Source of the DNA: Geomonas ferrireducens
GTDB taxonomy: Bacteria > Desulfobacterota > Desulfuromonadia > Geobacterales > Geobacteraceae
Length of the DNA stretch: 64,000 nucleotides
Reading direction: 5' to 3'
Assembly (NCBI RefSeq): GCF_004917065.1
Contig: NZ_SSYA01000001.1
Span: 1,072,550-1,136,549, forward strand
The number at the start of each line of letters is the position of its first letter. Position 1 is the stretch's first letter. The notes beneath the pieces are model-generated. The model saw nothing but the letters and a program-made list of their open reading frames with translations, searched no databases and was not told where the DNA came from. Below, one piece after another: positions 1-64,000 of the stretch. The position numbers were made by a program, and so were the translations under genes.

Positions 1-1143
1 ATCCCGCGCACCCTTTACATGTCGCTCATGGGGATACGCGACCTCTCAATCATCGACACCCCGCCGGTGGACCGGCTCGCCATTAAGACCTTCGTCTCCC
101 GCTCCTCGGACGAGCTGATCCGCGAGGCGGTGCTGAGGGAGCTTAGGCGCGGCGGCCAGGTCTTCTTCGTGCACAACCGGGTGCAGACCATAGGCGCCAT
201 GGCCGAGGAGCTGAAGCGCATCGTGCCGGAAGCGAAGATCGCGGTCGGGCACGGGCAGATGGCCGAGAAGGAGCTGGAGCAGGTGATGCTCTCCTTCATG
301 CACGGCGAGACCAACCTCCTTCTGTGCACCACCATCATCGAGAGCGGCCTCGACATCCCGACCGCCAACACCCTCATCGTGAACCGCGCCGACACCTTCG
401 GCCTCGCGCAGCTCTACCAGTTGCGCGGCAGGGTCGGCCGCTCCAAGACCCGCGCCTACGCCTACCTACTCATCCCGGGAGAAGGGTCGATCTCCACGGA
501 CGCGCGCGAGCGGCTGAAGATCATCCAGGAGCTCACCGAGCTGGGGGCCGGCTTCCGCATCGCCACCCACGACCTCGAGATCCGCGGCGCCGGCGACCTT
601 TTGGGCGCGCGGCAAAGCGGGGACATCGCAGCGGTCGGCTTCGAGCTTTACACTGAGCTCCTGGACGAGGCGGTGCGCACCTTGAAGGGGGAGGAACTCC
701 CGGAGCGGGTCGAGCCGGAGATCAAGCTCAAGGTCCCCGCCTTCATCCCGGAGGAGTACGTCAGGGACCCGAACCAGCGCCTCATGATCTACAAGAAACT
801 CACGCAGCCCGCCGACGAGGCGGAGATCGACGACATCAAGGAGGAGCTCGCCGACCGCTTCGGACCGCTCCCCCCGGCGGCGCTCTACCTCATCGAGGTC
901 ATGCGCCTGCGCGTCGGGCTGAAGCGGCTCCTCGTCAAGGAGATCGAGCTCGCCGGCAACGAGATCGCCCTCGCCTTCCACGAGAGGACCCCGGTTTCCC
1001 CCGACGCCATCACCGGCCTCTTACGCAAAGAGAAGGGAAAATACCGGTTTACGCCGGACTTCCGGCTCTACGTCCGGGTCGCCGACAGCTCCTTCGACGG
1101 GGTGCTGGCGGAGGCCAGAAATGTCTTGAAATGCTTAGTCTGA
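1..1143 (+). CDS. mfd: Transcription-repair coupling factor Mfd, C-terminal part (5-prime end outside window)
   Basis: The reading frame is open from base 1, so only the last 380 residues of a protein that is usually about 1150 residues are present. Mfd is an ATP-driven translocase that removes stalled RNA polymerase and recruits UvrA. The visible part has the end of the RecG-like helicase core: IESGLDIP and QLYQLRGRVGRSK are the conserved motifs V and VI of this family. It continues into the TRCF D7 domain, beginning near EPEIKLKVPAFIPEEY. The gene ends in TGA and is followed after 57 bases by a PpiC lipoprotein and a SurA-like gene. Identification is firm; only the truncation by the window limits it. 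Confidence 0.96.
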   Translation: MPRTLYMSLMGIRDLSIIDTPPVDRLAIKTFVSRSSDELIREAVLRELRRGGQVFFVHNRVQTIGAMAEELKRIVPEAKIAVGHGQMAEKELEQVMLSFMHGETNLLLCTTIIESGLDIPTANTLIVNRADTFGLAQLYQLRGRVGRSKTRAYAYLLIPGEGSISTDARERLKIIQELTELGAGFRIATHDLEIRGAGDLLGARQSGDIAAVGFELYTELLDEAVRTLKGEELPERVEPEIKLKVPAFIPEEYVRDPNQRLMIYKKLTQPADEAEIDDIKEELADRFGPLPPAALYLIEVMRLRVGLKRLLVKEIELAGNEIALAFHERTPVSPDAITGLLRKEKGKYRFTPDFRLYVRVADSSFDGVLAEARNVLKCLV

Positions 1144-1200
1144 TATGCTAGCGTTCACCGGATTGGAAATCATTTACGCAACTTATAAAAGGAGCTAACC

Positions 1201-2133
1201 GTGCAATTCAGCAAATCTGCCACCATACTTTTACTCGCTCTCTGCGTTGCCGTGACCGGCTGCAAGAAAGAGGCGGCCACCGGGGCGAAACAGGAAGGCC
1301 CGGGCAAAGGGGTCGTCCTCGCCGAGGTGAATGGCGCCACCATCACGGACAACGATTTCTACAAAGAGCAGGCCGCTCTTCCCCCGTACCTGAAGCCGAT
1401 GACCGAGACCCCGGAAGGGAAGAAGGAAATGGTCGACACCATGGTGGTGCGCGAGCTGATCATGCAGCAGGCACAGAAGGAAGGGATCGACAAGAGCCCG
1501 GACGTCGCCGCACGCCTGGAAGACCTGAAAAAGCGCGTCATCGTAGAGGCATTCCTGAAGAAGAAGGTCGAAGAGATCGGCAAGGTCACCGACGCCGAGA
1601 TGCAGGACTACTACAACAAGAACAAGGACAAGTTCCAGACCGGCGCACAGATCAGGGCGAGCCACATCCTGGTGAAGTCCGAGGATCAGGCAAAGGACAT
1701 CGAGAAGCAGCTTAAGGGCGGCGCGAACTTCGAGGACCTGGCCAAGAAGTTCTCCATCGACGGCGCAGCCCAGAAAGGCGGCGATCTCGGCTGGTTCGGC
1801 AAAGGCTCCATGATCCCCGACTTCGAAAAGGTCGCTTTCGGCCTGAAAGAAGGGCAGACCTCCGGCATCGTGAAGACCCAGTTCGGCTACCATATCATCA
1901 AGGTGACCGGCCAGCGCCCCGCCGGCCCGCGCTCCCTCGAAGAGGTGAAGGACCAGATCAAGGCGGCCCTCCTCCCGGAGAAGCAGCAGGAGACCTTCAA
2001 GAAACTGAAGGATGACCTGAAGAAGCAGGCGAAGATCAGCGTGAAGGAAGATGCGCTGAAAGGGCTCAAGGGACCTGAGGGTGCCAAAGAGGGCGCACAG
2101 CCGGCAGCCGGCCAGCCCGCCCAGGCGAAATAG
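1201..2133 (+). CDS. Peptidyl-prolyl isomerase lipoprotein, parvulin (PpiC) family
   Basis: A 310-residue exported folding factor. It begins at GTG, chosen because AAGGAG lies 5 to 10 bases upstream. The N-terminus is a lipoprotein signal with lipobox VTGC, so Cys21 is the likely lipidated residue. A SurA-type helical N-domain follows, then one parvulin domain at about residues 150-245, with ASHILVKS near the start and GYHIIKVTG at the end, both typical of PpiC. The tail is rich in Lys, Ala and Gln. It probably catalyses prolyl isomerisation and chaperones outer-membrane or secreted proteins in the periplasm. It sits between mfd and a second parvulin gene and is separated from the latter by a terminator-like hairpin. 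Confidence 0.92.
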   Translation: MQFSKSATILLLALCVAVTGCKKEAATGAKQEGPGKGVVLAEVNGATITDNDFYKEQAALPPYLKPMTETPEGKKEMVDTMVVRELIMQQAQKEGIDKSPDVAARLEDLKKRVIVEAFLKKKVEEIGKVTDAEMQDYYNKNKDKFQTGAQIRASHILVKSEDQAKDIEKQLKGGANFEDLAKKFSIDGAAQKGGDLGWFGKGSMIPDFEKVAFGLKEGQTSGIVKTQFGYHIIKVTGQRPAGPRSLEEVKDQIKAALLPEKQQETFKKLKDDLKKQAKISVKEDALKGLKGPEGAKEGAQPAAGQPAQAK

Positions 2134-2163
2134 TCGGAATCACTAGTAATAACCGAAACAGCC

Positions 2164-2194
2164 AACGGCCGGGCGCAAGTCCGGCCGTTTTTGC
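2164..2194 (+). terminator. Rho-independent terminator-like hairpin between the two parvulin genes
   Basis: AACGGCCGG and CCGGCCGTT form a perfect 9-bp stem around an 8-base loop, followed by a short T run and GC. It lies 30 bases after the first parvulin gene and about 35 before the second, so it could terminate or attenuate read-through. Confidence 0.7.
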
Positions 2195-2228
2195 ACAAAC
2201 GCCGCATGCGCGGCCATAGAGAGACACC

Positions 2229-3188
2229 ATGGCTAAGATCATCATGGCCTGCACCCTGCTGGCCCTCCTGGCAGTATCCCCCTTCCCCTCCCAGGCAAAA
2301 CAGATCAGCGGCATCGCTGCCGTCGTCAACGACGAGGTGATCACCACCCTCGACCTCGACAAGGAATACGCCCAGATGCTGAAGGAGAGCGAGAAGCTCC
2401 CGCCGGCGGAGAAGATGGGGCTCAGAAGCGCGGCGCTGAACCGGCTCGTGGACAAGAAGCTGGTCGAGCAGAAGATCCGCGAGCTGGACATCAAGGTAGG
2501 CGAAGATGAACTGCGCGCTTCTATCGAGGACGTCAAGAAGCAGAACAACCTGACCCAGGAGGCGCTGGAACAGGCGCTGGCCGCCCAGGGACTCACCTTC
2601 CCGCAGTACAAGGCGCAGTTGAAGGAGCAGTTGGAGCGTATGCGGCTCATGAGCCAGGAGGTCCGTTCCAAGATCCAGGTGGGTGAACGTGAGATGCGCG
2701 AGTACTACGACGCGCATCGCGACAGCTACGGCGGCGCCGAGACCTTCCACGCCCGGCACATCTTCTTCAAGCTCGATTCCAAAGCGAAACCGGAAGATGC
2801 CGCCGCCACCGAGAAGCTCGCGAACGACGTGCTCGCGAAGGCGCGCGCGGGCGAGGACTTCGCCGCCCTCGCCAAGAAGTACTCCCAGGATCCCGCCGCA
2901 GCCAAGGACGGGGGAGACTTAGGCAGCTTCAAGAAGAGCGACATGCTGCCCGAAATCGGCGACACCGTCGCCGCCATGAAGCCTGGCGAGGTGAGCTCCA
3001 TCGTGCGCAGCCCGGCCGGACTGCACATCATCAAGCTGGAGCAGAAGAACCGCGAGGCGGGCCGTCCCTTCGAGGAGGTCAAGGACTCCATCGAGGAGCT
3101 GCTCTACAAGAAGAAATCGGACGAGCGCTTCAACCAGTGGGTGAAGGACCTCCGTAACGCAGCCAGCATCGACATCAAGCAGCCCTAG
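2229..3188 (+). CDS. SurA-like periplasmic peptidyl-prolyl isomerase/chaperone
   Basis: A 319-residue protein with a Sec signal peptide (hydrophobic LLALLAVSPFPSQA, cleavage probably after QAKQ or SQA). The mature N-terminus IAAVVNDEVITTLDLDK is the conserved SurA_N opening. One parvulin domain spans about residues 172-275 (RHIFFKL ... GLHIIKLE). E. coli SurA has two parvulin domains; this protein has one, as is common in deltaproteobacteria. It is expected to chaperone outer-membrane proteins in the periplasm. Its pairing with the upstream PpiC lipoprotein suggests a shared task. A strong terminator follows 20 bases after the stop. Confidence 0.92.
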   Translation: MAKIIMACTLLALLAVSPFPSQAKQISGIAAVVNDEVITTLDLDKEYAQMLKESEKLPPAEKMGLRSAALNRLVDKKLVEQKIRELDIKVGEDELRASIEDVKKQNNLTQEALEQALAAQGLTFPQYKAQLKEQLERMRLMSQEVRSKIQVGEREMREYYDAHRDSYGGAETFHARHIFFKLDSKAKPEDAAATEKLANDVLAKARAGEDFAALAKKYSQDPAAAKDGGDLGSFKKSDMLPEIGDTVAAMKPGEVSSIVRSPAGLHIIKLEQKNREAGRPFEEVKDSIEELLYKKKSDERFNQWVKDLRNAASIDIKQP

Positions 3189-3208
3189 CCTCTACTCCCC
3201 AGAAATGA

Positions 3209-3249
3209 AAAATCCCCCTCGCCGGTCCGCGGCGAGGGGGATTTTTTTT
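3209..3249. terminator. Strong bidirectional terminator
   Basis: AATCCCCCTCGCC pairs with GGCGAGGGGGATT around a 7-base loop, followed by T8 on the plus strand and preceded by an A-rich run that serves the minus strand. It lies between the converging surA-like gene and the DnaJ-family gene. Confidence 0.9.
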
Positions 3250-3265
3250 GCCGGTGCCGGAGGGG

Positions 3266-4156
3266 TCAGAGCCCTTCCGCCGCCAACTGCTCCACCAGCT
3301 CGCGCTGGCGTGCGGTCAGCTTTTCCGGCACGTGCACCGCGACCCGCACGTACATGTCGCCGCGCCCCGCCCCGCCCATCAACGGGAAGCCGAGCCCCTT
3401 GAGACGCACCTTGGTGCCGGACTGGATGCCGGCCGGGATCCTGATCCGCTTTGTCCCCTGCATGGTCGGCACCTCGATCTGCCCCCCGAGGACCGCCTCG
3501 GAGAAGCGCACCTCGTGGTTCAGCACGATATCGTTACCCTCGCGTTGGAACAGGGGATCCGCGCTGACCAGCACGGTCAGGTAGAGGTCCCCGGAAGGCC
3601 CGCCCATGCGCCCCGGCCCGCCGCGCCCCGCCACCCTCAGCCGCGCGCCGTTTTCTATTCCGGCGAGAACCTTCACCGACAGCTCCTCGCGGGAGCCGTC
3701 GCGCATGAAGGCGACCCGCTTCTCCGCGCCGTCGTAGGCGTCCCGGAAGGTGACCTGGAGCTCCATGGAGAAGTCCTCGCCCCTTGCGGCCGGCCTGCCG
3801 CGGCCGCCGCGCTGGCGCCGCATGGCGTCCCCGAAGATGCGCGAGAAGATGTCGTCCGTGCCGAACCCCTGGTCGCGGAACATGTCGTCCACGTTGAAGC
3901 CCCTGAAGATATCCTCCTGCGAGAAGCGCTGGTGGAAGTTGGTGGAACCGAACTGGTCGAACTGCTCCTTCTTCTGCGGGTCGGAGAGGACGGCGTACGC
4001 CTCGTTGATCTCCTTGAAGCGCTCCTCGGCCTCTTTGTTCCCCGGGTTCTTGTCCGGGTGGTATTTCACCGCGAGCTTGCGGTAGGCCCGCTTGATTTCA
4101 TCGGCCGAGGCCCCTTTTTTCAGGCCGAGCACCTCGTAGTAATCTCTTTGTGCCAT
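3266..4156 (-). CDS. DnaJ-family co-chaperone without zinc finger (CbpA type)
   Basis: A 296-residue class B J-protein. The J domain is at the N-terminus ([12 protein letters not shown], then the HPD motif in KYHPDKNPG) and would stimulate the ATPase of DnaK. A G/F-poor linker (about residues 75-115) leads straight to the two C-terminal substrate-binding barrels. No CxxCxGxG repeats are present, so this is not canonical DnaJ. The start ATG at 4156 is preferred over an upstream in-frame codon because AAAGGA lies about 8 bases before it and [11 protein letters not shown] is the usual J-domain opening. It is divergent from an FAD oxidoreductase, with a sigma-70-like promoter between them. Confidence 0.9.
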
Positions 4157-4196
4157 AACGGAAGTCCTTTCAGTGATCCTGGGAATTGCTTCCCAG

Positions 4197-4225
4197 AATG
4201 TAATTGCTGCCCCCACTATTGTCAA
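4197..4225 (-). promoter_or_regulatory. Sigma-70-like promoter for the DnaJ-family gene
   Basis: Read on the minus strand: TTGACA (4225-4220), a 17-base spacer, then TACATT (4202-4197), 40 bases upstream of the start codon. The -35 is a perfect consensus match and the -10 matches 4 of 6. Confidence 0.65.
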
Positions 4226-4238
4226 CATGTTGTAAACC

Positions 4239-4267
4239 TTGACAACTCTGCGCGGGCGGGCTTATAT
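4239..4267 (+). promoter_or_regulatory. Sigma-70-like promoter for the FAD oxidoreductase gene
   Basis: TTGACA (4239-4244), a 17-base spacer and TTATAT (4262-4267), 39 bases before the start codon. It lies back to back with the minus-strand promoter; the two -35 boxes are only 13 bases apart. Confidence 0.75.
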
Positions 4268-4306
4268 AGGCTGCAATTAACGACCCTTAAAAACAGGAGC
4301 CGCCAG

Positions 4307-5506
4307 ATGAAGCAATTCGACGCCATCGTGATAGGAGCAGGGATCAGCGGTCTCAGTTTCGCCAGTCATGCAGCCGCCAAGGGACTCGACACCCTGGTCC
4401 TTGAAAAGAGCGATCGTCCCGGCGGATGTTTCCATTCACACCGCTTCCAGGGAAGTGCCGAAGGCTTCTGGCTCGAGCTCGGCGCCCACACCTGCTACAA
4501 CTCTTACGGCGGGCTGCTCGAGCTCATGGAGCGCCACGGGCTGATGCAGAGCATCCTTCCGAGGGAGAAGGTCTCCTTCAAGATGCTGGTCGGCAACGAG
4601 GTGAAGAGTATCCCCTCACAGCTATCCTTCGTCGAGCTTTTCACCTCGGCCTGGCAGCTCTTCACACTGAAGAAGGAGGGGGAGAGCGTCGCATCGTACT
4701 ACGGGCGCATCGTGGGGCGGAAGAACTATAAAAACGTCTTCGGTCCCGCCTTCAACGCGGTCATCTCGCAGCGCGCCGACGACTTCCCCGCCGACATGCT
4801 CTTCAACAAGCGTCCGAGGAGAAAGGACGTCATCAAGAGCTTCACCCTGAAGGGGGGACTGAACAGCGTCATCGACGGGCTCGTCGCCGCGCGTGGCATC
4901 ACCCTGCAGACCGGTGTGGAGGTGGTCCGCGTCTCCAAGGATGCGTCCGGCTATGAGGTGGAACTCTCCGACGGGACCGTCTACCGTGCGCCGAGGCTCA
5001 CCCTCGCCGCTCCGCCGCCGGCGAGCGCGGCGCTTGCCGCCGGCATCGCCCCCGAGCTCACCAAGGTGCTTTCCGCGCTCAAGCTGGAAACCATAGAAAC
5101 GGTGGGGGTGGCGGTTCAGAAGAGCAAGCTGCAGCTGCCGCTTCTGGCCGGTCTGATCCCGATCGGTGAGGAATTCTACTCCGCCGTTTCCAGGGATACC
5201 GTCGCCCACGACAGCTATCGGGGCTTCAGCTTCCACTTCAAGTCCGGGAAGCTCCCGCTGGATGCCAAGCTGAATCGGATTGCCCAGGTGCTGAAGGTCA
5301 AGCCGGAGGATCTCGAGCAGGTGGTGGAGCGTGAGAGCCAGCTCCCGTCGCCGGTGGTAGGCCACAAGGCGCTCACCGACGAGATCGACCGGCTGCTGCA
5401 GGGAAGCAGCCTCTACTTGACCGGGAACTACTTTGCCGGGATGGCGGTGGAAGACTGCATCGTGCGCTCGAGGAAGGAGTTCGAGAGGCTGGCGGCGACA
5501 CTCTAG
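4307..5506 (+). CDS. FAD-dependent oxidoreductase, protoporphyrinogen oxidase/amine oxidase-like
   Basis: A 399-residue flavoprotein. The Rossmann dinucleotide motif IGAGISGLSFASHAAAKG at residues 8-25 is followed by the acidic LEKSDRPGGC, binding the FAD ribose and pyrophosphate. A C-terminal GNYFAGMAVEDCIVRS is the second FAD contact found in amine oxidase and protoporphyrinogen oxidase relatives. The start ATG has CAGGAG 6 bases upstream; the frame stays open far upstream, but that part overlaps the DnaJ gene in antisense and is not coding. The substrate cannot be told from sequence; heme or carotenoid-type chemistry are possibilities. It is monocistronic, with its own promoter and terminator. 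Confidence 0.85.
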   Translation: MKQFDAIVIGAGISGLSFASHAAAKGLDTLVLEKSDRPGGCFHSHRFQGSAEGFWLELGAHTCYNSYGGLLELMERHGLMQSILPREKVSFKMLVGNEVKSIPSQLSFVELFTSAWQLFTLKKEGESVASYYGRIVGRKNYKNVFGPAFNAVISQRADDFPADMLFNKRPRRKDVIKSFTLKGGLNSVIDGLVAARGITLQTGVEVVRVSKDASGYEVELSDGTVYRAPRLTLAAPPPASAALAAGIAPELTKVLSALKLETIETVGVAVQKSKLQLPLLAGLIPIGEEFYSAVSRDTVAHDSYRGFSFHFKSGKLPLDAKLNRIAQVLKVKPEDLEQVVERESQLPSPVVGHKALTDEIDRLLQGSSLYLTGNYFAGMAVEDCIVRSRKEFERLAATL

Positions 5507-5533
5507 AGATTGGCAGGGATAGAAGAGAAGGCG

Positions 5534-5567
5534 AGCCCGCCTCCGCGAAAGTGGGGTGGGCTTTTTT
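5534..5567 (+). terminator. Terminator after the FAD oxidoreductase gene
   Basis: AGCCCGCC pairs with GGTGGGCT (one G-T pair), followed by six Ts. It also lies just beyond the stop codon of the converging M50-like gene. Confidence 0.75.
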
Positions 5568-5572
5568 ACCCC

Positions 5573-6103
5573 CTAAAGTCCCGCCCGCCAGAAATAGAAA
5601 CCCGCTGCACCGCCGTAGAGCAGCACCCCCGCAGGATTGGAAAGGGCAACCCGCACATCCTGCCCCGACGGAATCGAGCTGTAACTGAAAACGTAAATGG
5701 CGACGTACATAAGCAGGGTGTGCGGCAGGTCCGCGGGAAACCACGTGTTCCACCCAAGATACAGATAATAAGCGACCACGTTCAGCAAAAGCGGCGCAAG
5801 CGCCGAGGGTAGCGCGGAAATGGCCCCGGCGTTGCTGATGGTCACCGAACCCAGCACCCAGCGCCCCTCGCCTTCCCGCCGCGGGATAATGCTGAACCCC
5901 ACGGGCCTCCCACCGGTGACCGTGGCCACCACCAGGTGGGAAAGCTCATGCAGCAGCGTCCCCGGAAGGGCCCAGCAGATCTGCCATAGGGCTCCCGCCC
6001 TCCCGACCCGCGCCTGCAACACCGCCATCGCTATCACGAGCAGGACCCCGGCAAAGTGATGCCAACGCTCCGGGTCGCCCGCCACCTCCATGATGCCGCC
6101 CAT
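5573..6103 (-). CDS. M50-like integral membrane metalloprotease homologue
   Basis: A 176-residue, highly hydrophobic protein with about four or five membrane segments. PGTLLHELSHLV at about residues 47-58 contains an HExxH zinc-binding motif inside a membrane helix, as in site-2-protease and M50 families. A second metal ligand (NPDG-like) is not obvious; SNPAGVLLYGG near the end could be a degenerate version. GGAGGGGTGAG immediately precedes the start, and a second ATG four codons in is an alternative start. The substrate is unknown; the family often cleaves membrane proteins, but short members like this may only resemble proteases. Confidence 0.7.
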   Translation of the reverse strand: MGGIMEVAGDPERWHHFAGVLLVIAMAVLQARVGRAGALWQICWALPGTLLHELSHLVVATVTGGRPVGFSIIPRREGEGRWVLGSVTISNAGAISALPSALAPLLLNVVAYYLYLGWNTWFPADLPHTLLMYVAIYVFSYSSIPSGQDVRVALSNPAGVLLYGGAAGFYFWRAGL

Positions 6104-6173
6104 CTCACCCCTCCCATAAAACCGGCCACAGCATACCCTGAAAGGATCTAGCTGACAACCGCAGCCTTATCCC

Positions 6174-6201
6174 TTGCCATTCATACCCAGTCTGCTATGT
6201 T
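6174..6201 (+). promoter_or_regulatory. Probable sigma-70 promoter of the peroxiredoxin gene
   Basis: TTGCCA (6174-6179), a 16-base spacer and TATGTT (6196-6201), 37 bases upstream of the start codon. Confidence 0.55.
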
Positions 6202-6238
6202 TAACCAGCTAATGAGAACCACATCCAAGGAGGCAGGC

Positions 6239-6712
6239 ATGTCACTAGAAGGCCAGAAGGCGCCGGATTTCAGGCTCCAAGGGAGCGACGGGAAGGAACA
6301 TTCGCTGAAGGATTACGCGGGGAAACTCGTGGTGCTCTTCTTCTACCCCAAAGACAACACCCCCGGCTGAACCGCTGAAGCGGTCGGCTTTGCGAAGCTG
6401 CAGCCGCTTTTCCTCCAGTTGGGGGTCGTGTTGGTCGGTATTTCCAAGGATTCCCTGAAGTCGCACGAGAAGTTCGTCGCCGACTTCAAGCTCCCGTTCA
6501 CCCTACTCTCCGACCCGGACGCGTCGGTGATGAAGGCATACGGCGCCTTCGGTGAGAAGGTTCAGTACGGCAAGACCACTATGGGGGTGATCCGCTCCAC
6601 GGTGGTGCTCGCGCCTGAGGGAACCGTGATCAGGCACTGGACCAAGATCGCGAAGGCCTCTGAACACCCTGACAAGGTGCTCGATTTCTTCAAGATGCTG
6701 GCAAAAGGCTGA
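6239..6712 (+). CDS. bcp: Peroxiredoxin of the Bcp/PrxQ family, probable selenoprotein (Sec44 encoded by TGA)
   Basis: From ATG 6239 (AAGGAGG at good spacing) the frame runs to TGA at 6712, giving 157 residues, the usual Bcp length, if the in-frame TGA at 6368-6370 is read through. That codon falls exactly at the peroxidatic cysteine: YPKDNTPG-[TGA]-TAEA, where homologues have PGCT. Sequence on both sides is intact family sequence (GKLVVLFFYPKD before, GVVLVGISKDS and LPFTLLSDPD after). A hairpin at 6378-6409 fits a bacterial SECIS. The enzyme would reduce peroxides using selenocysteine at position 44. Position 49, often the resolving Cys, is Val, so it would act as a one-Sec enzyme. The alternative, a nonsense mutation, looks unlikely. 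Confidence 0.88.
6378..6409 (+). promoter_or_regulatory. Candidate bacterial SECIS element
   Basis: AAGCGG pairs with CCGCTT, and inside that GGCTT pairs with AAGCT around the loop TGCG. The loop starts 21 bases after the TGA and has G as its second base. This fits what is known of bacterial SECIS hairpins (short stem-loop 16-37 bases after UGA, with a G early in the loop). Confidence 0.6.
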
Positions 6713-6726
6713 ACCTGGACGATAAA

Positions 6727-6754
6727 AGGGGCGAAGACGGAAGTCTTCGCCCCT
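6727..6754. terminator. Terminator-like hairpin after the peroxiredoxin gene
   Basis: AGGGGCGAAGAC pairs perfectly with GTCTTCGCCCCT around a 4-base loop. There is no long T run, so termination may be weak or the hairpin may mainly protect the 3-prime end. Confidence 0.55.
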
Positions 6755-6798
6755 CATCGTCAGCAGAAGCGGAGGCGCGCGGACGCGGAGCCTGCCTG

Positions 6799-7170
6799 TC
6801 AGTCCACGTAGTTGTAGTTGGTTTCCGAATCCAGGATCTTCACCAGTGACTCTGCCGTGTACGGGAACTCTGTCTGTGCCTCCTCAACCTTTCTGTCAGG
6901 CGGCGGCGTCCAGTGCAACACCCACTCTCCGTCACGCTGTTCCCTCGTCACCCGCCCGCGGCATCTTGCTTCAAGAGTGCGCCACATCTCATCCTCGTTG
7001 ATCAACTCGAATCCGCCGATGTTTTCGCTCTCTTTCAGGTTCTGCAGGAATCGGTCAAGCAGGTCGAAATCGATGAAATCCTCCTCATTGCGCCACCACT
7101 TGATGAATACCATGTCGGGGTGAGCGTTCTTCGCATCTCTGATCTCTTTTACCAGCTGGTATCCTTTCAT
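6799..7170 (-). CDS. Hypothetical protein, 123 residues
   Basis: A soluble, acidic protein without signal peptide or membrane segment. I do not recognise the family. Visible features: MVFIKWWRNEEDFIDFDLLDRFL near the N-terminus with predicted helices, a Trp-rich stretch (GEWVLHWTPPPDRK) and an acidic C-terminus. ATG 7170 is preferred because GGAGGAGG lies 5 bases before it; an in-frame GTG two codons upstream sits on that ribosome site. Codon use matches the neighbours, so it is probably a real gene. It converges with the peroxiredoxin gene. Confidence 0.7.
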   Translation of the reverse strand: MKGYQLVKEIRDAKNAHPDMVFIKWWRNEEDFIDFDLLDRFLQNLKESENIGGFELINEDEMWRTLEARCRGRVTREQRDGEWVLHWTPPPDRKVEEAQTEFPYTAESLVKILDSETNYNYVD

Positions 7171-7370
7171 GGCCACCTCCTCCCGGCTGTCATTAACAGC
7201 CTCCTCCTGCCTGTTTACCGCCTATTAAATAGTACCCCCAGCGATATTTTTCCGCAACTAAAGGGCTTTTGGACGACACGCATCCGTGCCCTCGTGAAAC
7301 CTGCTTGAATTTCTGCAAATAGTGGATACACCTTATGAGGTTAACATGCCCTAACCGCGGGGGATACATC

Positions 7371-7907
7371 ATGAAAAGCACATTCCTTCTGCTAATCGCA
7401 GCACTCGCTCTGCTCCCCATGACGGAAAGATCCGCCGCAGCCGGCAGCTGGGGCCCGCTGGGTATCAGGGGCGGGGTATCTGCAGACGGCAAGGATAACA
7501 GCGCCTATCTCATCGAAGCATTCGGTACTTACCAACTCCCCTGGGGCCTGCGCAATAAGGCAGGTTGGGGCGTATGGACCGAGGCTGCCATCACGGCAGG
7601 GACTTTGAGTACAGAAGAAGACAACGGGTTCATCGGCACCCTCGGGCCCGCCTTCAGGTTCGGCAATCCGGACTTCCCCGTCGAGCTCGACCTTGGTGTC
7701 AGCATCGCCATCATTTCCCGCGACCGCTTCGGATTGAAGGACTACAACGGCATCCAGCAGTTCGTCTCGCACGCCGAGCTGATCTACCATTTCACCCCCG
7801 GCTTCGGTCTCTCCTACCGTTTCCAGCACATGTCCAACGCCGGTTTCAACGGCGGTCCGAACCCGGGCATCAACATGCATCTGATCGGGGTCGACTGGTA
7901 TCCCTAG
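7371..7907 (+). CDS. PagL-like lipid A 3-O-deacylase family outer-membrane protein
   Basis: A 178-residue protein with a signal peptide (LLLIAALALLPMTERSAAA) and an alternating pattern expected of a small eight-strand barrel. The C-terminal QHMSNAGFNGGPNPGIN matches the PagL signature, with the His and Ser of the catalytic triad in HMS. PagL enzymes remove the 3-linked acyl chain of lipid A in the outer membrane. The Glu that completes the triad in characterised PagL follows NPG; here the residues are Ile and Asn, as I recall for many acyloxyacyl-hydrolase-family members, so activity is uncertain. ATG 7371 is chosen because the signal peptide starts there. Confidence 0.78.
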   Translation: MKSTFLLLIAALALLPMTERSAAAGSWGPLGIRGGVSADGKDNSAYLIEAFGTYQLPWGLRNKAGWGVWTEAAITAGTLSTEEDNGFIGTLGPAFRFGNPDFPVELDLGVSIAIISRDRFGLKDYNGIQQFVSHAELIYHFTPGFGLSYRFQHMSNAGFNGGPNPGINMHLIGVDWYP

Positions 7908-7941
7908 ACAGATTCCTCCGCGCGTTATAGTATCTGTCGCC

Positions 7942-7958
7942 GTCACCCGACAGGTGAC
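7942..7958 (+). repeat. Small inverted repeat upstream of the Gre-like gene
   Basis: GTCACC and GGTGAC flank five bases. It lies 27 bases before the proposed ATT start and could be a short leader hairpin or an operator half-site pair. Confidence 0.35.
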
Positions 7959-7984
7959 CTAAACATCTTTCAGGAAGGTTTCCC

Positions 7985-8464
7985 ATTGTAGCGAACAAAA
8001 AGAAGCAACTGCACCGTCTCATCATCGACCGTCTCACCCATGACCTGGACACCCTGATGAAGGCCGCGAAGGCGGCCCATGAAGCGGCCATCCACGAAGA
8101 AAACATCCCCGACAACAAGTACGACACCCTGAGCCTTGAGGCCTCTTACGTGGCGCAAGGGCAGGCAAACCGAGCCCAGGAGATAAAGCTCGCCCTGCAG
8201 GCCTATCGCGGCCTGTCGCTGCAGCCCTTCGACGCCTCGGCCGAGATCCGCCTCACCGCGCTGGTCACCCTGGAAGGGGACGACGAAGTGCTCAAAACGG
8301 TCTTCATCGGCCCGCAGGAAGGTGGCCTCAAACTGCTGCTGAACGGCGAGGAAGTCCTTGTCATCACACCGAGTTCCCCGATGGGGCGAGAGCTGATCGG
8401 CAAATCCCTAGGCGACACTGTGGAAATAGGCAGCGCCTCGTACGAGATAGTCGACCTCTGTTAG
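7985..8464 (+). CDS. GreA/GreB-family transcription factor-like protein, probable ATT start
   Basis: A 159-residue protein. The N-terminal half is a charged helical region (KAAKAAHEAAIHEENIPDN, then KYDTLSLEASYVAQGQANRA) and the C-terminal half is a Gre-like FKBP-fold domain ending SPMGRELIGKSLGDTVEI, close to SPLGRALLGK in GreA. The family binds RNA polymerase through its secondary channel. The first ATG (8057) would cut off 24 residues that continue the helix and has no ribosome site. AGGAAGG at 7972-7978 sits exactly 6 bases before an in-frame ATT at 7985, so ATT is the best start. Whether it has cleavage-factor activity cannot be told. Confidence 0.75.
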   Translation: MVANKKKQLHRLIIDRLTHDLDTLMKAAKAAHEAAIHEENIPDNKYDTLSLEASYVAQGQANRAQEIKLALQAYRGLSLQPFDASAEIRLTALVTLEGDDEVLKTVFIGPQEGGLKLLLNGEEVLVITPSSPMGRELIGKSLGDTVEIGSASYEIVDLC

Positions 8465-8485
8465 TGACAACGCCCCCCTTTGCTA

Positions 8486-8514
8486 TTGACATCTACGTGA
8501 AGCGGCTCTAAATT
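8486..8514 (+). promoter_or_regulatory. Sigma-70-like promoter upstream of the MshEN protein gene
   Basis: TTGACA (8486-8491), a 17-base spacer and TAAATT (8509-8514). The -35 is perfect and the -10 matches 4 of 6. Confidence 0.6.
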
Positions 8515-8580
8515 GGCGCCTGACCGGCACGGGATGCCGCCCCGAAACGGCAGTTCCGAAGCCCCTGGACGTGGTGCGGC

Positions 8581-9912
8581 ATGACCGGTCTTGCGATGCG
8601 ATTTCATGTGATGGCGGAGGACGGTTTGGAGAAGATGAGATTGGGCGAAATGCTGGTCCAGGCGGGGAAGATCACGCCGTTCCAGTTGGAGGAAACCCTC
8701 AAGGGACAGGCCATTTTCGGCGGCCGTTTCGGCACCAACCTCGTAGAGATGGGGTACCTCGACGAGCGCGACCTGGCTGAGTTTCTGAGCCAGAAAACGG
8801 GAGTTCCCCACGCAGCCCCGGAACAGTTGCTCGACATCCCCGACGACGTAATCAAGCTCATCTCCTACGACCACGTGAAGAAATACCGCGTGATCCCCAT
8901 CGAACTGAACAAGCGCAAGCTCACCCTGGCGATGGTCGACCCTACAGACTTCCACGCCATAGACGAGATTTCTTTCGCCACCGGCCTCATCATCATGCCG
9001 GTGATTGCCCCGGAACTGCGCATCGTAACGGCGATGGAGAAGTACTACCGCATCAAGCGCGAGGTGCGCTACATAAGCGTGGAAGGGGGGAACCGAAGCA
9101 GGAACCGGCACCATGCCGCGCATCCGTCCGCTCATCAAGCCGCTCCCCCGGCAAGCCGTGTGGCCGCCGCCACCCCGCCTCCCGCGCCCCCGAAACCACC
9201 ACTCGGGCTATTGCCGGCCCACGAAGAGGAGGATGTCTTCGACCTCCCGGTAATCGAGGACCTGAGCTGCCTGGAGCTCCTGGAACAGACAGAGGAGCCA
9301 CCCGCCGCTTTGGCGCCGGAAAGCGCAGCCGCTCACACACCTGCCGCGGAGCCGGCCGCACCGCAAACCGCACCCGAGCCGCCCGCCGCCGAGATCTACG
9401 AGGAGATTGAAGACCCGGAGCAGGATTACTCCCTGGAGAGCGTGCTTGCGGGTCTTGCCGAGCCGGATGACCGGGACTGGATCGCGGAACTGGTCACCGG
9501 ACACCTCGGCTCCCAGTTCCGCCGGGTCGCCTTTTTCCTTTTGCGCGGCGGCCGTGCTTCCGGCTGGGTGGCGCGGGTCGACAACAGGCCGGTGCCTGAG
9601 TTCGAAGAACTGGAACTCTCGCTGGCCGAGCCGTCGGTGCTGAACCTGGTGGACCATAGCAAGAACTACTTTCTTGGCCCGATGCCCGCTACGGCCGGCA
9701 ACCAGGCCATCATGGAGGCGCTGGGTGGGGGGACTCCCTTCAACAACCTCCTGGTCCCGCTCGTGATGATGGGACGCGTCGTCGCCGTCCTCTATGTCGG
9801 CGGCGGGAGTACCCCTCTCGAGGAAAAACTCCTCGAAATCCAGAAGCTCATCGGCAAGGCCGCCATGGCCTTTGAGATACTCATTCTGAAGAGCAAGATC
9901 ATGATGACCTGA
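8581..9912 (+). CDS. Orphan MshEN (GspE N-terminal) domain protein with C-terminal GAF-like domain
   Basis: Up to 443 residues. RLGEMLVQAGKITPFQLEET and the following FGGRFGTNLVEMGYLDERD are two tandem copies of the MshEN pattern (RLG-L-GxI-L), known in MshE to bind c-di-GMP; the domain spans about residues 20-165. A Pro/Ala-rich linker (about 175-270) leads to a GAF-like C-terminal domain (about 290-440). There is no GspE ATPase domain, so this is not a secretion motor but probably a signalling adaptor. The start is uncertain: ATGs at 8581, 8611 and 8635 are in frame; 8635 begins at MRLGEML, with GGAG only 3 bases upstream. Confidence 0.75.
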   Translation: MTGLAMRFHVMAEDGLEKMRLGEMLVQAGKITPFQLEETLKGQAIFGGRFGTNLVEMGYLDERDLAEFLSQKTGVPHAAPEQLLDIPDDVIKLISYDHVKKYRVIPIELNKRKLTLAMVDPTDFHAIDEISFATGLIIMPVIAPELRIVTAMEKYYRIKREVRYISVEGGNRSRNRHHAAHPSAHQAAPPASRVAAATPPPAPPKPPLGLLPAHEEEDVFDLPVIEDLSCLELLEQTEEPPAALAPESAAAHTPAAEPAAPQTAPEPPAAEIYEEIEDPEQDYSLESVLAGLAEPDDRDWIAELVTGHLGSQFRRVAFFLLRGGRASGWVARVDNRPVPEFEELELSLAEPSVLNLVDHSKNYFLGPMPATAGNQAIMEALGGGTPFNNLLVPLVMMGRVVAVLYVGGGSTPLEEKLLEIQKLIGKAAMAFEILILKSKIMMT

Positions 9913-9948
9913 CCCTCTAATGAAAGACTAAATTAACCGCGGGACAAA

Positions 9949-9978
9949 TTGACTTTCAGCCGCCCTACGCTAGATTAT
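9949..9978 (+). promoter_or_regulatory. Probable promoter of the nuo operon
   Basis: TTGACT (9949-9954) followed after 16-18 bases by TAGATT or GATTAT (9971-9978), 43 bases upstream of nuoA. Confidence 0.6.
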
Positions 9979-10020
9979 ACGGGTACCAAAATCCCCTGAT
10001 ACTCTCATTGAAAGGCCGGT

Positions 10021-10425
10021 ATGCCATTAACCGCTCAGCAGGTAGAGTTCATTCCCCTAGCCATCTACACCGCGTTCGCGGTGGGGCTCATCGCCCTACT
10101 TTTAGCCGCGGCGTATTTCCTCGGCTCCGGCAAGGACTCAGCTGACAAGCACATCCCGTACGAATCGGGCGTCGTCCCCACCGGGGCAGCCCGCCACGCC
10201 TCACGCGTTCCCTTCTACCTCATCGCCATCTTTTTCATCGTCTTCGACGTCGAGGGTGCCTTCATCCTGACCTGGGCCACCGCCTGGGACCTTCTTGGCA
10301 TCCCCGGCCTCGTCCACATCACCGCGTTCATCGTCATCCTAATGCTGGGGCTCGTCTGGCTCTGGATCAAGGGTGGCCTCGAGTGGGGACCGTCCGCAGC
10401 CCGAGAGCGAGGTAGACAGCATTGA
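10021..10425 (+). CDS. nuoA: NADH-quinone oxidoreductase subunit A
   Basis: A 134-residue membrane subunit of complex I with three hydrophobic helices. [13 protein letters not shown] is the conserved loop between helices 1 and 2 that lines the quinone channel, and [16 protein letters not shown] is the conserved second helix with Asp and Glu. It begins the nuo operon at an ATG preceded by GAAAGG. Its stop TGA overlaps the TTG start of nuoBCD by four bases, which implies translational coupling. Length fits the family. Confidence 0.96.
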
Positions 10426-12806
10426 GCGAGAGAGACGACGAAAAAATACCGGAAAACGTCCTCCTCACCAACCTGGACGACCTGATCAACTGGGGGAGGG
10501 CTAACTCGCTGTGGCCCATGTTCTTCGGGCTTTCCTGTTGTTTCGTGGAGATGATGGCCTCCTTCACCTCGCGCTACGACGTCTCGCGCTTCGGCGCCGA
10601 GGTACTGCGCGGCACGCCGCGCGAGGCGGACCTCATGGTGATCGCGGGGACCGTCTTCAAGAAGATGGCGCCCAGTATCCTCAGGCTTTACGACCAGATG
10701 GCGGAGCCCAAGTGGGTCATCTCCATGGGGAGCTGCGCCAACTCAGGCGGGATGTACGACGTCTACAGCGTCGTGCAGGGGGTGAACCAGATCCTCCCCG
10801 TCGACCTCTACATCCCCGGCTGTCCGCCGCGTCCCGAATCCTTCCTTGAAGGGCTCATGCTGCTGCAGCAAAAGATCAGGACCGAGGAGCGCCCGACCCG
10901 CCCCGTGCTCCGCATGCAGGGGGGTACCCAGGGGACGGTGGCCCCGATCCTCGTCGACGGCGTCACAAAGTCGCGCGACACCCGCGGCCCCGGTATGGAG
11001 GGGATCGCCATCCGCGGCAGCGCCATGCAGCACCCGTACTTCGCGGCGCCCCGCTCCGACGAGCTCTGGCGCCCGAAACAGCCGCGCCTCCCCTACCCCG
11101 ATTTCGGCCTCGAAGGCGAACTGCAATCAGCTTTCGGCGGCGAGGTGGCCGTCGATCCGGCCGCCTGCGACATGCTCACCCTGCGTGCCCCGGCCCGGCT
11201 GGTGCCGGAGCTGCTCGCGCACCTGAAGAAGCGCAGTTCCTCCCCCTTCCGCCGCCTGGAGGACATCGCCTGCGTGGACGAGTCGTGCCGGCGCGACCGG
11301 GACCGCTTCCGCGACTTCACCGTGAACTACCACCTCACCTGCTTCGACACCCCGGGGAGAATTCGGGTCAAGACCGAGCTCGACGGGGCGTACCCCGAGA
11401 TGCCGAGCGTCACCTCGGTCTTCCCGGCAGCCGACTGGTACGAGCGCGAGGCGTACGACATGTTCGGCATCCGCTTCGCCGGACACAAAAACCTCACCCG
11501 CATCCTGATGCCGCCGGACTGGGAGGGGCACCCGCTCAGGAAGGAGCACCCGTCCCGCGCAACCGAGATGCCCCCCTACACCGCCGACGAGGCGCGCCGG
11601 CGCAAGGCGCTTCCCGCCAGCGACTTCTTCGACCGCGTCGACGATGAGACCCTCATCCTGAACCTCGGCCCCCAGCACCCCGGGACCCACGGCGTAGTCC
11701 GTTTCGTGTTGAAGCTCTCCGGCGAGGAGATCGTCGACATGGACAGCGAGATCGGGTACCACCACCGCGGCGCCGAGAAGATCGGCGAGCGTCAGAACTG
11801 GCACCAGTTCATGCCGTACACGGACCGGGTCGACTACCTGGCCGGGGTGCAGAACAACCTCGCCTACCTGAACTCGGTCGAGAAGCTCTGCGGCATCGAG
11901 ATCCCCGAGCGCGCCACCTACATCCGCGTCATGCTCTGCGAGCTGTTCAGGATCGCGAACCACTTGGTATGGCTCGGAACCTTCGCCGCGGACATCGGCG
12001 CCATGACCCCGGTCTTCTACACCTTCACGGACCGCGAGAAGATCTTCGACATAGTCGAGCTGATCACCGGCGGCCGCATGCATCCGGCCTGGTTCAGGAT
12101 CGGCGGCGTCGCCGACGACCTCCCGCCGGGGTGGCAGGAGAAGGTGCGCGCCTTCCTGGAGTGGTTCCCGCCGCGGCTGGCCGAGTACGAGAAGCTTCTG
12201 ACCGGCAACCCGATCTTCACCGCTCGCCTGAAGGAGGTCTCCGCAATCACGGTGGACCAAGCGATGGAATGGGGCCTCAGCGGACCGATGCTGCGCGCCT
12301 GCGGCTTCGACTGGGACCTCAGGAAGAAGATGCCCTACGGCGGCTACGACCGCTTCAAGTTCGACGTCGCCATCGCGCAAGGCGGGGACTGCTACGCGCG
12401 CTACCTCGTACGCATGGAGGAGATGCGGCAGTCCTTCGCCATCGTGAAGCAGGCCGCAGAGGGGATGCCGGACGGCCGCTGGATCTCGCAGGACTACCGC
12501 TACACGCTCCCGCAAAAACGGGACGCGCTGAACGACATCGAGTCGCTGATCCACCACTTCGTGAACGCGACGCGCGGCATGTCACCCCCCAAGGGGGAGT
12601 GCTACGCCCCGATCGAGGCGCCCAAGGGGGAGTGCGGCTACTTCGCGGTCTCGGACGGCCTGCACACCGCCTACCGCATGCGGATCAGGACGCCGACCTT
12701 CCCGCACATCCAGTCGCTCCCCGTTTTGAGCCGCGGCTGGCTCGTGTCGGACTTTCTCGCCATCCTTGGTTCCATCGATTTCGTGCTGGCGGACCTGGAC
12801 CGGTAA
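10422..12806 (+). CDS. nuoBCD: NADH-quinone oxidoreductase fused subunits B, C and D
   Basis: One 794-residue chain carries three complex I subunits. Residues 1-165 are NuoB: SCCFVEMM (Cys39, Cys40), GSCANSGG and PGCPPRPE supply the four cysteines for cluster N2. Residues about 240-395 are NuoC (30 kDa), with [16 protein letters not shown] and LRKEHP. Residues about 404-794 are NuoD (49 kDa), with [11 protein letters not shown] and [10 protein letters not shown], lining the quinone site. No stop or frameshift interrupts the joins. Start is TTG at 10422, overlapping nuoA; GAGGT lies upstream. E. coli fuses only C and D; a BCD fusion is rarer. It forms the link between NADH module and membrane arm. 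Confidence 0.96.
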
Positions 12807-12827
12807 CAACAAGGAGCAGAATTCGGG

Positions 12828-13301
12828 ATGATACCGGAGAGTTTGAAAAAAACGCTGGAGGCGCGCGTCGCCTCCGCCATCACCGCGCGGGAGGCCGCGG
12901 TGGACGTGATGAAGGAGCTGCAGGCCCATTACGGCTGGCTGACCGACGAGGCGGTCGGGGAGGCGGCAAGCCTGCTCGGGCTCTCGCCGCTGCAGGTCGA
13001 GGAGCTTGCCACCTTCTACGAGATGATCTACCGCCGCCCGGTGGGGAAGAAGGTGATCCACGTCTGCGATTCCATCTCCTGCTGGTGCGTTGACTGCGAA
13101 GGCATCATCGAGCACCTGAAGAAGAAACTCGGCGTCGGCCTCGGCGAGACCACCGCGGACGGCATGTTCACCCTCCTCCCTTGCTGCTGCATGGGGATGT
13201 GCGGCGACGGTCCGGCCATGTCGGTGGGCGACGTCCCGTACGGGAAGCTGACCCCCGAGCTGGTGGACGAAATCCTTGAGATGGAGCGGCAAAAAGCATG
13301 A
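12828..13301 (+). CDS. nuoE: NADH-quinone oxidoreductase subunit E
   Basis: A 157-residue thioredoxin-fold subunit of the NADH-dehydrogenase module. CDSISC and CCMGMC give the C-x4-C and C-x3-C ligands of the [2Fe-2S] cluster N1a. The first third is the helical bundle (AVDVMKELQAHYGWLTDEAV) typical of the 24 kDa subunit. AAGGAG lies 12 bases before the ATG, and the stop overlaps nuoF by four bases (ATGA). Its presence together with nuoF and nuoG shows that this complex can take electrons from NADH or a similar donor. Confidence 0.95.
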   Translation: MIPESLKKTLEARVASAITAREAAVDVMKELQAHYGWLTDEAVGEAASLLGLSPLQVEELATFYEMIYRRPVGKKVIHVCDSISCWCVDCEGIIEHLKKKLGVGLGETTADGMFTLLPCCCMGMCGDGPAMSVGDVPYGKLTPELVDEILEMERQKA

Positions 13302-14557
13302 CACTCCCTCTTTTCCGACATAACCGCGCAAACCGCGTGGTTACCTTCGACGAGTACCGCGAGGAGGGGGGCTTCGAGGGACTCAGGAAGGCCTTTACGG
13401 GGATGAGCCCTGCCGAGGTGCAGCAGACCGTGATCGATTCGGGGCTGCGCGGCCGCGGCGGCGCCGGGTTCCCGACCGGACGCAAGTGGTCCTTCGTGCC
13501 TCGCGACCTCCCGGGTCCGCGCTGGCTCATCTGCAACTGTGACGAGATGGAGCCCGGCACCTACAAGGACCGGGTGCTCCTCGAGCATAACCCCTACTCC
13601 CTGATCGAGGGGATGACCCTCGCCTGCTACGCGCTCGGCGTCCGGCACGCCTTCATCTTCATTCGCAAGGGGTACGAGAAGGCCGCGGCGAACCTCGCGC
13701 GCGGCATCGAAGAGGCGAAAAAGGCGGGACTCCTGGGTGAGAAGATCCTCGGGACGGAGCATTCCATCGAACTGGACCTGCACCTCTCCGCCGGCCGCTA
13801 CATCTGCGGCGAGGAAACCGCCCTCATCAACGCCCTGGAGGGGAAGCGGCCGAACCCGCGACAAAAGCCCCCGTTCCCAGCCGTTAAAGGGCTCTGGCAG
13901 GGGCCGACGGTGGTGAACAACGTGGAGACGCTGGCCAACATCCCGGCCATCGTCGCCAATGGCGCGGCCTGGTTCAAGGGGCTCGCGCTGAACCCGGAAG
14001 GGGCTGGGAGCAAGCTCTTTTGCGTGAGCGGCTCGGTCGAAAACCGCGCCTGCGTTGAGCTCCCGATCGGGAGCACCCTTGAGGCGGTACTCGATGCCTG
14101 TGGCGGCATGCGCGAAGGGAGGAAGTTCAAGGCCTGCATCCCGGGTGGCGCTTCGACGCAGTTCCTGAAACCGGAGCACATGAAGCTCCCGATGGACTAC
14201 GATACCGTGGCCAAGGCCGGCTCCCGGCTCGGCTCCGGCGGCGTGATCGTCTTCGACGAAAGCCACTGTCTCGTCGAGGCGACCCTGAACCTGATCACCT
14301 TCTTCGCCCGGGAATCATGCGGCTGGTGCACCCCGTGCCGCGAGGGGCTTCCTTTCGTAAGGGAGATCCTCACCAGGATCGAGAACGGCCGCGGCGAGGA
14401 GGACGACATCGCCATCCTGCGCGAGCACGTGAAGTACCTGAATTACAGTTTCTGCGCCCTCGCACCGGGCGCCATGGCCCCCCTTGAAGGGCTATTGCGC
14501 GACTTCGAGGACGAGGTGCGGGAGCATATCGTGAAGAAGAAGTGCCCGCTGAAGTAG
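13298..14557 (+). CDS. nuoF: NADH-quinone oxidoreductase subunit F
   Basis: A 419-residue flavoprotein, the NADH-oxidising subunit. GLRGRGGAGFPTGRKW is the NADH/FMN glycine-rich loop, NCDEMEPGTYKDR the FMN site, and ESCGWCTPCREG plus a later Cys (NYSFCALAPGA) ligate the [4Fe-4S] cluster N3. Length fits the 51 kDa subunit without extra domains. It overlaps nuoE by four bases and is separated from nuoG by 264 bases holding repeat hairpins, which is unusual in this otherwise compact operon. Confidence 0.96.
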   Translation: MTLPLFRHNRANRVVTFDEYREEGGFEGLRKAFTGMSPAEVQQTVIDSGLRGRGGAGFPTGRKWSFVPRDLPGPRWLICNCDEMEPGTYKDRVLLEHNPYSLIEGMTLACYALGVRHAFIFIRKGYEKAAANLARGIEEAKKAGLLGEKILGTEHSIELDLHLSAGRYICGEETALINALEGKRPNPRQKPPFPAVKGLWQGPTVVNNVETLANIPAIVANGAAWFKGLALNPEGAGSKLFCVSGSVENRACVELPIGSTLEAVLDACGGMREGRKFKACIPGGASTQFLKPEHMKLPMDYDTVAKAGSRLGSGGVIVFDESHCLVEATLNLITFFARESCGWCTPCREGLPFVREILTRIENGRGEEDDIAILREHVKYLNYSFCALAPGAMAPLEGLLRDFEDEVREHIVKKKCPLK

Positions 14558-14655
14558 CGGTAAAAAGAAGCTAGCGCCCTATCCCGCAAACTGCGGGCGG
14601 CAGATGGCTGATGCTGGGCGGCGGCCCGGAGCTGCGAAGAGCAAATCCCCCCCCG

Positions 14656-14677
14656 TCCCCCTTTCGCAAAGGGGGGA
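14656..14677. repeat. Dispersed palindrome CCCCCTTT-CGC-AAAGGGGG in the nuoF-nuoG gap
   Basis: TCCCCCTTT and AAAGGGGGA flank CGC. Near-identical palindromes occur at 51356-51375 and 51440-51459, so this is one copy of a dispersed repeat family. Confidence 0.75.
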
Positions 14678-14730
14678 GCGCGAGGTCAGGTACGGCACTT
14701 CGGGGCACACAAAGCCCCTCCCTCTGAACA

Positions 14731-14763
14731 CCCCGACCCTCTCCCCCCGGGAGAGGGTCGGGG
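14731..14763. repeat. GC-rich perfect hairpin repeat in the nuoF-nuoG gap
   Basis: CCCCGACCCTCTCC pairs perfectly over 14 bases with GGAGAGGGTCGGGG, and GTGAGGG follows. This pattern resembles widely dispersed bacterial extragenic repeats. It has no T run, so it may stabilise or process the operon mRNA rather than terminate it. Confidence 0.75.
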
Positions 14764-14821
14764 TGAGGGCGCCGCGGGATAAGAGAGAAGGGACTGAAGC
14801 ATATAAGGACGAAAGAGGAAG

Positions 14822-16777
14822 ATGCCCAAACTGATCATCGATGACATACCGGTAGAGGTCGCGCCGGGAACGAGCGTGCTGGAGGCGGCGCGAAGCGTCG
14901 GCATCACCATCCCGCACTTCTGCTACCATCCTGCGCTCGCCATAGCCGCGGCCTGCCGCCTCTGCGCCGTGAAACTCCTGGACGGCCCGGTGAAGGGTAT
15001 CCAGATGTCGTGCTCCCTCCCGGCACAAGACGGCATGGTGGTATCCACCACCGATCCCGAAGCGCTCAGGATGCGCCAGTTGGTGATCGAGTGGCTCATG
15101 ATGAACCACCCGCACGACTGCCCGGTCTGCGACGAGGGGGGCGAGTGCCTCCTGCAGGACTTCACCATCGCCGGGGGGCACAGCCGGCGCCGCTACCAGG
15201 GGAAGAAGAGGACCTTCCAGAACCAGTACCTGGGCGAGACGATCCACCACGAGATGAACCGCTGCATCGAATGCTATCGCTGCGTCAGGTTCTACCAGGA
15301 TTACGCCGGCGGCACCGACTTCGGCGTGACCGGGAGCGCCGGCCGTGTCTACTTCGGCAGGTTCCAGGAGGGAGCGCTCGAGTCTCCATTCTCAGGCAAC
15401 CTGGTCGACATCTGCCCGACCGGGGTCTTCACCGACAAGACCGGCCGCTTCCGGGCCCGCTACTGGGATTACGAGTTCGCCCCCTCGGTATGCCAGCACT
15501 GTTCGGTCGGCTGCAACACCGCGCCGCAGAGCTTCCAGAGGGAGACCATCAAGATCGTGGGACGCCGCAACGACCAGGTGAACGGCTGGTTCATCTGCGA
15601 CCGCGCCCGCTTTGACAAGGGTTACCTGAACGACCCGCAGCGCCCGCGCGAAGCGCGCCTGGACGGCGCCACCTGCGGCTACGACGTCGCCATCGACGCG
15701 GCCGCCAAGGAGATCGACAAGTTCGTCGCCCAAAACGGTGCCGAAAGCCTCGCCTTCGTCGGCTCCTCAAGACTCTCCCTGGAGGGGATGACCCTGCTGG
15801 CACAGCTCGCCCGCACCGTCGACGGCTCCAGGCTCTGCTATTTCGGCAACGAAGAAGAGCTTGCCGGCAGCGTGGCGGCGGCGAGACTCCTGCATGAGAA
15901 GAACAGCGCCTATCTGGGTGACATCGAAAAGGCGGAGTGCATCGCGCTCTATGCCCTTGATCTCATGGAAGAAGGCCCCATGCTGGCCCTGGCGGTGCGC
16001 AAGGCGTTTCTCGCCGGTGCGCAGATCTACCTGGTGGACGGCGATCCGATTCCGGCAAGGCAAAAGCTCCCCTTCACCTTCACCGCGGTAGCCACCCTGG
16101 ACGAGGTCCCCTTCGAGGGGGGCGGCAGGGGGGTGGTCATCGCAGGCGCCGGGAAGAAGGATGCGGATCTCCTGGACCAGCTTGCCTCCGGGGGAGCCAA
16201 ACTCGTGATGCTGCAGCCGGGCCCCAACGCCATGGCGGGAGGGCTCCTCACCCTGGAATTCGGGGGACAGGCCTTTTCGGAGCTGGCTTCGGCCGGGAAG
16301 ATAAAGGGTGTGGTCTGCTTCGAAGCCGACCTTCCCGATGGACTCATCGCCGACATCGAGATCCTGGCCTGCGCCGACTGGCGTACGAGCGCTGCTGCCG
16401 CGAAGGCGCCGGTCTTTCTCCCCACCACCACCTGGGTAGAGTCCGACGGCACAGCCATCAACTACGAGGGGCGCGCGCAGCGCTTTCAGCGAACCCGGGT
16501 GCCGGGACTTCCCTTGAGGGGGCTCGATCCGAAGTACTACGGCTCCACCGCGGACGCGGTCGCCGAGCACCCGCCGCGACTGCACCGCAGAGAAGTTCCC
16601 GGCGGCGCGGAGCGGGACGCCTGGCGCGTCATGGCGCAGCTCATCGAGAGACTGGGGGGTCGAACCATCGAGGAGCCCCTCACCGGTAGATGGAGCAAGC
16701 TGAAGGACCTCGATCCGGAAGGTGAAGGGGTCCGCGTCTTCAACCTGTTGCAGGGCGATCCAAGGACCGAGTCATGA
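14822..16777 (+). CDS. nuoG: NADH-quinone oxidoreductase subunit G
   Basis: A 651-residue iron-sulfur subunit. The N-terminus carries the [2Fe-2S] ferredoxin domain (HFCYHPAL, ACRLCAVK), then HDCPVCDEGGECLLQD and NRCIECYRCVRF for two [4Fe-4S] clusters. CQHCSVGC followed by a distant Cys (GWFICDRARF) matches the extra cluster N7 found in E. coli and Thermus NuoG. The remaining molybdopterin-oxidoreductase-like part (about residues 270-600) is shorter than in enterobacteria and should be non-catalytic. GAGGAAG precedes the ATG. The stop overlaps nuoH by four bases. Confidence 0.94.
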   Translation: MPKLIIDDIPVEVAPGTSVLEAARSVGITIPHFCYHPALAIAAACRLCAVKLLDGPVKGIQMSCSLPAQDGMVVSTTDPEALRMRQLVIEWLMMNHPHDCPVCDEGGECLLQDFTIAGGHSRRRYQGKKRTFQNQYLGETIHHEMNRCIECYRCVRFYQDYAGGTDFGVTGSAGRVYFGRFQEGALESPFSGNLVDICPTGVFTDKTGRFRARYWDYEFAPSVCQHCSVGCNTAPQSFQRETIKIVGRRNDQVNGWFICDRARFDKGYLNDPQRPREARLDGATCGYDVAIDAAAKEIDKFVAQNGAESLAFVGSSRLSLEGMTLLAQLARTVDGSRLCYFGNEEELAGSVAAARLLHEKNSAYLGDIEKAECIALYALDLMEEGPMLALAVRKAFLAGAQIYLVDGDPIPARQKLPFTFTAVATLDEVPFEGGGRGVVIAGAGKKDADLLDQLASGGAKLVMLQPGPNAMAGGLLTLEFGGQAFSELASAGKIKGVVCFEADLPDGLIADIEILACADWRTSAAAAKAPVFLPTTTWVESDGTAINYEGRAQRFQRTRVPGLPLRGLDPKYYGSTADAVAEHPPRLHRREVPGGAERDAWRVMAQLIERLGGRTIEEPLTGRWSKLKDLDPEGEGVRVFNLLQGDPRTES

Positions 16778-17763
16778 CTTGGGATACCGTCGACATAGCG
16801 CTGATGCTCGGGAAGATAGTCTTCGTCTTCGCCGTCATACTCACCTACGCAGCCTATCTGGTGCTGGCGGAGCGGCGCATCCTCGGCTTTCTCCAGGACC
16901 GCATCGGCCCGAACCGCGTCGGCCCCTGGGGCCTTTTACAGCCGCTGGCCGACGTCATTAAGATGCTTACCAAGGAGGACATGATCCCGAGCGCTGCGGA
17001 CCGCCTCCTCTTCTCGTTAGCACCAGCCATGGCGGCGCTGCCGGCCATCCTCACCTTCGCCATCATCCCCCTGGGGGCGCCGGTGGAGATCTTCGGGCAC
17101 AAGGTGACCATGCAGGTCGTCGACCTGAACGTGGGGGTGCTCTACTTCATGGCGCTCTCCTCGGTTGCGGTCTACGGCGTCGCCCTCGGCGGCTGGGCCT
17201 CCAACTCGAAGTACGCGCTCTTAGGGAGCATCCGCGGCCTGTCCCAGCTCATCTCCTACGAGCTCTCCATGGGGCTCTCACTGGTTCCCGTGGTCATGCT
17301 GGCCAAGTCGCTGAGCCTCGCCGACATCGTTAACGCCCAGGCGGATATGCCGTTCATCGTGTACCAGCCGCTCGCCTTTGCGATCTTCCTGGTCAGCATC
17401 CTGGCCGAGTGCCGCCGCATCCCCTTCGACCTCCCCGAGGCGGAAGGGGAGCTCGTCGCCGGCTTCCACACCGAGTACTCCGGGATGCGCTTCGGGCTCT
17501 TCTTCGTCGGGGAGTACATCAACATCATCTCTCTGGGCTCGCTCGCCTCGCTCTTCTTCCTGGGCGGATGGCGCGGCCCGCTACTGCCGCCGATCCTCTG
17601 GTTCTTCATCAAGGTCGGATTGTTCTCGTTCCTGTTCATCTGGGTCAGGGGAACCCTGCCCCGCCTTCGCTACGACCAGCTCATGCATCTGGGCTGGAAG
17701 TTCCTGACACCGCTAGCTCTTCTCAATATTCTAGTCACCGGATGGTGGCTGGCTTTACGATAG
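16774..17763 (+). CDS. nuoH: NADH-quinone oxidoreductase subunit H
   Basis: A 329-residue membrane subunit with eight or nine helices. AERRILGFLQDRIGPNRVGP and PFDLPEAEGELVAGFHTEYS are the highly conserved loops that form the quinone-binding chamber next to NuoB and NuoD. Length is normal. Its ATG overlaps the nuoG stop. It is followed 44 bases later by an ankyrin gene rather than directly by nuoI. Confidence 0.96.
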   Translation: MTWDTVDIALMLGKIVFVFAVILTYAAYLVLAERRILGFLQDRIGPNRVGPWGLLQPLADVIKMLTKEDMIPSAADRLLFSLAPAMAALPAILTFAIIPLGAPVEIFGHKVTMQVVDLNVGVLYFMALSSVAVYGVALGGWASNSKYALLGSIRGLSQLISYELSMGLSLVPVVMLAKSLSLADIVNAQADMPFIVYQPLAFAIFLVSILAECRRIPFDLPEAEGELVAGFHTEYSGMRFGLFFVGEYINIISLGSLASLFFLGGWRGPLLPPILWFFIKVGLFSFLFIWVRGTLPRLRYDQLMHLGWKFLTPLALLNILVTGWWLALR

Positions 17764-17807
17764 GGGGCGTTGTACTGGGCAATGCATTCAACAAAGGAGG
17801 AACTGCG

Positions 17808-18257
17808 ATGACGACAACCGTGGAAGTCGAGTTGGGGGCAGGGTTTACAGCACAGGTGGATGCGGTGGACAAAAACGGCCACACCGCACTCATGGACGCA
17901 GCAAAGGCCGGCAACCTGACGGAGGTGAGCGAACTTTTGGAGCGCGGCGCCAGCATCACCGCCAGAAGCGACAAGGGAAAGACCCCTCTGCATTTCGCAG
18001 CAGCGCACGGCAAGGCGGACGTGGTACGCCTGCTGCTGCAAAAGGGTGCCGAGGTCGATGCCCGCGACCGTGACGGCCACACGCCTCTCATGCTGGCAGC
18101 CAACTACGGCTGCACCCAGACCAGTCAACTGCTGGTCGACAACGGCGCCGACCCCATGGCGCTGTCATACTCCGGAACCACCGCCCTGGCCTACGCAGAG
18201 AACAACCGTCACAAACAGACCCTCGACGTCTTGCTGAAGGCACTACGGCCCAACTAA
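17808..18257 (+). CDS. Ankyrin-repeat protein encoded within the nuo operon
   Basis: A 149-residue soluble protein made almost wholly of four ankyrin repeats: NGHTALMDAAKAGNLTEVSE, GKTPLHFAAAHGKADVVRLL, DGHTPLMLAANYGCTQTSQL and a degenerate SGTTALAYAENNRHKQTLDV. No signal peptide or membrane segment is visible, so it should be cytosolic. Ankyrin folds mediate protein binding. AAAGGAGG lies 7 bases upstream of the ATG; the frame is open further upstream but overlaps nuoH there. It lies on the same strand between nuoH and nuoI, 44 bases after nuoH, and is not a known complex I subunit. A perfect 12-bp hairpin follows its stop. Confidence 0.9.
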   Translation: MTTTVEVELGAGFTAQVDAVDKNGHTALMDAAKAGNLTEVSELLERGASITARSDKGKTPLHFAAAHGKADVVRLLLQKGAEVDARDRDGHTPLMLAANYGCTQTSQLLVDNGADPMALSYSGTTALAYAENNRHKQTLDVLLKALRPN

Positions 18258-18266
18258 CACCTCCTT

Positions 18267-18295
18267 CCGGCAGACAGCCCCGCGCTGTCTGCCGG
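18267..18295 (+). terminator. Strong hairpin after the ankyrin gene
   Basis: CCGGCAGACAGC pairs perfectly with GCTGTCTGCCGG around a 5-base loop, 10 bases after the ankyrin stop codon. There is no T run, so it is as likely to be an mRNA-processing or stabilising hairpin as a terminator. Confidence 0.5.
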
Positions 18296-18386
18296 GCCCC
18301 GGCCGCCTCTCCGGGCGCGGCAAATCCTGCCGAAGTTTGAGGCGACGGCAGGCAACTTACGGCAACAAGAACAACATCGGGAACAG

Positions 18387-18917
18387 ATGTCCATACTGAC
18401 CGACATAAAAGAGATCTTTACCGGCCTTTCCATCACCCTGCGCCACATCTTCAGGAAGCCGGTCACGGTGCAGTTCCCCGAGGAGCGTCGGCCCATGCCG
18501 GAGCGCTTCCGCGGCAGCATCGTCCTGACCCGCGACCCCGACGGCGCCGAGCGCTGCGTCGCCTGCTATCTGTGCTCCGGGGCCTGCCCCGTCGACTGCA
18601 TATCGATGGCGGCGGCTGAAGGTGAGAACGGCCGGCGTTACGCCGCCTGGTTCCGCATCAACTTCTCGCGCTGCATCCTGTGCGGCCTCTGCGCCGAGGC
18701 GTGCCCGACACTCGCCATCCAGATGTCGCCCGAGATGTTCAACTGCAGGCGGCAGGTGATCGACATGGTGTACGAAAAGGAAGATCTGCTGATCGACGGG
18801 ACCGGCAAGGATCCCGACTACAATTTCTACCGCCATGCCGGCATCGGTGTGGTGCAGCCGCGCGGTAGCGGTGACGGCGAGCAGGCCCCCTTCGACCCGA
18901 GGAGCCTCATGCCTTAG
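18387..18917 (+). CDS. nuoI: NADH-quinone oxidoreductase subunit I
   Basis: A 176-residue ferredoxin-like subunit. CVACYLCSGACPVDC and CILCGLCAEACPTLA hold the two [4Fe-4S] clusters N6a and N6b that pass electrons from NuoG to NuoB. The N-terminal amphipathic helix (GLSITLRHIFRKPVTVQFPE) is the usual membrane contact. The ribosome site is weak (CGGGAACAG). It lies 129 bases after the ankyrin gene and 148 before nuoJ. Confidence 0.95.
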   Translation: MSILTDIKEIFTGLSITLRHIFRKPVTVQFPEERRPMPERFRGSIVLTRDPDGAERCVACYLCSGACPVDCISMAAAEGENGRRYAAWFRINFSRCILCGLCAEACPTLAIQMSPEMFNCRRQVIDMVYEKEDLLIDGTGKDPDYNFYRHAGIGVVQPRGSGDGEQAPFDPRSLMP

Positions 18918-18939
18918 GGGATCAGAATGCTCCATCCGA

Positions 18940-19033
18940 GCACTGCTCTCCCTGGAGGGGGGAGGCTGGGAGGGGGGCGCAGCCGCAACAAAAAATCCCC
19001 CTCCCTGTTCCTCCCCCTCCGGGGGCGGGAACG
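18940..19033. repeat. GC-rich repeat patch between nuoI and nuoJ
   Basis: CTCCCTGGAGGGGGGAGG and then CCCCCTCCCTGTTCC, CCCCTCCGGGGGCGGG form nested imperfect inverted repeats. The same motif set occurs at 55636-55735 beside uvrC, pointing to a dispersed element. Confidence 0.6.
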
Positions 19034-19065
19034 CCAAGGGTGGGACTTGCATAATCTGGAGAGAG

Positions 19066-19551
19066 ATGGAAGCGACTGTTTTCTACATACTGGCGGCGAT
19101 ACTGCTGATCGGGACGCTCTGTGCCATTACGGCGCGGCAGGCGGTACGGGCCATCGTCTACCTGGTGGTTTCGTTCTTCGCGCTGGCGTTGATGTTCTAC
19201 CTCCTGGGGGCCCCGCTCATCGCGGCCTTCGAGGTCATCATCTACGCCGGCGCCATCATGGTGCTCTTCCTGTTCGTCATCATGATGCTTGAGCTGGAAT
19301 CGCCCGAGAAGCTGCCCAAACCGCGCCTTTCCGACTGGTGGCCTGCCCTGGCCCTGGTGGTCGTGGTGGTGGGCGCACTGGCGGTGCTGCTGCTCAGCCA
19401 CGTGCGGGCGGTCCCCCCCGGCTTCACCGATATCCCGGTGCGCCAGTTCGCCTACACGCTCTTCAAGCAGTACGGGGTCGCCGTGGAGATCGTTTCCATG
19501 CAGCTCCTCTTCGCCCTGGTGGGCGCGCTGTACCTCGGGAGGCACAAATGA
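19066..19551 (+). CDS. nuoJ: NADH-quinone oxidoreductase subunit J
   Basis: A 161-residue membrane subunit with five predicted helices. FEVIIYAGAIMVLFLFVIMM is the conserved third helix with the pi-bulge seen in complex I structures. The ATG at 19066 is preceded by GGAGAG; the frame is open further upstream only through repeat sequence. The stop codon overlaps nuoK by four bases. It belongs to the membrane arm that couples quinone chemistry to proton transfer. Confidence 0.94.
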   Translation: MEATVFYILAAILLIGTLCAITARQAVRAIVYLVVSFFALALMFYLLGAPLIAAFEVIIYAGAIMVLFLFVIMMLELESPEKLPKPRLSDWWPALALVVVVVGALAVLLLSHVRAVPPGFTDIPVRQFAYTLFKQYGVAVEIVSMQLLFALVGALYLGRHK

Positions 19552-19856
19552 GCGTACCGCTGTCGCACGTCCTGATCGTCGCCTCGCTCATGTTCGCCAT
19601 GGGGCTTGCCTGCGTGGTCGCCTGGCGCGCCAACGTGATCATGATGCTCATCGGGATCGAGATCATGCTGAACGCCGTCATGCTCACCTTCGTCGGTGGC
19701 TCGGCGCACTGGGGCATCGCCGATGGACAGCTCTTTTCGCTGATGCTCATGGCGCTCACCTCGGCCGAGGTGTCGCTTGCGCTTGCGATGGTGGTCTACC
19801 TGCACCGGCGCAAGCAGACGGTCAACACGGACCGGTTTGATTCGATGAAGGGATAA
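19548..19856 (+). CDS. nuoK: NADH-quinone oxidoreductase subunit K
   Basis: A 102-residue, three-helix membrane subunit of normal length. MLIGIEIMLNAVMLTFV carries the conserved membrane Glu needed for proton translocation, and LTSAEVSLALAMVVYLHRR the second Glu. ATGA overlap with nuoJ and a TAATG overlap with nuoL indicate coupled translation of J, K and L. Confidence 0.95.
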   Translation: MSVPLSHVLIVASLMFAMGLACVVAWRANVIMMLIGIEIMLNAVMLTFVGGSAHWGIADGQLFSLMLMALTSAEVSLALAMVVYLHRRKQTVNTDRFDSMKG

Positions 19857-21736
19857 TGATGCTGGCAACCTACCTGACATTGATGCTCCTCCTACCGCTT
19901 CTGGGCGGGCTCACTTGCGCCATCGCCGGGAGGAAACTGCCGCGCGTGCTGGTGGAAAGCCTAGCCTGCGCCGCCGTCTTCGGGAGCTTCGCATGCGCCG
20001 CGCTGGCCGCCCTCTCCTACACGGCGCCGACGGTGGTCACGCTGGCGGAGTGGTTCGCCAGTTTCGAACTCGTCATTCCGATCTCGCTCTACCTCGATCC
20101 CCTTTCGCTTTCGCTTTCCGTTATGATCGGCTTCGTGTGCGGCCTGATCCACCTCTACTCGGTCTTCTACATGCGCGAGGACGAGGACTACGCGCGCTAC
20201 TTCGCCCTGCTGAACATCTTCGTCTTCGCCATGCTGACCCTGGTCCTCGCCGAGAGCCTGCCGCTTCTCTACCTCGGCTGGGAGGGGGTCGGCTTCTGCT
20301 CGTACCTCCTGATCGGCTTCTGGTACCGGGACACGAACAACGCCGACGCCGGCAGAAAGGCGTTCATCACCACGAGGATCGGCGACACCGCCTTCATGAT
20401 CGCGCTCGCCTGGCTCTTCCAGCTCTTCGGGACCCTCTCGGTGACCAAGCTGAACGGCATGGGCTTCCTGATGCCGGTCTCCGTGCTCACCGCCCTCGGC
20501 ATCCTTTTCCTCATTGCCGCCATGGGCAAGTCCGCTCAGGTCCCGCTCATGGTCTGGCTTCCGGACGCGATGGCGGGCCCCACGCCGGTCTCCGCCATGA
20601 TCCACGCGGCCACCATGGTCACCGCCGGGGTCTACCTCCTGGCGCGCATGTACCCACTGATTTCGGCCTCGCAGGCAGCGCTTGCCGCCATCGCCGTGAC
20701 CGGCGCGGTGACCGCCTTCTACGGCGCCACCTGCGCCCTCGCGCAGCGCGACCTGAAACGTGTGCTCGCCTATTCGACCATCAGCCAGATCGGCTACATG
20801 ATGCTTGGCGTCGGTGCCGAAGCGGTCACCGCTGCGACCTTCCACCTGCTGGTGCACGCCTTCTTCAAGGCGCTCCTCTTCCTCGGCGCGGGCTGCGTCA
20901 TCGCGGCCATGCACCACGAACAGGACATCTTCAAGATGGGAGGGCTCAGGCGGACGCTGCCGCTCACCTTCTGGAGCTTCCTCGCCGGTGCCGCCTGCCT
21001 TGCCGGTCTGCCGCTCACCGGCGGCTTCTTCAGCAAGGACAGCATCCTCATGGCGGTCTGGCACAAGGGGGGGGCGCTTTACCAGTCCCTGTACCTTTTG
21101 GGACTCCTGACCGCCCTCGTCACCGCCTTCTACAGTTTCCGTCTCGTCTTCCTGGTCTTCGGGGGGGGCAACGGACACGTGCACCGCACTTCCGGCCTCG
21201 GCGTGATGCAGGCGGTGCTCATCCCGCTGGCCATACTCGGTCTCTTCGGCGGCGTGCTGGACCTGCCGGGATACATCGGCGAAGGGCTCCTCACCCGCCT
21301 CTTCGCCGCGATCCCAGGGGGCGGCGCCGTTGAGGCGACGCACGAGCAGGAGATCGTCATGCAGGCCGTGGCCGGGACACTCGCACTCGCGGGACTCGCG
21401 GCGGCGTGGCTGCGCTACGGCAAGGGACGCGCACACCGGATGCAGGAGGCGCAGTCGCCACCCTCCCCGCTCATCTCGTTCCTCGCCAACGGCTGGTATT
21501 TCGACGCGCTGTACAACGTCCTTTTCATCCGCCCCTACCGCGCTCTCGCCGGGGTCCTGTGGGAGCGCATGGACGAAGGGGTCATCGACGAGTCCCTGGA
21601 CGGTCTGGGCAAGGGGCTCGGCTCGGTAGGACAGCGGCTCGGGCGCTGGAGCACTGGGCGCGTCGCCGTCTACCTGATCAGTTTCGCCGCCGGGGGAGCC
21701 CTTATCCTTTGCTACCTCGCGTGGCTCGTGCTGTAA
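19856..21736 (+). CDS. nuoL: NADH-quinone oxidoreductase subunit L
   Basis: A 626-residue antiporter-like proton-pumping subunit with about 16 helices. LLYLGWEGVGFCSYLLIGFW contains the conserved Glu of helix 5, and MGKSAQVPLMVWLPDAMAGP the Lys of helix 7; HAATMVTAGVYLLAR is the broken helix region. The C-terminus has the lateral helix that runs along the membrane arm. There are two adjacent ATGs, the first sharing one base with the nuoK stop. Length fits the family. Confidence 0.96.
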   Translation: MMLATYLTLMLLLPLLGGLTCAIAGRKLPRVLVESLACAAVFGSFACAALAALSYTAPTVVTLAEWFASFELVIPISLYLDPLSLSLSVMIGFVCGLIHLYSVFYMREDEDYARYFALLNIFVFAMLTLVLAESLPLLYLGWEGVGFCSYLLIGFWYRDTNNADAGRKAFITTRIGDTAFMIALAWLFQLFGTLSVTKLNGMGFLMPVSVLTALGILFLIAAMGKSAQVPLMVWLPDAMAGPTPVSAMIHAATMVTAGVYLLARMYPLISASQAALAAIAVTGAVTAFYGATCALAQRDLKRVLAYSTISQIGYMMLGVGAEAVTAATFHLLVHAFFKALLFLGAGCVIAAMHHEQDIFKMGGLRRTLPLTFWSFLAGAACLAGLPLTGGFFSKDSILMAVWHKGGALYQSLYLLGLLTALVTAFYSFRLVFLVFGGGNGHVHRTSGLGVMQAVLIPLAILGLFGGVLDLPGYIGEGLLTRLFAAIPGGGAVEATHEQEIVMQAVAGTLALAGLAAAWLRYGKGRAHRMQEAQSPPSPLISFLANGWYFDALYNVLFIRPYRALAGVLWERMDEGVIDESLDGLGKGLGSVGQRLGRWSTGRVAVYLISFAAGGALILCYLAWLVL

Positions 21737-21770
21737 CGCAACCGGCGCAGACGCGCCAACGGGACCTCTG

Positions 21771-23255
21771 ATGACATCTCTCATCCCGATACTTTCGCTG
21801 CTTATCTTCCTCCCGCTGGCGGGAGCGCTGCTCGTGTTCGCCCTTCGGCGAAGCGCGTCTGCCGCTCGCTGGCTCGCGCTCGTCTTCGGCGTGGCCGAGT
21901 TCGTCCTCGCCTGCGTCCCGCTCGCCATCGACCGCCAGGGGGGCGCGCAAGTCGGCGTACCTACCGGGTTCTTCCTGTATCAGGACCACGGCTGGATCGA
22001 CCGTTTCGGCATCCGCTTCACCCTCGGGATGGACGGCATCAGCCTCGTCATGGTTATCCTCACCGCCTTCATCACCATCGTCGCCGTTATCGCCTCGTGG
22101 AAGGTGAAGGAGCGGCAGGGACTCTACCTGTCACTGCTCCTGGCCCTGCAGGGCGCGGTGCAGGGGCTTTTCCTGAGCCTCGACCTTTTCCTCTTCTACC
22201 TCTTCTGGGAAGCGATGCTGATCCCGATGCTTTTCCTGATCGGCGTCTGGGGAACCGGCAGGCCGGTGTACTCGACCATCAAGTTCTTCCTCTACACCTT
22301 CGTCGGCTCGCTCCTCATGCTGCTCGCCATCATCGCGCTCTACCTGATGCACGGCGCCCAGACCGGCAGCTACACCTTCGCGCTTCCCGCGCTCATGCAC
22401 ACCGCCGTCCCGTACCAACTTGGGCTTTGGCTTTTCGGCGCATTCCTGCTCTCGTTCGCCATCAAGTTCCCGCTTTTCCCGCTACACACCTGGCAGCCCG
22501 ACGCTTATTGCGACGCCCCCGTCGCCGGTACGCTCATGCTCGCGAGCCTTCTTTCGAAGACCGCCGCCTACGGCCTCATCCGCATCGCCTACCCGCTCTT
22601 CCCCGAGGCCTCCCGCGCACTGACGCCGCTCGTCTACGTGGTCGCCGTGATCGGCATCTGCTACTTCGCCTGGGTCGCCTTCGCGCAGCGGGACATGAAG
22701 CGGATGCTCGCCTACTCGAGCGTGAGCCACATGGGATTCGTCGCGCTCGGTATCGCCGCGTGGAGCCCGGTCGCCGTCTCCGGAGCGCTCATGCAGATGG
22801 TGAACCACGCCATCACCACCGGGGCGCTCTTCGTCATGGTCGGCATGCTCGACGAGCGCGCGGAGAGCCGCGACCTTTCCGACTTCGGCGGCGTATGGGG
22901 CAAGGTCCCCGTGCTCGCCTTCTTCTTCCTGGTCTTCAACATGGCCTCCGCCGGGGTGCCGGGGTTGAACAACTTCGTGAGTGAGCTGATCGTCCTTGTG
23001 GGTGTTTTCAAGGTCGCCCCCGCCGCTGCACTGGGTGCGTTTCTGGGGAGCGTCCTGACGCTCATCTACACGGTGCGCCTGGTGCAGGAGGTGCTCTTCG
23101 GCAAGGAGAGCAAGCCGACGGTGCTCGCGGAGGTTTCGCTGAGGGAAGGAAGCGTGCTGGTGCTGCTCGCGGTGGTGGTCGTGTACCTTGGCGTGCACCC
23201 CGGGCCGGTGCTCGACCTGTTCAAGGCGCCTTTGGAGCTTCTGCTGAATAAGTAA
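21771..23255 (+). CDS. nuoM: NADH-quinone oxidoreductase subunit M
   Basis: A 494-residue antiporter-like subunit. LFLFYLFWEAMLIPMFL-type sequence (here FWEAMLIPMLFLIGVWG) contains the conserved helix 5 Glu; KFPLFPLHTWQPDAYCDAPV has the helix 7 Lys and the invariant His-Thr-Trp; [14 protein letters not shown] is the shared antiporter motif. It lies 34 bases after nuoL on the same strand and is one of three homologous proton pumps encoded in a row. Confidence 0.96.
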   Translation: MTSLIPILSLLIFLPLAGALLVFALRRSASAARWLALVFGVAEFVLACVPLAIDRQGGAQVGVPTGFFLYQDHGWIDRFGIRFTLGMDGISLVMVILTAFITIVAVIASWKVKERQGLYLSLLLALQGAVQGLFLSLDLFLFYLFWEAMLIPMLFLIGVWGTGRPVYSTIKFFLYTFVGSLLMLLAIIALYLMHGAQTGSYTFALPALMHTAVPYQLGLWLFGAFLLSFAIKFPLFPLHTWQPDAYCDAPVAGTLMLASLLSKTAAYGLIRIAYPLFPEASRALTPLVYVVAVIGICYFAWVAFAQRDMKRMLAYSSVSHMGFVALGIAAWSPVAVSGALMQMVNHAITTGALFVMVGMLDERAESRDLSDFGGVWGKVPVLAFFFLVFNMASAGVPGLNNFVSELIVLVGVFKVAPAAALGAFLGSVLTLIYTVRLVQEVLFGKESKPTVLAEVSLREGSVLVLLAVVVVYLGVHPGPVLDLFKAPLELLLNK

Positions 23256-23308
23256 CCCCGGAACGCAGATGACCCAAACCTCTGTGGTTAGCTTTTGGAG
23301 CATTTAGA

Positions 23309-24703
23309 ATGACCCTTACCGAACTTTACTGCCTCATGCCGATTGTGATCACGGGCTGCGCTGCGCTCTTCGTGCTGCTCTGCGGTCCGCTGCTCCTTTC
23401 CTCGAGCCTTACCGCCATTGGGGTCACCGCTTCCGCTGCCGCCGGCATCTGGGCTGCCTTTACGGCTCCCGCACCCATCCAGTGCATACCAGGGCTCGCC
23501 TTCACGCCGCTTGCCCAGCTGCTGATCCCCCTCTTCAGCTTCGCCGCCGCGCTTACCCTGCTCCTCTCCCACGGGTACAACGAACGCCGCATCCTCAAGG
23601 GTGAGGAATATCCCGCGACCGTCCTCTTCGCGCTTTTCGCCATGTGTGTGCTCCCCTGCGCCACCAACATGCTGATCCTCTTCCTTGCGCTGGAGTCGGT
23701 CTCCTTCGCCTTCTACATCCTCGTCAGCATGGATCTGAACCGCGCCGAGTCCGGGGAGGCGGGGCTCAAGTACCTCCTGATGGGAGCCGTGGCGGCCGCC
23801 TTCACCGCCTTCGGCTTCGCGCTCATCTTCACGGGTAGCGGCACCCTCGCGCTTTCCGCAGCGCTTACGCGCCCCGAAAACAGGGCCATCATCTCCGCAG
23901 GCTGGGGTGTCCTCATCCTCGGCATGGCCTTCAAGCTCTCGCTGGTCCCCGCCCATCTCTGGACGCCCGACGTCTACCAGGGCGCACCGTCGCCGGTCGC
24001 CGCCTTCCTCTCCACGAGCTCGAAGGTCGCCGCCGCGGCTCTGCTTCTCATCCTGCTCGGCCACTTCCCCCCGATGGCCGAGCTGCGCGTCCCGCTTGCC
24101 GCCCTCTCCGTTCTTTCCATGGTGCTCGGCAACCTCGCCGCCCTCAGGCAAACCAACATCAAGCGGATGCTCGCCTACTCCTCGGTCGCCCACATGGGAT
24201 ACCTTGCCCTCGCGCTACTGACCGGCTCCCGGGACGGCTATGCGGCGGTGCTTCTTTACGGAGCGATCTACACGGCCATGAACCTCGCCGCCTTCGGCGC
24301 CATCTCTTCGCTCTCCTTCGAAGAAGAGCGCGAGCAGATCACGGATTTCACCGGAATCGGCTTTACGGCCCCGGTCCGTGGCGGCGTACTTGCCCTCGCC
24401 ATGATCTCGCTGGCCGGCATCCCCCCGACAGCCGGCTTCATCGGGAAGTTCTTCATCTTCTATTCAGCCCTCAAAGGGGGCATCGTCCCGCTCGCCGTCG
24501 TCGGCATCCTGAGCGCGGCAGCGTCCGCCTACTTCTATCTCAGGGTGGTGGCACAACTCTACATGCATCGTACCGAGTCCCCCGCTCCCAAGCCGGTCGG
24601 TTTCGCCGAGGGGCTCGCCCTTTGCGCCGCTTCAGCCGCCATCCTCATCATCGGCGTCTATCCCGGGCCGCTCCTGGAAATGGTGGAAACGGCCTTGCGC
24701 TAG
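23309..24703 (+). CDS. nuoN: NADH-quinone oxidoreductase subunit N
   Basis: A 464-residue antiporter-like subunit and the last gene of the operon. [20 protein letters not shown] holds the helix 5 Glu, [19 protein letters not shown] the helix 7 to 8 loop, and [18 protein letters not shown] the family motif. It follows nuoM by 53 bases. A terminator lies about 30 bases beyond its stop codon. Confidence 0.96.
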
Positions 24704-24730
24704 GCTCTGCGCCTTCACCTGATGCACAAG

Positions 24731-24770
24731 TAAAAGCCCCACTGGTCCTATAACCGGCGGGGCTTTTTTG
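24731..24770. terminator. Terminator at the end of the nuo operon
   Basis: AAAAGCCCC pairs with GGGGCTTTT across a loop of about 18 bases, with T6 on the plus strand and an A run serving the converging HD-GYP gene. Confidence 0.8.
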
Positions 24771-24791
24771 TTCAATATGGGGATGGCACTG

Positions 24792-25727
24792 TCAGTTGAG
24801 ACTGTCCCGGAAGGAGTTCAGGTAGTGCAGGTCGAAGGAGCCGTCCATCTCGCCGTACATGATCTCCAGGGCGCTCTCCTTGGATAGCGCCTGGCGATAG
24901 GACCTCGTCGTGGTGAGGGCGCTGAAGACGTCGGCGATGGCCGTGATCTTTGAGCTGCGGGCGATGTCGTAGCTGGAAAGCCCGTCGGGATAACCGCTGC
25001 CGTTCTCCTTTTCGTGGTGGTGCTTGACGATCCCCAGGGCCACAGGGGTGAAGATATCAAGATCCTTCAAGGTGCTGAAACCGTAGACCGGGTGCTTCTT
25101 TACCTCTTGGAATTCGGTGGCGGTGAGCCTTCCCGGCTTGTCCAGCAACTCTTTCGGAACGTAGACTTTGCCGTAGTCGTGGAAGAGCGATCCCATCCCG
25201 ACGTCCATGAGCTCGTCGCTGCTCAGCTCGAACATCCTGACATGCAGGGCTATCGAGTAGGTCGCCACCTGTACTGAGTGAACATAGGTATAGGTGTTGT
25301 GGTCGACCAGACTGCTGAGTGCAGGCATGACGCCGTCGGATTTCATCACGTCATCCAGTATGTGTTGAATAAGGTTTCGGCAACGCTCGACGTTCTGTTT
25401 TATAGCAATGGCCGGACTGTCGAAAATCTCTTGTACGTAGTTTACCGATGCCTGATACAGCATGGCCTGCTTGACCTCCGGCTCCAGGTTCTCGTCGTTC
25501 AGGGCCGCCGCGAGGTTGGCTTCGACGTACTGGTTGAAGATGGATATCTCCGCCGATTTCACGTAGAGGTGCGTCACGTTGTTATCCAGCAGCCGCTCCT
25601 TATCCCACTGCGTAAAGGAGAGATCCGGATTCTTGTAGAGCACGTGGTTCTCGCCGTGCTTTATGAACAGCGACACGCCCGGCAGAGTTTCGGGTACCAA
25701 GGATTCCAGCTGGATCATCCTGTACAT
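24792..25727 (-). CDS. HD-GYP domain protein, probable c-di-GMP phosphodiesterase
   Basis: A 311-residue protein. The N-terminal 120 residues are a DUF3391-like or unassigned region; the C-terminal half is an HD-GYP domain with LFHDYGKVYVPKELLDKPG and IVKHHHEKENGSGYPDGL, where HD and the GYP-type loop are intact. Such enzymes hydrolyse cyclic di-GMP in a metal-dependent way. ATG 25727 is chosen because AGGAGG lies 5 bases before it; an upstream in-frame ATG has no ribosome site. No receiver domain is present, so the input signal is unclear. It is transcribed convergently to nuo. Confidence 0.88.
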   Translation of the reverse strand: MYRMIQLESLVPETLPGVSLFIKHGENHVLYKNPDLSFTQWDKERLLDNNVTHLYVKSAEISIFNQYVEANLAAALNDENLEPEVKQAMLYQASVNYVQEIFDSPAIAIKQNVERCRNLIQHILDDVMKSDGVMPALSSLVDHNTYTYVHSVQVATYSIALHVRMFELSSDELMDVGMGSLFHDYGKVYVPKELLDKPGRLTATEFQEVKKHPVYGFSTLKDLDIFTPVALGIVKHHHEKENGSGYPDGLSSYDIARSSKITAIADVFSALTTTRSYRQALSKESALEIMYGEMDGSFDLHYLNSFRDSLN

Positions 25728-25873
25728 GCCGACCTCCTGAAGAGTTCTGTCCGGCTCCCGCTCAGCACCTGTCACAGTCCGACCACTTGCAATTTATTAG
25801 AAATTACAAATATCGTAGTCTATCATGTCTTTTCGCAATTGCCGCCCGTAGTCCCATTCCGCACTGCGCCTCA

Positions 25874-25911
25874 AAAAGAAAAGGGGGAGAAGCTTGCGCC
25901 CCTCCCCCTTC
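25874..25911 (-). terminator. Terminator of the rplU-rpmA-obg operon
   Basis: On the minus strand GAAGGGGGAG pairs with CTCCCCCTTT around a 12-base loop, followed by TTCTTTTT. It lies 24 bases beyond the obg stop. Confidence 0.8.
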
Positions 25912-25934
25912 AACACTCCACTATGTGCCAACCC

Positions 25935-27029
<1,095 letters not shown>

Positions 27030-27287
27030 CTAGTTGGCCGGGTAGACGGAGACCTTCTTACGGTCTTTGCCCAGACGCTCGAACTTCACCACGCCCTCGA
27101 TAAGGGCGAACAGCGTGTAATCCTTGCCGAGGCCAACGTTGTTGCCCGGGTGGATCTTGGTGCCGTGCTGACGGTAAATGATGTTGCCGGCTTTGACCGC
27201 TTCGCCGCCGAACTTCTTGCAACCAAGTCTTTGGCCGTCGGAGTCGCGACCGTTCCTGGAACTACCGACGCCTTTCTTGTGTGCCAT
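27030..27287 (-). CDS. rpmA: 50S ribosomal protein L27
   Basis: An 85-residue protein with the typical L27 core: [20 protein letters not shown] at the N-terminus and [21 protein letters not shown]27 reaches the peptidyl-transferase centre of the 50S subunit. The N-terminus begins directly with MAHKKG, so there is no cleavable extension of the Firmicutes type. It is the middle gene of rplU-rpmA-obg, 72 bases after rplU. Confidence 0.97.
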
Positions 27288-27359
27288 TTTCTGCTCCTTC
27301 TGCCGGTAGCGGCCCTGATTCTAAAATCGCGGCTGCCGCACCGCCGTTTAAGATATTAC

Positions 27360-27668
27360 CTAGGCGTTGATCTTCTCAATCTTGAGAATAGTCCTGAGTT
27401 GACGGTGCCCGTTAAGTTTCCTGGTGTTTTTCCGGCGCTTGGACTTGAAGACCAGAATCTTCTTGTCTTTGCCCTGCTCGACGATTTTGCCGACTACAGA
27501 GGCGCTGGGCACTAAAGGTGTTCCGATAACAACCTTATCGCCGCCAACCATCAGGATTTCGGAGAACTCGACGGTATCACCTACCGCACCCTCCAGTTTT
27601 TCGACTTTCAGAAAGTCGCCTTCGGAAACTTTATATTGCTTCCCTCCGGTTTTGACTACTGCGTACAT
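27360..27668 (-). CDS. rplU: 50S ribosomal protein L21
   Basis: A 102-residue protein starting MYAVVKTGGKQYKV, the signature opening of L21, and ending HRQLRTILKIEKINA. KRRKNTRKLNGHRQ is the conserved 23S rRNA-binding loop. ATG 27668 is chosen over an in-frame upstream start because it is the family start. It begins the rplU-rpmA-obg operon. Confidence 0.97.
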   Translation of the reverse strand: MYAVVKTGGKQYKVSEGDFLKVEKLEGAVGDTVEFSEILMVGGDKVVIGTPLVPSASVVGKIVEQGKDKKILVFKSKRRKNTRKLNGHRQLRTILKIEKINA

Positions 27669-27710
27669 GAACTTCACCACCTTTACTCTGGATTTACAAT
27701 TGAGCGGTCA

Positions 27711-27739
27711 AACTTATCTTGAAAAGTCTTTTGAGTCAA
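27711..27739 (-). promoter_or_regulatory. Possible promoter of rplU-rpmA-obg
   Basis: On the minus strand TTGACT (27739-27734), a 17-base spacer and TAAGTT (27716-27711), 43 bases before rplU. The -10 is weak. Confidence 0.45.
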
Positions 27740-27784
27740 CATTTTTTTGTGACACGGACATTTTTTCTGTGAGGGACGCACAGA

Positions 27785-28087
27785 CTACCCGAGGTCTACG
27801 AATACCTCGTCACCGCGGATCTCTACGGAGTAGACCGTGAGAGGGCACTCCGGATGCTCAGGGCAGATGCCGGTCTCCAGATCGAAGCGGTAGCCGTGAC
27901 GCTGGCACGAGAGCTTCCCGACTTCCTTGACCAGCGCCCCCTGCAGCGGCGCCCCCTGATGCGGACACTCGTGCTCGCATGCGTAGACCTTCCCCTTGGT
28001 CTTCACCAGGAGGACCTTCTCACCGCCCACTTCAACCAGTTTCTTGCCGAACTCCGGAATCTCGGAAACTTTCGCTGCGAATACCAT
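27785..28087 (-). CDS. Small Rieske-type [2Fe-2S] protein
   Basis: A 100-residue soluble ferredoxin of the Rieske class. CEHECPHQGAPL and SCQRHGYRFDLETG give Cys-x-His and Cys-x-x-His ligands in the right order and spacing. It resembles the small ferredoxins of nitrite reductase NirD or dioxygenase systems but has no partner oxidoreductase next to it. There is no signal peptide or anchor, so it acts in the cytosol. A DMT transporter gene starts to its upstream side on the same strand, with a 24-base gap. Confidence 0.9.
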   Translation of the reverse strand: MVFAAKVSEIPEFGKKLVEVGGEKVLLVKTKGKVYACEHECPHQGAPLQGALVKEVGKLSCQRHGYRFDLETGICPEHPECPLTVYSVEIRGDEVFVDLG

Positions 28088-28111
28088 GGAAATGCCTCCT
28101 TACCTTTTAGT

Positions 28112-29032
28112 TCAAACAGCCCTTTTACCTGACATTGAATAAGCGAGCACGGCGAGCCCCGCGAATAGCAGCGGGATCCCGGCGAGTGCCGTAGGGGTGA
28201 GCCGCTCGCCCAGGAACAGTATCCCAAGAAGCGCCGCCATCAGCGGCTCCGCGAGCGAAAGGGTGACCGCCGAGGCGACCGGTACGCTGCGCAGCCCCAT
28301 AGCGAAGAGACAATAGGAAAGGGCGGTGACCACCACGCCGAGGTAGAGCACGACGCCGATCCCCCGCGGCTGGGCGACCCAATGGAGGTCCGCCATGAAA
28401 AGGACGGGTGCGAGGAGCAGGGCGCCCAGACAGAAAACCACCGCCATGACCGCCTCGGAGGTGCGGCCGGGTAGGAGCACCTTGATGGCCATGGTGTAGC
28501 AGGCATAGGAAGTGCCGGCGCCAAAAGCCAGAAGGACGCCCACCACGTCGATGGCGACCCCGCCTCCCCCGGTGACCAGGAGGCCGCAGCCGGCCAAGGC
28601 GAGCACGGTCGCAATCCCCCACGCACGGCCCGGGCGCTCTCCACGGACGACGAAGCCCAGTATGCCGGCGATGACCGGCGAACTCCCGATGCCAACCAGG
28701 GTGCCGACGGCTACACCGGTCCTGCTCACTGCGGTGAAGAAAGCAAGTTGGTAGATGGCGACGAACCCGCCCGCAGCCAGGGTGCCCCAGAAGGGCCAGC
28801 GCCCTTTGCCCAGGCCGCCTCTCATGAAGGCGAGAACCATGAGCGCCGCGCCCCCAACCAGCAGGCGCAATGCGCCGACGCTCCAGGGGCTGACGCCTGC
28901 AGGCGCCAGGGCCTGCGAGGTGCCCGAGGTCCCCCAAAGGGTGGCGGCAGCAAGGACGAGCAGGGCGCCGCCGGCATTGTGTGCGGCAGGCGCTGCTGCG
29001 TTGGCGGTGGTTTTTTCCGGCTGGTTGGCCAT
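28112..29032 (-). CDS. EamA/DMT-family transporter
   Basis: A 306-residue inner-membrane protein with ten predicted helices arranged as two EamA repeats (first repeat begins LLVLAAATLWGTSGTSQALA, second AFGAGTSYACYTMAIKVLL). Such proteins export amino acids or other metabolites; the substrate cannot be told. The last helix ends KRAV-type basic. It lies directly upstream of the Rieske gene and may share its transcript. A 9-bp tandem array occupies the gap before its start. Confidence 0.88.
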   Translation of the reverse strand: MANQPEKTTANAAAPAAHNAGGALLVLAAATLWGTSGTSQALAPAGVSPWSVGALRLLVGGAALMVLAFMRGGLGKGRWPFWGTLAAGGFVAIYQLAFFTAVSRTGVAVGTLVGIGSSPVIAGILGFVVRGERPGRAWGIATVLALAGCGLLVTGGGGVAIDVVGVLLAFGAGTSYACYTMAIKVLLPGRTSEAVMAVVFCLGALLLAPVLFMADLHWVAQPRGIGVVLYLGVVVTALSYCLFAMGLRSVPVASAVTLSLAEPLMAALLGILFLGERLTPTALAGIPLLFAGLAVLAYSMSGKRAV

Positions 29033-29054
29033 CGTTGCTGTGCTCTCTAAGAAC

Positions 29055-29162
29055 CCGTCGGACCAGTCGGACCAGTCGGACCAGTCGGACCAGTCGGACT
29101 AGTCGGACCAGTCGGACCAGTCGGACCAGTCGGACTAGTCAGACGGGTACGACGGGTCCGAC
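29055..29162. repeat. Tandem array of twelve 9-bp units (CAGTCGGAC)
   Basis: Twelve consecutive 9-base units, mostly CAGTCGGAC with TAG, CCG and GGG variants in the first three bases and TCGGAC, TCAGAC, TACGAC or TCCGAC after them. It fills the 145-base gap between prfC and the DMT transporter. Related arrays lie at 44870-44914 and 61794-61855. Confidence 0.92.
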
Positions 29163-29177
29163 TGGGTTAAGCCCGGC

Positions 29178-30761
29178 CTAGCTGTGCTCGCGGGTGGCGT
29201 GGAAGTTGAGGTCCTTCCAGTTCTCCATGGTGTTGTCCAGGCGCCACTGGCTCCCGGCAAGGTAGGCGAGGTTCCCTTCTCCGTCCAGGTAGAGGCTCAT
29301 CGCCTCTTTCTTCTGGAACTCGTCGAGCCTCTTCCTATCGCCGGTGACCCAGCGGGCGGTGACGTAGGAGACCGGCTCGTAGGTCGCCTTGACGCCGTAC
29401 TCGTGCTCGAGGCGATGCATGACCACGTCGAACTGCAGCATACCCACCGCGCCCACGATCCAGTCGGCGCCCATCAGGGGACGGAAGACCTGGGTGGTCC
29501 CCTCCTCGGCTAGCTGCACGAGCCCCTTCTCCAGGGACTTCGACTTGAGCGGGTTCAGGATGCGTACCTTACGGAAGTGCTCCGGCGCGAAGTTCGGGAT
29601 CCCGGTGTACTTGAGATCCTCGCCCTGCGTAAAGGTGTCGCCGATCTTGATGGTGCCGTGGTTGTGGATGCCGATGATGTCGCCGGCGTAAGCCTCGTCC
29701 ACGTTGGTGCGGTCCTGTGCCATGAAGATGGTGGCATTGGAGATCTGGACTTCGCGCCCAAGCCGCAGGTGCTTAACCTTCATGCCGCGCTCGAACTTTC
29801 CGGAGCAGATGCGGAAGAATGCGATGCGGTCGCGGTGCGCCGGGTCCATGTTCGCCTGGATCTTGAAGGTGAACCCGGTGAATGGCTCCTCGTACGGAGA
29901 GACGGTACGGGTGGTTGCGTCGCGCGGCAGCGGCGACGGAGCGTTTTCCACGAAGGAGTCGAGCAGTTGCTGTACCCCGAAGGTGTTGATGGCGGAGCCG
30001 AAGAAGACCGGAGTCTGTTTGCCGGCTAAGTACGCCTCGGCGTCAAACGGGTGCGCCGCCCCTTCCAGGAGCTCTACGTCGTTGCGCAACTCCTCCACCT
30101 GGCTTCCCAGGAGCTCGTCAAGGAGCGGATCTTCCAGCCCCTTCACCGTGATGACCTCACCGACGCCGCGGTCCGCCTCCGGGTCGTAGAAGGTGATCTC
30201 CTTGGTGTAGAGGTGGTATGTACCGCGGAAACGTTTCCCCATCCCTATGGGCCAGGTCATGGGCGCGCACTGGATCTTCAACGTGCTCTCGATGTCGTCG
30301 AGCAGGTCGAGCGGCTCGCGCCCCTCACGGTCAAGCTTGTTGATGAAGGTCATGATCGGCGTATTGCGCAGGCGGCAGACCTCGAGGAGTTTCTTCGTCT
30401 GGCTCTCGACACCCTTCACGGAGTCGATGACCATGAGCACCGAGTCAACGGCGGTCAGGGTGCGGTAGGTGTCCTCGGAAAAGTCGTTGTGGCCTGGGGT
30501 GTCCAGGAGGTTTATCTCGAAGTCGCGGTAGGTGAACTTCATGACCGAAGAAGTGACCGAAATGCCACGCTGTTTTTCCATCTCCATCCAGTCGCTCGTG
30601 GCATGCCGCGCCGACTTTCTCGCCCGGACCTCGCCCGCCTGCTGGATGGCACCGCCGAATAGCAACAGCTTCTCGGTTATGGTAGTCTTACCAGCGTCCG
30701 GATGACTGATAATGGCGAAGGTGCGCCGCCTCTCTATCTCTTGTTCGTTGTACCGTATCAA
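29178..30761 (-). CDS. prfC: Peptide chain release factor 3
   Basis: A 527-residue translational GTPase that recycles release factors RF1 and RF2 after termination. [18 protein letters not shown] is the P-loop, [16 protein letters not shown] the G3 region and FINKLDREG the G4 motif; the switch I region contains [19 protein letters not shown]. Length matches E. coli RF3 (529). The C-terminus ends in the typical [10 protein letters not shown]. It is the last gene before the 9-bp repeat array. Confidence 0.97.
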
Positions 30762-30797
30762 CTTGAACTCCCGTTAAAATTCTCTGGACAAACGAAA

Positions 30798-30818
30798 GGC
30801 GAAGAGGGTATCTTCGCC
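30798..30818. repeat. Hairpin between prfC and the PilZ gene
   Basis: GGCGAAGA and TCTTCGCC flank five bases in the divergent intergenic region. No T run follows on either strand; it may be an operator or a leader hairpin for prfC. Confidence 0.4.
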
Positions 30819-30890
30819 AAGCGCTACAACGTGGCATAATTGCACAGCAAGCGCCTAAAGAGCAATAACTTTTTTCGGGCGGAACCGACC

Positions 30891-31604
30891 ATGAACGACA
30901 ACTACCAGAGGTTGCAACTTGCCGACGAGCAGCGTGACCGCACCGAGATCCTCGCGACCCTCGCTGCCATACGCTCCGGGAAGCTGAAAAACGACCTCAG
31001 GCTCCTCAACTTCTACCGTGAAGTCCCGGTAAGCTACGGTGCGGAAGTCCTCACCATCGAAGAAAATGACGCCGAACTGCTGGTGCACCAGGTGCAGGCC
31101 GTTGTCATAGCGCAGGAAAAGCTGACCGTGCTGAAGAGCAGCCATTTCCGCAGGGATGTGGTCGCTTCGGTTACGTACGTAAATGTAGAGAAATCGCGGG
31201 TCATCCTGTCCAATCCGGGTTACACGCTGGTCCGCGCCGACCGCCGCATGTCGGTGCGCGTGCAGCTTGGGGTGACCATCAAGGCCTGGTTCGCCGCACC
31301 GGAACTTGAAGCGACGGTGCGCGGCAAGCTGCACGACATGTCGCTCACCGGCATGACCATGGACGTCGAACGCAACCCCGGCCTCCCCCTGAGCCAGAAA
31401 GGGGAGCTCTCCATCGCCCTTCCCACCGGTACCATCGTGATCGCGGCATCGCTTTTAAAGGTCATCGACAGGGACGGCACCTGCCGGCTCGTCTTCGAAA
31501 TAGCGCCGACGCGTTCCGAGGAACTCAACATCTCGCAGTACATATTCCAGCGCCAGGTGGAGATCATCAAGGAGCTCAAGGATCACCCCGGCGTCACCAC
31601 CTGA
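30891..31604 (+). CDS. PilZ-domain protein, probable c-di-GMP receptor
   Basis: A 237-residue protein. The N-terminal half is YcgR-N-like (VSYGAEVLTIEENDAELLV), and the C-terminal half a PilZ domain: RADRRMSVRV supplies the RxxxR motif and DMSLTGMTMDV the D-x-S-x-x-G motif, which together bind cyclic di-GMP. The start is taken at ATG 30891; a TTG at 30840 is also in frame but overlaps a CATAAT sequence that may be a -10 box. It is followed after 4 bases by tatD. Confidence 0.85.
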   Translation: MNDNYQRLQLADEQRDRTEILATLAAIRSGKLKNDLRLLNFYREVPVSYGAEVLTIEENDAELLVHQVQAVVIAQEKLTVLKSSHFRRDVVASVTYVNVEKSRVILSNPGYTLVRADRRMSVRVQLGVTIKAWFAAPELEATVRGKLHDMSLTGMTMDVERNPGLPLSQKGELSIALPTGTIVIAASLLKVIDRDGTCRLVFEIAPTRSEELNISQYIFQRQVEIIKELKDHPGVTT

Positions 31605-31608
31605 CTCC

Positions 31609-32397
31609 ATGTTTTTTGACAGCCACTGCCACCTGGATGACCCGCAACTCCGGCCCCGCCTGGACACGCTTATCCCGGAGGCGGAACACGCCGGTGTGAC
31701 CGCCTTTCTGGTCCCGGGCGTTGCCCCGGAAGGCTGGCCCGAGATCGAAACACTCGCCCTCCGCTACCACCAGGCCCTACCCGCCTACGGCGTGCACCCC
31801 ATGCACGCCGACCAGCTCACCCCTACAATCCTCTCGAAACTCAGACGCTACGCTCCACTCGCCACGGCCATCGGAGAAATCGGGCTCGACTACCTGCTCC
31901 CCTCTCCATCCCGCAAAGTGCAACAGGAGGCCTTCCGGGCCCAATTGGATATCGCCCGGGAAGCAGGGCTCCCCGTACTGCTGCACTGCCGCCGGGCCTT
32001 CGACGACCTGATCGCCATAATCAGGGAAGCTGGAATCCAGGACTGCGGCGGTGTGATGCACTCCTTTTCCGGCAGCGTCGAAACGGCAAGGACCTGCCTG
32101 CGGCTAGGGCTGCACATATCCCTCTCCGGCACCGTCACCTATCTGAACGCCAGGCGACCGGTAGATGTCGCGGCCGCCGTGCCTCTGGAACGATTACTGC
32201 TCGAAACCGATGCGCCGGACCTCTCGCCGGAGCCCTACCGTGGGGAGGTGAACGTCCCCGCCCACCTCCTGGCCACGGCGCGGCGGGTCGCACAGATCCG
32301 CGGCATCCCGGTCGAGGAACTCGCCCGCATCACGTCGGAAAACGCCATGCGGCTCCTCAAGCTCGACCGCTCCCTGCGCCCCAAGACAAGACATTAA
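31609..32397 (+). CDS. TatD-family metal-dependent DNase
   Basis: A 262-residue TIM-barrel hydrolase. DSHCHLDD opens the protein with the first two metal ligands; IGEIGLDY carries the bridging Glu, PVLLHCRRA the next His, and LLLETDAPDLSPEPYRG the final Asp. All ligands are intact. TatD proteins are 3-prime exonucleases acting on single-stranded DNA or RNA; YcfH is a close relative. The start ATG lies four bases after the PilZ gene stop, so the two are probably cotranscribed. Confidence 0.92.
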   Translation: MFFDSHCHLDDPQLRPRLDTLIPEAEHAGVTAFLVPGVAPEGWPEIETLALRYHQALPAYGVHPMHADQLTPTILSKLRRYAPLATAIGEIGLDYLLPSPSRKVQQEAFRAQLDIAREAGLPVLLHCRRAFDDLIAIIREAGIQDCGGVMHSFSGSVETARTCLRLGLHISLSGTVTYLNARRPVDVAAAVPLERLLLETDAPDLSPEPYRGEVNVPAHLLATARRVAQIRGIPVEELARITSENAMRLLKLDRSLRPKTRH

Positions 32398-32493
32398 GCC
32401 GTATTCATTCGATTTTTCGGGCATTTGACCTCCCCATACGCTTCGATATACTCTTTGCCAAGCAATCCCACTGAAGCCTACGGAGGTGCAGCC

Positions 32494-32991
32494 ATGTTCA
32501 AGGAATACACACTGCAGGAAGCATTGAAGCTGGCGATCAAGACCGAGAAGGAGAGCATGGACTTCTACCGGCGCGCGGCTTCGGTGAGCAAGGACGAAAG
32601 GTCGAAGAAGGTTTTCGACCTTCTGGCCGGCGAAGAGGTCAGCCACCTGAAGGCCTTCTTCGATTACTACCGCGGCGGCGACCTCGGTGACATCGACACC
32701 TACCTCGCCTCGCCGCCGGACAAGCAGTCGGCGACCCATCTCGCCCTGGAGCAGGCGATCGCGGCCGACAGCCACGAGCAGAAGGCGCTTGAGATCGCGC
32801 TCAAGGAGGAAAAGGCCTGTATCGACTTCTACACCATCCTGGTGAAGGACGTGGTGGACCCGCTGGTGCGCAAGGTGTTCGAAACGGTGATCAGGGAGAC
32901 TCAGGGGCACTATGACATGATCGAGGACGAGTACATGCGCGTCATGACCATGGTGCACAGCTCGGATCAGAACATCTATGTGAGAGAGTAA
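32494..32991 (+). CDS. Ferritin-like/rubrerythrin-family diiron protein
   Basis: A 165-residue four-helix bundle. Two pairs of helices carry the diiron ligand pattern: EKESMDFYRRAA and EEVSHLKAFFDYY in the first pair, EEKACIDFYTILV and ETQGHYDMIEDEY in the second. No C-terminal rubredoxin domain is present, so it is not a complete rubrerythrin. Such proteins protect against peroxide or store iron in anaerobes. CGGAGG lies 7 bases before the ATG. A terminator follows about 100 bases downstream. Confidence 0.87.
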   Translation: MFKEYTLQEALKLAIKTEKESMDFYRRAASVSKDERSKKVFDLLAGEEVSHLKAFFDYYRGGDLGDIDTYLASPPDKQSATHLALEQAIAADSHEQKALEIALKEEKACIDFYTILVKDVVDPLVRKVFETVIRETQGHYDMIEDEYMRVMTMVHSSDQNIYVRE

Positions 32992-33088
32992 GGCAAGGCG
33001 CCCGAAGGGCGCCGGCGCCTGGGCCGCGGCACAGGCCGAGGGAGCGGCCTGCCATGGACCTGATGGACGCTGCAAGTGCAATAAAAAG

Positions 33089-33128
33089 AAAGCCTCCGCA
33101 CCTTTTGGTGCGGAGGCTTTTGTTTTTT
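33089..33128. terminator. Bidirectional terminator
   Basis: AAAGCCTCCGCACC pairs perfectly with GGTGCGGAGGCTTT around TTTT, with T runs on both strands. It serves the ferritin-like gene and the converging transglycosylase gene. Confidence 0.92.
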
Positions 33129-33160
33129 CCCGGCCTCGGCTTGCTGTTAAGACTCAGCTT

Positions 33161-33949
33161 CTAAGCCACGTACTGGGCGTAGTACCCTTTCACCTTCGCC
33201 AGGTAACCCTTCGTCTCACGGGGGAGACTCTCGGTGCCGTGACGGTCCACATTGCCGGGACCCCAGTTGTAGGCGGCCAGGGCCTCATCCACGTTGCCGT
33301 TGTACCGCTGCAGCATGTCCTTCAAAAACCGGGTCCCGGCCATCACGTTCTGCTCGGGGTCGAAGGGGTCGGTGACACCCAGACCACGCGCGGTGGCGGG
33401 CATCAGCTGCATAAGCCCCTGGGCACCGGCGGAACTCACGGCCCGCGGGTTGAAGCCGCTCTCGGCCTTTATCACGGCCCGGATCAGCCCGCTGTCTACC
33501 CCGTAACGCCTGCTCGCCTTCTCTATGATCGCGTCCGTGCCGCTGTCCGAACCGGCAACCGGAACCTCCGGCAGACGCCCGGCCGCGAAATTCGACTGCT
33601 GCGCCTGGAAGGTCGCCTCGGGACCATGGTCGACGGCGGGCTCTCCGCCCCCGGCCGCCGCACTCCCGGACGGGAGCTGCTCAAGGAACCGGTTCAACAG
33701 CCCCTGCACGTTCACGGAACGGGACGGCGCCGCAGGCGCGTTAGCATCACTTCCGATATCGAGGGCGGAACTCAGCATCTTGAGGCGCAACACTTCGGCC
33801 GCCGCTTCCGGCGTCACCTCGCCTCCGGACGCTTTCGATGCCAGCATCTCCTCAAACGGAACAGCCGCACCCGTATTCCCGGACGCGGCTATCCCCTTCT
33901 TGGTTGCTTCGACGCCGCCAGACGCCGTGGTTACCGGATTTATCGACAT
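33161..33949 (-). CDS. Lytic transglycosylase (SLT domain)
   Basis: A 262-residue protein. The C-terminal SLT domain (about residues 135-262) has KAESGFNPRAVS with the catalytic Glu, GAQGLMQLMPATA and AYNWGPGNVDRHG; it cleaves the glycan strands of peptidoglycan. The first 130 residues are low-complexity and Ala/Gly/Ser-rich, and no Sec signal peptide is visible, which is unusual for a periplasmic enzyme; a flagellar-type or other export route is possible. The gene lies 11 bases downstream of the sigma-54 response regulator, so the two are probably one operon. Confidence 0.88.
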   Translation of the reverse strand: MSINPVTTASGGVEATKKGIAASGNTGAAVPFEEMLASKASGGEVTPEAAAEVLRLKMLSSALDIGSDANAPAAPSRSVNVQGLLNRFLEQLPSGSAAAGGGEPAVDHGPEATFQAQQSNFAAGRLPEVPVAGSDSGTDAIIEKASRRYGVDSGLIRAVIKAESGFNPRAVSSAGAQGLMQLMPATARGLGVTDPFDPEQNVMAGTRFLKDMLQRYNGNVDEALAAYNWGPGNVDRHGTESLPRETKGYLAKVKGYYAQYVA

Positions 33950-33960
33950 CAGACCCCCTG

Positions 33961-35370
33961 TTACGGGGAAACCGGATGCTCCCCGTAGACCAGTTTTTTC
34001 TTCTTCAGCTTCTCGATCAGCGTGGTCCGCTTCAGGTTCAGAAGTTCGGCGGCTTCCTTCTTGTTTCCGCCGCTTCGCTCCAGAGCCTGCAGGATCAGCC
34101 GGTTTTCGAACTCCTCGACGGCGCTGTTCAGGCAGAAACCGTCATCGGGGAGGTTGATCATGTGCTCGCCGTGCACCGCCGGGGTGCTGCGACCGCCGCG
34201 GTACTTCTCGGGAAGGTCGTGGATGTTGATCACCCCGCTCCCCTTGATGATCACCAGGCGCTCGACCAGGTTTTCCAGCTCACGGACGTTGCCGGGCCAG
34301 TCGTAGCTCCCCAGTATCTCCATGACCTGCTTGTCAAAACCCTGCACCTTGCGCTGCTTGCTTCGGTTGAACTTCTCAAGGAAGCTGTTCAAAAGCAGCG
34401 GGATGTCGGCGCCGCGCTCCCGCAGAGGGGGGAGCATGATCGGGATCACCGAGAGCCGGTAATACAGGTCCTCGCGGAACTCCTTCGACGCCACCATGTG
34501 GTCCAGGTTCTGGTTGGTGGCGGCTATGATCCTCACGTCCACCTTCTTGGACCGGGTGGAACCCACCGGCTCCAGTTCCCGGCTTTGCAGCACGCGCAGC
34601 AGCTTGACCTGAAGGTTCGCCTTCATGTCCCCGATCTCGTCCAGGAACAGGGTCCCCTTGTCGGCCATCTCGAAACGGCCGACGCGAGTGGCGACGGCAC
34701 CGGTGAAGGACCCCTTCACGTGGCCGAAGAGCTCGCTCTCCAGCAGCTCGTCGGGAATGGCCGCGCAGTTGAGGGCGACGAAGTTCTTGTCCGAGCGATT
34801 GGAGAGGTCATGAATGGCTCGCGCCACCAGCTCCTTGCCGGTCCCCGACTCACCCTGGATCAGCACGGTGGAATCTGAGGTGGCGACCTTCTCGATCATC
34901 TCGAAGAGCGAGAGCATCTTCTCGCTTTCCCCGATGATGTTGTTGAGAAGTGCCCTGTTCTTTATGCAAGGCTTGGACCGGAAGCTCTTGCTCTGCAGCG
35001 CCTGATGCTCGAGACCGCGCTTGACGTGCGTCTCCAACTCCTCAAGATTGAAGGGCTTTTCCAGATAGAAAAAAGCCCCCGCCTTCAGGAGATTGGCCGT
35101 CATCTCGTTATTGGCGAAGGCGCTGTAGGCTATGGTGACGATCTCCGGACGGAGCGACTTCAGCTGCCGAATGAACTCCAGTCCGTTCACCCGCGGCATC
35201 ATGATGTCCGTGATCACCATCTGCACGTCGTGCGTTTCTATCTTCTGCAGGGCGTCCTGCCCATCGAAGGCTTGGTAAACCTGGTACCCCTTGTAGCTCA
35301 GGAAGGCGGCTACGAAGTCCCTGGTTTTCTTATCATCATCTGCTATCAGTATTTTCGGCGTTTCCATCAT
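33961..35370 (-). CDS. NtrC-family sigma-54-dependent response regulator
   Basis: A 469-residue regulator with three domains. The receiver domain has the DDD cluster at the N-terminus and phospho-acceptor Asp55 (VITDIMMP). The AAA+ domain has GESGTGKE (Walker A) and [11 protein letters not shown] (Walker B). The sigma-54 contact loop reads GSFTGA instead of GAFTGA. The C-terminal Fis-type HTH is [15 protein letters not shown]. Two adjacent ATGs (35370, 35367) are possible; GGGGA favours the second. It would activate sigma-54 promoters when phosphorylated; no partner histidine kinase is adjacent. Confidence 0.92.
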
Positions 35371-35430
35371 TTCCCCGGATTTCGTTAAAGTTGCCTCGAA
35401 AAAAGCCGATACAAAAACGGTCCGATCGAA

Positions 35431-35459
35431 ACTATAGCGAGTTCTCCCCCCAATGTCAA
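35431..35459 (-). promoter_or_regulatory. Sigma-70 promoter of the response regulator gene
   Basis: On the minus strand TTGACA (35459-35454), exactly 17 bases, then TATAGT (35436-35431), 61 bases before the start. Both boxes are near consensus. The rest of the 310-base gap 35371-35680 holds a hairpin at about 35528-35554 and no gene that I can support. Confidence 0.75.
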
Positions 35460-35527
35460 TTAAATGACTTGCCAGGGAAGTTACCCATGTCAATTTTTTG
35501 CTTGTAGCGGTGTCGGAGCGGCAACGC

Positions 35528-35554
35528 CCGGGGTTCCACCCGCTCGGAACGGGC
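35528..35554 (+). repeat. Hairpin in the gap upstream of cheW
   Basis: CCCG-GG-TTCC pairs imperfectly with GGAA-CGGG around about eight bases. It could end a transcript or be a leader structure for the che operon. I see no convincing sigma-70 or sigma-28 promoter between it and cheW. Confidence 0.3.
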
Positions 35555-35680
35555 CTTTGCAGGAGAAGCCGCCTGAATTCGTTAGAGAAAAAAAATATTC
35601 AACCTTTATCCGGCATGACCGATTAGCACAGTATGGCGGGCGCCCGCGCCCGTAGAGATTTCAGCGCAGACGGAGGGTCC

Positions 35681-36178
35681 ATGGAGACCGCACTCACTAA
35701 GGTAAAGAGCGAAGAGTACGGGGGCGAGCTGATCCAACTGGTAAGCTTCAACCTCGAGAAGGAAGAGTACGGCATCAACGTCCTGATGGTGCGTGAGATC
35801 ATCCGGATGCTCAACATCACCCGCGTCCCGAACACGCCGCACTACGTGGAAGGGGTCATCAACCTGCGCGGCAAGGTCATTCCCATCATCAACCTGCGCA
35901 AGAAGTTCGACCTCATGGAGAACGACTACGACAAACGCACCCGCATCATGGTGATGGAGGTGGTGGGCGAGCTGATGGGCTTCATCGTGGACGAGGTTTC
36001 CGAGGTGATCCGCATCTCGGAAAAAGAGATCCAGCCTCCCCCCCCGGTCGTTTCCAGCGGCATCGAGCAGGAATGCATGGCCGGCGTCATCAACCAGGCT
36101 AACCGGCTCCTGGTCCTGCTCGACCTGGAAAAGATGTTCACCGCCGACGAGAGGCGGCTGTTCACCAACGTAGGATAA
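35681..36178 (+). CDS. cheW: Chemotaxis coupling protein CheW
   Basis: A 165-residue adaptor that links chemoreceptors to CheA. LIQLVSFNLEKEEYGINVLM and the following IIRMLNITRVPNTPHYVEGV and INLRGKVIPIINLRKKF are canonical CheW motifs. GGAGG lies 6 bases before the ATG. It begins the operon cheW-cheA-cheR-HDOD-cheB, 42 bases before cheA. No methyl-accepting receptor is encoded in this window. Confidence 0.95.
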   Translation: METALTKVKSEEYGGELIQLVSFNLEKEEYGINVLMVREIIRMLNITRVPNTPHYVEGVINLRGKVIPIINLRKKFDLMENDYDKRTRIMVMEVVGELMGFIVDEVSEVIRISEKEIQPPPPVVSSGIEQECMAGVINQANRLLVLLDLEKMFTADERRLFTNVG

Positions 36179-36220
36179 GGCACCAACAGGGGAAACGGTT
36201 TCCCCTTCCCGGAGCGCAAC

Positions 36221-38053
36221 ATGGCCATAGATTGCGAAGATCAGGAGCTACTTGACGGTTTCCTAGCCGAAACCACCGAACTCCTGGAAAAACTAGACGA
36301 CGACCTGATCTCCCTGGAGAAGAGCCCGGAAGACGCGGACCTGATGAACCGGATCTTCCGCTCCATCCACACCGTCAAGGGGGCCTCCAGCTTCCTCGGC
36401 TTCGACATGCTCGTCAAGGTCACCCACAAGACCGAGGACGTCCTGAACCGCCTGCGTAAGGTCGAGCTCAGGCTTAACTCGGAGATCATGGACGTGATCC
36501 TCGAGGCGGTCGACCTTGTGAAGACACTCGTGGCCGACATAAAGGCGGGCGAGATCGTCGAGCGGGACCTCGAGGGGACCATCGCGAAGCTGATCCCGTA
36601 TCTCTCCGAGAACGCGGTCGAGGCGACCGTACTCGCCCCGGTGTTCGCGCCCAAGGAAGAGAGCGCACCGGCCGCAGCCAGCGCAGCCCCCTCCCCTGCT
36701 GCCGAGTCGGAGTCTGCGAGCGAGCCCGAACCCGCCGCGGCGGAGCCTCAACAGGCGCCCCCCCAGCCGGCAGCTCCGCAGCAGGCGGCTCCTCCGCCCC
36801 AGCCCAAGCCGCAGCCGGTCAAGGAAACGCCCAAACCCGCCCCTCCCAAGGGGGGCGAGGATCTTGCCGACAACTCCACGGTCAGGGTCGACGTGAAACG
36901 CCTCGACGACCTGATGAACCAAGTAGGCGAGCTGGTGCTGGAAAGAAACCGCATGATCCAGCTCTACAGCGACTTCCAGACCGGCCTGGACCCCACCGGC
37001 TTCGGGGACGATTTCGGGAAGCTCTCGAAAAGGCTCAACTTCGTCACCTCGGAACTGCAGATGCAGGTCCTCAAGATGCGCATGCTCCCGGTTGAGAAGG
37101 TCTTCAAGAAGTTCCCGCGCATCGTCAGGAACCTCGCCCGCGACCTCGGCAAGGAAGTGGACCTCATCATCTACGGTGAGGAGACCGAACTGGATCGCTC
37201 CGTCGTCGACGAGATCGGCGATCCGCTCATCCACCTGATTCGTAACGCGCTGGACCACGGTCTGGAGACTCCCGACGAACGCCTCGCCGCCGGCAAGGGA
37301 CGCACCGGCACCGTCGTGCTCTCCGCCGCCCACGAGGGAAACCAGATCGTCATCAGCATCAAGGACGACGGCCGCGGCATCAACCCCGACAGGATTGCGA
37401 GAAAAGCTATCGACAAAGGGCTCGTCAGCGAAGAGCAGGTGGCCGCCATGGGGACCCGCGAGATCCTCGACCTCATCTTCCTCCCCGGCTTCTCCACCAA
37501 GGAGCAGACGACCGACCTCTCAGGGCGCGGCGTCGGCATGGACGTGGTGAGGACCAACATCAGGAAGCTGAACGGCATCATCGAAATCAAGAACGAGCTC
37601 GGCCACGGCAGCGAGTTCATCCTGAAGCTGCCGCTCACCCTGGCCATCATCCAGTCGCTTCTGGTCGAGGTCGAGGGCGAGGTCTACTCGATTCCGCTCG
37701 CCTCGGTCATCGAGACCATGCGGGTGAGCAAGAAGGAATTCCACATGATCGGCGGCCAGGAGGTGCTCAAACTCAGGGACTCGGTGCTACCGCTTCTGCG
37801 CCTGCAGCAGGCCTTCGGCGTCAGCGAAGTCTACTCGGAGCGCGACACCTGCTACGTGGTCATCGTCGGCGTCGCCGAAAAGAGAATCGGCCTGATCGTG
37901 ACCAGGCTCCTGGGACAGCAGGAGGTCGCCATCAAGTCGCTGGGCAAGTTCCTGGCCAACCTCCCGGGGATCGGCGGTTCGACCATCATGGGAGACGGCA
38001 GGGTGGCACTGATCGTGGACCCGATGGGTCTGGTCGGAGGCGGGGCAGCCTGA
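36221..38053 (+). CDS. cheA: Chemotaxis histidine kinase CheA
   Basis: A 610-residue kinase. The N-terminal Hpt domain has the phosphorylated His50 in SIHTVKGASSFLGF. A Pro/Ala/Glu/Gln-rich linker (about residues 148-215) replaces a recognisable CheY/CheB-binding P2 domain. The dimerisation and ATPase domains follow: LIRNALDHGLETP (N box), DDGRGINP (G1) and GRGVGMDVVRTNI (G2). The C-terminal CheW-like domain begins near LVEVEGEVYSIPLAS. It autophosphorylates and passes phosphate to CheB or an unlinked CheY. Confidence 0.95.
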   Translation: MAIDCEDQELLDGFLAETTELLEKLDDDLISLEKSPEDADLMNRIFRSIHTVKGASSFLGFDMLVKVTHKTEDVLNRLRKVELRLNSEIMDVILEAVDLVKTLVADIKAGEIVERDLEGTIAKLIPYLSENAVEATVLAPVFAPKEESAPAAASAAPSPAAESESASEPEPAAAEPQQAPPQPAAPQQAAPPPQPKPQPVKETPKPAPPKGGEDLADNSTVRVDVKRLDDLMNQVGELVLERNRMIQLYSDFQTGLDPTGFGDDFGKLSKRLNFVTSELQMQVLKMRMLPVEKVFKKFPRIVRNLARDLGKEVDLIIYGEETELDRSVVDEIGDPLIHLIRNALDHGLETPDERLAAGKGRTGTVVLSAAHEGNQIVISIKDDGRGINPDRIARKAIDKGLVSEEQVAAMGTREILDLIFLPGFSTKEQTTDLSGRGVGMDVVRTNIRKLNGIIEIKNELGHGSEFILKLPLTLAIIQSLLVEVEGEVYSIPLASVIETMRVSKKEFHMIGGQEVLKLRDSVLPLLRLQQAFGVSEVYSERDTCYVVIVGVAEKRIGLIVTRLLGQQEVAIKSLGKFLANLPGIGGSTIMGDGRVALIVDPMGLVGGGAA

Positions 38054-38063
38054 GGGGACAACA

Positions 38064-38936
38064 ATGGCCTTAGACATGAAACCATTTGACGCGAAGAGCG
38101 CCCCGAAGATTTCCGACAAGGATTTCGAACAGCTTCGGGACTACATATACAACGTCTGCGGCATCTACTTCCACAGCAGCAAGAAGTATTTCCTGGAAAG
38201 CAGGCTGGCGCGCAGGATGGAAGGAACCGGCTGCAAGACGCACGCGGACTACTACCAGTTCGTGCGCAGCCCGGCCACCGGCCGCAGCGAGCTCTCGAAA
38301 CTCCTCGATGAGATCACCACCAACGAGACCTGCTTCTTCAGGAACATGCCCCAGTTGAACGCGCTGGAGAACAAGTTCCTCCCGGAGATCGTCGCGGCCA
38401 AGGGAAAGATCGGCTTCAAGAAGCTGCGCATCTGGAGCGCCGGTTCATCCTCCGGGGAGGAGGCCTACACCATGGCGATGATCCTCCTCGAAAAGCGGCA
38501 GACCCTCCTGAAGGACTGGATCATCGAGATCGTCGGGACCGACATCAACGAGACGGTGCTGGCCCAAGCGCGCGAAGGGGTCTACAACAGCTACTCGGTG
38601 CGCAACACCCCGGACTACTACCTGAAGAAGTACTTCAAGGAGGAGGTTCCCGGGAGGTTCGTACTCTCACCCGAGGTGAAGAAACTGGCGACCTTCAGCC
38701 AGCTGAACCTCTACGACGACAACAAGATGCTCTTCATGAAGAGCTTCGACTTCATCTTCTGCGCCAACGTGCTGATCTACTTCGACACCTCGTCGAAGAG
38801 CAAGGTGGTGCAGCATTTCTACAACAACCTGCAGCCGTATGGCTACTTCTTCGTGGGGCAGTCCGAGTCGCTGCACGGGGTGAACGACAAATTCAAGACC
38901 GTACACTTCCCCGGCGGGTTCACCTACAACAAGTGA
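38064..38936 (+). CDS. cheR: Chemoreceptor methyltransferase CheR
   Basis: A 290-residue SAM-dependent enzyme that methylates glutamates of chemoreceptors. The N-terminal helical domain has ITTNETCFFRN, a conserved substrate contact. The Rossmann domain has WSAGSSSGEEAYTMAM (SAM loop), GTDINETVLAQAREG and FIFCANVLIYFD. It lies 10 bases after cheA. Its presence with cheB shows a complete adaptation pair. Confidence 0.95.
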   Translation: MALDMKPFDAKSAPKISDKDFEQLRDYIYNVCGIYFHSSKKYFLESRLARRMEGTGCKTHADYYQFVRSPATGRSELSKLLDEITTNETCFFRNMPQLNALENKFLPEIVAAKGKIGFKKLRIWSAGSSSGEEAYTMAMILLEKRQTLLKDWIIEIVGTDINETVLAQAREGVYNSYSVRNTPDYYLKKYFKEEVPGRFVLSPEVKKLATFSQLNLYDDNKMLFMKSFDFIFCANVLIYFDTSSKSKVVQHFYNNLQPYGYFFVGQSESLHGVNDKFKTVHFPGGFTYNK

Positions 38937-38946
38937 GGACGATGCA

Positions 38947-39858
38947 ATGGATAAAAAAGCCATGATGCAGACCGCCCAGGAGATGGTCGAGAGTTTCGTA
39001 GACCTCCCCACCATCCCGCACGTGGCCACCCGGGTGATCGAGCTCCTGGACCGCCCCGGTGTCGAGCTGGACGAGGTGGCCGACATGATCCTGGCCGACC
39101 AGGTCCTCGCGGCACGAGTCATCAAGATGGTGAACTCCCCGCTCTACAAACCGGCGAACGAGATCAAGTCCGTCAAGAGGGCGCTCATCTACCTGGGTTT
39201 CCGGCACATCCGCGAGCTCGCCTTCACCTGCTCCTTCGTCGACGTCTTCGAAGGGAGGGACGGCATCTTCGACGTGCGCTCCTTCTGGGAGCACTCCTTC
39301 GGCGTGGGGGTCGTCGCCAAGATCATCGCCCAGCGGGTGCGCTATCCTGACACCGAAAAGGCCTATCTCGTCGGCATCGTGCACGATATCGGGGAAGTCT
39401 TCCTCTCCTTCTACCGCAAGGACGCCTTCCGCGCCCTCCTTGACTCCGTGAAGGGGCAGCCCTTCCGGCTGGTGGACAAGGAGGCGGAGTACCTCGGCAC
39501 CTCGCACAGCGAGATCGGCTACTGCATCGCTAAAAAATGGAACTTCCCGGCCGACTACTGCGAAGTGATCGCGCTGCACCACGCACCGGAAGACGCGACC
39601 ATCGACCCGACGCTCTGCGCCATCGTCAACCTTGCCGACCTCTTCTGCTCGGTGCGCCAGCTCGATTACGGCGGGACCTCCTGGGTCTCCTTCAACCTCG
39701 CCGAGGAGAAGGCCTGGGCCATCCTCAGGGCGTACGCCCCGAGCCTCGTCGATCTTGACGTCGAACGTTTCTGCTACGAACTCGACGATCGCGTCCCGGA
39801 AATCCAGGACATGGTCAAGTCGATTTTCCAGGGGATAGGAGCCTCAGAACCGTCATGA
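38947..39858 (+). CDS. HDOD-domain protein in the chemotaxis operon
   Basis: A 303-residue protein with one HDOD domain: VDLPTIPHVATRVIELLDRP opening, then DQVLAARVIKMVNSPLYKP and GIVHDIGEVFL, where the HD pair survives (most HDOD proteins lack full metal ligands). HDOD proteins usually act as signalling scaffolds; catalytic activity is seldom shown. The ATG lies 10 bases after cheR; the stop overlaps cheB by four bases. Its place between cheR and cheB suggests that it feeds into or reads out of this pathway. Confidence 0.88.
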   Translation: MDKKAMMQTAQEMVESFVDLPTIPHVATRVIELLDRPGVELDEVADMILADQVLAARVIKMVNSPLYKPANEIKSVKRALIYLGFRHIRELAFTCSFVDVFEGRDGIFDVRSFWEHSFGVGVVAKIIAQRVRYPDTEKAYLVGIVHDIGEVFLSFYRKDAFRALLDSVKGQPFRLVDKEAEYLGTSHSEIGYCIAKKWNFPADYCEVIALHHAPEDATIDPTLCAIVNLADLFCSVRQLDYGGTSWVSFNLAEEKAWAILRAYAPSLVDLDVERFCYELDDRVPEIQDMVKSIFQGIGASEPS

Positions 39859-40925
39859 TGCCCGCAATGCCGAAAAAACTCAGGGTGCTGATCGTCGACG
39901 ATTCCTCCTTCATGCGCATGGCGATCCGGGGCATCCTCTCCAAGGCCCCAGGCGTCGAGATCGTCGGCATCGCTGCGGACGGCATGGAAGGGGTCGACAA
40001 GGCCCTCGCCCTAAAACCCGACCTCATCACCATGGACGTGGAGATGCCCCGCATGGACGGCATCGCCGCGCTCAAACAGATCATGGCGAAGCAGCCCACC
40101 CGGGTGATCATGGTCTCCACCCTGACCTGCGAGGGGGCCCGTTCCACCTTCGAGGCGCTCGAGGCTGGCGCCTTCGACTACGTCCCCAAGAACGTCAGCG
40201 ACTGCAAGGATGCCCAGGCCGTTTTCCAAAAGGCGCTCCTCGAAAAGGTCCAGGAGGCGTCGGTCAGCAGCATCCCGAGACGCCCCGGCACCGGACTCTT
40301 GCAACGCGTTGCGCCTGCGCCCTCGGTGCGCCCCTCCCAATTCGCCCATCGGCGCATCGGCTGCGTCGGCATCGGCGCCTCCACCGGCGGCCCGGTCGCA
40401 CTCCAGGAGGTCATCTCCCGCATCCCGGTAAACTTCCCGCACGGCATCGTCGTCGCCATCCACATGCCCAAGGCCTTCACCGGCCCCTACGCCGAGCGTT
40501 TGAACGCCAAGTGCTCCCTCACCGTCAAGGAGGCTGCCGACGGGGATATCGTCAAGGGTGGACAGGTGCTGGTCGCGCCGGGCGGCATGCACACCACGCT
40601 GGTCAAACAGGGGAGCAACATCGTGGTGAAGACCTCGCCGACGAGCGAGTTCCCGCAGTACATCTACATCCCTTCGGTGGACCAGATGATCACCTCGCTC
40701 GCCGACGCAAGCAACGGCGCGATGCTAGGTGTGATCCTGACCGGGATGGGGAACGACGGCTTCAAGGGGATGAAACATCTGAAGGAAAAAGGCGGGCTGA
40801 CCCTGGTGCAGAACGAGGCGACTTCGACGATCTACGGCATGCCGCGCGCATGCATCGACGGGAAAGTGGCCGACGTGGTGCTTCCGCTGGATCAGATCGG
40901 TTTCGAGATCGGCAAGATAGGTTAG
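39855..40925 (+). CDS. cheB: Chemotaxis response regulator and methylesterase CheB
   Basis: A 356-residue protein with a receiver domain (IVDDSSFMRM, phospho-acceptor Asp61 in MDVEMPRMDG) and a C-terminal methylesterase domain: GIGASTGGPVAL with catalytic Ser176, VAIHMPKAFTG with the His, and ILTGMGNDGFKGM with the Asp. It removes methyl groups from receptors. Start overlaps the HDOD gene stop (ATGA); ATG codons at residues 1, 2 and 5 are alternatives. It is the last gene of the cluster. Confidence 0.95.
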   Translation: MMPAMPKKLRVLIVDDSSFMRMAIRGILSKAPGVEIVGIAADGMEGVDKALALKPDLITMDVEMPRMDGIAALKQIMAKQPTRVIMVSTLTCEGARSTFEALEAGAFDYVPKNVSDCKDAQAVFQKALLEKVQEASVSSIPRRPGTGLLQRVAPAPSVRPSQFAHRRIGCVGIGASTGGPVALQEVISRIPVNFPHGIVVAIHMPKAFTGPYAERLNAKCSLTVKEAADGDIVKGGQVLVAPGGMHTTLVKQGSNIVVKTSPTSEFPQYIYIPSVDQMITSLADASNGAMLGVILTGMGNDGFKGMKHLKEKGGLTLVQNEATSTIYGMPRACIDGKVADVVLPLDQIGFEIGKIG

Positions 40926-40928
40926 ACG

Positions 40929-41216
40929 CTAACGCCTGGCCTCCACCAGGAGGCCACGTTTTTTTACCGTGACGCTGCAGCGGGAGAACCCCTCCCGCTT
41001 CAGGCGGAACAAGAGGCAGGGAGCGGCGATCGCCCTCACCTCCGCAAAGAAAAGACGCAACTCCCCCCGCCCATCCAGGAACAGACCCATCCCCCCACGG
41101 ATCTCACCCGGCTCGCACGCGCGCTCCTCCCCCACCGCTGCGGGTTGCGCTTTGCCCCCCTTCGACGGCAGCAGGCAGAGGCAGATGAGGTGCAGGGTGC
41201 GCAGCGCTCGACGCAT
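40929..41216 (-). CDS. Small hypothetical protein coupled to the EamA transporter gene
   Basis: A 95-residue open frame whose ATG shares a base with the TGA of the upstream transporter (TGATG), which argues for translational coupling. The N-terminus (LRTLHLICLCLLP) is moderately hydrophobic; the C-terminus is basic (TVKKRGLLVEARR). I do not recognise a family. It ends 4 bases from the converging cheB stop. Codon use looks reasonable but the case rests on position only. Confidence 0.45.
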   Translation of the reverse strand: MRRALRTLHLICLCLLPSKGGKAQPAAVGEERACEPGEIRGGMGLFLDGRGELRLFFAEVRAIAAPCLLFRLKREGFSRCSVTVKKRGLLVEARR

Positions 41217-42187
41217 CAGGAGCCCTGCCCCGCTTCTACAGCCTCGATCGCACGCGCAACAGGCTTACCCTCTTTCTTCCCCTTGACGCGCCCGCCCCAA
41301 TAGACGCCGGCCACCACCAGCATCCCGCCGAAAAGCTGCGGCAGCACCACCTTCTCGCCTAAGAGCCACGCGGCCTGCAGTGCCCCGAAGAAAGGCACGA
41401 GGTTCACGAACACCGCAGCCCTTGAGGCGCCGATCAGTCCCACCCCCTGGTACCACCAGACGAATCCTATTACCGTACCGAGTAGGGCCAGCTGCAGGAT
41501 GGCAAGCCAGCCGACCAAGGAAAAAGACGGCCACGGTCCGCCCAGCAGCAGATGTTCCACCACGGCCGCGGGCACCAGAAGGAGCGTTCCGAAGAGAGCG
41601 GCGTAAGCCGTCGCCGCGAGTGGCGTGAAGGCGCCGAGCGCCTTTTTCCCGAGGATGGAGTAGAGCGCCCAGCAAAGAGGAGCCCCGAGCATGATGAGGT
41701 CCCCCTTGTTGAAGGCGAAGTTGGCGATCACCGCGAAGGAGCCTTTCGAAATGACGATGGATACGCCGAGGAGGGAGATGAGAAGTCCCGCTGCCTGAGT
41801 CGGGCTCACCCGCTCCCGGAGCCAGAGCGCCGAAAGCACCGCGGTCAAGAGCGGGTTGATGGCGACGATGAGCGCTCCGCTTGTCGCCGTGGTGAGTTTC
41901 AGGCCGGTGAAAAAGACCGCGTTGTAGCAGAAGATGCCTGTGAGCCCCAGGCTGAACAGGAGCGCGAACTCCCGGAAGGTTTTCGGAGCGGGAAAGCTGC
42001 GCTTCTCCCTGCGCGCGTTCCAGACGGTGAGAGCCACCAGGCAAAGTGCCGCGATGGCGAAGCGGCTGCTTGCCGCGAAGAATGGGGGTGCCTCACGGAC
42101 CGCAAGGCGCGCCGCCACGAAGGTCCCCCCCCAGAAAAATGTCGTGAGCACAAGCTTCAGATACACCGACTTCAAAGTACCGCTCAT
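41216..42187 (-). CDS. EamA/DMT-family transporter
   Basis: A 323-residue inner-membrane protein with ten helices in two EamA repeats (LVLTTFFWGGTFVAARLAVR opens the first; FNKGDLIMLGAPLCWALYSI opens the second). SGALIVAINPLLTAVLSALW is typical of the metabolite exporter family. ATG 42187 is preferred: it opens the first membrane segment and AAGGGG lies upstream; an in-frame codon further up adds a charged tail unlike the family. The substrate is not known. The window's other DMT protein (28.1 kb) is only distantly similar. Confidence 0.88.
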   Translation of the reverse strand: MSGTLKSVYLKLVLTTFFWGGTFVAARLAVREAPPFFAASSRFAIAALCLVALTVWNARREKRSFPAPKTFREFALLFSLGLTGIFCYNAVFFTGLKLTTATSGALIVAINPLLTAVLSALWLRERVSPTQAAGLLISLLGVSIVISKGSFAVIANFAFNKGDLIMLGAPLCWALYSILGKKALGAFTPLAATAYAALFGTLLLVPAAVVEHLLLGGPWPSFSLVGWLAILQLALLGTVIGFVWWYQGVGLIGASRAAVFVNLVPFFGALQAAWLLGEKVVLPQLFGGMLVVAGVYWGGRVKGKKEGKPVARAIEAVEAGQGS

Positions 42188-42279
42188 CCTCTCTGCCCCT
42201 TCTGCGGTGTGGCGCAGCCGAAGCCGCCCCACCCGGTTGCCGCGCCCTTCCGTTCCAAGCATACTCCCCTGTCCGCAGG

Positions 42280-43317
42280 TCAGAACCAGCGGAGCGTTTC
42301 GTGTTCCATGTCGATCTGGTAGCGGTGCCTGCGCAAGAAGTCCATGCCGAGCAGGCCGTCGTGCATTCCGGTCGCACCACCGTAGGAGATGAGTTCCACC
42401 TCCATCGGGCCGTGCGTGTTGGGCCCCACAGTCAGAGCGTCGATCTTAACGATCCTCGAGCGGACCATGCGGCCGTCGGCAAGCTCCGCCAGCGCAGTCC
42501 TCGCAGAGGGTAAATCAATAGGGAGCCTGGTGGCAACTGTTTCGTGCAGCGCCGTCCGTGTAGCACCGGTATCCAGCACGAGCTCAAGCCGTACCGAGAC
42601 CCCGCCTTGCCACACCGTGACCGGGACGAGAACCTGGTTATCGACCACGCGAACTCGGGTGATTCCTTCACCGGTTAAAGCCGTTGCTGCTCCGGTGGAC
42701 TGCTTTTCCGCACGTGGGGCTACCGTCTCGACTGCGCTCCTTTTTCCCCCGTCGGGCTCCTGCTCCCCCCCCTGGAAAGGAGCCGCCCCTTGCGCGCCCC
42801 CCTGCCCTTGCCGCTGCGCATTCTCCTGCGGGACTTCCGCCTGCGCGACAGCGGTGCGCGGCGTGGGCGGTGTCGCCTCCGGCAGGAACAGGTATCCCCC
42901 CGCCAGCGCAAGACCAAGTGCCAGCGTCGCACCGCCGACGAACTTCAAGGCTTTCGCAAGCCTCCGCTCCTGGTGCAAGACCGCCTTCCCCGACAGCTCC
43001 TTCGCATAGGCGGTGAGCTTTTTCTCGATCAGGGGATCAGGGCATTCCGCCGCAAGGGAGGCGAGCACCTCGACACCCCGCTGGTCCCCGGTTCTCACCA
43101 CCGGCATCGCCACGACGCCAAACAGCTCGAGCACCGCGTCCTGCACCCGGCGTCGCTCATTTGGCTCCAGCGCCTTCCCCAGTTCCGGGAGCACCACCTT
43201 TCCGATGTCGGCCAGGACGGCAAGGAGCAGCTCCTGCCTGCTCGCTGCGTCCCCCCCCTCCCGCATCTCGAGGGCGACTCTTTCCTTTATCCCCGCGCAC
43301 AGATGCTCGATATCCAT
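42280..43317 (-). CDS. Membrane-anchored retropepsin-like aspartic protease
   Basis: A 345-residue protein in three parts. The first 125 residues are a soluble helical domain of unknown family. A single membrane helix (VGGATLALGLALAGGYLFL) follows, then a low-complexity Gln/Gly/Ala linker and a C-terminal retropepsin-fold domain with ELVLDTGATRTALHE (catalytic Asp and the DTGA loop) and HDGLLGMDFLRRHRY. Only one catalytic Asp is present per chain, so it must act as a dimer. ATG 43317 is chosen for its GGGTGA site; GTG three codons upstream is an alternative. The active domain probably faces the periplasm. Confidence 0.82.
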   Translation of the reverse strand: MDIEHLCAGIKERVALEMREGGDAASRQELLLAVLADIGKVVLPELGKALEPNERRRVQDAVLELFGVVAMPVVRTGDQRGVEVLASLAAECPDPLIEKKLTAYAKELSGKAVLHQERRLAKALKFVGGATLALGLALAGGYLFLPEATPPTPRTAVAQAEVPQENAQRQGQGGAQGAAPFQGGEQEPDGGKRSAVETVAPRAEKQSTGAATALTGEGITRVRVVDNQVLVPVTVWQGGVSVRLELVLDTGATRTALHETVATRLPIDLPSARTALAELADGRMVRSRIVKIDALTVGPNTHGPMEVELISYGGATGMHDGLLGMDFLRRHRYQIDMEHETLRWF

Positions 43318-43428
43318 GGAGATCACCCGAACCTGCCGCGTTAATGGTATTGCCCGCTTCCGTCATACGGCGTGACGACAGGACATTCTAGCGCAATAAG
43401 CGCAGACCGTCCCATCACCATGACGGCC

Positions 43429-44817
43429 TCACTCTCCCGGCGCGTCAGCCTTCTGCAGTTCCAGGTTTTCGCCGTCCATGGATGCGGCCAGGCGCACAAC
43501 GTACCCCATGATTACCAGCGCCGCTCCCCAGGTGACAAGCAGGATGCCCCACCAGATACCGTGTAGCCCAAGGCCGAGCATATCCGCCAATAGGTAGAAG
43601 ACCGGGATCGGGAAGATGATCTGCCGGGCGAGTCCGATAACGAGCGGGAAAACCGGGCGCTTCAGCCCCTGCAGCACGGAAACGCTCGTGTAGAGGATCA
43701 CGTAGGCGATGAAGACAAAGGACTCTACATGCAGGTAACCGACCCCGATGGCCACTACCTTCGGGTCCTTGCTGAAGATCCGCATCAGCGGTCCGGCAAA
43801 GAGGTAGACGGCCGCGGTGCCGAAAGTCATGAGGATGATGCCGACGCGCAGCGCAGTCCGTATGGTCAGCACCACGCGCTCATACTGCCGTGCGCCGCTG
43901 TTCTGGGCGACAAGGGCCAGCGTCGCCACGTTCATCCCCATCACCGGGAGAAGGGCGATCTGCTCTATGCGCGTCGCGATCCCGTAGGCGGCGACAGCGT
44001 CGGAGCCGAAGCGTCCCACGAACCAGGTGATCACGAAGATACCGATGGCCACGGTCATCATGTTGAGGCTGGAGGGGAACCCCTGCTTCGCCAGCATGAA
44101 ATAGGCGTGACGGTCCGGTAGCAGTTCGCGAAACCGGAAGTGGGAGAGCATACCGGCACGTTTCACCCGCACCAGCATGTAGGCGTTGCCGATCGCCTGC
44201 ACCAGCACCGTGGCCCACGCGATGCCGGGGAGTCCCATGGCCGGGATGCCGAAGCCGCCGTACATGAACCATGGATCCAGAGCCAGGTTCAGGAAGAATC
44301 CGAGCACGAGGTAGTTGCGGAAACTGCGGCTGTCCCCGGTGGAGTTCAGGATCGCGTTCAGGACGTAGTTCACCAGGAAGAAGATGCTGCCGGTGAAGAT
44401 GCAGTTCATGTACTGAAGTGCTAGGTCCTTGACGACCCCCTTCGCGCCCAGCAGGTCGAAGAGCAGGGGCGCCAAGGCAAGGCCTACCAGGGCAAGGAGC
44501 AGACCGTGCACGAGGCCGAAAGAGACAGTCTGGCCGGAGAGGTGGCGCGCACCTTCCCGGTCTCCAGCACCGAGGGCGTGGCCGATGAGGGCGGTGGCCC
44601 CGGTGGATATACCGGCTCCTATGGCGATGATCAGAAAGAAGACGGGAAAGGAAAGAGAGAGCGCCGCAAGGGCGTCGGTTGAAATCCGTCCGCCGTAAAA
44701 GGTGTCCACCACGTTGAACATGGTGTTGAAGAAATAGCCGACGCTCGTCGGCAGGGCGATCTTGCGGATCAGCGCCGGGATCGGGTTTTTCAGCAGGTCG
44801 TAGCCGGGGTCATGCAT
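43429..44817 (-). CDS. MATE-family efflux transporter
   Basis: A 462-residue inner-membrane protein with twelve predicted helices. IPALIRKIALPTSVGYFFNT and VVDTFYGGRISTDALAALSL are the classic MATE N-terminal motifs; the second half repeats the pattern (FVGRFGSDAVAAYGIATRIE). These proteins export cationic drugs or organic acids with Na+ or H+ antiport. ATG 44817 has GAGG 6 bases upstream; another ATG five codons up has none. A 9-bp tandem array lies just before it. Confidence 0.92.
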   Translation of the reverse strand: MHDPGYDLLKNPIPALIRKIALPTSVGYFFNTMFNVVDTFYGGRISTDALAALSLSFPVFFLIIAIGAGISTGATALIGHALGAGDREGARHLSGQTVSFGLVHGLLLALVGLALAPLLFDLLGAKGVVKDLALQYMNCIFTGSIFFLVNYVLNAILNSTGDSRSFRNYLVLGFFLNLALDPWFMYGGFGIPAMGLPGIAWATVLVQAIGNAYMLVRVKRAGMLSHFRFRELLPDRHAYFMLAKQGFPSSLNMMTVAIGIFVITWFVGRFGSDAVAAYGIATRIEQIALLPVMGMNVATLALVAQNSGARQYERVVLTIRTALRVGIILMTFGTAAVYLFAGPLMRIFSKDPKVVAIGVGYLHVESFVFIAYVILYTSVSVLQGLKRPVFPLVIGLARQIIFPIPVFYLLADMLGLGLHGIWWGILLVTWGAALVIMGYVVRLAASMDGENLELQKADAPGE

Positions 44818-44869
44818 GGGTGCCTCGTACATTGCGGCAGGGTTGTCCGGTCAAGCCGGCTTTCTCCGG

Positions 44870-44914
44870 CAGTCAGACCAGTCTGACCAGTCGGACGGGT
44901 CGGACGGGTCGGAC
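44870..44914. repeat. Tandem array of five 9-bp units related to CAGTCGGAC
   Basis: CAGTCAGAC, CAGTCTGAC, CAGTCGGAC, GGGTCGGAC, GGGTCGGAC in a row, in the gap between atpC and the MATE gene. It is the same family as the arrays at 29055-29162 and 61794-61855. Confidence 0.88.
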
Positions 44915-44968
44915 GCCGGTGGGCGCCTGGCCAAGTCGGAAAGCTTTAAGAGTACCCGTTCGCCGGAC

Positions 44969-44999
44969 AAAAAAAAAGAGCGGACGAGCCGCTCTTTTC
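44969..44999 (-). terminator. Terminator of the atp operon
   Basis: On the minus strand AAAAGAGCGG pairs with CCGCTCTTTT and nine Ts follow. It lies 24 bases past the atpC stop. Confidence 0.92.
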
Positions 45000-45022
45000 A
45001 TTTGTTTCTTGTCGCGTGAGGC

Positions 45023-45439
45023 TTAACGCCCGCCCGCCTTGCCGGCCACCTGCACCCTGATCAGGGCGCGCTCGAGGGCGGCCTGGTAGATGCGGAAGTT
45101 CTTGTCGTCCGAGGTGAGCGACTTAAGCTCGGTCTCGGCGCGGCCAAGAGCGGCCTTTGCACGCTCAAGGTCAATCTCGTCGGCACGCTCGGCGGTCTCG
45201 ACCAGCACGGTCACCTGGTCGTTCTCCACTTCGAAGTAGCCCCAGTTGAGCGCCAGATGGTGCAGCACACCGTCCTTTTTGTAGGCCAGCTCGCCGATCT
45301 TCAACGAGGTGAGGAACGGGGCGTGGCCCGGAAGGACACCGAACTCGCCAAGAGCACCGGTCGCGGTGATCTCGTCGACCTCTTCGGAGAGGACCTTCTT
45401 GTACGGGGTTACCAGTTCAACCTTCAGTTTTTCAGCCAT
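45023..45439 (-). CDS. atpC: F1Fo ATP synthase epsilon subunit
   Basis: A 138-residue rotor subunit. LKVELVTPYKKVLSEEVDEI opens the beta-sandwich domain, with TGALGEFGVLPGHAPFLT; the C-terminal helical pair (DLERAKAALGRAETELKSL) inhibits ATP hydrolysis when extended. ATG 45439 begins the conserved MAEKLKVELV. It is the last gene of the atp operon, 72 bases after atpD, and is followed by a strong terminator. Confidence 0.95.
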   Translation of the reverse strand: MAEKLKVELVTPYKKVLSEEVDEITATGALGEFGVLPGHAPFLTSLKIGELAYKKDGVLHHLALNWGYFEVENDQVTVLVETAERADEIDLERAKAALGRAETELKSLTSDDKNFRIYQAALERALIRVQVAGKAGGR

Positions 45440-45511
45440 ATAAACCTCTTGAGGCAAAGGTGGAGGCGGAACTCGTGCTCCGCCCCAAAACCTTCAGCCG
45501 TACCAGATTAA

Positions 45512-46966
<1,455 letters not shown>

Positions 46967-46975
46967 TTATAAGTG

Positions 46976-47839
<864 letters not shown>

Positions 47840-47859
47840 TCGCTAAGTCCGTCCTTGGT

Positions 47860-49368
<1,509 letters not shown>

Positions 49369-49377
49369 AGAACCGTC

Positions 49378-49920
49378 TCACCCCTTCTGTAATATATCCT
49401 GAATGTTAGCTAACTGTGTCCTTACCGAGCCGTCGAAGACTTTATCGCCGATCTGGGTGACCACGCCGCCGATGAGCGCCGGATCGACCACAACCTTCAG
49501 TTCAACCTTTTTCCCCGTCGACTTGGCGAGCGCACCCTTGATCTCCTCGACCTGCGCCGCGTCGAGCGGAAGCCCGGAGGAGAGGGTCGGACGGATCACG
49601 CCGGAAAGCTCGTCGGCGAAGACGCCGTAGCTCTCCGCGATCTGCGGCAGCACCGAGATGCGGCTGCGCTCGAGGAGGAGCATGAGCAGGTTGGAGATCA
49701 TCGGGGAGATGGAGAGCTTCCCCACCAGGTCCTTGAGGATCTCTTTCTTCTCTTCGATGCCGTAGGCAGGGTTCGCAAAGATTGCGGAAAGCTCGTTGCT
49801 GTCGGTCAGGACAGCGCTGAAGCGGGCGAGTTCGTCGTTGAACCCTTCCACGCTCCCTGCTTCCGAGCCAATCTGCACGAGTGCCTTGGCGTAACGTTTG
49901 GCAATAGCGTTAGTACTCAA
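49378..49920 (-). CDS. atpH: F1Fo ATP synthase delta subunit
   Basis: A 180-residue peripheral-stalk subunit joining the b subunits to the top of F1. [20 protein letters not shown] opens the N-terminal helical bundle, and [32 protein letters not shown] is the conserved C-terminal segment. Its ATG overlaps the atpF stop by four bases. Confidence 0.96.
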
Positions 49921-50513
49921 TGTAGAGTCACCACCTTCGAGATATAGTCGCCCACCAGCTTGTCCTGGTCGCCTTTTGCAATGTTCTGCTTGATCTTCTG
50001 CTCGGCCAGTTCGACCGCGAGGCGTGCTGCCTCGGCGCGGAGCTCGTCTTTCGCCTTGAGGACTTCCTGCTCGGCGGCGGCCGCGGCCTGAGCCTTGATG
50101 CGGGCGGCAGCCTCTTTAGCCTCGGCGATGATGCGCTCTTTCTCGAGCTCACCTTCACGCTTCATGTTGGCCGAGATCACTTCGATCTCCTTGTTGGCCT
50201 CGTCCAGACGCTGGGAGTACTCGGCGAACTTCTTCTCTGCGGCTTCCTTCGCCTCGACGGCTTCCTTGAGGGTCTTCTCGATCCCTTCGCGGCGAGCGGC
50301 CAGGGTCCCCTTCACGTCGGCCTTTTTGAGGGCCCAGACGGCGATGGCGACGAGGGCTGCGAAGTCGATGCAGCGCCACATGAAGTCCTTCATCTGGGCG
50401 CCGGTATTCGCGTGGTGACCGCCTTCGGCAGCCTCCTGGGCGAAGCCCATGGCGGCCAGGCCGAGGACGAGGGCGCTGACGGAGAGGGTATAAACCAGGG
50501 TACGTTTCTTCAT
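49917..50513 (-). CDS. atpF: F1Fo ATP synthase subunit b
   Basis: A 198-residue stator subunit. A signal-like hydrophobic N-terminus ([20 protein letters not shown]) precedes the membrane anchor ([20 protein letters not shown]), a longer N-terminus than in E. coli. The rest is a long charged coiled coil ([20 protein letters not shown]). GGGGAGGAG lies upstream of ATG 50513; a further in-frame start above it would overlap atpX. It pairs with the b-prime subunit encoded just upstream. Confidence 0.94.
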
Positions 50514-50514
50514 G

Positions 50515-50940
50515 CTACAGGCTCCTCCCCAGAACTTTTTCACAGATTTCAGCGGACAGGGTCTCGGCGCTGGCGGTCAGGACGCGGCGTGCATCGTCCG
50601 CCTCCTTGGCGACTTTCGCCTTGATGGAAGCCAGGGACTCGGTAGCCTCGGCACGGGCCTTGTCGAGAATAGCGGCCTCCTGCTGCTGGGCCTCCTTCTT
50701 CAGAGCCCCGCGCTCGTCGGCGGCGCCGGCGCGGATCTCGCGCATGCGTGCCTCGTAAGCGGCCAGCTTCTCCTGGACCTCCCTGTCAACCTCGGCGCTC
50801 TTCTGCTTCGCCCCGGCGACCTGGGCGGCGCGGTCGGCGAGCTGTTTCCTGAGCGGCTTATAGAGGAAGACGTTCAGGAGCAGTACCAGCACCAGGAAGT
50901 TCACCAGCTGGAATACAAATGCGATGTCTAAATTGATCAC
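50515..50940 (-). CDS. atpX: F1Fo ATP synthase subunit b-prime
   Basis: A 141-residue second b-type stator subunit. One membrane helix (FVFQLVNFLVLVLLLNVFLY) is followed by KPLRKQLADRAAQVAGAK and a coiled coil rich in Ala, Glu and Lys. Start is taken as GTG 50940, with AGAGG 8 bases upstream; TTG one codon earlier is possible. Separate b and b-prime subunits occur in cyanobacteria, plant plastids and many deltaproteobacteria. It is the first gene of the operon; subunits a and c are not in this window. Confidence 0.92.
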   Translation of the reverse strand: MINLDIAFVFQLVNFLVLVLLLNVFLYKPLRKQLADRAAQVAGAKQKSAEVDREVQEKLAAYEARMREIRAGAADERGALKKEAQQQEAAILDKARAEATESLASIKAKVAKEADDARRVLTASAETLSAEICEKVLGRSL

Positions 50941-51011
50941 CAAACCACCTCTATTCGAACATTTTTAAAGGCGTATACGCCTTTGACTCTGTTTGGGGTC
51001 CGCGCAAAACA

Positions 51012-51027
51012 GGTGATTGCTATCACA
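51012..51027 (-). promoter_or_regulatory. Crp/Fnr-type palindrome upstream of the atp operon
   Basis: TGTGA-TAGCAA-TCACC on the minus strand, one mismatch from a perfect inverted repeat, centred about 80 bases before the atpX start. A TTGACA (51046-51041) lies upstream of it, so the palindrome falls where the -10 box of that promoter would be. Confidence 0.45.
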
Positions 51028-51040
51028 TAAATGCTTTTTG

Positions 51041-51046
51041 TGTCAA
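51041..51046 (-). promoter_or_regulatory. Candidate -35 box for the atp operon
   Basis: TTGACA on the minus strand. At 16-18 bases spacing the possible -10 boxes (GATAGC, ATAGCA, TAGCAA) are poor, so use of this promoter may depend on an activator. Confidence 0.4.
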
Positions 51047-51355
51047 GCGATTTATCCGTTTGCGCGAAGAATTGTATACACTTCGACAAGGCCAAACATC
51101 AATGTCTTGTGGCTGTACCACTGGACCAATCGGGCCACCCGGAAGCGGCCTCGAGGACGTGAACCGTGAGTTAGCGCGGGTTTTGTAGACAGGATCGTGT
51201 ATGACATTTGGAACGATGTTCGGAATTGCTACCCAATGGGTGATGGATCTGAAACAGTTACGGCAGGTGCTGCTGAGGAAAAACGAAGAAGCCCTGCCTC
51301 ATTCCCCCTCCCCGAAACGGAAAGGGGTTGAGCTGTTTTTGGGTTGTGGCCTTCA

Positions 51356-51459
51356 CCCCCCTTTGCGAAGGGGGGCAGGGAGGATTTAGCCGAGGTAGCC
51401 ACAGCCCCCCTGTTGCCACAGAGTTAAATCCCCCTGAATCCCCCTTTGCGAAAGGGGGA
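51356..51459. repeat. Inverted pair of dispersed palindromes between atp and parAB
   Basis: CCCCCCTTTGCGAAGGGGGG (51356-51375) followed by AGGGAGGATTTA, and later TTAAATCCCCCT with CCCCTTTGCGAAAGGGGG (51440-51459): the same element in opposite orientation. A related copy is at 14656-14677. The whole 563-base gap 50941-51503 otherwise holds only a possible promoter region near 51010-51050 and a 62-codon open frame that I do not accept as a gene. Confidence 0.75.
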
Positions 51460-51503
51460 AGCTGGATAGGGCGGAGAAGAGCAGGACGCAAGCGTGCTAG
51501 ACG

Positions 51504-52343
51504 TTAGAGGTTCAAAAGCTCCACGATGCGGGTCAGCTCCTTCATGTCGCCGAAGCTGATCTCGAGCTTGCCGCCGCGCCCGGAGCGCTTGAGGGCGACC
51601 TTGGCGGCGAAATGGCGCTGCATGCGCTCCACGAGATCCTTCTGGTCCGGATCGAGCGACGGCTTGGCGGCCTTCTTCGGCGGGCCCGCCTTCCTGCGCT
51701 TCACGAGCGCCTCGGTCTCACGCACCGACAGGTGCCCCTTCACGATCTCGTCGCGCACCGCCTTCTGCTCCTCGGCGTCCTCCAGGGTCAAAAGCGCCCG
51801 GGCGTGCCCCATGGAGATGCGGTCCTCCGCCACGTCGCGCTTGATCTCCACCGGGAGGCGCAGGAGGCGCAGGGCGTTCGCGATGGTGGAGCGCTCCTTA
51901 CCCACCCTTTTCGCCAGTTCCTCCTGGGACAGCGAGAAGCGCTCCAAGAGCGCGTGATAGGCCTCGGCCTCCTCGACCGCGTTCAGGTCCTCGCGCTGGA
52001 TGTTCTCGATGAGCGCCATCTCCAGGGCGGTCTCCTCGGAGACGTCCTGGATCACCACCGGGACCTCCCTGAGGCCCGCCTTCTGGGCTGCACGCCAGCG
52101 GCGCTCCCCCGCGATCAGCTCGTAGTGGCCCGCCTTCTTGACCACCACCAGGGGCTGGATGATCCCCTTCTCCCTGATGGAGGCGGCCAGCTCCTCGAGC
52201 TTCTCGTTGACGAAGGTCTTTCTCGGCTGTTCCTTGTTCGGCTTGATCTCTTCGATCGGACAGGAGAAGTACTTCTTGCCGTGGTCCTCCACGACCGGGA
52301 GCAGCGCCCCCATCCCCTTGCCGAGTCCCATTTTCTTAACCAT
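51504..52343 (-). CDS. parB: Chromosome partitioning protein ParB
   Basis: A 279-residue DNA-binding CTPase of the ParB family. [13 protein letters not shown] at the N-terminus interacts with Par[21 protein letters not shown] is box [16 protein letters not shown] box II (CTP binding), and [20 protein letters not shown] leads to the helix-turn-helix ([20 protein letters not shown]) that binds parS. It overlaps parA by 8 bases. No parS-like 16-mer was spotted nearby. Confidence 0.95.
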
Positions 52344-53109
52344 GCGGCACCTCGCGCGCGATTATTTCCTTGGCAAGATCCATGTAGCTCGTCGCCCCTT
52401 TCGAGGTGATGTCGTACAGGCAGATCGGCTTGCCGTGCGACGGCGCCTCGGAGAGCCGCACGTTCCTCGGGATGACCGTCTCCATGGTCTCCTTCGGGAA
52501 GTGGGTCCGGATCTCCTCGCCGACCTGGCGCGAGAGGTTGTTCCTCGCGTCGAACATGGTGAGGAGGATCCCCTCGATGGCGAGCGATTTGTTCAGCCCC
52601 TGCTGGATCAGGTTGATGGTCTTTAGTATCTGCGAGAGCCCTTCCATCGCGTAGAACTCGCACTGCAGCGGTATCAGCACGGAGTGCGCCGCGGTCATCG
52701 CGTTGATGGTCAAGAGGTTCAGCGAAGGGGGGCAATCGATGAAGATGTAGTCGTAGGAGCCGGCGAGGGTGTCGAGGATCTTCTTCAGCTTCCTCTCGCG
52801 GTCGGTCACGCTCACTAGCTCCAGCTCAGCGCCGGCGAGGTCGGAGGTGGCCGGGAACAGGTGCAGGTAGGGGAGTTCCGTCTTCAGCACGATGCGCGCT
52901 GCGGGTGCATCGTTGATCAGGGCATCGTAGATGCTCTCTTCTAGGACATCCTTATCGGCGCCCACGCCGCTTCCCGCGTTCCCCTGCGGGTCCATGTCCA
53001 CCAGGAGGACGCGCCGCTCGGCAACGGCCAGAGATGCTGCCAGGTTCACCGCCGTCGTGGTCTTGCCCACCCCACCCTTTTGATTCGCCACACAGATGAT
53101 CTTAGCCAT
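52336..53109 (-). CDS. parA: Chromosome partitioning ATPase ParA (Soj)
   Basis: A 257-residue deviant Walker ATPase. [20 protein letters not shown] carries the deviant P-loop with its signature Lys, [11 protein letters not shown] the switch I region, and [16 protein letters not shown] switch II. It forms ATP-dependent gradients on the nucleoid that move ParB-parS. ATG 53109 opens [13 protein letters not shown]. It is the first gene of parAB, and the atp operon follows on the same strand. Confidence 0.96.
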
Positions 53110-53225
53110 GATTTCTTCTCGATTTGTGAATGATCCGAGTCTTTCCCACAATGCAAAGCATGGAAAACTACCATACTGGCGGGGCTATGAAAAGTGTTTT
53201 CTCAGGAAAGGAAGCCACCGCTTCC

Positions 53226-53267
53226 TTGACTTTGGTCAAGGCGCCCGCATAGCCAAGGGTTTATGCT
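53226..53267 (+). promoter_or_regulatory. Crp/Fnr-type site and -10 box upstream of the triheme cytochrome gene
   Basis: TTGAC-TTTG-GTCAA (53226-53239) is a perfect inverted repeat of the FNR family form TTGAY-N4-RTCAA and extends one base each side (C..G). Its centre at 53232.5 is 41.5 bases upstream of 53274, and TATGCT at 53262-53267 is placed where the -10 box of a class II activated promoter starting at 53274 would lie. Confidence 0.6.
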
Positions 53268-53315
53268 GCCCGCGCTGAAGCTGGATAGAAAACTGAAAGA
53301 GGAAGGAGCCGTCCC

Positions 53316-53564
53316 ATGAAGAAACTGATTCCCGTCCTGCTGCTGTCACTCAGCGCAAGCGCCGCCTATGGCTTCGAATGCAACGTCTGCCACAGCAAAA
53401 ACCCGGCGATGGTCAAGATGCACAAGGCGCTGAAAGGGAGAAACTGCTTCGACTGTCACAAGATGGGCGAGAAACTGATGGGCAAGGGGGTCCCCAAGGA
53501 CAAGGCCGCCCAGATCAAACGCCGCGAGACCGAAGAGATCTGCTTCGAGTGCCACAAAAAGTAA
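53316..53564 (+). CDS. Small triheme c-type cytochrome
   Basis: An 82-residue exported protein. The signal peptide (LIPVLLLSLSASAAYG) precedes three heme-binding motifs: CNVCH (Cys22-His26), CFDCH (44-48) and CFECH (76-80). With about 62 mature residues and 13-14 Lys it resembles the periplasmic c7 cytochromes (PpcA type) that shuttle electrons towards the outer surface, though the spacing of the hemes is different and no NapC-type fold is evident. GAGGAAGGAG lies upstream of the ATG. A Crp/Fnr-like palindrome lies upstream. Confidence 0.9.
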   Translation: MKKLIPVLLLSLSASAAYGFECNVCHSKNPAMVKMHKALKGRNCFDCHKMGEKLMGKGVPKDKAAQIKRRETEEICFECHKK

Positions 53565-53627
53565 CGGACATTCTACGTTCTGCGTTCAACGTTCTACGTT
53601 AAAACCGCACATCCACTACACCTTTTT

Positions 53628-53664
53628 GCCCCGTCCGGCCCCTCCGCGGATGGGGCTTTTTTTT
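53628..53664 (+). terminator. Terminator between the cytochrome and the heme-PAS sensor
   Basis: GCCCCGTCC pairs with GGATGGGGC (one G-T pair) around about 11 bases, followed by T8. Just before it lies a run of imperfect 10-base repeats of GTTCTACGTT type (53572-53600). Confidence 0.8.
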
Positions 53665-53724
53665 GCAGTTCGCACCTCCTCCGTTATACTTAGGACTTTA
53701 GTGCCATGGATTTCAGGAGGATAC

Positions 53725-54927
53725 ATGCCCCGCCCGTCAGATTTGTCCATCCGCAGCAAGTTCTTCGGCCTCATGTCGCTGCTTCTGATAGCCCTCCTCC
53801 TCGCCACCGGCATCTTCACCTACCAACGCCAGAAAGAGTTCATCCTCCGCTTCGCGGTGGACAACGCACGCAGCCTGGCGACCCAACTGATCGAAACACG
53901 GGAGTACATGTCGTCGGTCGTGAAGGATGAACCTGAACGCAACTACGGCCTCGTGCCGCAGGTGGTGGCGACCCAGGTGGCGCGACGGGTCACCCAGAAC
54001 AGCAAGTTCTACGTGCGCCAGGTCTCCTTGCGCTACCGCAACCCGGAAAACCGCCCTGACGCTTACGAGACCACCCAGCTTACCAAGTTCATCACGCAGC
54101 CTGCCGCGGAGACCTACGGCATCGTGGAAAGCGGTGACTCCAGCGTCTTCCGCTACCTGCTGCCGATGCGCGCAACCGCCTCCTGCCTTGAGTGCCATGG
54201 CAGCTACCAGAGCGCCCCGGACTTCGTCAGGAAACGCTTCCCCCCCGGCCACTATTCGTACAACTACAAGGTGGGCGAGGTGATCGGCGCCGTCTCGGTG
54301 ACCGTGCCGGTCAAAGACCTTTACGCCCAGCTCGGCGCTGACTTCAAACTGGACATGATGGCGCGCGGCGCCGTCTTCCTCATCGTCACCATCGTCATGG
54401 GCTTCATCATGAGCCGCCTGATCATCGAGCCGGTCCGGCTCCTCTCCGGCGCGATCACCAACGTAACCAGAACCGGATTCTTCGACGAAAAACTCCCGCA
54501 GAAGTCCCACGACGAAATCGGCATGCTGATCGGCGCCTTCAACGACATGATGGACGAACTATCGCGCCGCACCGTCCAGTCGCGGGAAGCCGACGAGCGG
54601 TACCGCCGCTTCATAGAAGTCGCCGCCTCGGCCGTAATCACCTTCCTGAAGGACGGCAAAATCGTCATCGCCAACGAAAAGGCGGAGGCACTCTTCGGCA
54701 GGAACCGCCAGATGCTGCTCGGCGAGTCGGTCTACGATTTCCTGGAAGAGGGCGCCGCCCTGAGGGAGCGGATCGAACAGCCCGGGGAATTCACGGAGGA
54801 GACCACAAGGCAGCAGGTCGTGAGCGCGGGAGGGAAACTCGTGCCGGTGGAGATGGTGGTTTCGGCGTCAAAGGCCGACCGGGAGCCGCTCTTCACCGCC
54901 ATTCTCAGAGAACGACGCGGAGCCTAA
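53725..54927 (+). CDS. Membrane sensor with periplasmic c-type heme domain, HAMP and PAS, no output domain
   Basis: A 400-residue protein. A membrane helix (LMSLLLIALLLATGIFTYQR) is followed by a periplasmic DUF3365-like domain with one heme motif SCLECHGS (Cys154, Cys157, His158). A second helix (AVFLIVTIVMGFIMSRLI) leads to HAMP (EPVRLLSGAITNVTRTG, then EIGMLIGAFNDMMDEL) and a PAS domain (about residues 290-395). It stops after the PAS; no kinase, cyclase or methyl-accepting domain follows and the downstream bases show none. It probably senses redox state or a small ligand in the periplasm. CAGGAGG precedes ATG 53725. Confidence 0.88.
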   Translation: MPRPSDLSIRSKFFGLMSLLLIALLLATGIFTYQRQKEFILRFAVDNARSLATQLIETREYMSSVVKDEPERNYGLVPQVVATQVARRVTQNSKFYVRQVSLRYRNPENRPDAYETTQLTKFITQPAAETYGIVESGDSSVFRYLLPMRATASCLECHGSYQSAPDFVRKRFPPGHYSYNYKVGEVIGAVSVTVPVKDLYAQLGADFKLDMMARGAVFLIVTIVMGFIMSRLIIEPVRLLSGAITNVTRTGFFDEKLPQKSHDEIGMLIGAFNDMMDELSRRTVQSREADERYRRFIEVAASAVITFLKDGKIVIANEKAEALFGRNRQMLLGESVYDFLEEGAALRERIEQPGEFTEETTRQQVVSAGGKLVPVEMVVSASKADREPLFTAILRERRGA

Positions 54928-55008
54928 AGGGGCGGCGCGAAAGAAACTTTGCGGCGTCTGGGCCTGTTGTGCTAGAGTGTGCCGACCAAATCAAGGAGAG
55001 AACGTTAC

Positions 55009-55608
55009 ATGGCAAAAGCTGGCAAGGAACTTTACGTGGGAAGCCTGTCCTACGATATCACCGAATATGAAATCAATAAGTTGTTCTCCGTCTCCGGCAC
55101 GGTGACCTCGATTCACCTCATCACCGACCCCGCGACCGGCCAGTTCAAGGGATGCGGCTACGTGAGGATGTCCAGCGAGGCGGAGGCGAAGGACGCCATC
55201 GACTCGCTGGACGGCGCATGGCTCCTCGACAAAAAGGTCACCGTCTCGTACGCCAATCCGCAGAAGATGAAGGCGGGCGGTGGCGGCGCCAAGACCCTTC
55301 CGAGGTGGCGCGTCGAGGCGGCAGAAAAGAAGGCAGCCGAGAAGAAGGCTGCAGCGGCGGCCCTGACGACGAAGCCGGTTGCGAAACCGGCAGCCAAGCC
55401 CGCAGCCGAACCCGCGGCACGTCCTGCGGGGGCCAAGCCCGCTGTCCGTCCGGCAGGGGCCCGACCCGCAGCTGGCAAGGCTGGGGCGTCCAGACCTGCA
55501 GGAACGAGGCCGGCGGTAAAATCCGGCGGCGAGCGCCCCGCAGGAGCGAAGCCAGCCGCGCGTCCCGGCAGCGGCCCCAAGCCCGGCAGCCGGAGCGGGA
55601 AGCGCTAA
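55009..55608 (+). CDS. RNA-binding protein with RRM domain and Ala/Pro/Lys repeat tail
   Basis: A 199-residue protein. Residues 5-80 are an RRM: ELYVGSLSYDITEYEI contains RNP2 and GCGYVRMSS RNP1. The rest (about 95-199) is a low-complexity tail built of KPAAKPAAEPAARPAG-type units and is basic. AAGGAG lies 11 bases before ATG 55009. RRM proteins of bacteria probably chaperone mRNA. The tail is a simple repeat and its length may vary between strains. Confidence 0.9.
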   Translation: MAKAGKELYVGSLSYDITEYEINKLFSVSGTVTSIHLITDPATGQFKGCGYVRMSSEAEAKDAIDSLDGAWLLDKKVTVSYANPQKMKAGGGGAKTLPRWRVEAAEKKAAEKKAAAAALTTKPVAKPAAKPAAEPAARPAGAKPAVRPAGARPAAGKAGASRPAGTRPAVKSGGERPAGAKPAARPGSGPKPGSRSGKR

Positions 55609-55635
55609 TCCTACTTCTCCGACTCTCTCTCAGGC

Positions 55636-55735
55636 TCTCCCTCCCCTGGAGGGGGAGGGTCGGGGAGGGGGAAGAGTGTGGCAGTGGGCTTCCCCCCTCC
55701 CAACCTCCCCCCTCCAGGGGGAGGAGCCCTCTTCC
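55636..55735. repeat. GC-rich repeat patch upstream of uvrC
   Basis: CTCCCTCCCCTGGAGGGGGA and GGGTCGGGGAGGGGG are followed by the mirror form CCCCCCTCCCAACCTCCCCC and CTCCAGGGGGAGGA. The same pattern occurs between nuoI and nuoJ. Confidence 0.65.
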
Positions 55736-55786
55736 TTAGCACGTCCCACCTTCCCTTCTAATCAGCAACCGTCTATACTACGCCAC

Positions 55787-57613
55787 ATGATTACCCAGGA
55801 GATGATCAAGAACTTCCCCACCTCCCCCGGCGTCTACCTCATGAAGACCTCGGACGGCACCGTTATCTACGTCGGCAAGGCGCGCAACCTGAGGAACCGG
55901 GTCCGGGCCTACGTGGGGGACACCCGCGACTCCCGTGTGCACATACGCTTCATGGTGCAACTGGTCGAGACGGTCGACTACCTCGTCACCGACACCGAGA
56001 AAGAGGCGCTGATCCTCGAGAACACGCTGATCAAGCAGCACCGCCCGAAGTACAACATCAACCTGCGCGACGACAAGACCTACTTCTCGCTGCGCATGGA
56101 CATGAAGGAAGACTTCCCGCGCCTTTCCCTTGTACGCAAGATCCCCTCCGACGGTGCTCGCTATTTCGGCCCCTACTCCTCCGCCACCGCCGCGAAGGAG
56201 GTGCTGAAGCAGCTCTACAAGATGTTCCCCCTGCGCCACTACCCTCTGGCGACCTGCATGGCCAGAAAGCGCCCCTGCCTCTACTACCAGATCAAGCAGT
56301 GCTCCGCCCCCTGCTGCGGCATGATCAGCAAGGAGGAGTACGCGACACTCGCCGAAGGAGCCGCGCTCTTCCTCGAAGGGAAGAACACCGAGATCGCACG
56401 CCTGTACCGCGCGAAGATGAACCAGGCGAGCCAGGAGATGCGTTACGAGGACGCGGCGCGCTACCGCGACCTGGTGCGCGCTATCGAGGTCACCGTGGAG
56501 CGCCAGAAGATGGTGGCGCGCGGCGGCGACAGCGACGTCTTCGGCTTGCACCGCGACGGGGACCGGATGCAGATCGCCCTCCTGCACATCCGCGGGGGCA
56601 CCGTGACCGGCGGGCGCAGCTTCCTTTTCGAGTGGGAGATGGAGGCCGAGGAAGGGCTCGCCTCGTTCCTGAACGAATACTACGCCCTGGACGCGCCGAT
56701 CCCCCCCCAGGTGCTGATCCCGATGGCCATACCCGAGCCGGGCCCGCTCGAAGAGCTCCTTTCCGAGAAGGCGGGGAAGAAGGTGAGCATAGCGGCGCCG
56801 CAGCGCGGCCCCAAGCTGGAGATGGTGAAGCTCGCGCAGAAGAACGCCGAGACGGCCGCCAAGGAGCGACTCGCAAAAGAGAGCTCGTCCGAGACGCTGC
56901 TGACCGAACTCGCCGAGAAGCTGCACCTATCCCGCCCCCCAAAAAGGATCGAATGCTACGACATCTCCAACATCCAGGGGGAGATGGCGGTGGGGAGCCG
57001 CGTGGTCTTAATCGACGGCAAGGCCGACAAGAACCTGTACCGGCGCTACCGGATCAAGGGGGTGCTGCAGTCCGACGACTTCGCCATGATGCGCGAGGTC
57101 CTGTCGCGCCGTTTCAAGGCGGAGACCACCGAGGAGCAGCCAGATCTCATCGTGGTGGACGGGGGCCTAGGGCAGTTGGGCGTGCTGAACGCGGTGCTCG
57201 AGGAGCTGGGCGTTTCCGGAGTCGAGGCCGCCGGCCTCGCCAAGAGCCGTACCTTCAGGGACATGGAAAGCGAGGAGATCTCGAAGAGCGACGAGCGGGT
57301 GTTCCGCCCCGGGAGGAAGAACCCTATCGTGCTCAGGCAGAGTTCCGCCCCCTTGCTGCTTCTCGCGCGCATCCGCGACGAGGCGCACCGCTTCGCGGTC
57401 ACCTACCACAAGGCGGTTCGCAGCAAGATCATGACCGGTTCGGAACTCGATCAGGTGCCGGGGATCGGCGCGAAGAGGAAGAAGGCGCTCTTGAAGCACT
57501 TCGGGAGTTTGAAAGGGGTGCAGGGGGCGACGCTGGATCAGCTTGTCGCCGCACCGGGGATGACCGAGAGCGCCGCCAGGGCGCTGTGGGAACAGCTGCA
57601 CGGGGAAAACTGA
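55787..57613 (+). CDS. uvrC: Excinuclease ABC subunit C
   Basis: A 608-residue endonuclease of nucleotide excision repair, making both incisions beside the lesion. The N-terminal GIY-YIG domain has SPGVYLMKTSDGTVIYVGKA. CMARKRPCLYYQIKQCSAPC supplies the four Cys of the iron-sulfur cluster. A UVR motif (MRYEDAARYRDLVRAI) contacts UvrB; IECYDISNIQGEMAVG begins the RNase H-like nuclease; and the tail has two HhH motifs (VPGIGAKRKKALLKHFG, APGMTESAARALWEQL). ATG 55787 opens MITQEMIKNFPTSPGVYLM; longer frames upstream run into repeat DNA. Length is normal. Confidence 0.96.
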   Translation: MITQEMIKNFPTSPGVYLMKTSDGTVIYVGKARNLRNRVRAYVGDTRDSRVHIRFMVQLVETVDYLVTDTEKEALILENTLIKQHRPKYNINLRDDKTYFSLRMDMKEDFPRLSLVRKIPSDGARYFGPYSSATAAKEVLKQLYKMFPLRHYPLATCMARKRPCLYYQIKQCSAPCCGMISKEEYATLAEGAALFLEGKNTEIARLYRAKMNQASQEMRYEDAARYRDLVRAIEVTVERQKMVARGGDSDVFGLHRDGDRMQIALLHIRGGTVTGGRSFLFEWEMEAEEGLASFLNEYYALDAPIPPQVLIPMAIPEPGPLEELLSEKAGKKVSIAAPQRGPKLEMVKLAQKNAETAAKERLAKESSSETLLTELAEKLHLSRPPKRIECYDISNIQGEMAVGSRVVLIDGKADKNLYRRYRIKGVLQSDDFAMMREVLSRRFKAETTEEQPDLIVVDGGLGQLGVLNAVLEELGVSGVEAAGLAKSRTFRDMESEEISKSDERVFRPGRKNPIVLRQSSAPLLLLARIRDEAHRFAVTYHKAVRSKIMTGSELDQVPGIGAKRKKALLKHFGSLKGVQGATLDQLVAAPGMTESAARALWEQLHGEN

Positions 57614-57649
57614 CTCCTCCCCCGGGGGGGGGAAGGAGCTGAAACAAAA

Positions 57650-57682
57650 AAGGGGGCACCGGTTTGTCCAGCGCCCCCTTCT
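57650..57682. terminator. Terminator between uvrC and mglA
   Basis: AAGGGGGC pairs with GCCCCCTT. On the minus strand T6 follows, so it mainly ends mglA; on the plus strand it follows the uvrC stop by 37 bases. Confidence 0.75.
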
Positions 57683-57716
57683 CTTTATCTCGCAACCGCC
57701 GTCCTGGCGGCTCTGC

Positions 57717-58304
57717 CTACTTCCCTTTCTTCAGGTCGAACAGGATCAGCTTGGCGATCGCCTTCAGCGTCTCGAAGACCCCTTCGCCGGTGGTGGCGCA
57801 GGCCTCGAATTCGGGCACGCCGGTCGGGTTCAACTCGCGGCGCAGTTCCTCGACGCTCACCACGTTCGGGAGGTCGCGCTTGTTGTACTGGACCACGTAG
57901 GGGATCTTGTCGAGATCGTACCCCTGCTCGATCAGGTTGATGCGCAGGTTCTCAACGCTCTCGATGTTGGCGTCCATCCTCTCTTCCTGTGAATCGGCCA
58001 CGAACACCACGCCGTCCACACCCTTCAGGATCAGCTTTCTCGACGCGTCGTAGAAGACCTGCCCGGGGACGGTGTACAGATGGAAGCGGGTTTTGAAACC
58101 GCGGATCTCGCCCAGGGCGAGGGGAAGAAAATCGAAGAAAAGGGTGCGTTCAGTCTCGGTCGCAAGGCTGATCATCTTCCCTTTCGCGTCGGCGGCGGTC
58201 TTCTGGTAGACGTACTGCAGGTTCGTCGTCTTGCCGCAGAGACCCGGGCCGTAGTAGACGATCTTGCAGTTGATTTCTCGAGAAGCGTAGTTGATGAAAG
58301 ACAT
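57717..58304 (-). CDS. mglA: Ras-like GTPase MglA
   Basis: A 195-residue small GTPase. [10 protein letters not shown] is the P-loop (about residues 19-28), TVPGQ the G3 motif, in which TVPGQV replaces the usual DxxG as in Myxococcus MglA, and YNKRD the G4 motif. It sets polarity and switches motility machinery in Myxococcus; here it may control twitching or gliding. It lies 26 bases downstream of the roadblock gene that probably encodes its activator. Confidence 0.93.
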
Positions 58305-58330
58305 CCGGCTTTACCTCTTATAGTTACTAC

Positions 58331-58822
58331 CTAGCTAAACAGGTTGTCGATATCGTCGTCGGTGATCTCCGCGAAGGGGAACTCGCTGTCACCGCTCTTC
58401 TCCTTCTCCTCGCTCTTCTCCAAAAGCTTGGTGAAGATAGAGGTCAGTTCCTCCGACGCCTTCTTCACCCTCAGCCTGACGAGCCCCAGCGATGATCTGG
58501 TATCGAAAAGCACCACCAGGATCACCCTTCCCGCCACGATGGAGATGTGCAGGTTGTCCTTCTCACCCTCGTGGAAGAGGATGGAGAACTCCTTCTCGCC
58601 GATCAGTTTCGCGAGGCCGCCCGTCGCCGCGATGTTGCCTGCGGTGAGCGAAGCGAGCGAGGTAGTGTCGAAGCGCTCGGTCTCACCGCAGCCGGTAATC
58701 AACTGGCCGTTCTTGTCGACCAGGAAGATGACTTTGGCATTGGCTTCGCGCAGCAACTTATCCAGCACGACGTTTATCTGTTTGAATTCCTCATCGTACA
58801 TAATCAACTGAGGATTCGACAT
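58331..58822 (-). CDS. mglB: Roadblock/LC7 protein, MglB-type GTPase-activating partner of MglA
   Basis: A 163-residue roadblock-fold protein: LDKLLREANAKVIFLVDKNG and the following LITGCGETERFDTTSLASLT are typical of the family, and the C-terminus is an acidic helix (LLEKSEEKEKSGDSEFP). MglB dimers stimulate GTP hydrolysis by MglA. It is immediately upstream of mglA on the same strand, the same order as in Myxococcus. Confidence 0.9.
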   Translation of the reverse strand: MSNPQLIMYDEEFKQINVVLDKLLREANAKVIFLVDKNGQLITGCGETERFDTTSLASLTAGNIAATGGLAKLIGEKEFSILFHEGEKDNLHISIVAGRVILVVLFDTRSSLGLVRLRVKKASEELTSIFTKLLEKSEEKEKSGDSEFPFAEITDDDIDNLFS

Positions 58823-58917
58823 GAATGGCTCCTTGGGCAGGTACTGTTGATGCGAAGCTTATCTATAACAGAAGCGTTCAGCCATTTCAAGGTAATTGCC
58901 TTAGCGATAACCGCCCC

Positions 58918-60327
58918 TTACACGCTCGCTATACCTTTCGCCGCGTCCAGAAGCAGCGCCACCTTGGCGGGATCACCCGCCTCACTGTAGAGCCTAAGCA
59001 CCGGCTCGGTCCCCGAAGGACGGATGAGCAGCCAGGCGCCGTCCTCGAAGATGAACTTGAAACCGTCGCTGAAATTGCGCCCTGCCACGTCGAAACCGGC
59101 GATCTTGGTGATCTCTCCCGTCTGCATCTTCTGCAGCAGCGCCTTCTTCGCATCGGCCTCGATCGGTAGATCGATGCGCGAGTAGTGGAAGTGACCGATC
59201 TCGTTCATCGTCTCCTCTAGGAGCGCACGCAGCCCCTTGCCGCTCATCGCCATCGCCTCGAGCAGCAAAAGCGCCATCAGGATGCCGTCACGCTCCGGTA
59301 TGTGCCCTTTCACGCCGAGGCCGCCGGACTCCTCGCCCCCCATCAGGATGTCGTTGTCGAGCATCATCTCGCAGATGTGCTTGAAACCGATCTGGGTTTC
59401 GAAAAGCTTCAGGTCGTACTTCCGGGCCAAAAGGTCGATCATCTGCGTCGTGGATACTGTCTTCACCACGCCGCCGCGCAGCCCTTTCCTCTCGTAGAGG
59501 TGGCGCAGCAAAACGGTGAAGATGCGGTGCGACGAGAAGAATTCCCCGGTCTCGTCGACGGCGCCGATCCGGTCCGCGTCGCCGTCCAGCGCGAGGCCGA
59601 CCTGGAAGGCGCCTCCCTGTACCAGCGCGGCCAGTTCGCCCAGGTGCTCGGCGATCGGTTCGGGGGGGTGTCCACCGAAGGAGGGGTTCTCGATGCCGTG
59701 GATTTCTTCAACGCCCGGAACGAGGGTGGGGAGCACGCCGCATCCCGCGCCGAACATGGGGTCTACTACGGCCTTGATGCCGGAGGAGCGGATCAGTTCC
59801 AGGTCGACGTAGCGCCCGAGCTGGACCAGGTAGGGGGCGACGGCATCGAACTGCTGCACCTGCCCCGCAGCCAGCGCCTCGGCAAGCGTCGTTGCCTGCA
59901 CCGGGCGCGCCGCGGCGATGTTTTCCGCAACCATCTGTTCCAGGACCTTGGTGGTCGAGGGGCGCGCGGAGCCGCCGAACGACTCTTTAACCTTGAAGCC
60001 GTTGTAACGTGGGGGATTGTGGCTCGCCGTGATCATCACCCCTACGCCGGCTTTTTTCTCGTGCACGGCCCAGGAAAGGGCGGGGGTCGGCGTGTAGCCT
60101 TGGGCAAGCCAGGTCTTGATGCCGTTGCCGGCGGCTATCGCCGCGACGCGCTCGGCAAATTCCCTGGAGAGAAAACGGCGGTCGTAGCCGATCACCAGCC
60201 CCTTCTCGGCAAGCCCCTCCCGGTGCATGTAGTCCATGGTAGCCTGCGCCACCAGCGACAGGTTTTCGAAGGTGAAGGTATCCGCGATGACGCCGCGCCA
60301 ACCGTCAGTGCCGAATTGTATCTGCAA
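58918..60327 (-). CDS. Phosphoglucomutase/phosphomannomutase-family enzyme
   Basis: A 469-residue alpha-D-phosphohexomutase. ITASHNPPRYNG has the Ser that carries the phosphate, DGDADRIGAVDE binds the metal ion, and GGEESGGLGVKGHIPERDG is the sugar-binding loop; RPSGTEPVLRLY is the phosphate-binding loop of domain 4. All four domains are intact. Whether it acts on glucose, mannose or glucosamine phosphates is not clear; it is distinct from GlmM in length and loop. It stands alone, upstream of mglBA. Confidence 0.92.
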   Translation of the reverse strand: MQIQFGTDGWRGVIADTFTFENLSLVAQATMDYMHREGLAEKGLVIGYDRRFLSREFAERVAAIAAGNGIKTWLAQGYTPTPALSWAVHEKKAGVGVMITASHNPPRYNGFKVKESFGGSARPSTTKVLEQMVAENIAAARPVQATTLAEALAAGQVQQFDAVAPYLVQLGRYVDLELIRSSGIKAVVDPMFGAGCGVLPTLVPGVEEIHGIENPSFGGHPPEPIAEHLGELAALVQGGAFQVGLALDGDADRIGAVDETGEFFSSHRIFTVLLRHLYERKGLRGGVVKTVSTTQMIDLLARKYDLKLFETQIGFKHICEMMLDNDILMGGEESGGLGVKGHIPERDGILMALLLLEAMAMSGKGLRALLEETMNEIGHFHYSRIDLPIEADAKKALLQKMQTGEITKIAGFDVAGRNFSDGFKFIFEDGAWLLIRPSGTEPVLRLYSEAGDPAKVALLLDAAKGIASV

Positions 60328-60485
60328 GAGAATCCTCCCTTTATATTAATGACTGCGCATTTTCCATGGCGCCACCCGATCTGTCAACCTTTAACTTGTT
60401 TTAATCCGCCGGGAAGGGTTGACCGGCGCCGGTTATTGGCTTATAAGGATGCCACCATTTTTCAATCCCAGAGGAGGTACGAAAC

Positions 60486-61067
60486 ATGCTGAAGAGATTC
60501 ATACATGCGTTGGTGCTCGGGCTCTTTCTCGCCGGCGGTGCCATGGCAGCTGAAGCGAAGAACCCAGTAGTGCTCATCGAGACCAACCAGGGGAACGTGA
60601 AGGTCGAGCTGTTCCAGAAAGAGGCGCCGATCTCCGTCAAGAACTTCCTCGACTACGCAAGGAGCGGCTTCTACAAGGGGACCATCTTCCACCGCGTCAT
60701 CCCCGGGTTCATGATCCAGGGGGGCGGCTTCACCCAGGACCTCGAGCAGAAGCAGACCAAGGCGCCGATCAAGAATGAGGCCGCCAACGGGCTGAAGAAC
60801 GAGCGCGGCACCCTCGCCATGGCGCGCACCAACGTGGTCGATTCGGCCACCGCACAGTTCTTCATCAACGTGGTGAACAACGACTTCCTGAACCACCGCC
60901 CCATGGCCGGCCCGATGGGTTACGGCTACGCCGTCTTCGGCAAGGTCGTCGAGGGGATGGACGTAGTCGACAAGATCGCCGCGACGAGGACCGGAATCGG
61001 TTCGAACGGCATGCCGGACGTCCCGGTGCAGCCGATGGTGATCAAAGAGATCAAGCTGCTCAAGTAA
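60486..61067 (+). CDS. Periplasmic cyclophilin-type peptidyl-prolyl isomerase
   Basis: A 193-residue protein with a Sec signal peptide ([20 protein letters not shown]). The cyclophilin fold is complete: [16 protein letters not shown] with the catalytic Arg, [20 protein letters not shown] and [14 protein letters not shown]. Length matches PpiA. AGAGGAGG lies 8 bases upstream of the ATG. It is the third exported prolyl isomerase in the window, after the two parvulins near 1-3 kb. It converges with the ResB gene across a shared terminator. Confidence 0.94.
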
Positions 61068-61071
61068 ATCA

Positions 61072-61097
61072 AAAGGGGCGCCGCAAGGCGCCCCTTT
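61072..61097. terminator. Bidirectional terminator
   Basis: AAAGGGGCGCC and GGCGCCCCTTT form an 11-bp perfect stem around GCAA, between the cyclophilin gene and the converging ResB gene. Confidence 0.75.
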
Positions 61098-61102
61098 CCG
61101 TT

Positions 61103-61780
61103 TCATCTCCCCCTGCGCTGCGCGAGCAGCATCAAGTTCCCCACGGTAAAGAGCAAAGCCCCCACGAACGCGGCCAGCGCCCCGGGCTCCCGGTGCACCT
61201 CAAAGAGCGCCACCGGCACAGGGCTCAGCGCCACGTCCTTTATGTAGATGCCGTACCCCTTGTGGAAAAGGGGGTGATTCGGTTGCACGCCGTGCACCCC
61301 GTCCGCCGTCCGCAGGTCGGCGCGGTAGCCGCTCATCATCCCCATCGGCCCGACGTCGCCGGTGATCCGCTCGACCACGACCCGCTCGCCGTCCGGGAAT
61401 CCGAAGGAATCCCCCTGGGGGAGCTGCAGTTGTTGCTTGAAACCGCCGTAGGCGGAGAGCAGGTGGGCGAGGACGATGAGCAGGAAGCCCGCGTGCATGA
61501 GGTGCGGCGCCACGCTGCGTCCCTTTTTCCTGAGGGCGTCGATGGAGCAGACGAGCGCATTCACGAAAAGGACCGCGATGCAGGCGATGCAGAGCCAGAG
61601 CCACCAGGAGTAGCCAAGCGGAGCCCTCTGCAGCCAGAAAAGAAGCGGCATGTCGTTCAACCCGCCCCCCTCGGAGCTGGCCTTCGAGAAGGAGCCTATG
61701 GCCAGCGTGACCATGACGCCGGTCATGAGCCAGAGGCCTAAGTTCAGCGAGCAGAAAGTGGCGTAGAGTTTTTTCAGCAA
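61103..61780 (-). CDS. Short ResB-like cytochrome c assembly protein
   Basis: A 225-residue membrane protein with three to four helices: LNLGLWLMTGVMVTLAIGSF near the N-terminus, WLWLCIACIAVLFVNALVCS, LMHAGFLLIVLAHLLSAYGG and a C-terminal helix. ResB in system II holds heme during attachment to apocytochromes c; the common length is 450-600 residues, so this is a short version. Its partner CcsA is encoded just upstream, on the same strand, with a 9-bp tandem array between them. Confidence 0.8.
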   Translation of the reverse strand: MLKKLYATFCSLNLGLWLMTGVMVTLAIGSFSKASSEGGGLNDMPLLFWLQRAPLGYSWWLWLCIACIAVLFVNALVCSIDALRKKGRSVAPHLMHAGFLLIVLAHLLSAYGGFKQQLQLPQGDSFGFPDGERVVVERITGDVGPMGMMSGYRADLRTADGVHGVQPNHPLFHKGYGIYIKDVALSPVPVALFEVHREPGALAAFVGALLFTVGNLMLLAQRRGR

Positions 61781-61793
61781 GGGTGTTCCTCTT

Positions 61794-61855
61794 TTGTCTG
61801 ACCAGTCAGACCCGTCGGACTAGTCAGACCGGTCCGACTGGTCCGACCGTCCGAC
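61794..61855. repeat. Tandem array of seven 9-bp units related to CAGTCGGAC/TGGTCCGAC
   Basis: TTGTCTGAC, CAGTCAGAC, CCGTCGGAC, TAGTCAGAC, CGGTCCGAC, TGGTCCGAC and the incomplete CGTCCGAC. The first half has units in one orientation and the second half their complement, so the array can fold back on itself. It abuts the stop codon of the CcsA-like gene and lies before the ResB-like gene. Confidence 0.88.
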
Positions 61856-62572
61856 TTAAAAGCTGTGCGAGCTCCGCATGAGCATGCTGACGCCGAGGTA
61901 GGTGAAGAGCGTGATGGCGAAGCCCAGGATCCCGAGCCAGGCGAAAGCACGCTCCCACGCCGGTCCCTTCAGGCGCAGGTGCAGGTAGAGCGAGTAGAAC
62001 ATCCAGAGAATCGAGGTCCAGAGCTCCTTCGCGGTCCAGAGCCAGTAGGTGCCCCAGGCGTAATACCCCCAGATGCCGCCGCAGACCATGGAGAGCGAGA
62101 AAAAGCTGTAACCGACCAGCGCCGCCCGATACTGCAGATCGAGCGCAGGCCTCCCCGCGCCGCGCAGAAACAGCCCCCCAAGCAGCGCCGCTATGCCGAA
62201 CAGGGCATAGGCGAAGAAGGCGAGCGCCACGTGCAGCTCGAACCAGTAGGTGTCAAGGACGGGGGGAAGCGGCATGTTCAGGGTCGGGAAGGGAAGCGCC
62301 AGTACGGCAAAGAGCGCCGCGAGCCCCCCGCATCCCCAGCAAAACCAGCGCACGCCGGAGAGCCGGCGGTCGTAGATGAAGGGGAGCGCCATGAGGCCGA
62401 TCGAGCCGGAGAAGAAGGCGAGGGTATCCTGCGGCCCGATGAGCGGCAGACGCCCCAGCGCCACGCCGCGCGAGGCAAGGTAGGCGAGGCTGCAGGCAAG
62501 CGCCGCCACGAAAACCGGGCGTCGGACCGACGCGGCGAACAAAAGGGCCGATGCGATGAGAAGCGGTTTCAT
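61856..62572 (-). CDS. CcsA/ResC-type cytochrome c assembly protein
   Basis: A 238-residue membrane protein with about seven or eight helices. GYYAWGTYWLWTAKELWTSI is the Trp-rich periplasmic motif (usual form WGxYWxWDPKE) that handles heme; His residues flank it in LHVALAFFAYALFG and YLHLRLKGPAWE. With the ResB-like protein it forms a system II heme lyase. The ATG overlaps the def stop by one base (TAATG). Loss of the Asp of the DPKE form to Thr-Ala is noted. Confidence 0.9.
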   Translation of the reverse strand: MKPLLIASALLFAASVRRPVFVAALACSLAYLASRGVALGRLPLIGPQDTLAFFSGSIGLMALPFIYDRRLSGVRWFCWGCGGLAALFAVLALPFPTLNMPLPPVLDTYWFELHVALAFFAYALFGIAALLGGLFLRGAGRPALDLQYRAALVGYSFFSLSMVCGGIWGYYAWGTYWLWTAKELWTSILWMFYSLYLHLRLKGPAWERAFAWLGILGFAITLFTYLGVSMLMRSSHSF

Positions 62573-63078
62573 TATTTGTAGTTCTTGCGCCTGAACAGGC
62601 CGGTCTTCAGCGAGGCGATACGGTCCAGGAACAAAAAGCCGTCCAGGTGATCCATCTCGTGCTGGATGGCGACCGCCTCGAAACCGGAGGCGTCGAACTC
62701 GCGCACGTTGCCGTCAGGTTCGGTGAAGCGCAAGGTGAGCTCGGTGGCGCGCTCTACGTCGCCGGTGTAGTCCGGGACGCTCATGCACCCTTCCCTCATC
62801 ACGGCGGCGCCGCTTTTCGCGACGATCTCCGGGTTGATCATCAGCAACAGGCCGTGGTTGTTCTCCTTGCCGTGCCGGTTCTTGGAGACGTCGATCACGC
62901 AGACCCGCATCGACACGCCGATCTGCGGCGCGGCGACGCCGACCGAACCGGGTCCGGCGTGCATGGTGTCCACCAGGTCTTCGATGAGTTTTTTGACCTC
63001 ATCGTCTATGGCCTGCACCGGGGCGCAGACCTGCTTCAGAATGGGATCGGGGTAGGTAACTATCTCTTTGACTGCCAT
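62572..63078 (-). CDS. def: Peptide deformylase
   Basis: A 168-residue metalloenzyme that removes the formyl group from nascent proteins. All three motifs are present: SVGVAAPQIG (motif I, with Ser in place of the first Gly), EGCMSVP (motif II; Cys metal ligand, Met for the usual Leu) and QHEMDHLDG (motif III, His ligands and catalytic Glu). It is within a probable operon gcvR-like, def, ccsA, resB. Its stop codon overlaps the start of ccsA. Confidence 0.96.
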   Translation of the reverse strand: MAVKEIVTYPDPILKQVCAPVQAIDDEVKKLIEDLVDTMHAGPGSVGVAAPQIGVSMRVCVIDVSKNRHGKENNHGLLLMINPEIVAKSGAAVMREGCMSVPDYTGDVERATELTLRFTEPDGNVREFDASGFEAVAIQHEMDHLDGFLFLDRIASLKTGLFRRKNYK

Positions 63079-63085
63079 ATAAAGA

Positions 63086-63652
63086 TCAGAGGGAGACCGG
63101 TGTTATGAGACGGACCGAGATCTCTACGCTCAACTCCTTTTTCAGTTTTTCCAGGAGGGCGGACGCATCCTCCACCGTGAGCCCCTGCGGGAGCGCGGCC
63201 TCGAGCACGAGCACGTAGACCGGGTCGGTGGGCTTGCCGATCAGCTTCGTGTTGAGGTCGGTGATGCTCACGCCACGGTCGGCAAGTTCACGGGTGACGC
63301 GGTAGACGATGCCCGTCTTGTCCGAGCCGTAGACCGAGATGAGGCAGAGCTCCCCTTCCGGCCCCTGGTAGCAGACCTCGTCATCCTTCAGCGCGCGGAC
63401 GAAGGCGGAAAGGCCGGTCCCCGCGGTCTTGAGGGCGAACTCCTCCTCGAGCTTCTTCTTGGAGAAGGGCTTCTCGTGGGCGACGATCAGGATCATGGCA
63501 AACTCGCCCCCCAGCATGGTGCAGCTGGAGTCCTCGACGTTGCAGCCGAGTTTGTACAACACCTCGGAGGTGTCCGCCACGATGCCGGTGCGGTCCTTGC
63601 CGATGATGGTGATGGCGAAATGAGCCAGGTTGGGCTTGCGACAAAGGTTCAT
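63086..63652 (-). CDS. GcvR-like protein with two ACT domains
   Basis: A 188-residue regulator composed of two ACT domains: FAITIIGKDRTGIVADTSEV, LYKLGCNVEDSSCTMLGGEF in the first and LISVYGSDKTGIVYRVTREL in the second. GcvR represses glycine cleavage genes by sequestering GcvA in E. coli; here the regulatory partner is unknown, and related proteins are also called ACT-domain or UPF-type. AAGGAGG precedes the ATG. It lies 7 bases upstream of def. Confidence 0.85.
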   Translation of the reverse strand: MNLCRKPNLAHFAITIIGKDRTGIVADTSEVLYKLGCNVEDSSCTMLGGEFAMILIVAHEKPFSKKKLEEEFALKTAGTGLSAFVRALKDDEVCYQGPEGELCLISVYGSDKTGIVYRVTRELADRGVSITDLNTKLIGKPTDPVYVLVLEAALPQGLTVEDASALLEKLKKELSVEISVRLITPVSL

Positions 63653-63699
63653 TGGGCCTCCTTGTTAGGGGGACAGGCACCTGCGGAGCCGGCCCCCTG

Positions 63700-64000
63700 C
63701 TAGATCTTGTTGATGAAAACTTCGCGGGGCTTGCTGGTGCCGTCGGAGGGGCCGATCACCCCTTCCTGCTCCATCTTCTCGATGATGCGGGCGGCGCGGT
63801 TGTAGCCGATCCTCAGGCGGCGCTGGATCATGGAGATCGAGGCCTGCTTCGCCTCAGCCACCAGGGCCAGGGCGTCGTCGTAGCGCTCGTCCACCTCTTC
63901 CTCCTCGTCGCCCGCTCCCTTCTCGTCGGAGGCCTTCATCTCGAGGATCGACTTCTCGTAGACCGGCTTTCCCTGCTTCTTCAGGAACTCGACCACGCGC
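63700..64000 (-). CDS. ftsK: DNA translocase FtsK, C-terminal end (5-prime part outside window)
   Basis: The last 99 residues of a longer protein whose frame runs off the right edge. RRLRIGYNRAARIIEKMEQE, followed by a Gly-Pro-rich segment, is the winged-helix gamma domain of FtsK/SpoIIIE, which reads oriented DNA sequences (KOPS) during chromosome segregation. An acidic segment (DEEEEVDERY) links it to the motor domain, not visible here. It ends 47 bases before the GcvR-like gene start. Confidence 0.93.
   Translation of the reverse strand, partial: RVVEFLKKQGKPVYEKSILEMKASDEKGAGDEEEEVDERYDDALALVAEAKQASISMIQRRLRIGYNRAARIIEKMEQEGVIGPSDGTSKPREVFINKI

Follow-up and report, generated by a model that had tools for sequence, protein, structure and literature searches.

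A predicted selenocysteine-containing PrxQ/Bcp peroxiredoxin without a second cysteine in Geomonas ferrireducens

The window, i.e. the complete 64,000-nucleotide stretch of Geomonas ferrireducens DNA that was analysed, contains a peroxiredoxin-like reading frame with a TGA codon in its interior. The locus thereby raises the question of whether this codon is read as selenocysteine (Sec) in a full-length enzyme, is translated as a different residue, or marks a broken or shorter gene.

Reading frame, protein family and fold

With the TGA read through, positions 6239-6712 of the plus strand encode 157 residues. The sole internal TGA is codon 44 (6368-6370), and neither a further stop nor a frameshift is found in the frame. 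The gene and the elements around it are as follows.

6174..6201, plus strand: sigma-70-like promoter match TTGCCA-16-TATGTT, a consensus match only
6227..6233, plus strand: Shine-Dalgarno sequence AAGGAGG, 5 nt before ATG 6239, read directly
6239..6712, plus strand: PrxQ/Bcp peroxiredoxin coding sequence, 157 aa, residue 44 predicted to be Sec, final TGA as stop
6368..6370, plus strand: in-frame UGA at the peroxidatic position; the predicted Sec reading is based on aligned Cys codons in the order and the Sec machinery of the genome
6377..6410, plus strand: mRNA hairpin resembling a SECIS element; its apical loop, UGCG, occupies 6391-6394, and the loop G follows the UGA at a distance of 22 nt
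6727..6754, plus strand: G+C-rich hairpin just past the stop, possible terminator without T run, read directly

The context of the UGA is YPKDNTPG-U-TAEAV, the place of the family's peroxidatic Cys. The preliminary description had regarded the family sequence as intact on both sides and the length as normal. This was confirmed by a Pfam AhpC-TSA match (6.6e-38) spanning residues 5-131, and thus both sides of the TGA, by a match to Xanthomonas PrxQ/Bcp over residues 10-156 (5.8e-34) and by the total of 157 residues. The top NCBIfam model is PrxQ with 3.3e-45 and 153.7 bits, below its equivalog cut-off of 260. Following the motif definition in passages of PMC5302317, the PxxxTxx(C/U) loop and the conserved Arg are present with P37, T41, residue 44 and R119. 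In 35 aligned sequences, with U represented by C, residue 44 is invariant, as are P37 and R119, and T41 is conserved in at least 90%.

An AlphaFold model based on 35 related sequences, with Cys modelled for Sec, reached a pLDDT of 94.1 and a pTM of 0.89. In the PDB, the model is closest to BCP/PrxQ chains, the first of them being BCP 9a4d_B (an integrative model) with a TM score of 0.94. Normalised by query length, TM scores of 0.90, 0.87 and 0.83 were obtained for Burkholderia 5enu and for Xanthomonas PrxQ 5iiz and 5iox, respectively.

The mechanical list of open reading frames gives for this frame a 97-aa ORF from TTG 6419 and nothing else, just as had been predicted. Gene finders likely truncate the annotation of such genes by reading the UGA as a stop, and the full-length frame corrects this.

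The flanking minus-strand genes at 5573-6103 and 6799-7176 were matched in 20 and 16 of 30 loci, respectively (the window's included). In 18 of the 19 loci of the genus the upstream neighbour adjoins the gene; the one remaining locus lies at the end of a contig. Judged by the flanking genes, the genes of the genus represent the same locus. Promoter matches on both strands between 5400 and 7400 amount to 2, with 0.5 expected. At 6727..6754, Rfam matched a hairpin family below its threshold (18.5 of 43 bits), and the terminator scan did not report this hairpin. The predicted protein of 5573-6103 (minus strand) contains HELSH, which we take to be a HExxH-like zinc protease motif.

Codon 44 among relatives and the reading of the UGA

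The order was sampled with 141 genomes, 109 of which gave a match. The resulting 110 rows were reduced to 109 after removal of a fragment without the site (G043). The codon aligned with codon 44 is TGC in 80, TGT in 18 and TGA in 11 of these sequences, and no other codon occurs. The proposed position of TGA 6368 at the peroxidatic Cys of Bcp/PrxQ proteins is thus borne out by a Cys codon in 98 of 109 sequences. Within the genus (n=19), TGA is found in three genomes (G000, G017, G019), whose proteins are at least 97% identical, and TGC in 16. Sec and Cys forms of the genus share 73-85% protein identity and the same place, and are otherwise orthologous. The mere presence of a TGA inside a match was rejected as a sign of Sec: G052, G053 and G101 show one TGA, yet their peroxidatic codon encodes Cys.

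Pairwise comparison of the three UGA species revealed 17, 15 and 12 synonymous versus 2, 3 and 3 non-synonymous changes after the TGA, corresponding to dS/dN values of 0.247/0.008, 0.211/0.012 and 0.165/0.012. Since synonymous changes far outnumber non-synonymous ones, the part after the TGA is selected as protein. For residues 45-60, i.e. the 16 codons from the TGA to TTG 6419, the same pairs show 3, 3 and 0 synonymous and no non-synonymous changes, and the N-terminal 43 codons are likewise conserved as protein. These substitution patterns indicate strong purifying selection both before and after the TGA in the three species.

The genome of the window (4.8 Mb in 14 contigs, listed as 100% complete) encodes the complete Sec machinery. 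Matches above the curated cut-offs were obtained for selA (3e-183, 609.9 bits), selB (2.7e-118, 395.9 bits), selD (2.7e-107, 359.2 bits) and tRNA-Sec (74.9 bits), which ARAGORN names tRNA-SeC with the anticodon TCA (UCA). In the order, selB is present in 34 of 37 checked genomes, the misses being G005, G126 and G132 with 70, 85 and 53% completeness. It is found in eight of the ten genomes with a UGA form, G005 (70%) and G126 (85%) again being the misses. Four other genes of the window's genome carry an in-frame TGA at a redox residue:

same genome: SelD, TGA-containing, AAG-U-AAKLG
same genome: thioredoxin, TGA-containing, WAPW-U-PHC
same genome: glutaredoxin, TGA-containing, GSG-U-SYC
same genome: Prx-like thiol:disulfide oxidoreductase, TGA-containing, RGIW-U-PYC

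In passages of PMC1794560, the selenoproteins of Geobacter sulfurreducens include the SelD, Trx, Grx and Prx-like families.

The preliminary description had named a lack of selA, selB, selC and selD, or close Cys relatives together with decay of this copy, as findings that would speak against Sec. All four genes are present, selC in the form of the tRNA-Sec with UCA anticodon. Cys relatives do exist in 16 of 19 genus genomes; this copy shows no decay, as the frame has full length and the TGA occurs in three species under purifying selection. The selenoprotein interpretation is therefore supported.

Three other readings have to be weighed. A pseudogene or sequencing error, in which a Cys codon was mutated or misread and the gene broken, could arise by a single base exchange from the TGC that 16 of the 19 genus genomes carry at codon 44. 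The same TGA, however, is found in three separate genomes, with 12-17 synonymous against 2-3 non-synonymous changes behind it, which makes a chance TGA very unlikely. Additionally, the frame contains no other stop or frameshift, and UGA stands at the same position in eight further sequences of the order and in 118 listed stretches from GTDB. We consider a broken gene highly improbable. Little more can be said for an internal start at TTG 6419, giving a short 97-residue protein, or for a frame used as two pieces: the TTG ORF is the only one listed mechanically for this frame, but codons 1-43 and 45-60 are conserved as protein and a strong Shine-Dalgarno sequence precedes ATG 6239. Because the loop with P37, T41 and residue 44 is missing in the short form, it could not be such a peroxidase, and there is scarcely any probability left for this explanation.

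Low-level reading of UGA by near-cognate tRNAs is known in bacteria, and in principle Trp, Cys or Arg could be incorporated instead of Sec. Against this stand the full Sec machinery of the genome, the observation that the alternative residue at this place within the order is always Cys, and the four further genes of the same genome (SelD, Trx, Grx, Prx-like) whose TGA likewise falls on an established Sec position. A near-cognate reading is thus extremely improbable. The gene very probably encodes a genuine selenoprotein. It is close to certain, in our view, that it belongs to the PrxQ/Bcp-family peroxidases and that SelB and tRNA-Sec, presumably aided by the hairpin just 3' of the codon, would insert Sec at UGA 6368.

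The hairpin at 6377-6410 has a fold energy of -17.1 kcal/mol. As criterion for a bacterial SECIS we applied a loop of 3-14, a G in the first two places and a distance of 16-37 nt from the UGA. An equally good qualifying hairpin was obtained in 2, 2 and 0 of 60 synonymous recodings for the three UGA species (window: 2 of 60), and in 5 to 32 of 60 for the other eight UGA forms of the order. Mean hairpin z values in the order are -0.77 for the 11 UGA forms, -0.29 for the 27 Cys forms without and -0.13 for the 71 with a Cys five residues after the peroxidatic position (+5 Cys). For 116 UGA forms from the listed GTDB matches a mean of -0.82 was found, two of 118 sequences being left out because the stretch ended too soon. 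Against dinucleotide shuffles the window hairpin is unremarkable (z -0.67), an equally good fold being reached by 55 of 200, and a similar fold is formed by some Cys-encoding members of the genus (L038, L042). Rfam gave nothing over cut-off at the hairpin; the single match over the site (12.3 of 46.7 bits, E 3.3) is no better than chance. We regard the SECIS-like hairpin as supportive of the Sec reading only.

A restrictive pattern scan of GTDB genomes, in which the TGA is at the peroxidatic place by construction of the pattern, revealed at least 119 stretches, and 118 of the 119 listed match the window protein by BLASTP. Among 80 record titles of these listed matches, Acidobacteria, Actinobacteria, Chloroflexi, Gemmatimonadetes, Planctomycetes and Neomarinimicrobiota are represented; loci L138, L212 and L245 repeat genomes present in other samples. 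Judged by the GTDB matches listed (L137-L255), Sec-PrxQ is common and, according to these 80 titles, occurs in many phyla.

Resolving cysteine and Sec/Cys exchange

The window protein contains no Cys at all. A check for the 2-Cys type of PrxQ revealed no resolving Cys in the 157 residues, neither at +5, where V49 is found, nor at the counterpart of Xanthomonas C84, which is occupied by V80. Since no other Cys is available, the protein would be a one-selenol enzyme, and with Val at both places no intramolecular bond can be formed. Fold, PxxxTxxC loop and size are shared with the Cys-PrxQ/Bcp proteins of Xanthomonas campestris (5iiz, 5iox) and Burkholderia (5enu), which differ in the use of Cys instead of the predicted Sec as well as in these two positions. 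The preliminary description had overlooked the absence of the resolving Cys; the protein thus differs from an ordinary 2-Cys PrxQ by more than the exchange of S for Se. This lack of a second Cys to complete the reaction is the less ordinary feature of the gene.

In the order, the +5 Cys occurs in 71 of 98 Cys forms and is absent in all 11 UGA forms. The 27 Cys forms without it are located in clades of the tree that also hold UGA forms. All 19 genus proteins lack the +5 Cys, and of the 16 Cys forms, 12 contain a single Cys. On the order tree, the +5 Cys requires three changes, at least two of them on well supported branches, and the Sec label five. The search was extended to the phylum with a query that itself lacks the resolving Cys, giving 133 match rows (9 in the order, 100 taken, 24 left out). 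Among the 100 further rows, the +5 Cys is absent in 25 of 25 UGA forms and present in 49 of 75 Cys forms. The ratio of 25 to 75 must not be read as a frequency because below E 1.1e-26 only TGA rows, eight in number, were taken. For the whole phylum sample, absence of the +5 Cys amounts to 36 of 36 UGA forms versus 53 of 173 Cys forms.

A rule that Sec forms have no resolving Cys had to be rejected, since 37 of the 118 UGA forms among the listed GTDB matches keep the +5 Cys and the tree-corrected pair test was not significant. The latter comprised eight independent pairs on supported branches; averaged over random pairings, 2.2 pairs favoured the rule and 5.8 were ties, none contradicted it, and the median p was 0.5. 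Of the 81 listed GTDB UGA forms without +5 Cys, 31 have a Cys elsewhere after Sec.

A three-state Markov model was fitted from a small number of optimiser starts to one quick tree of 209 rows, which was rooted at its midpoint and based on biased sampling. With all rates free, lnL was -101.01. When the change from Sec to Cys was barred among forms lacking the +5 Cys, lnL dropped to -105.12, and barring Cys to Sec there gave -105.39. As the likelihood decreases without either direction, the model favours a two-way exchange; in proteins without the +5 Cys, Sec and Cys appear to replace each other in either direction. With direct steps between the Sec and +5-Cys states barred, lnL was -101.67, and it was -101.85 when loss of the +5 Cys was allowed only together with Sec gain. 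Neither order of events, +5 Cys loss or Sec gain first, was favoured, and the model gives no direction for the clade of the window. For peroxiredoxins, Table 1 of PMC1794560, as far as its passages go, lists five Cys-to-Sec events and no Sec-to-Cys event, in contrast to the model, which favours some of the latter. That the genus inherited one ancestral Sec and later lost it in part is a possible history, given five Sec changes on the order tree and a model without direction here.

The following broader picture is, in our estimate, rather unlikely to hold as a whole. In the phylum of Geobacter, PrxQ might switch reversibly between Sec and Cys, provided that the resolving Cys has first been lost; one-thiol PrxQ would toggle both ways, and the Sec form would pass its oxidising equivalent to a Sec-glutaredoxin or Sec-thioredoxin of the same cell, amounting to tandem selenium use in peroxide removal.

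Known relatives, proposed reaction and reductant

As the preliminary description had pointed out, Bcp-type selenoproteins are already known. TxxU Sec-peroxiredoxins are presented as an established bacterial selenoprotein family in passages of Zhang et al. 2006 (PMC1794560) and of a 2026 review (PMC13188914), and a 2016 survey reports, in the part consulted, 91 Sec-peroxiredoxin proteins from 78 organisms (PMC5029168). What had been missed is that passages of PMC1794560 already list a Sec-peroxiredoxin for a Geobacter, namely a 'peroxiredoxin' selenoprotein of Geobacter metallireducens, the Prx subfamily not being stated in these passages. Like the published TxxU proteins, as far as these sources describe them, the window protein has the AhpC/TSA fold and the predicted Sec at the peroxidatic position, and no difference in kind was found. 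The gene thus very probably adds a member to a known class. Its added value lies in the one-selenol state and in the contrast between Sec and Cys within one genus. The term 'resolving' is absent from the passages of PMC1794560 and occurs once, for MsrA, in those of PMC13188914. Searching the open-access literature by title or abstract start, we found neither a link between Sec and loss of the resolving Cys in PrxQ nor a paper on PrxU as a selenoprotein.

Two cases from other families resemble parts of this picture. According to passages of PMC4479559, the Sec-MsrA of Clostridium oremlandii, a 1-Cys-type enzyme, contains no Cys and is regenerated by glutaredoxin, not by thioredoxin. It is likewise a Sec enzyme without any Cys, but belongs to an unrelated enzyme family, and the analogy concerns the way of working only. 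For animal Sec-GPx it was proposed that Sec made the resolving Cys dispensable, which was then lost (passages of PMC8614756). This is a different, eukaryotic family.

In the proposed reaction, Arg119 together with P37 and T41 of the PxxxTxx(U) loop would hold the selenolate of Sec44, which would reduce hydrogen peroxide or an alkyl hydroperoxide and thereby become a selenenic acid; activity and substrate are assigned by family membership. Since the protein has no Cys at all, the selenenic acid would have to be resolved by an outside thiol, i.e. thioredoxin, glutaredoxin or a small thiol. The TGA-containing glutaredoxin and thioredoxin of the same genome are our guess as candidate reductants. 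Three Sec and 16 Cys species with the gene at the same place in one genus represent a natural experiment, and therefore the benefit of Sec for an anaerobe's peroxidase, as well as the replacement of the resolving Cys, becomes directly testable.

A glutaredoxin match containing a TGA was found in 3 of 3 Sec-PrxQ genomes of the genus versus 5 of 16 Cys-PrxQ genomes, and in the genus g27 in 2 of 5 versus 5 of 9; these counts refer to a TGA inside the match, its position being inspected in the window's genome only. The first pair of figures hints weakly at a link between Sec-PrxQ and Sec-glutaredoxin, which those of g27 do not support.

Two minor observations were made on UGA forms of the order. 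In g27 (L061-L066), Ile directly follows the UGA in all six UGA forms, and Thr is found at this place in its nine Cys forms. G126, an assembly with 85% completeness and 5% contamination, carries two different UGA-type PrxQ genes (L062, L064) on separate contigs.
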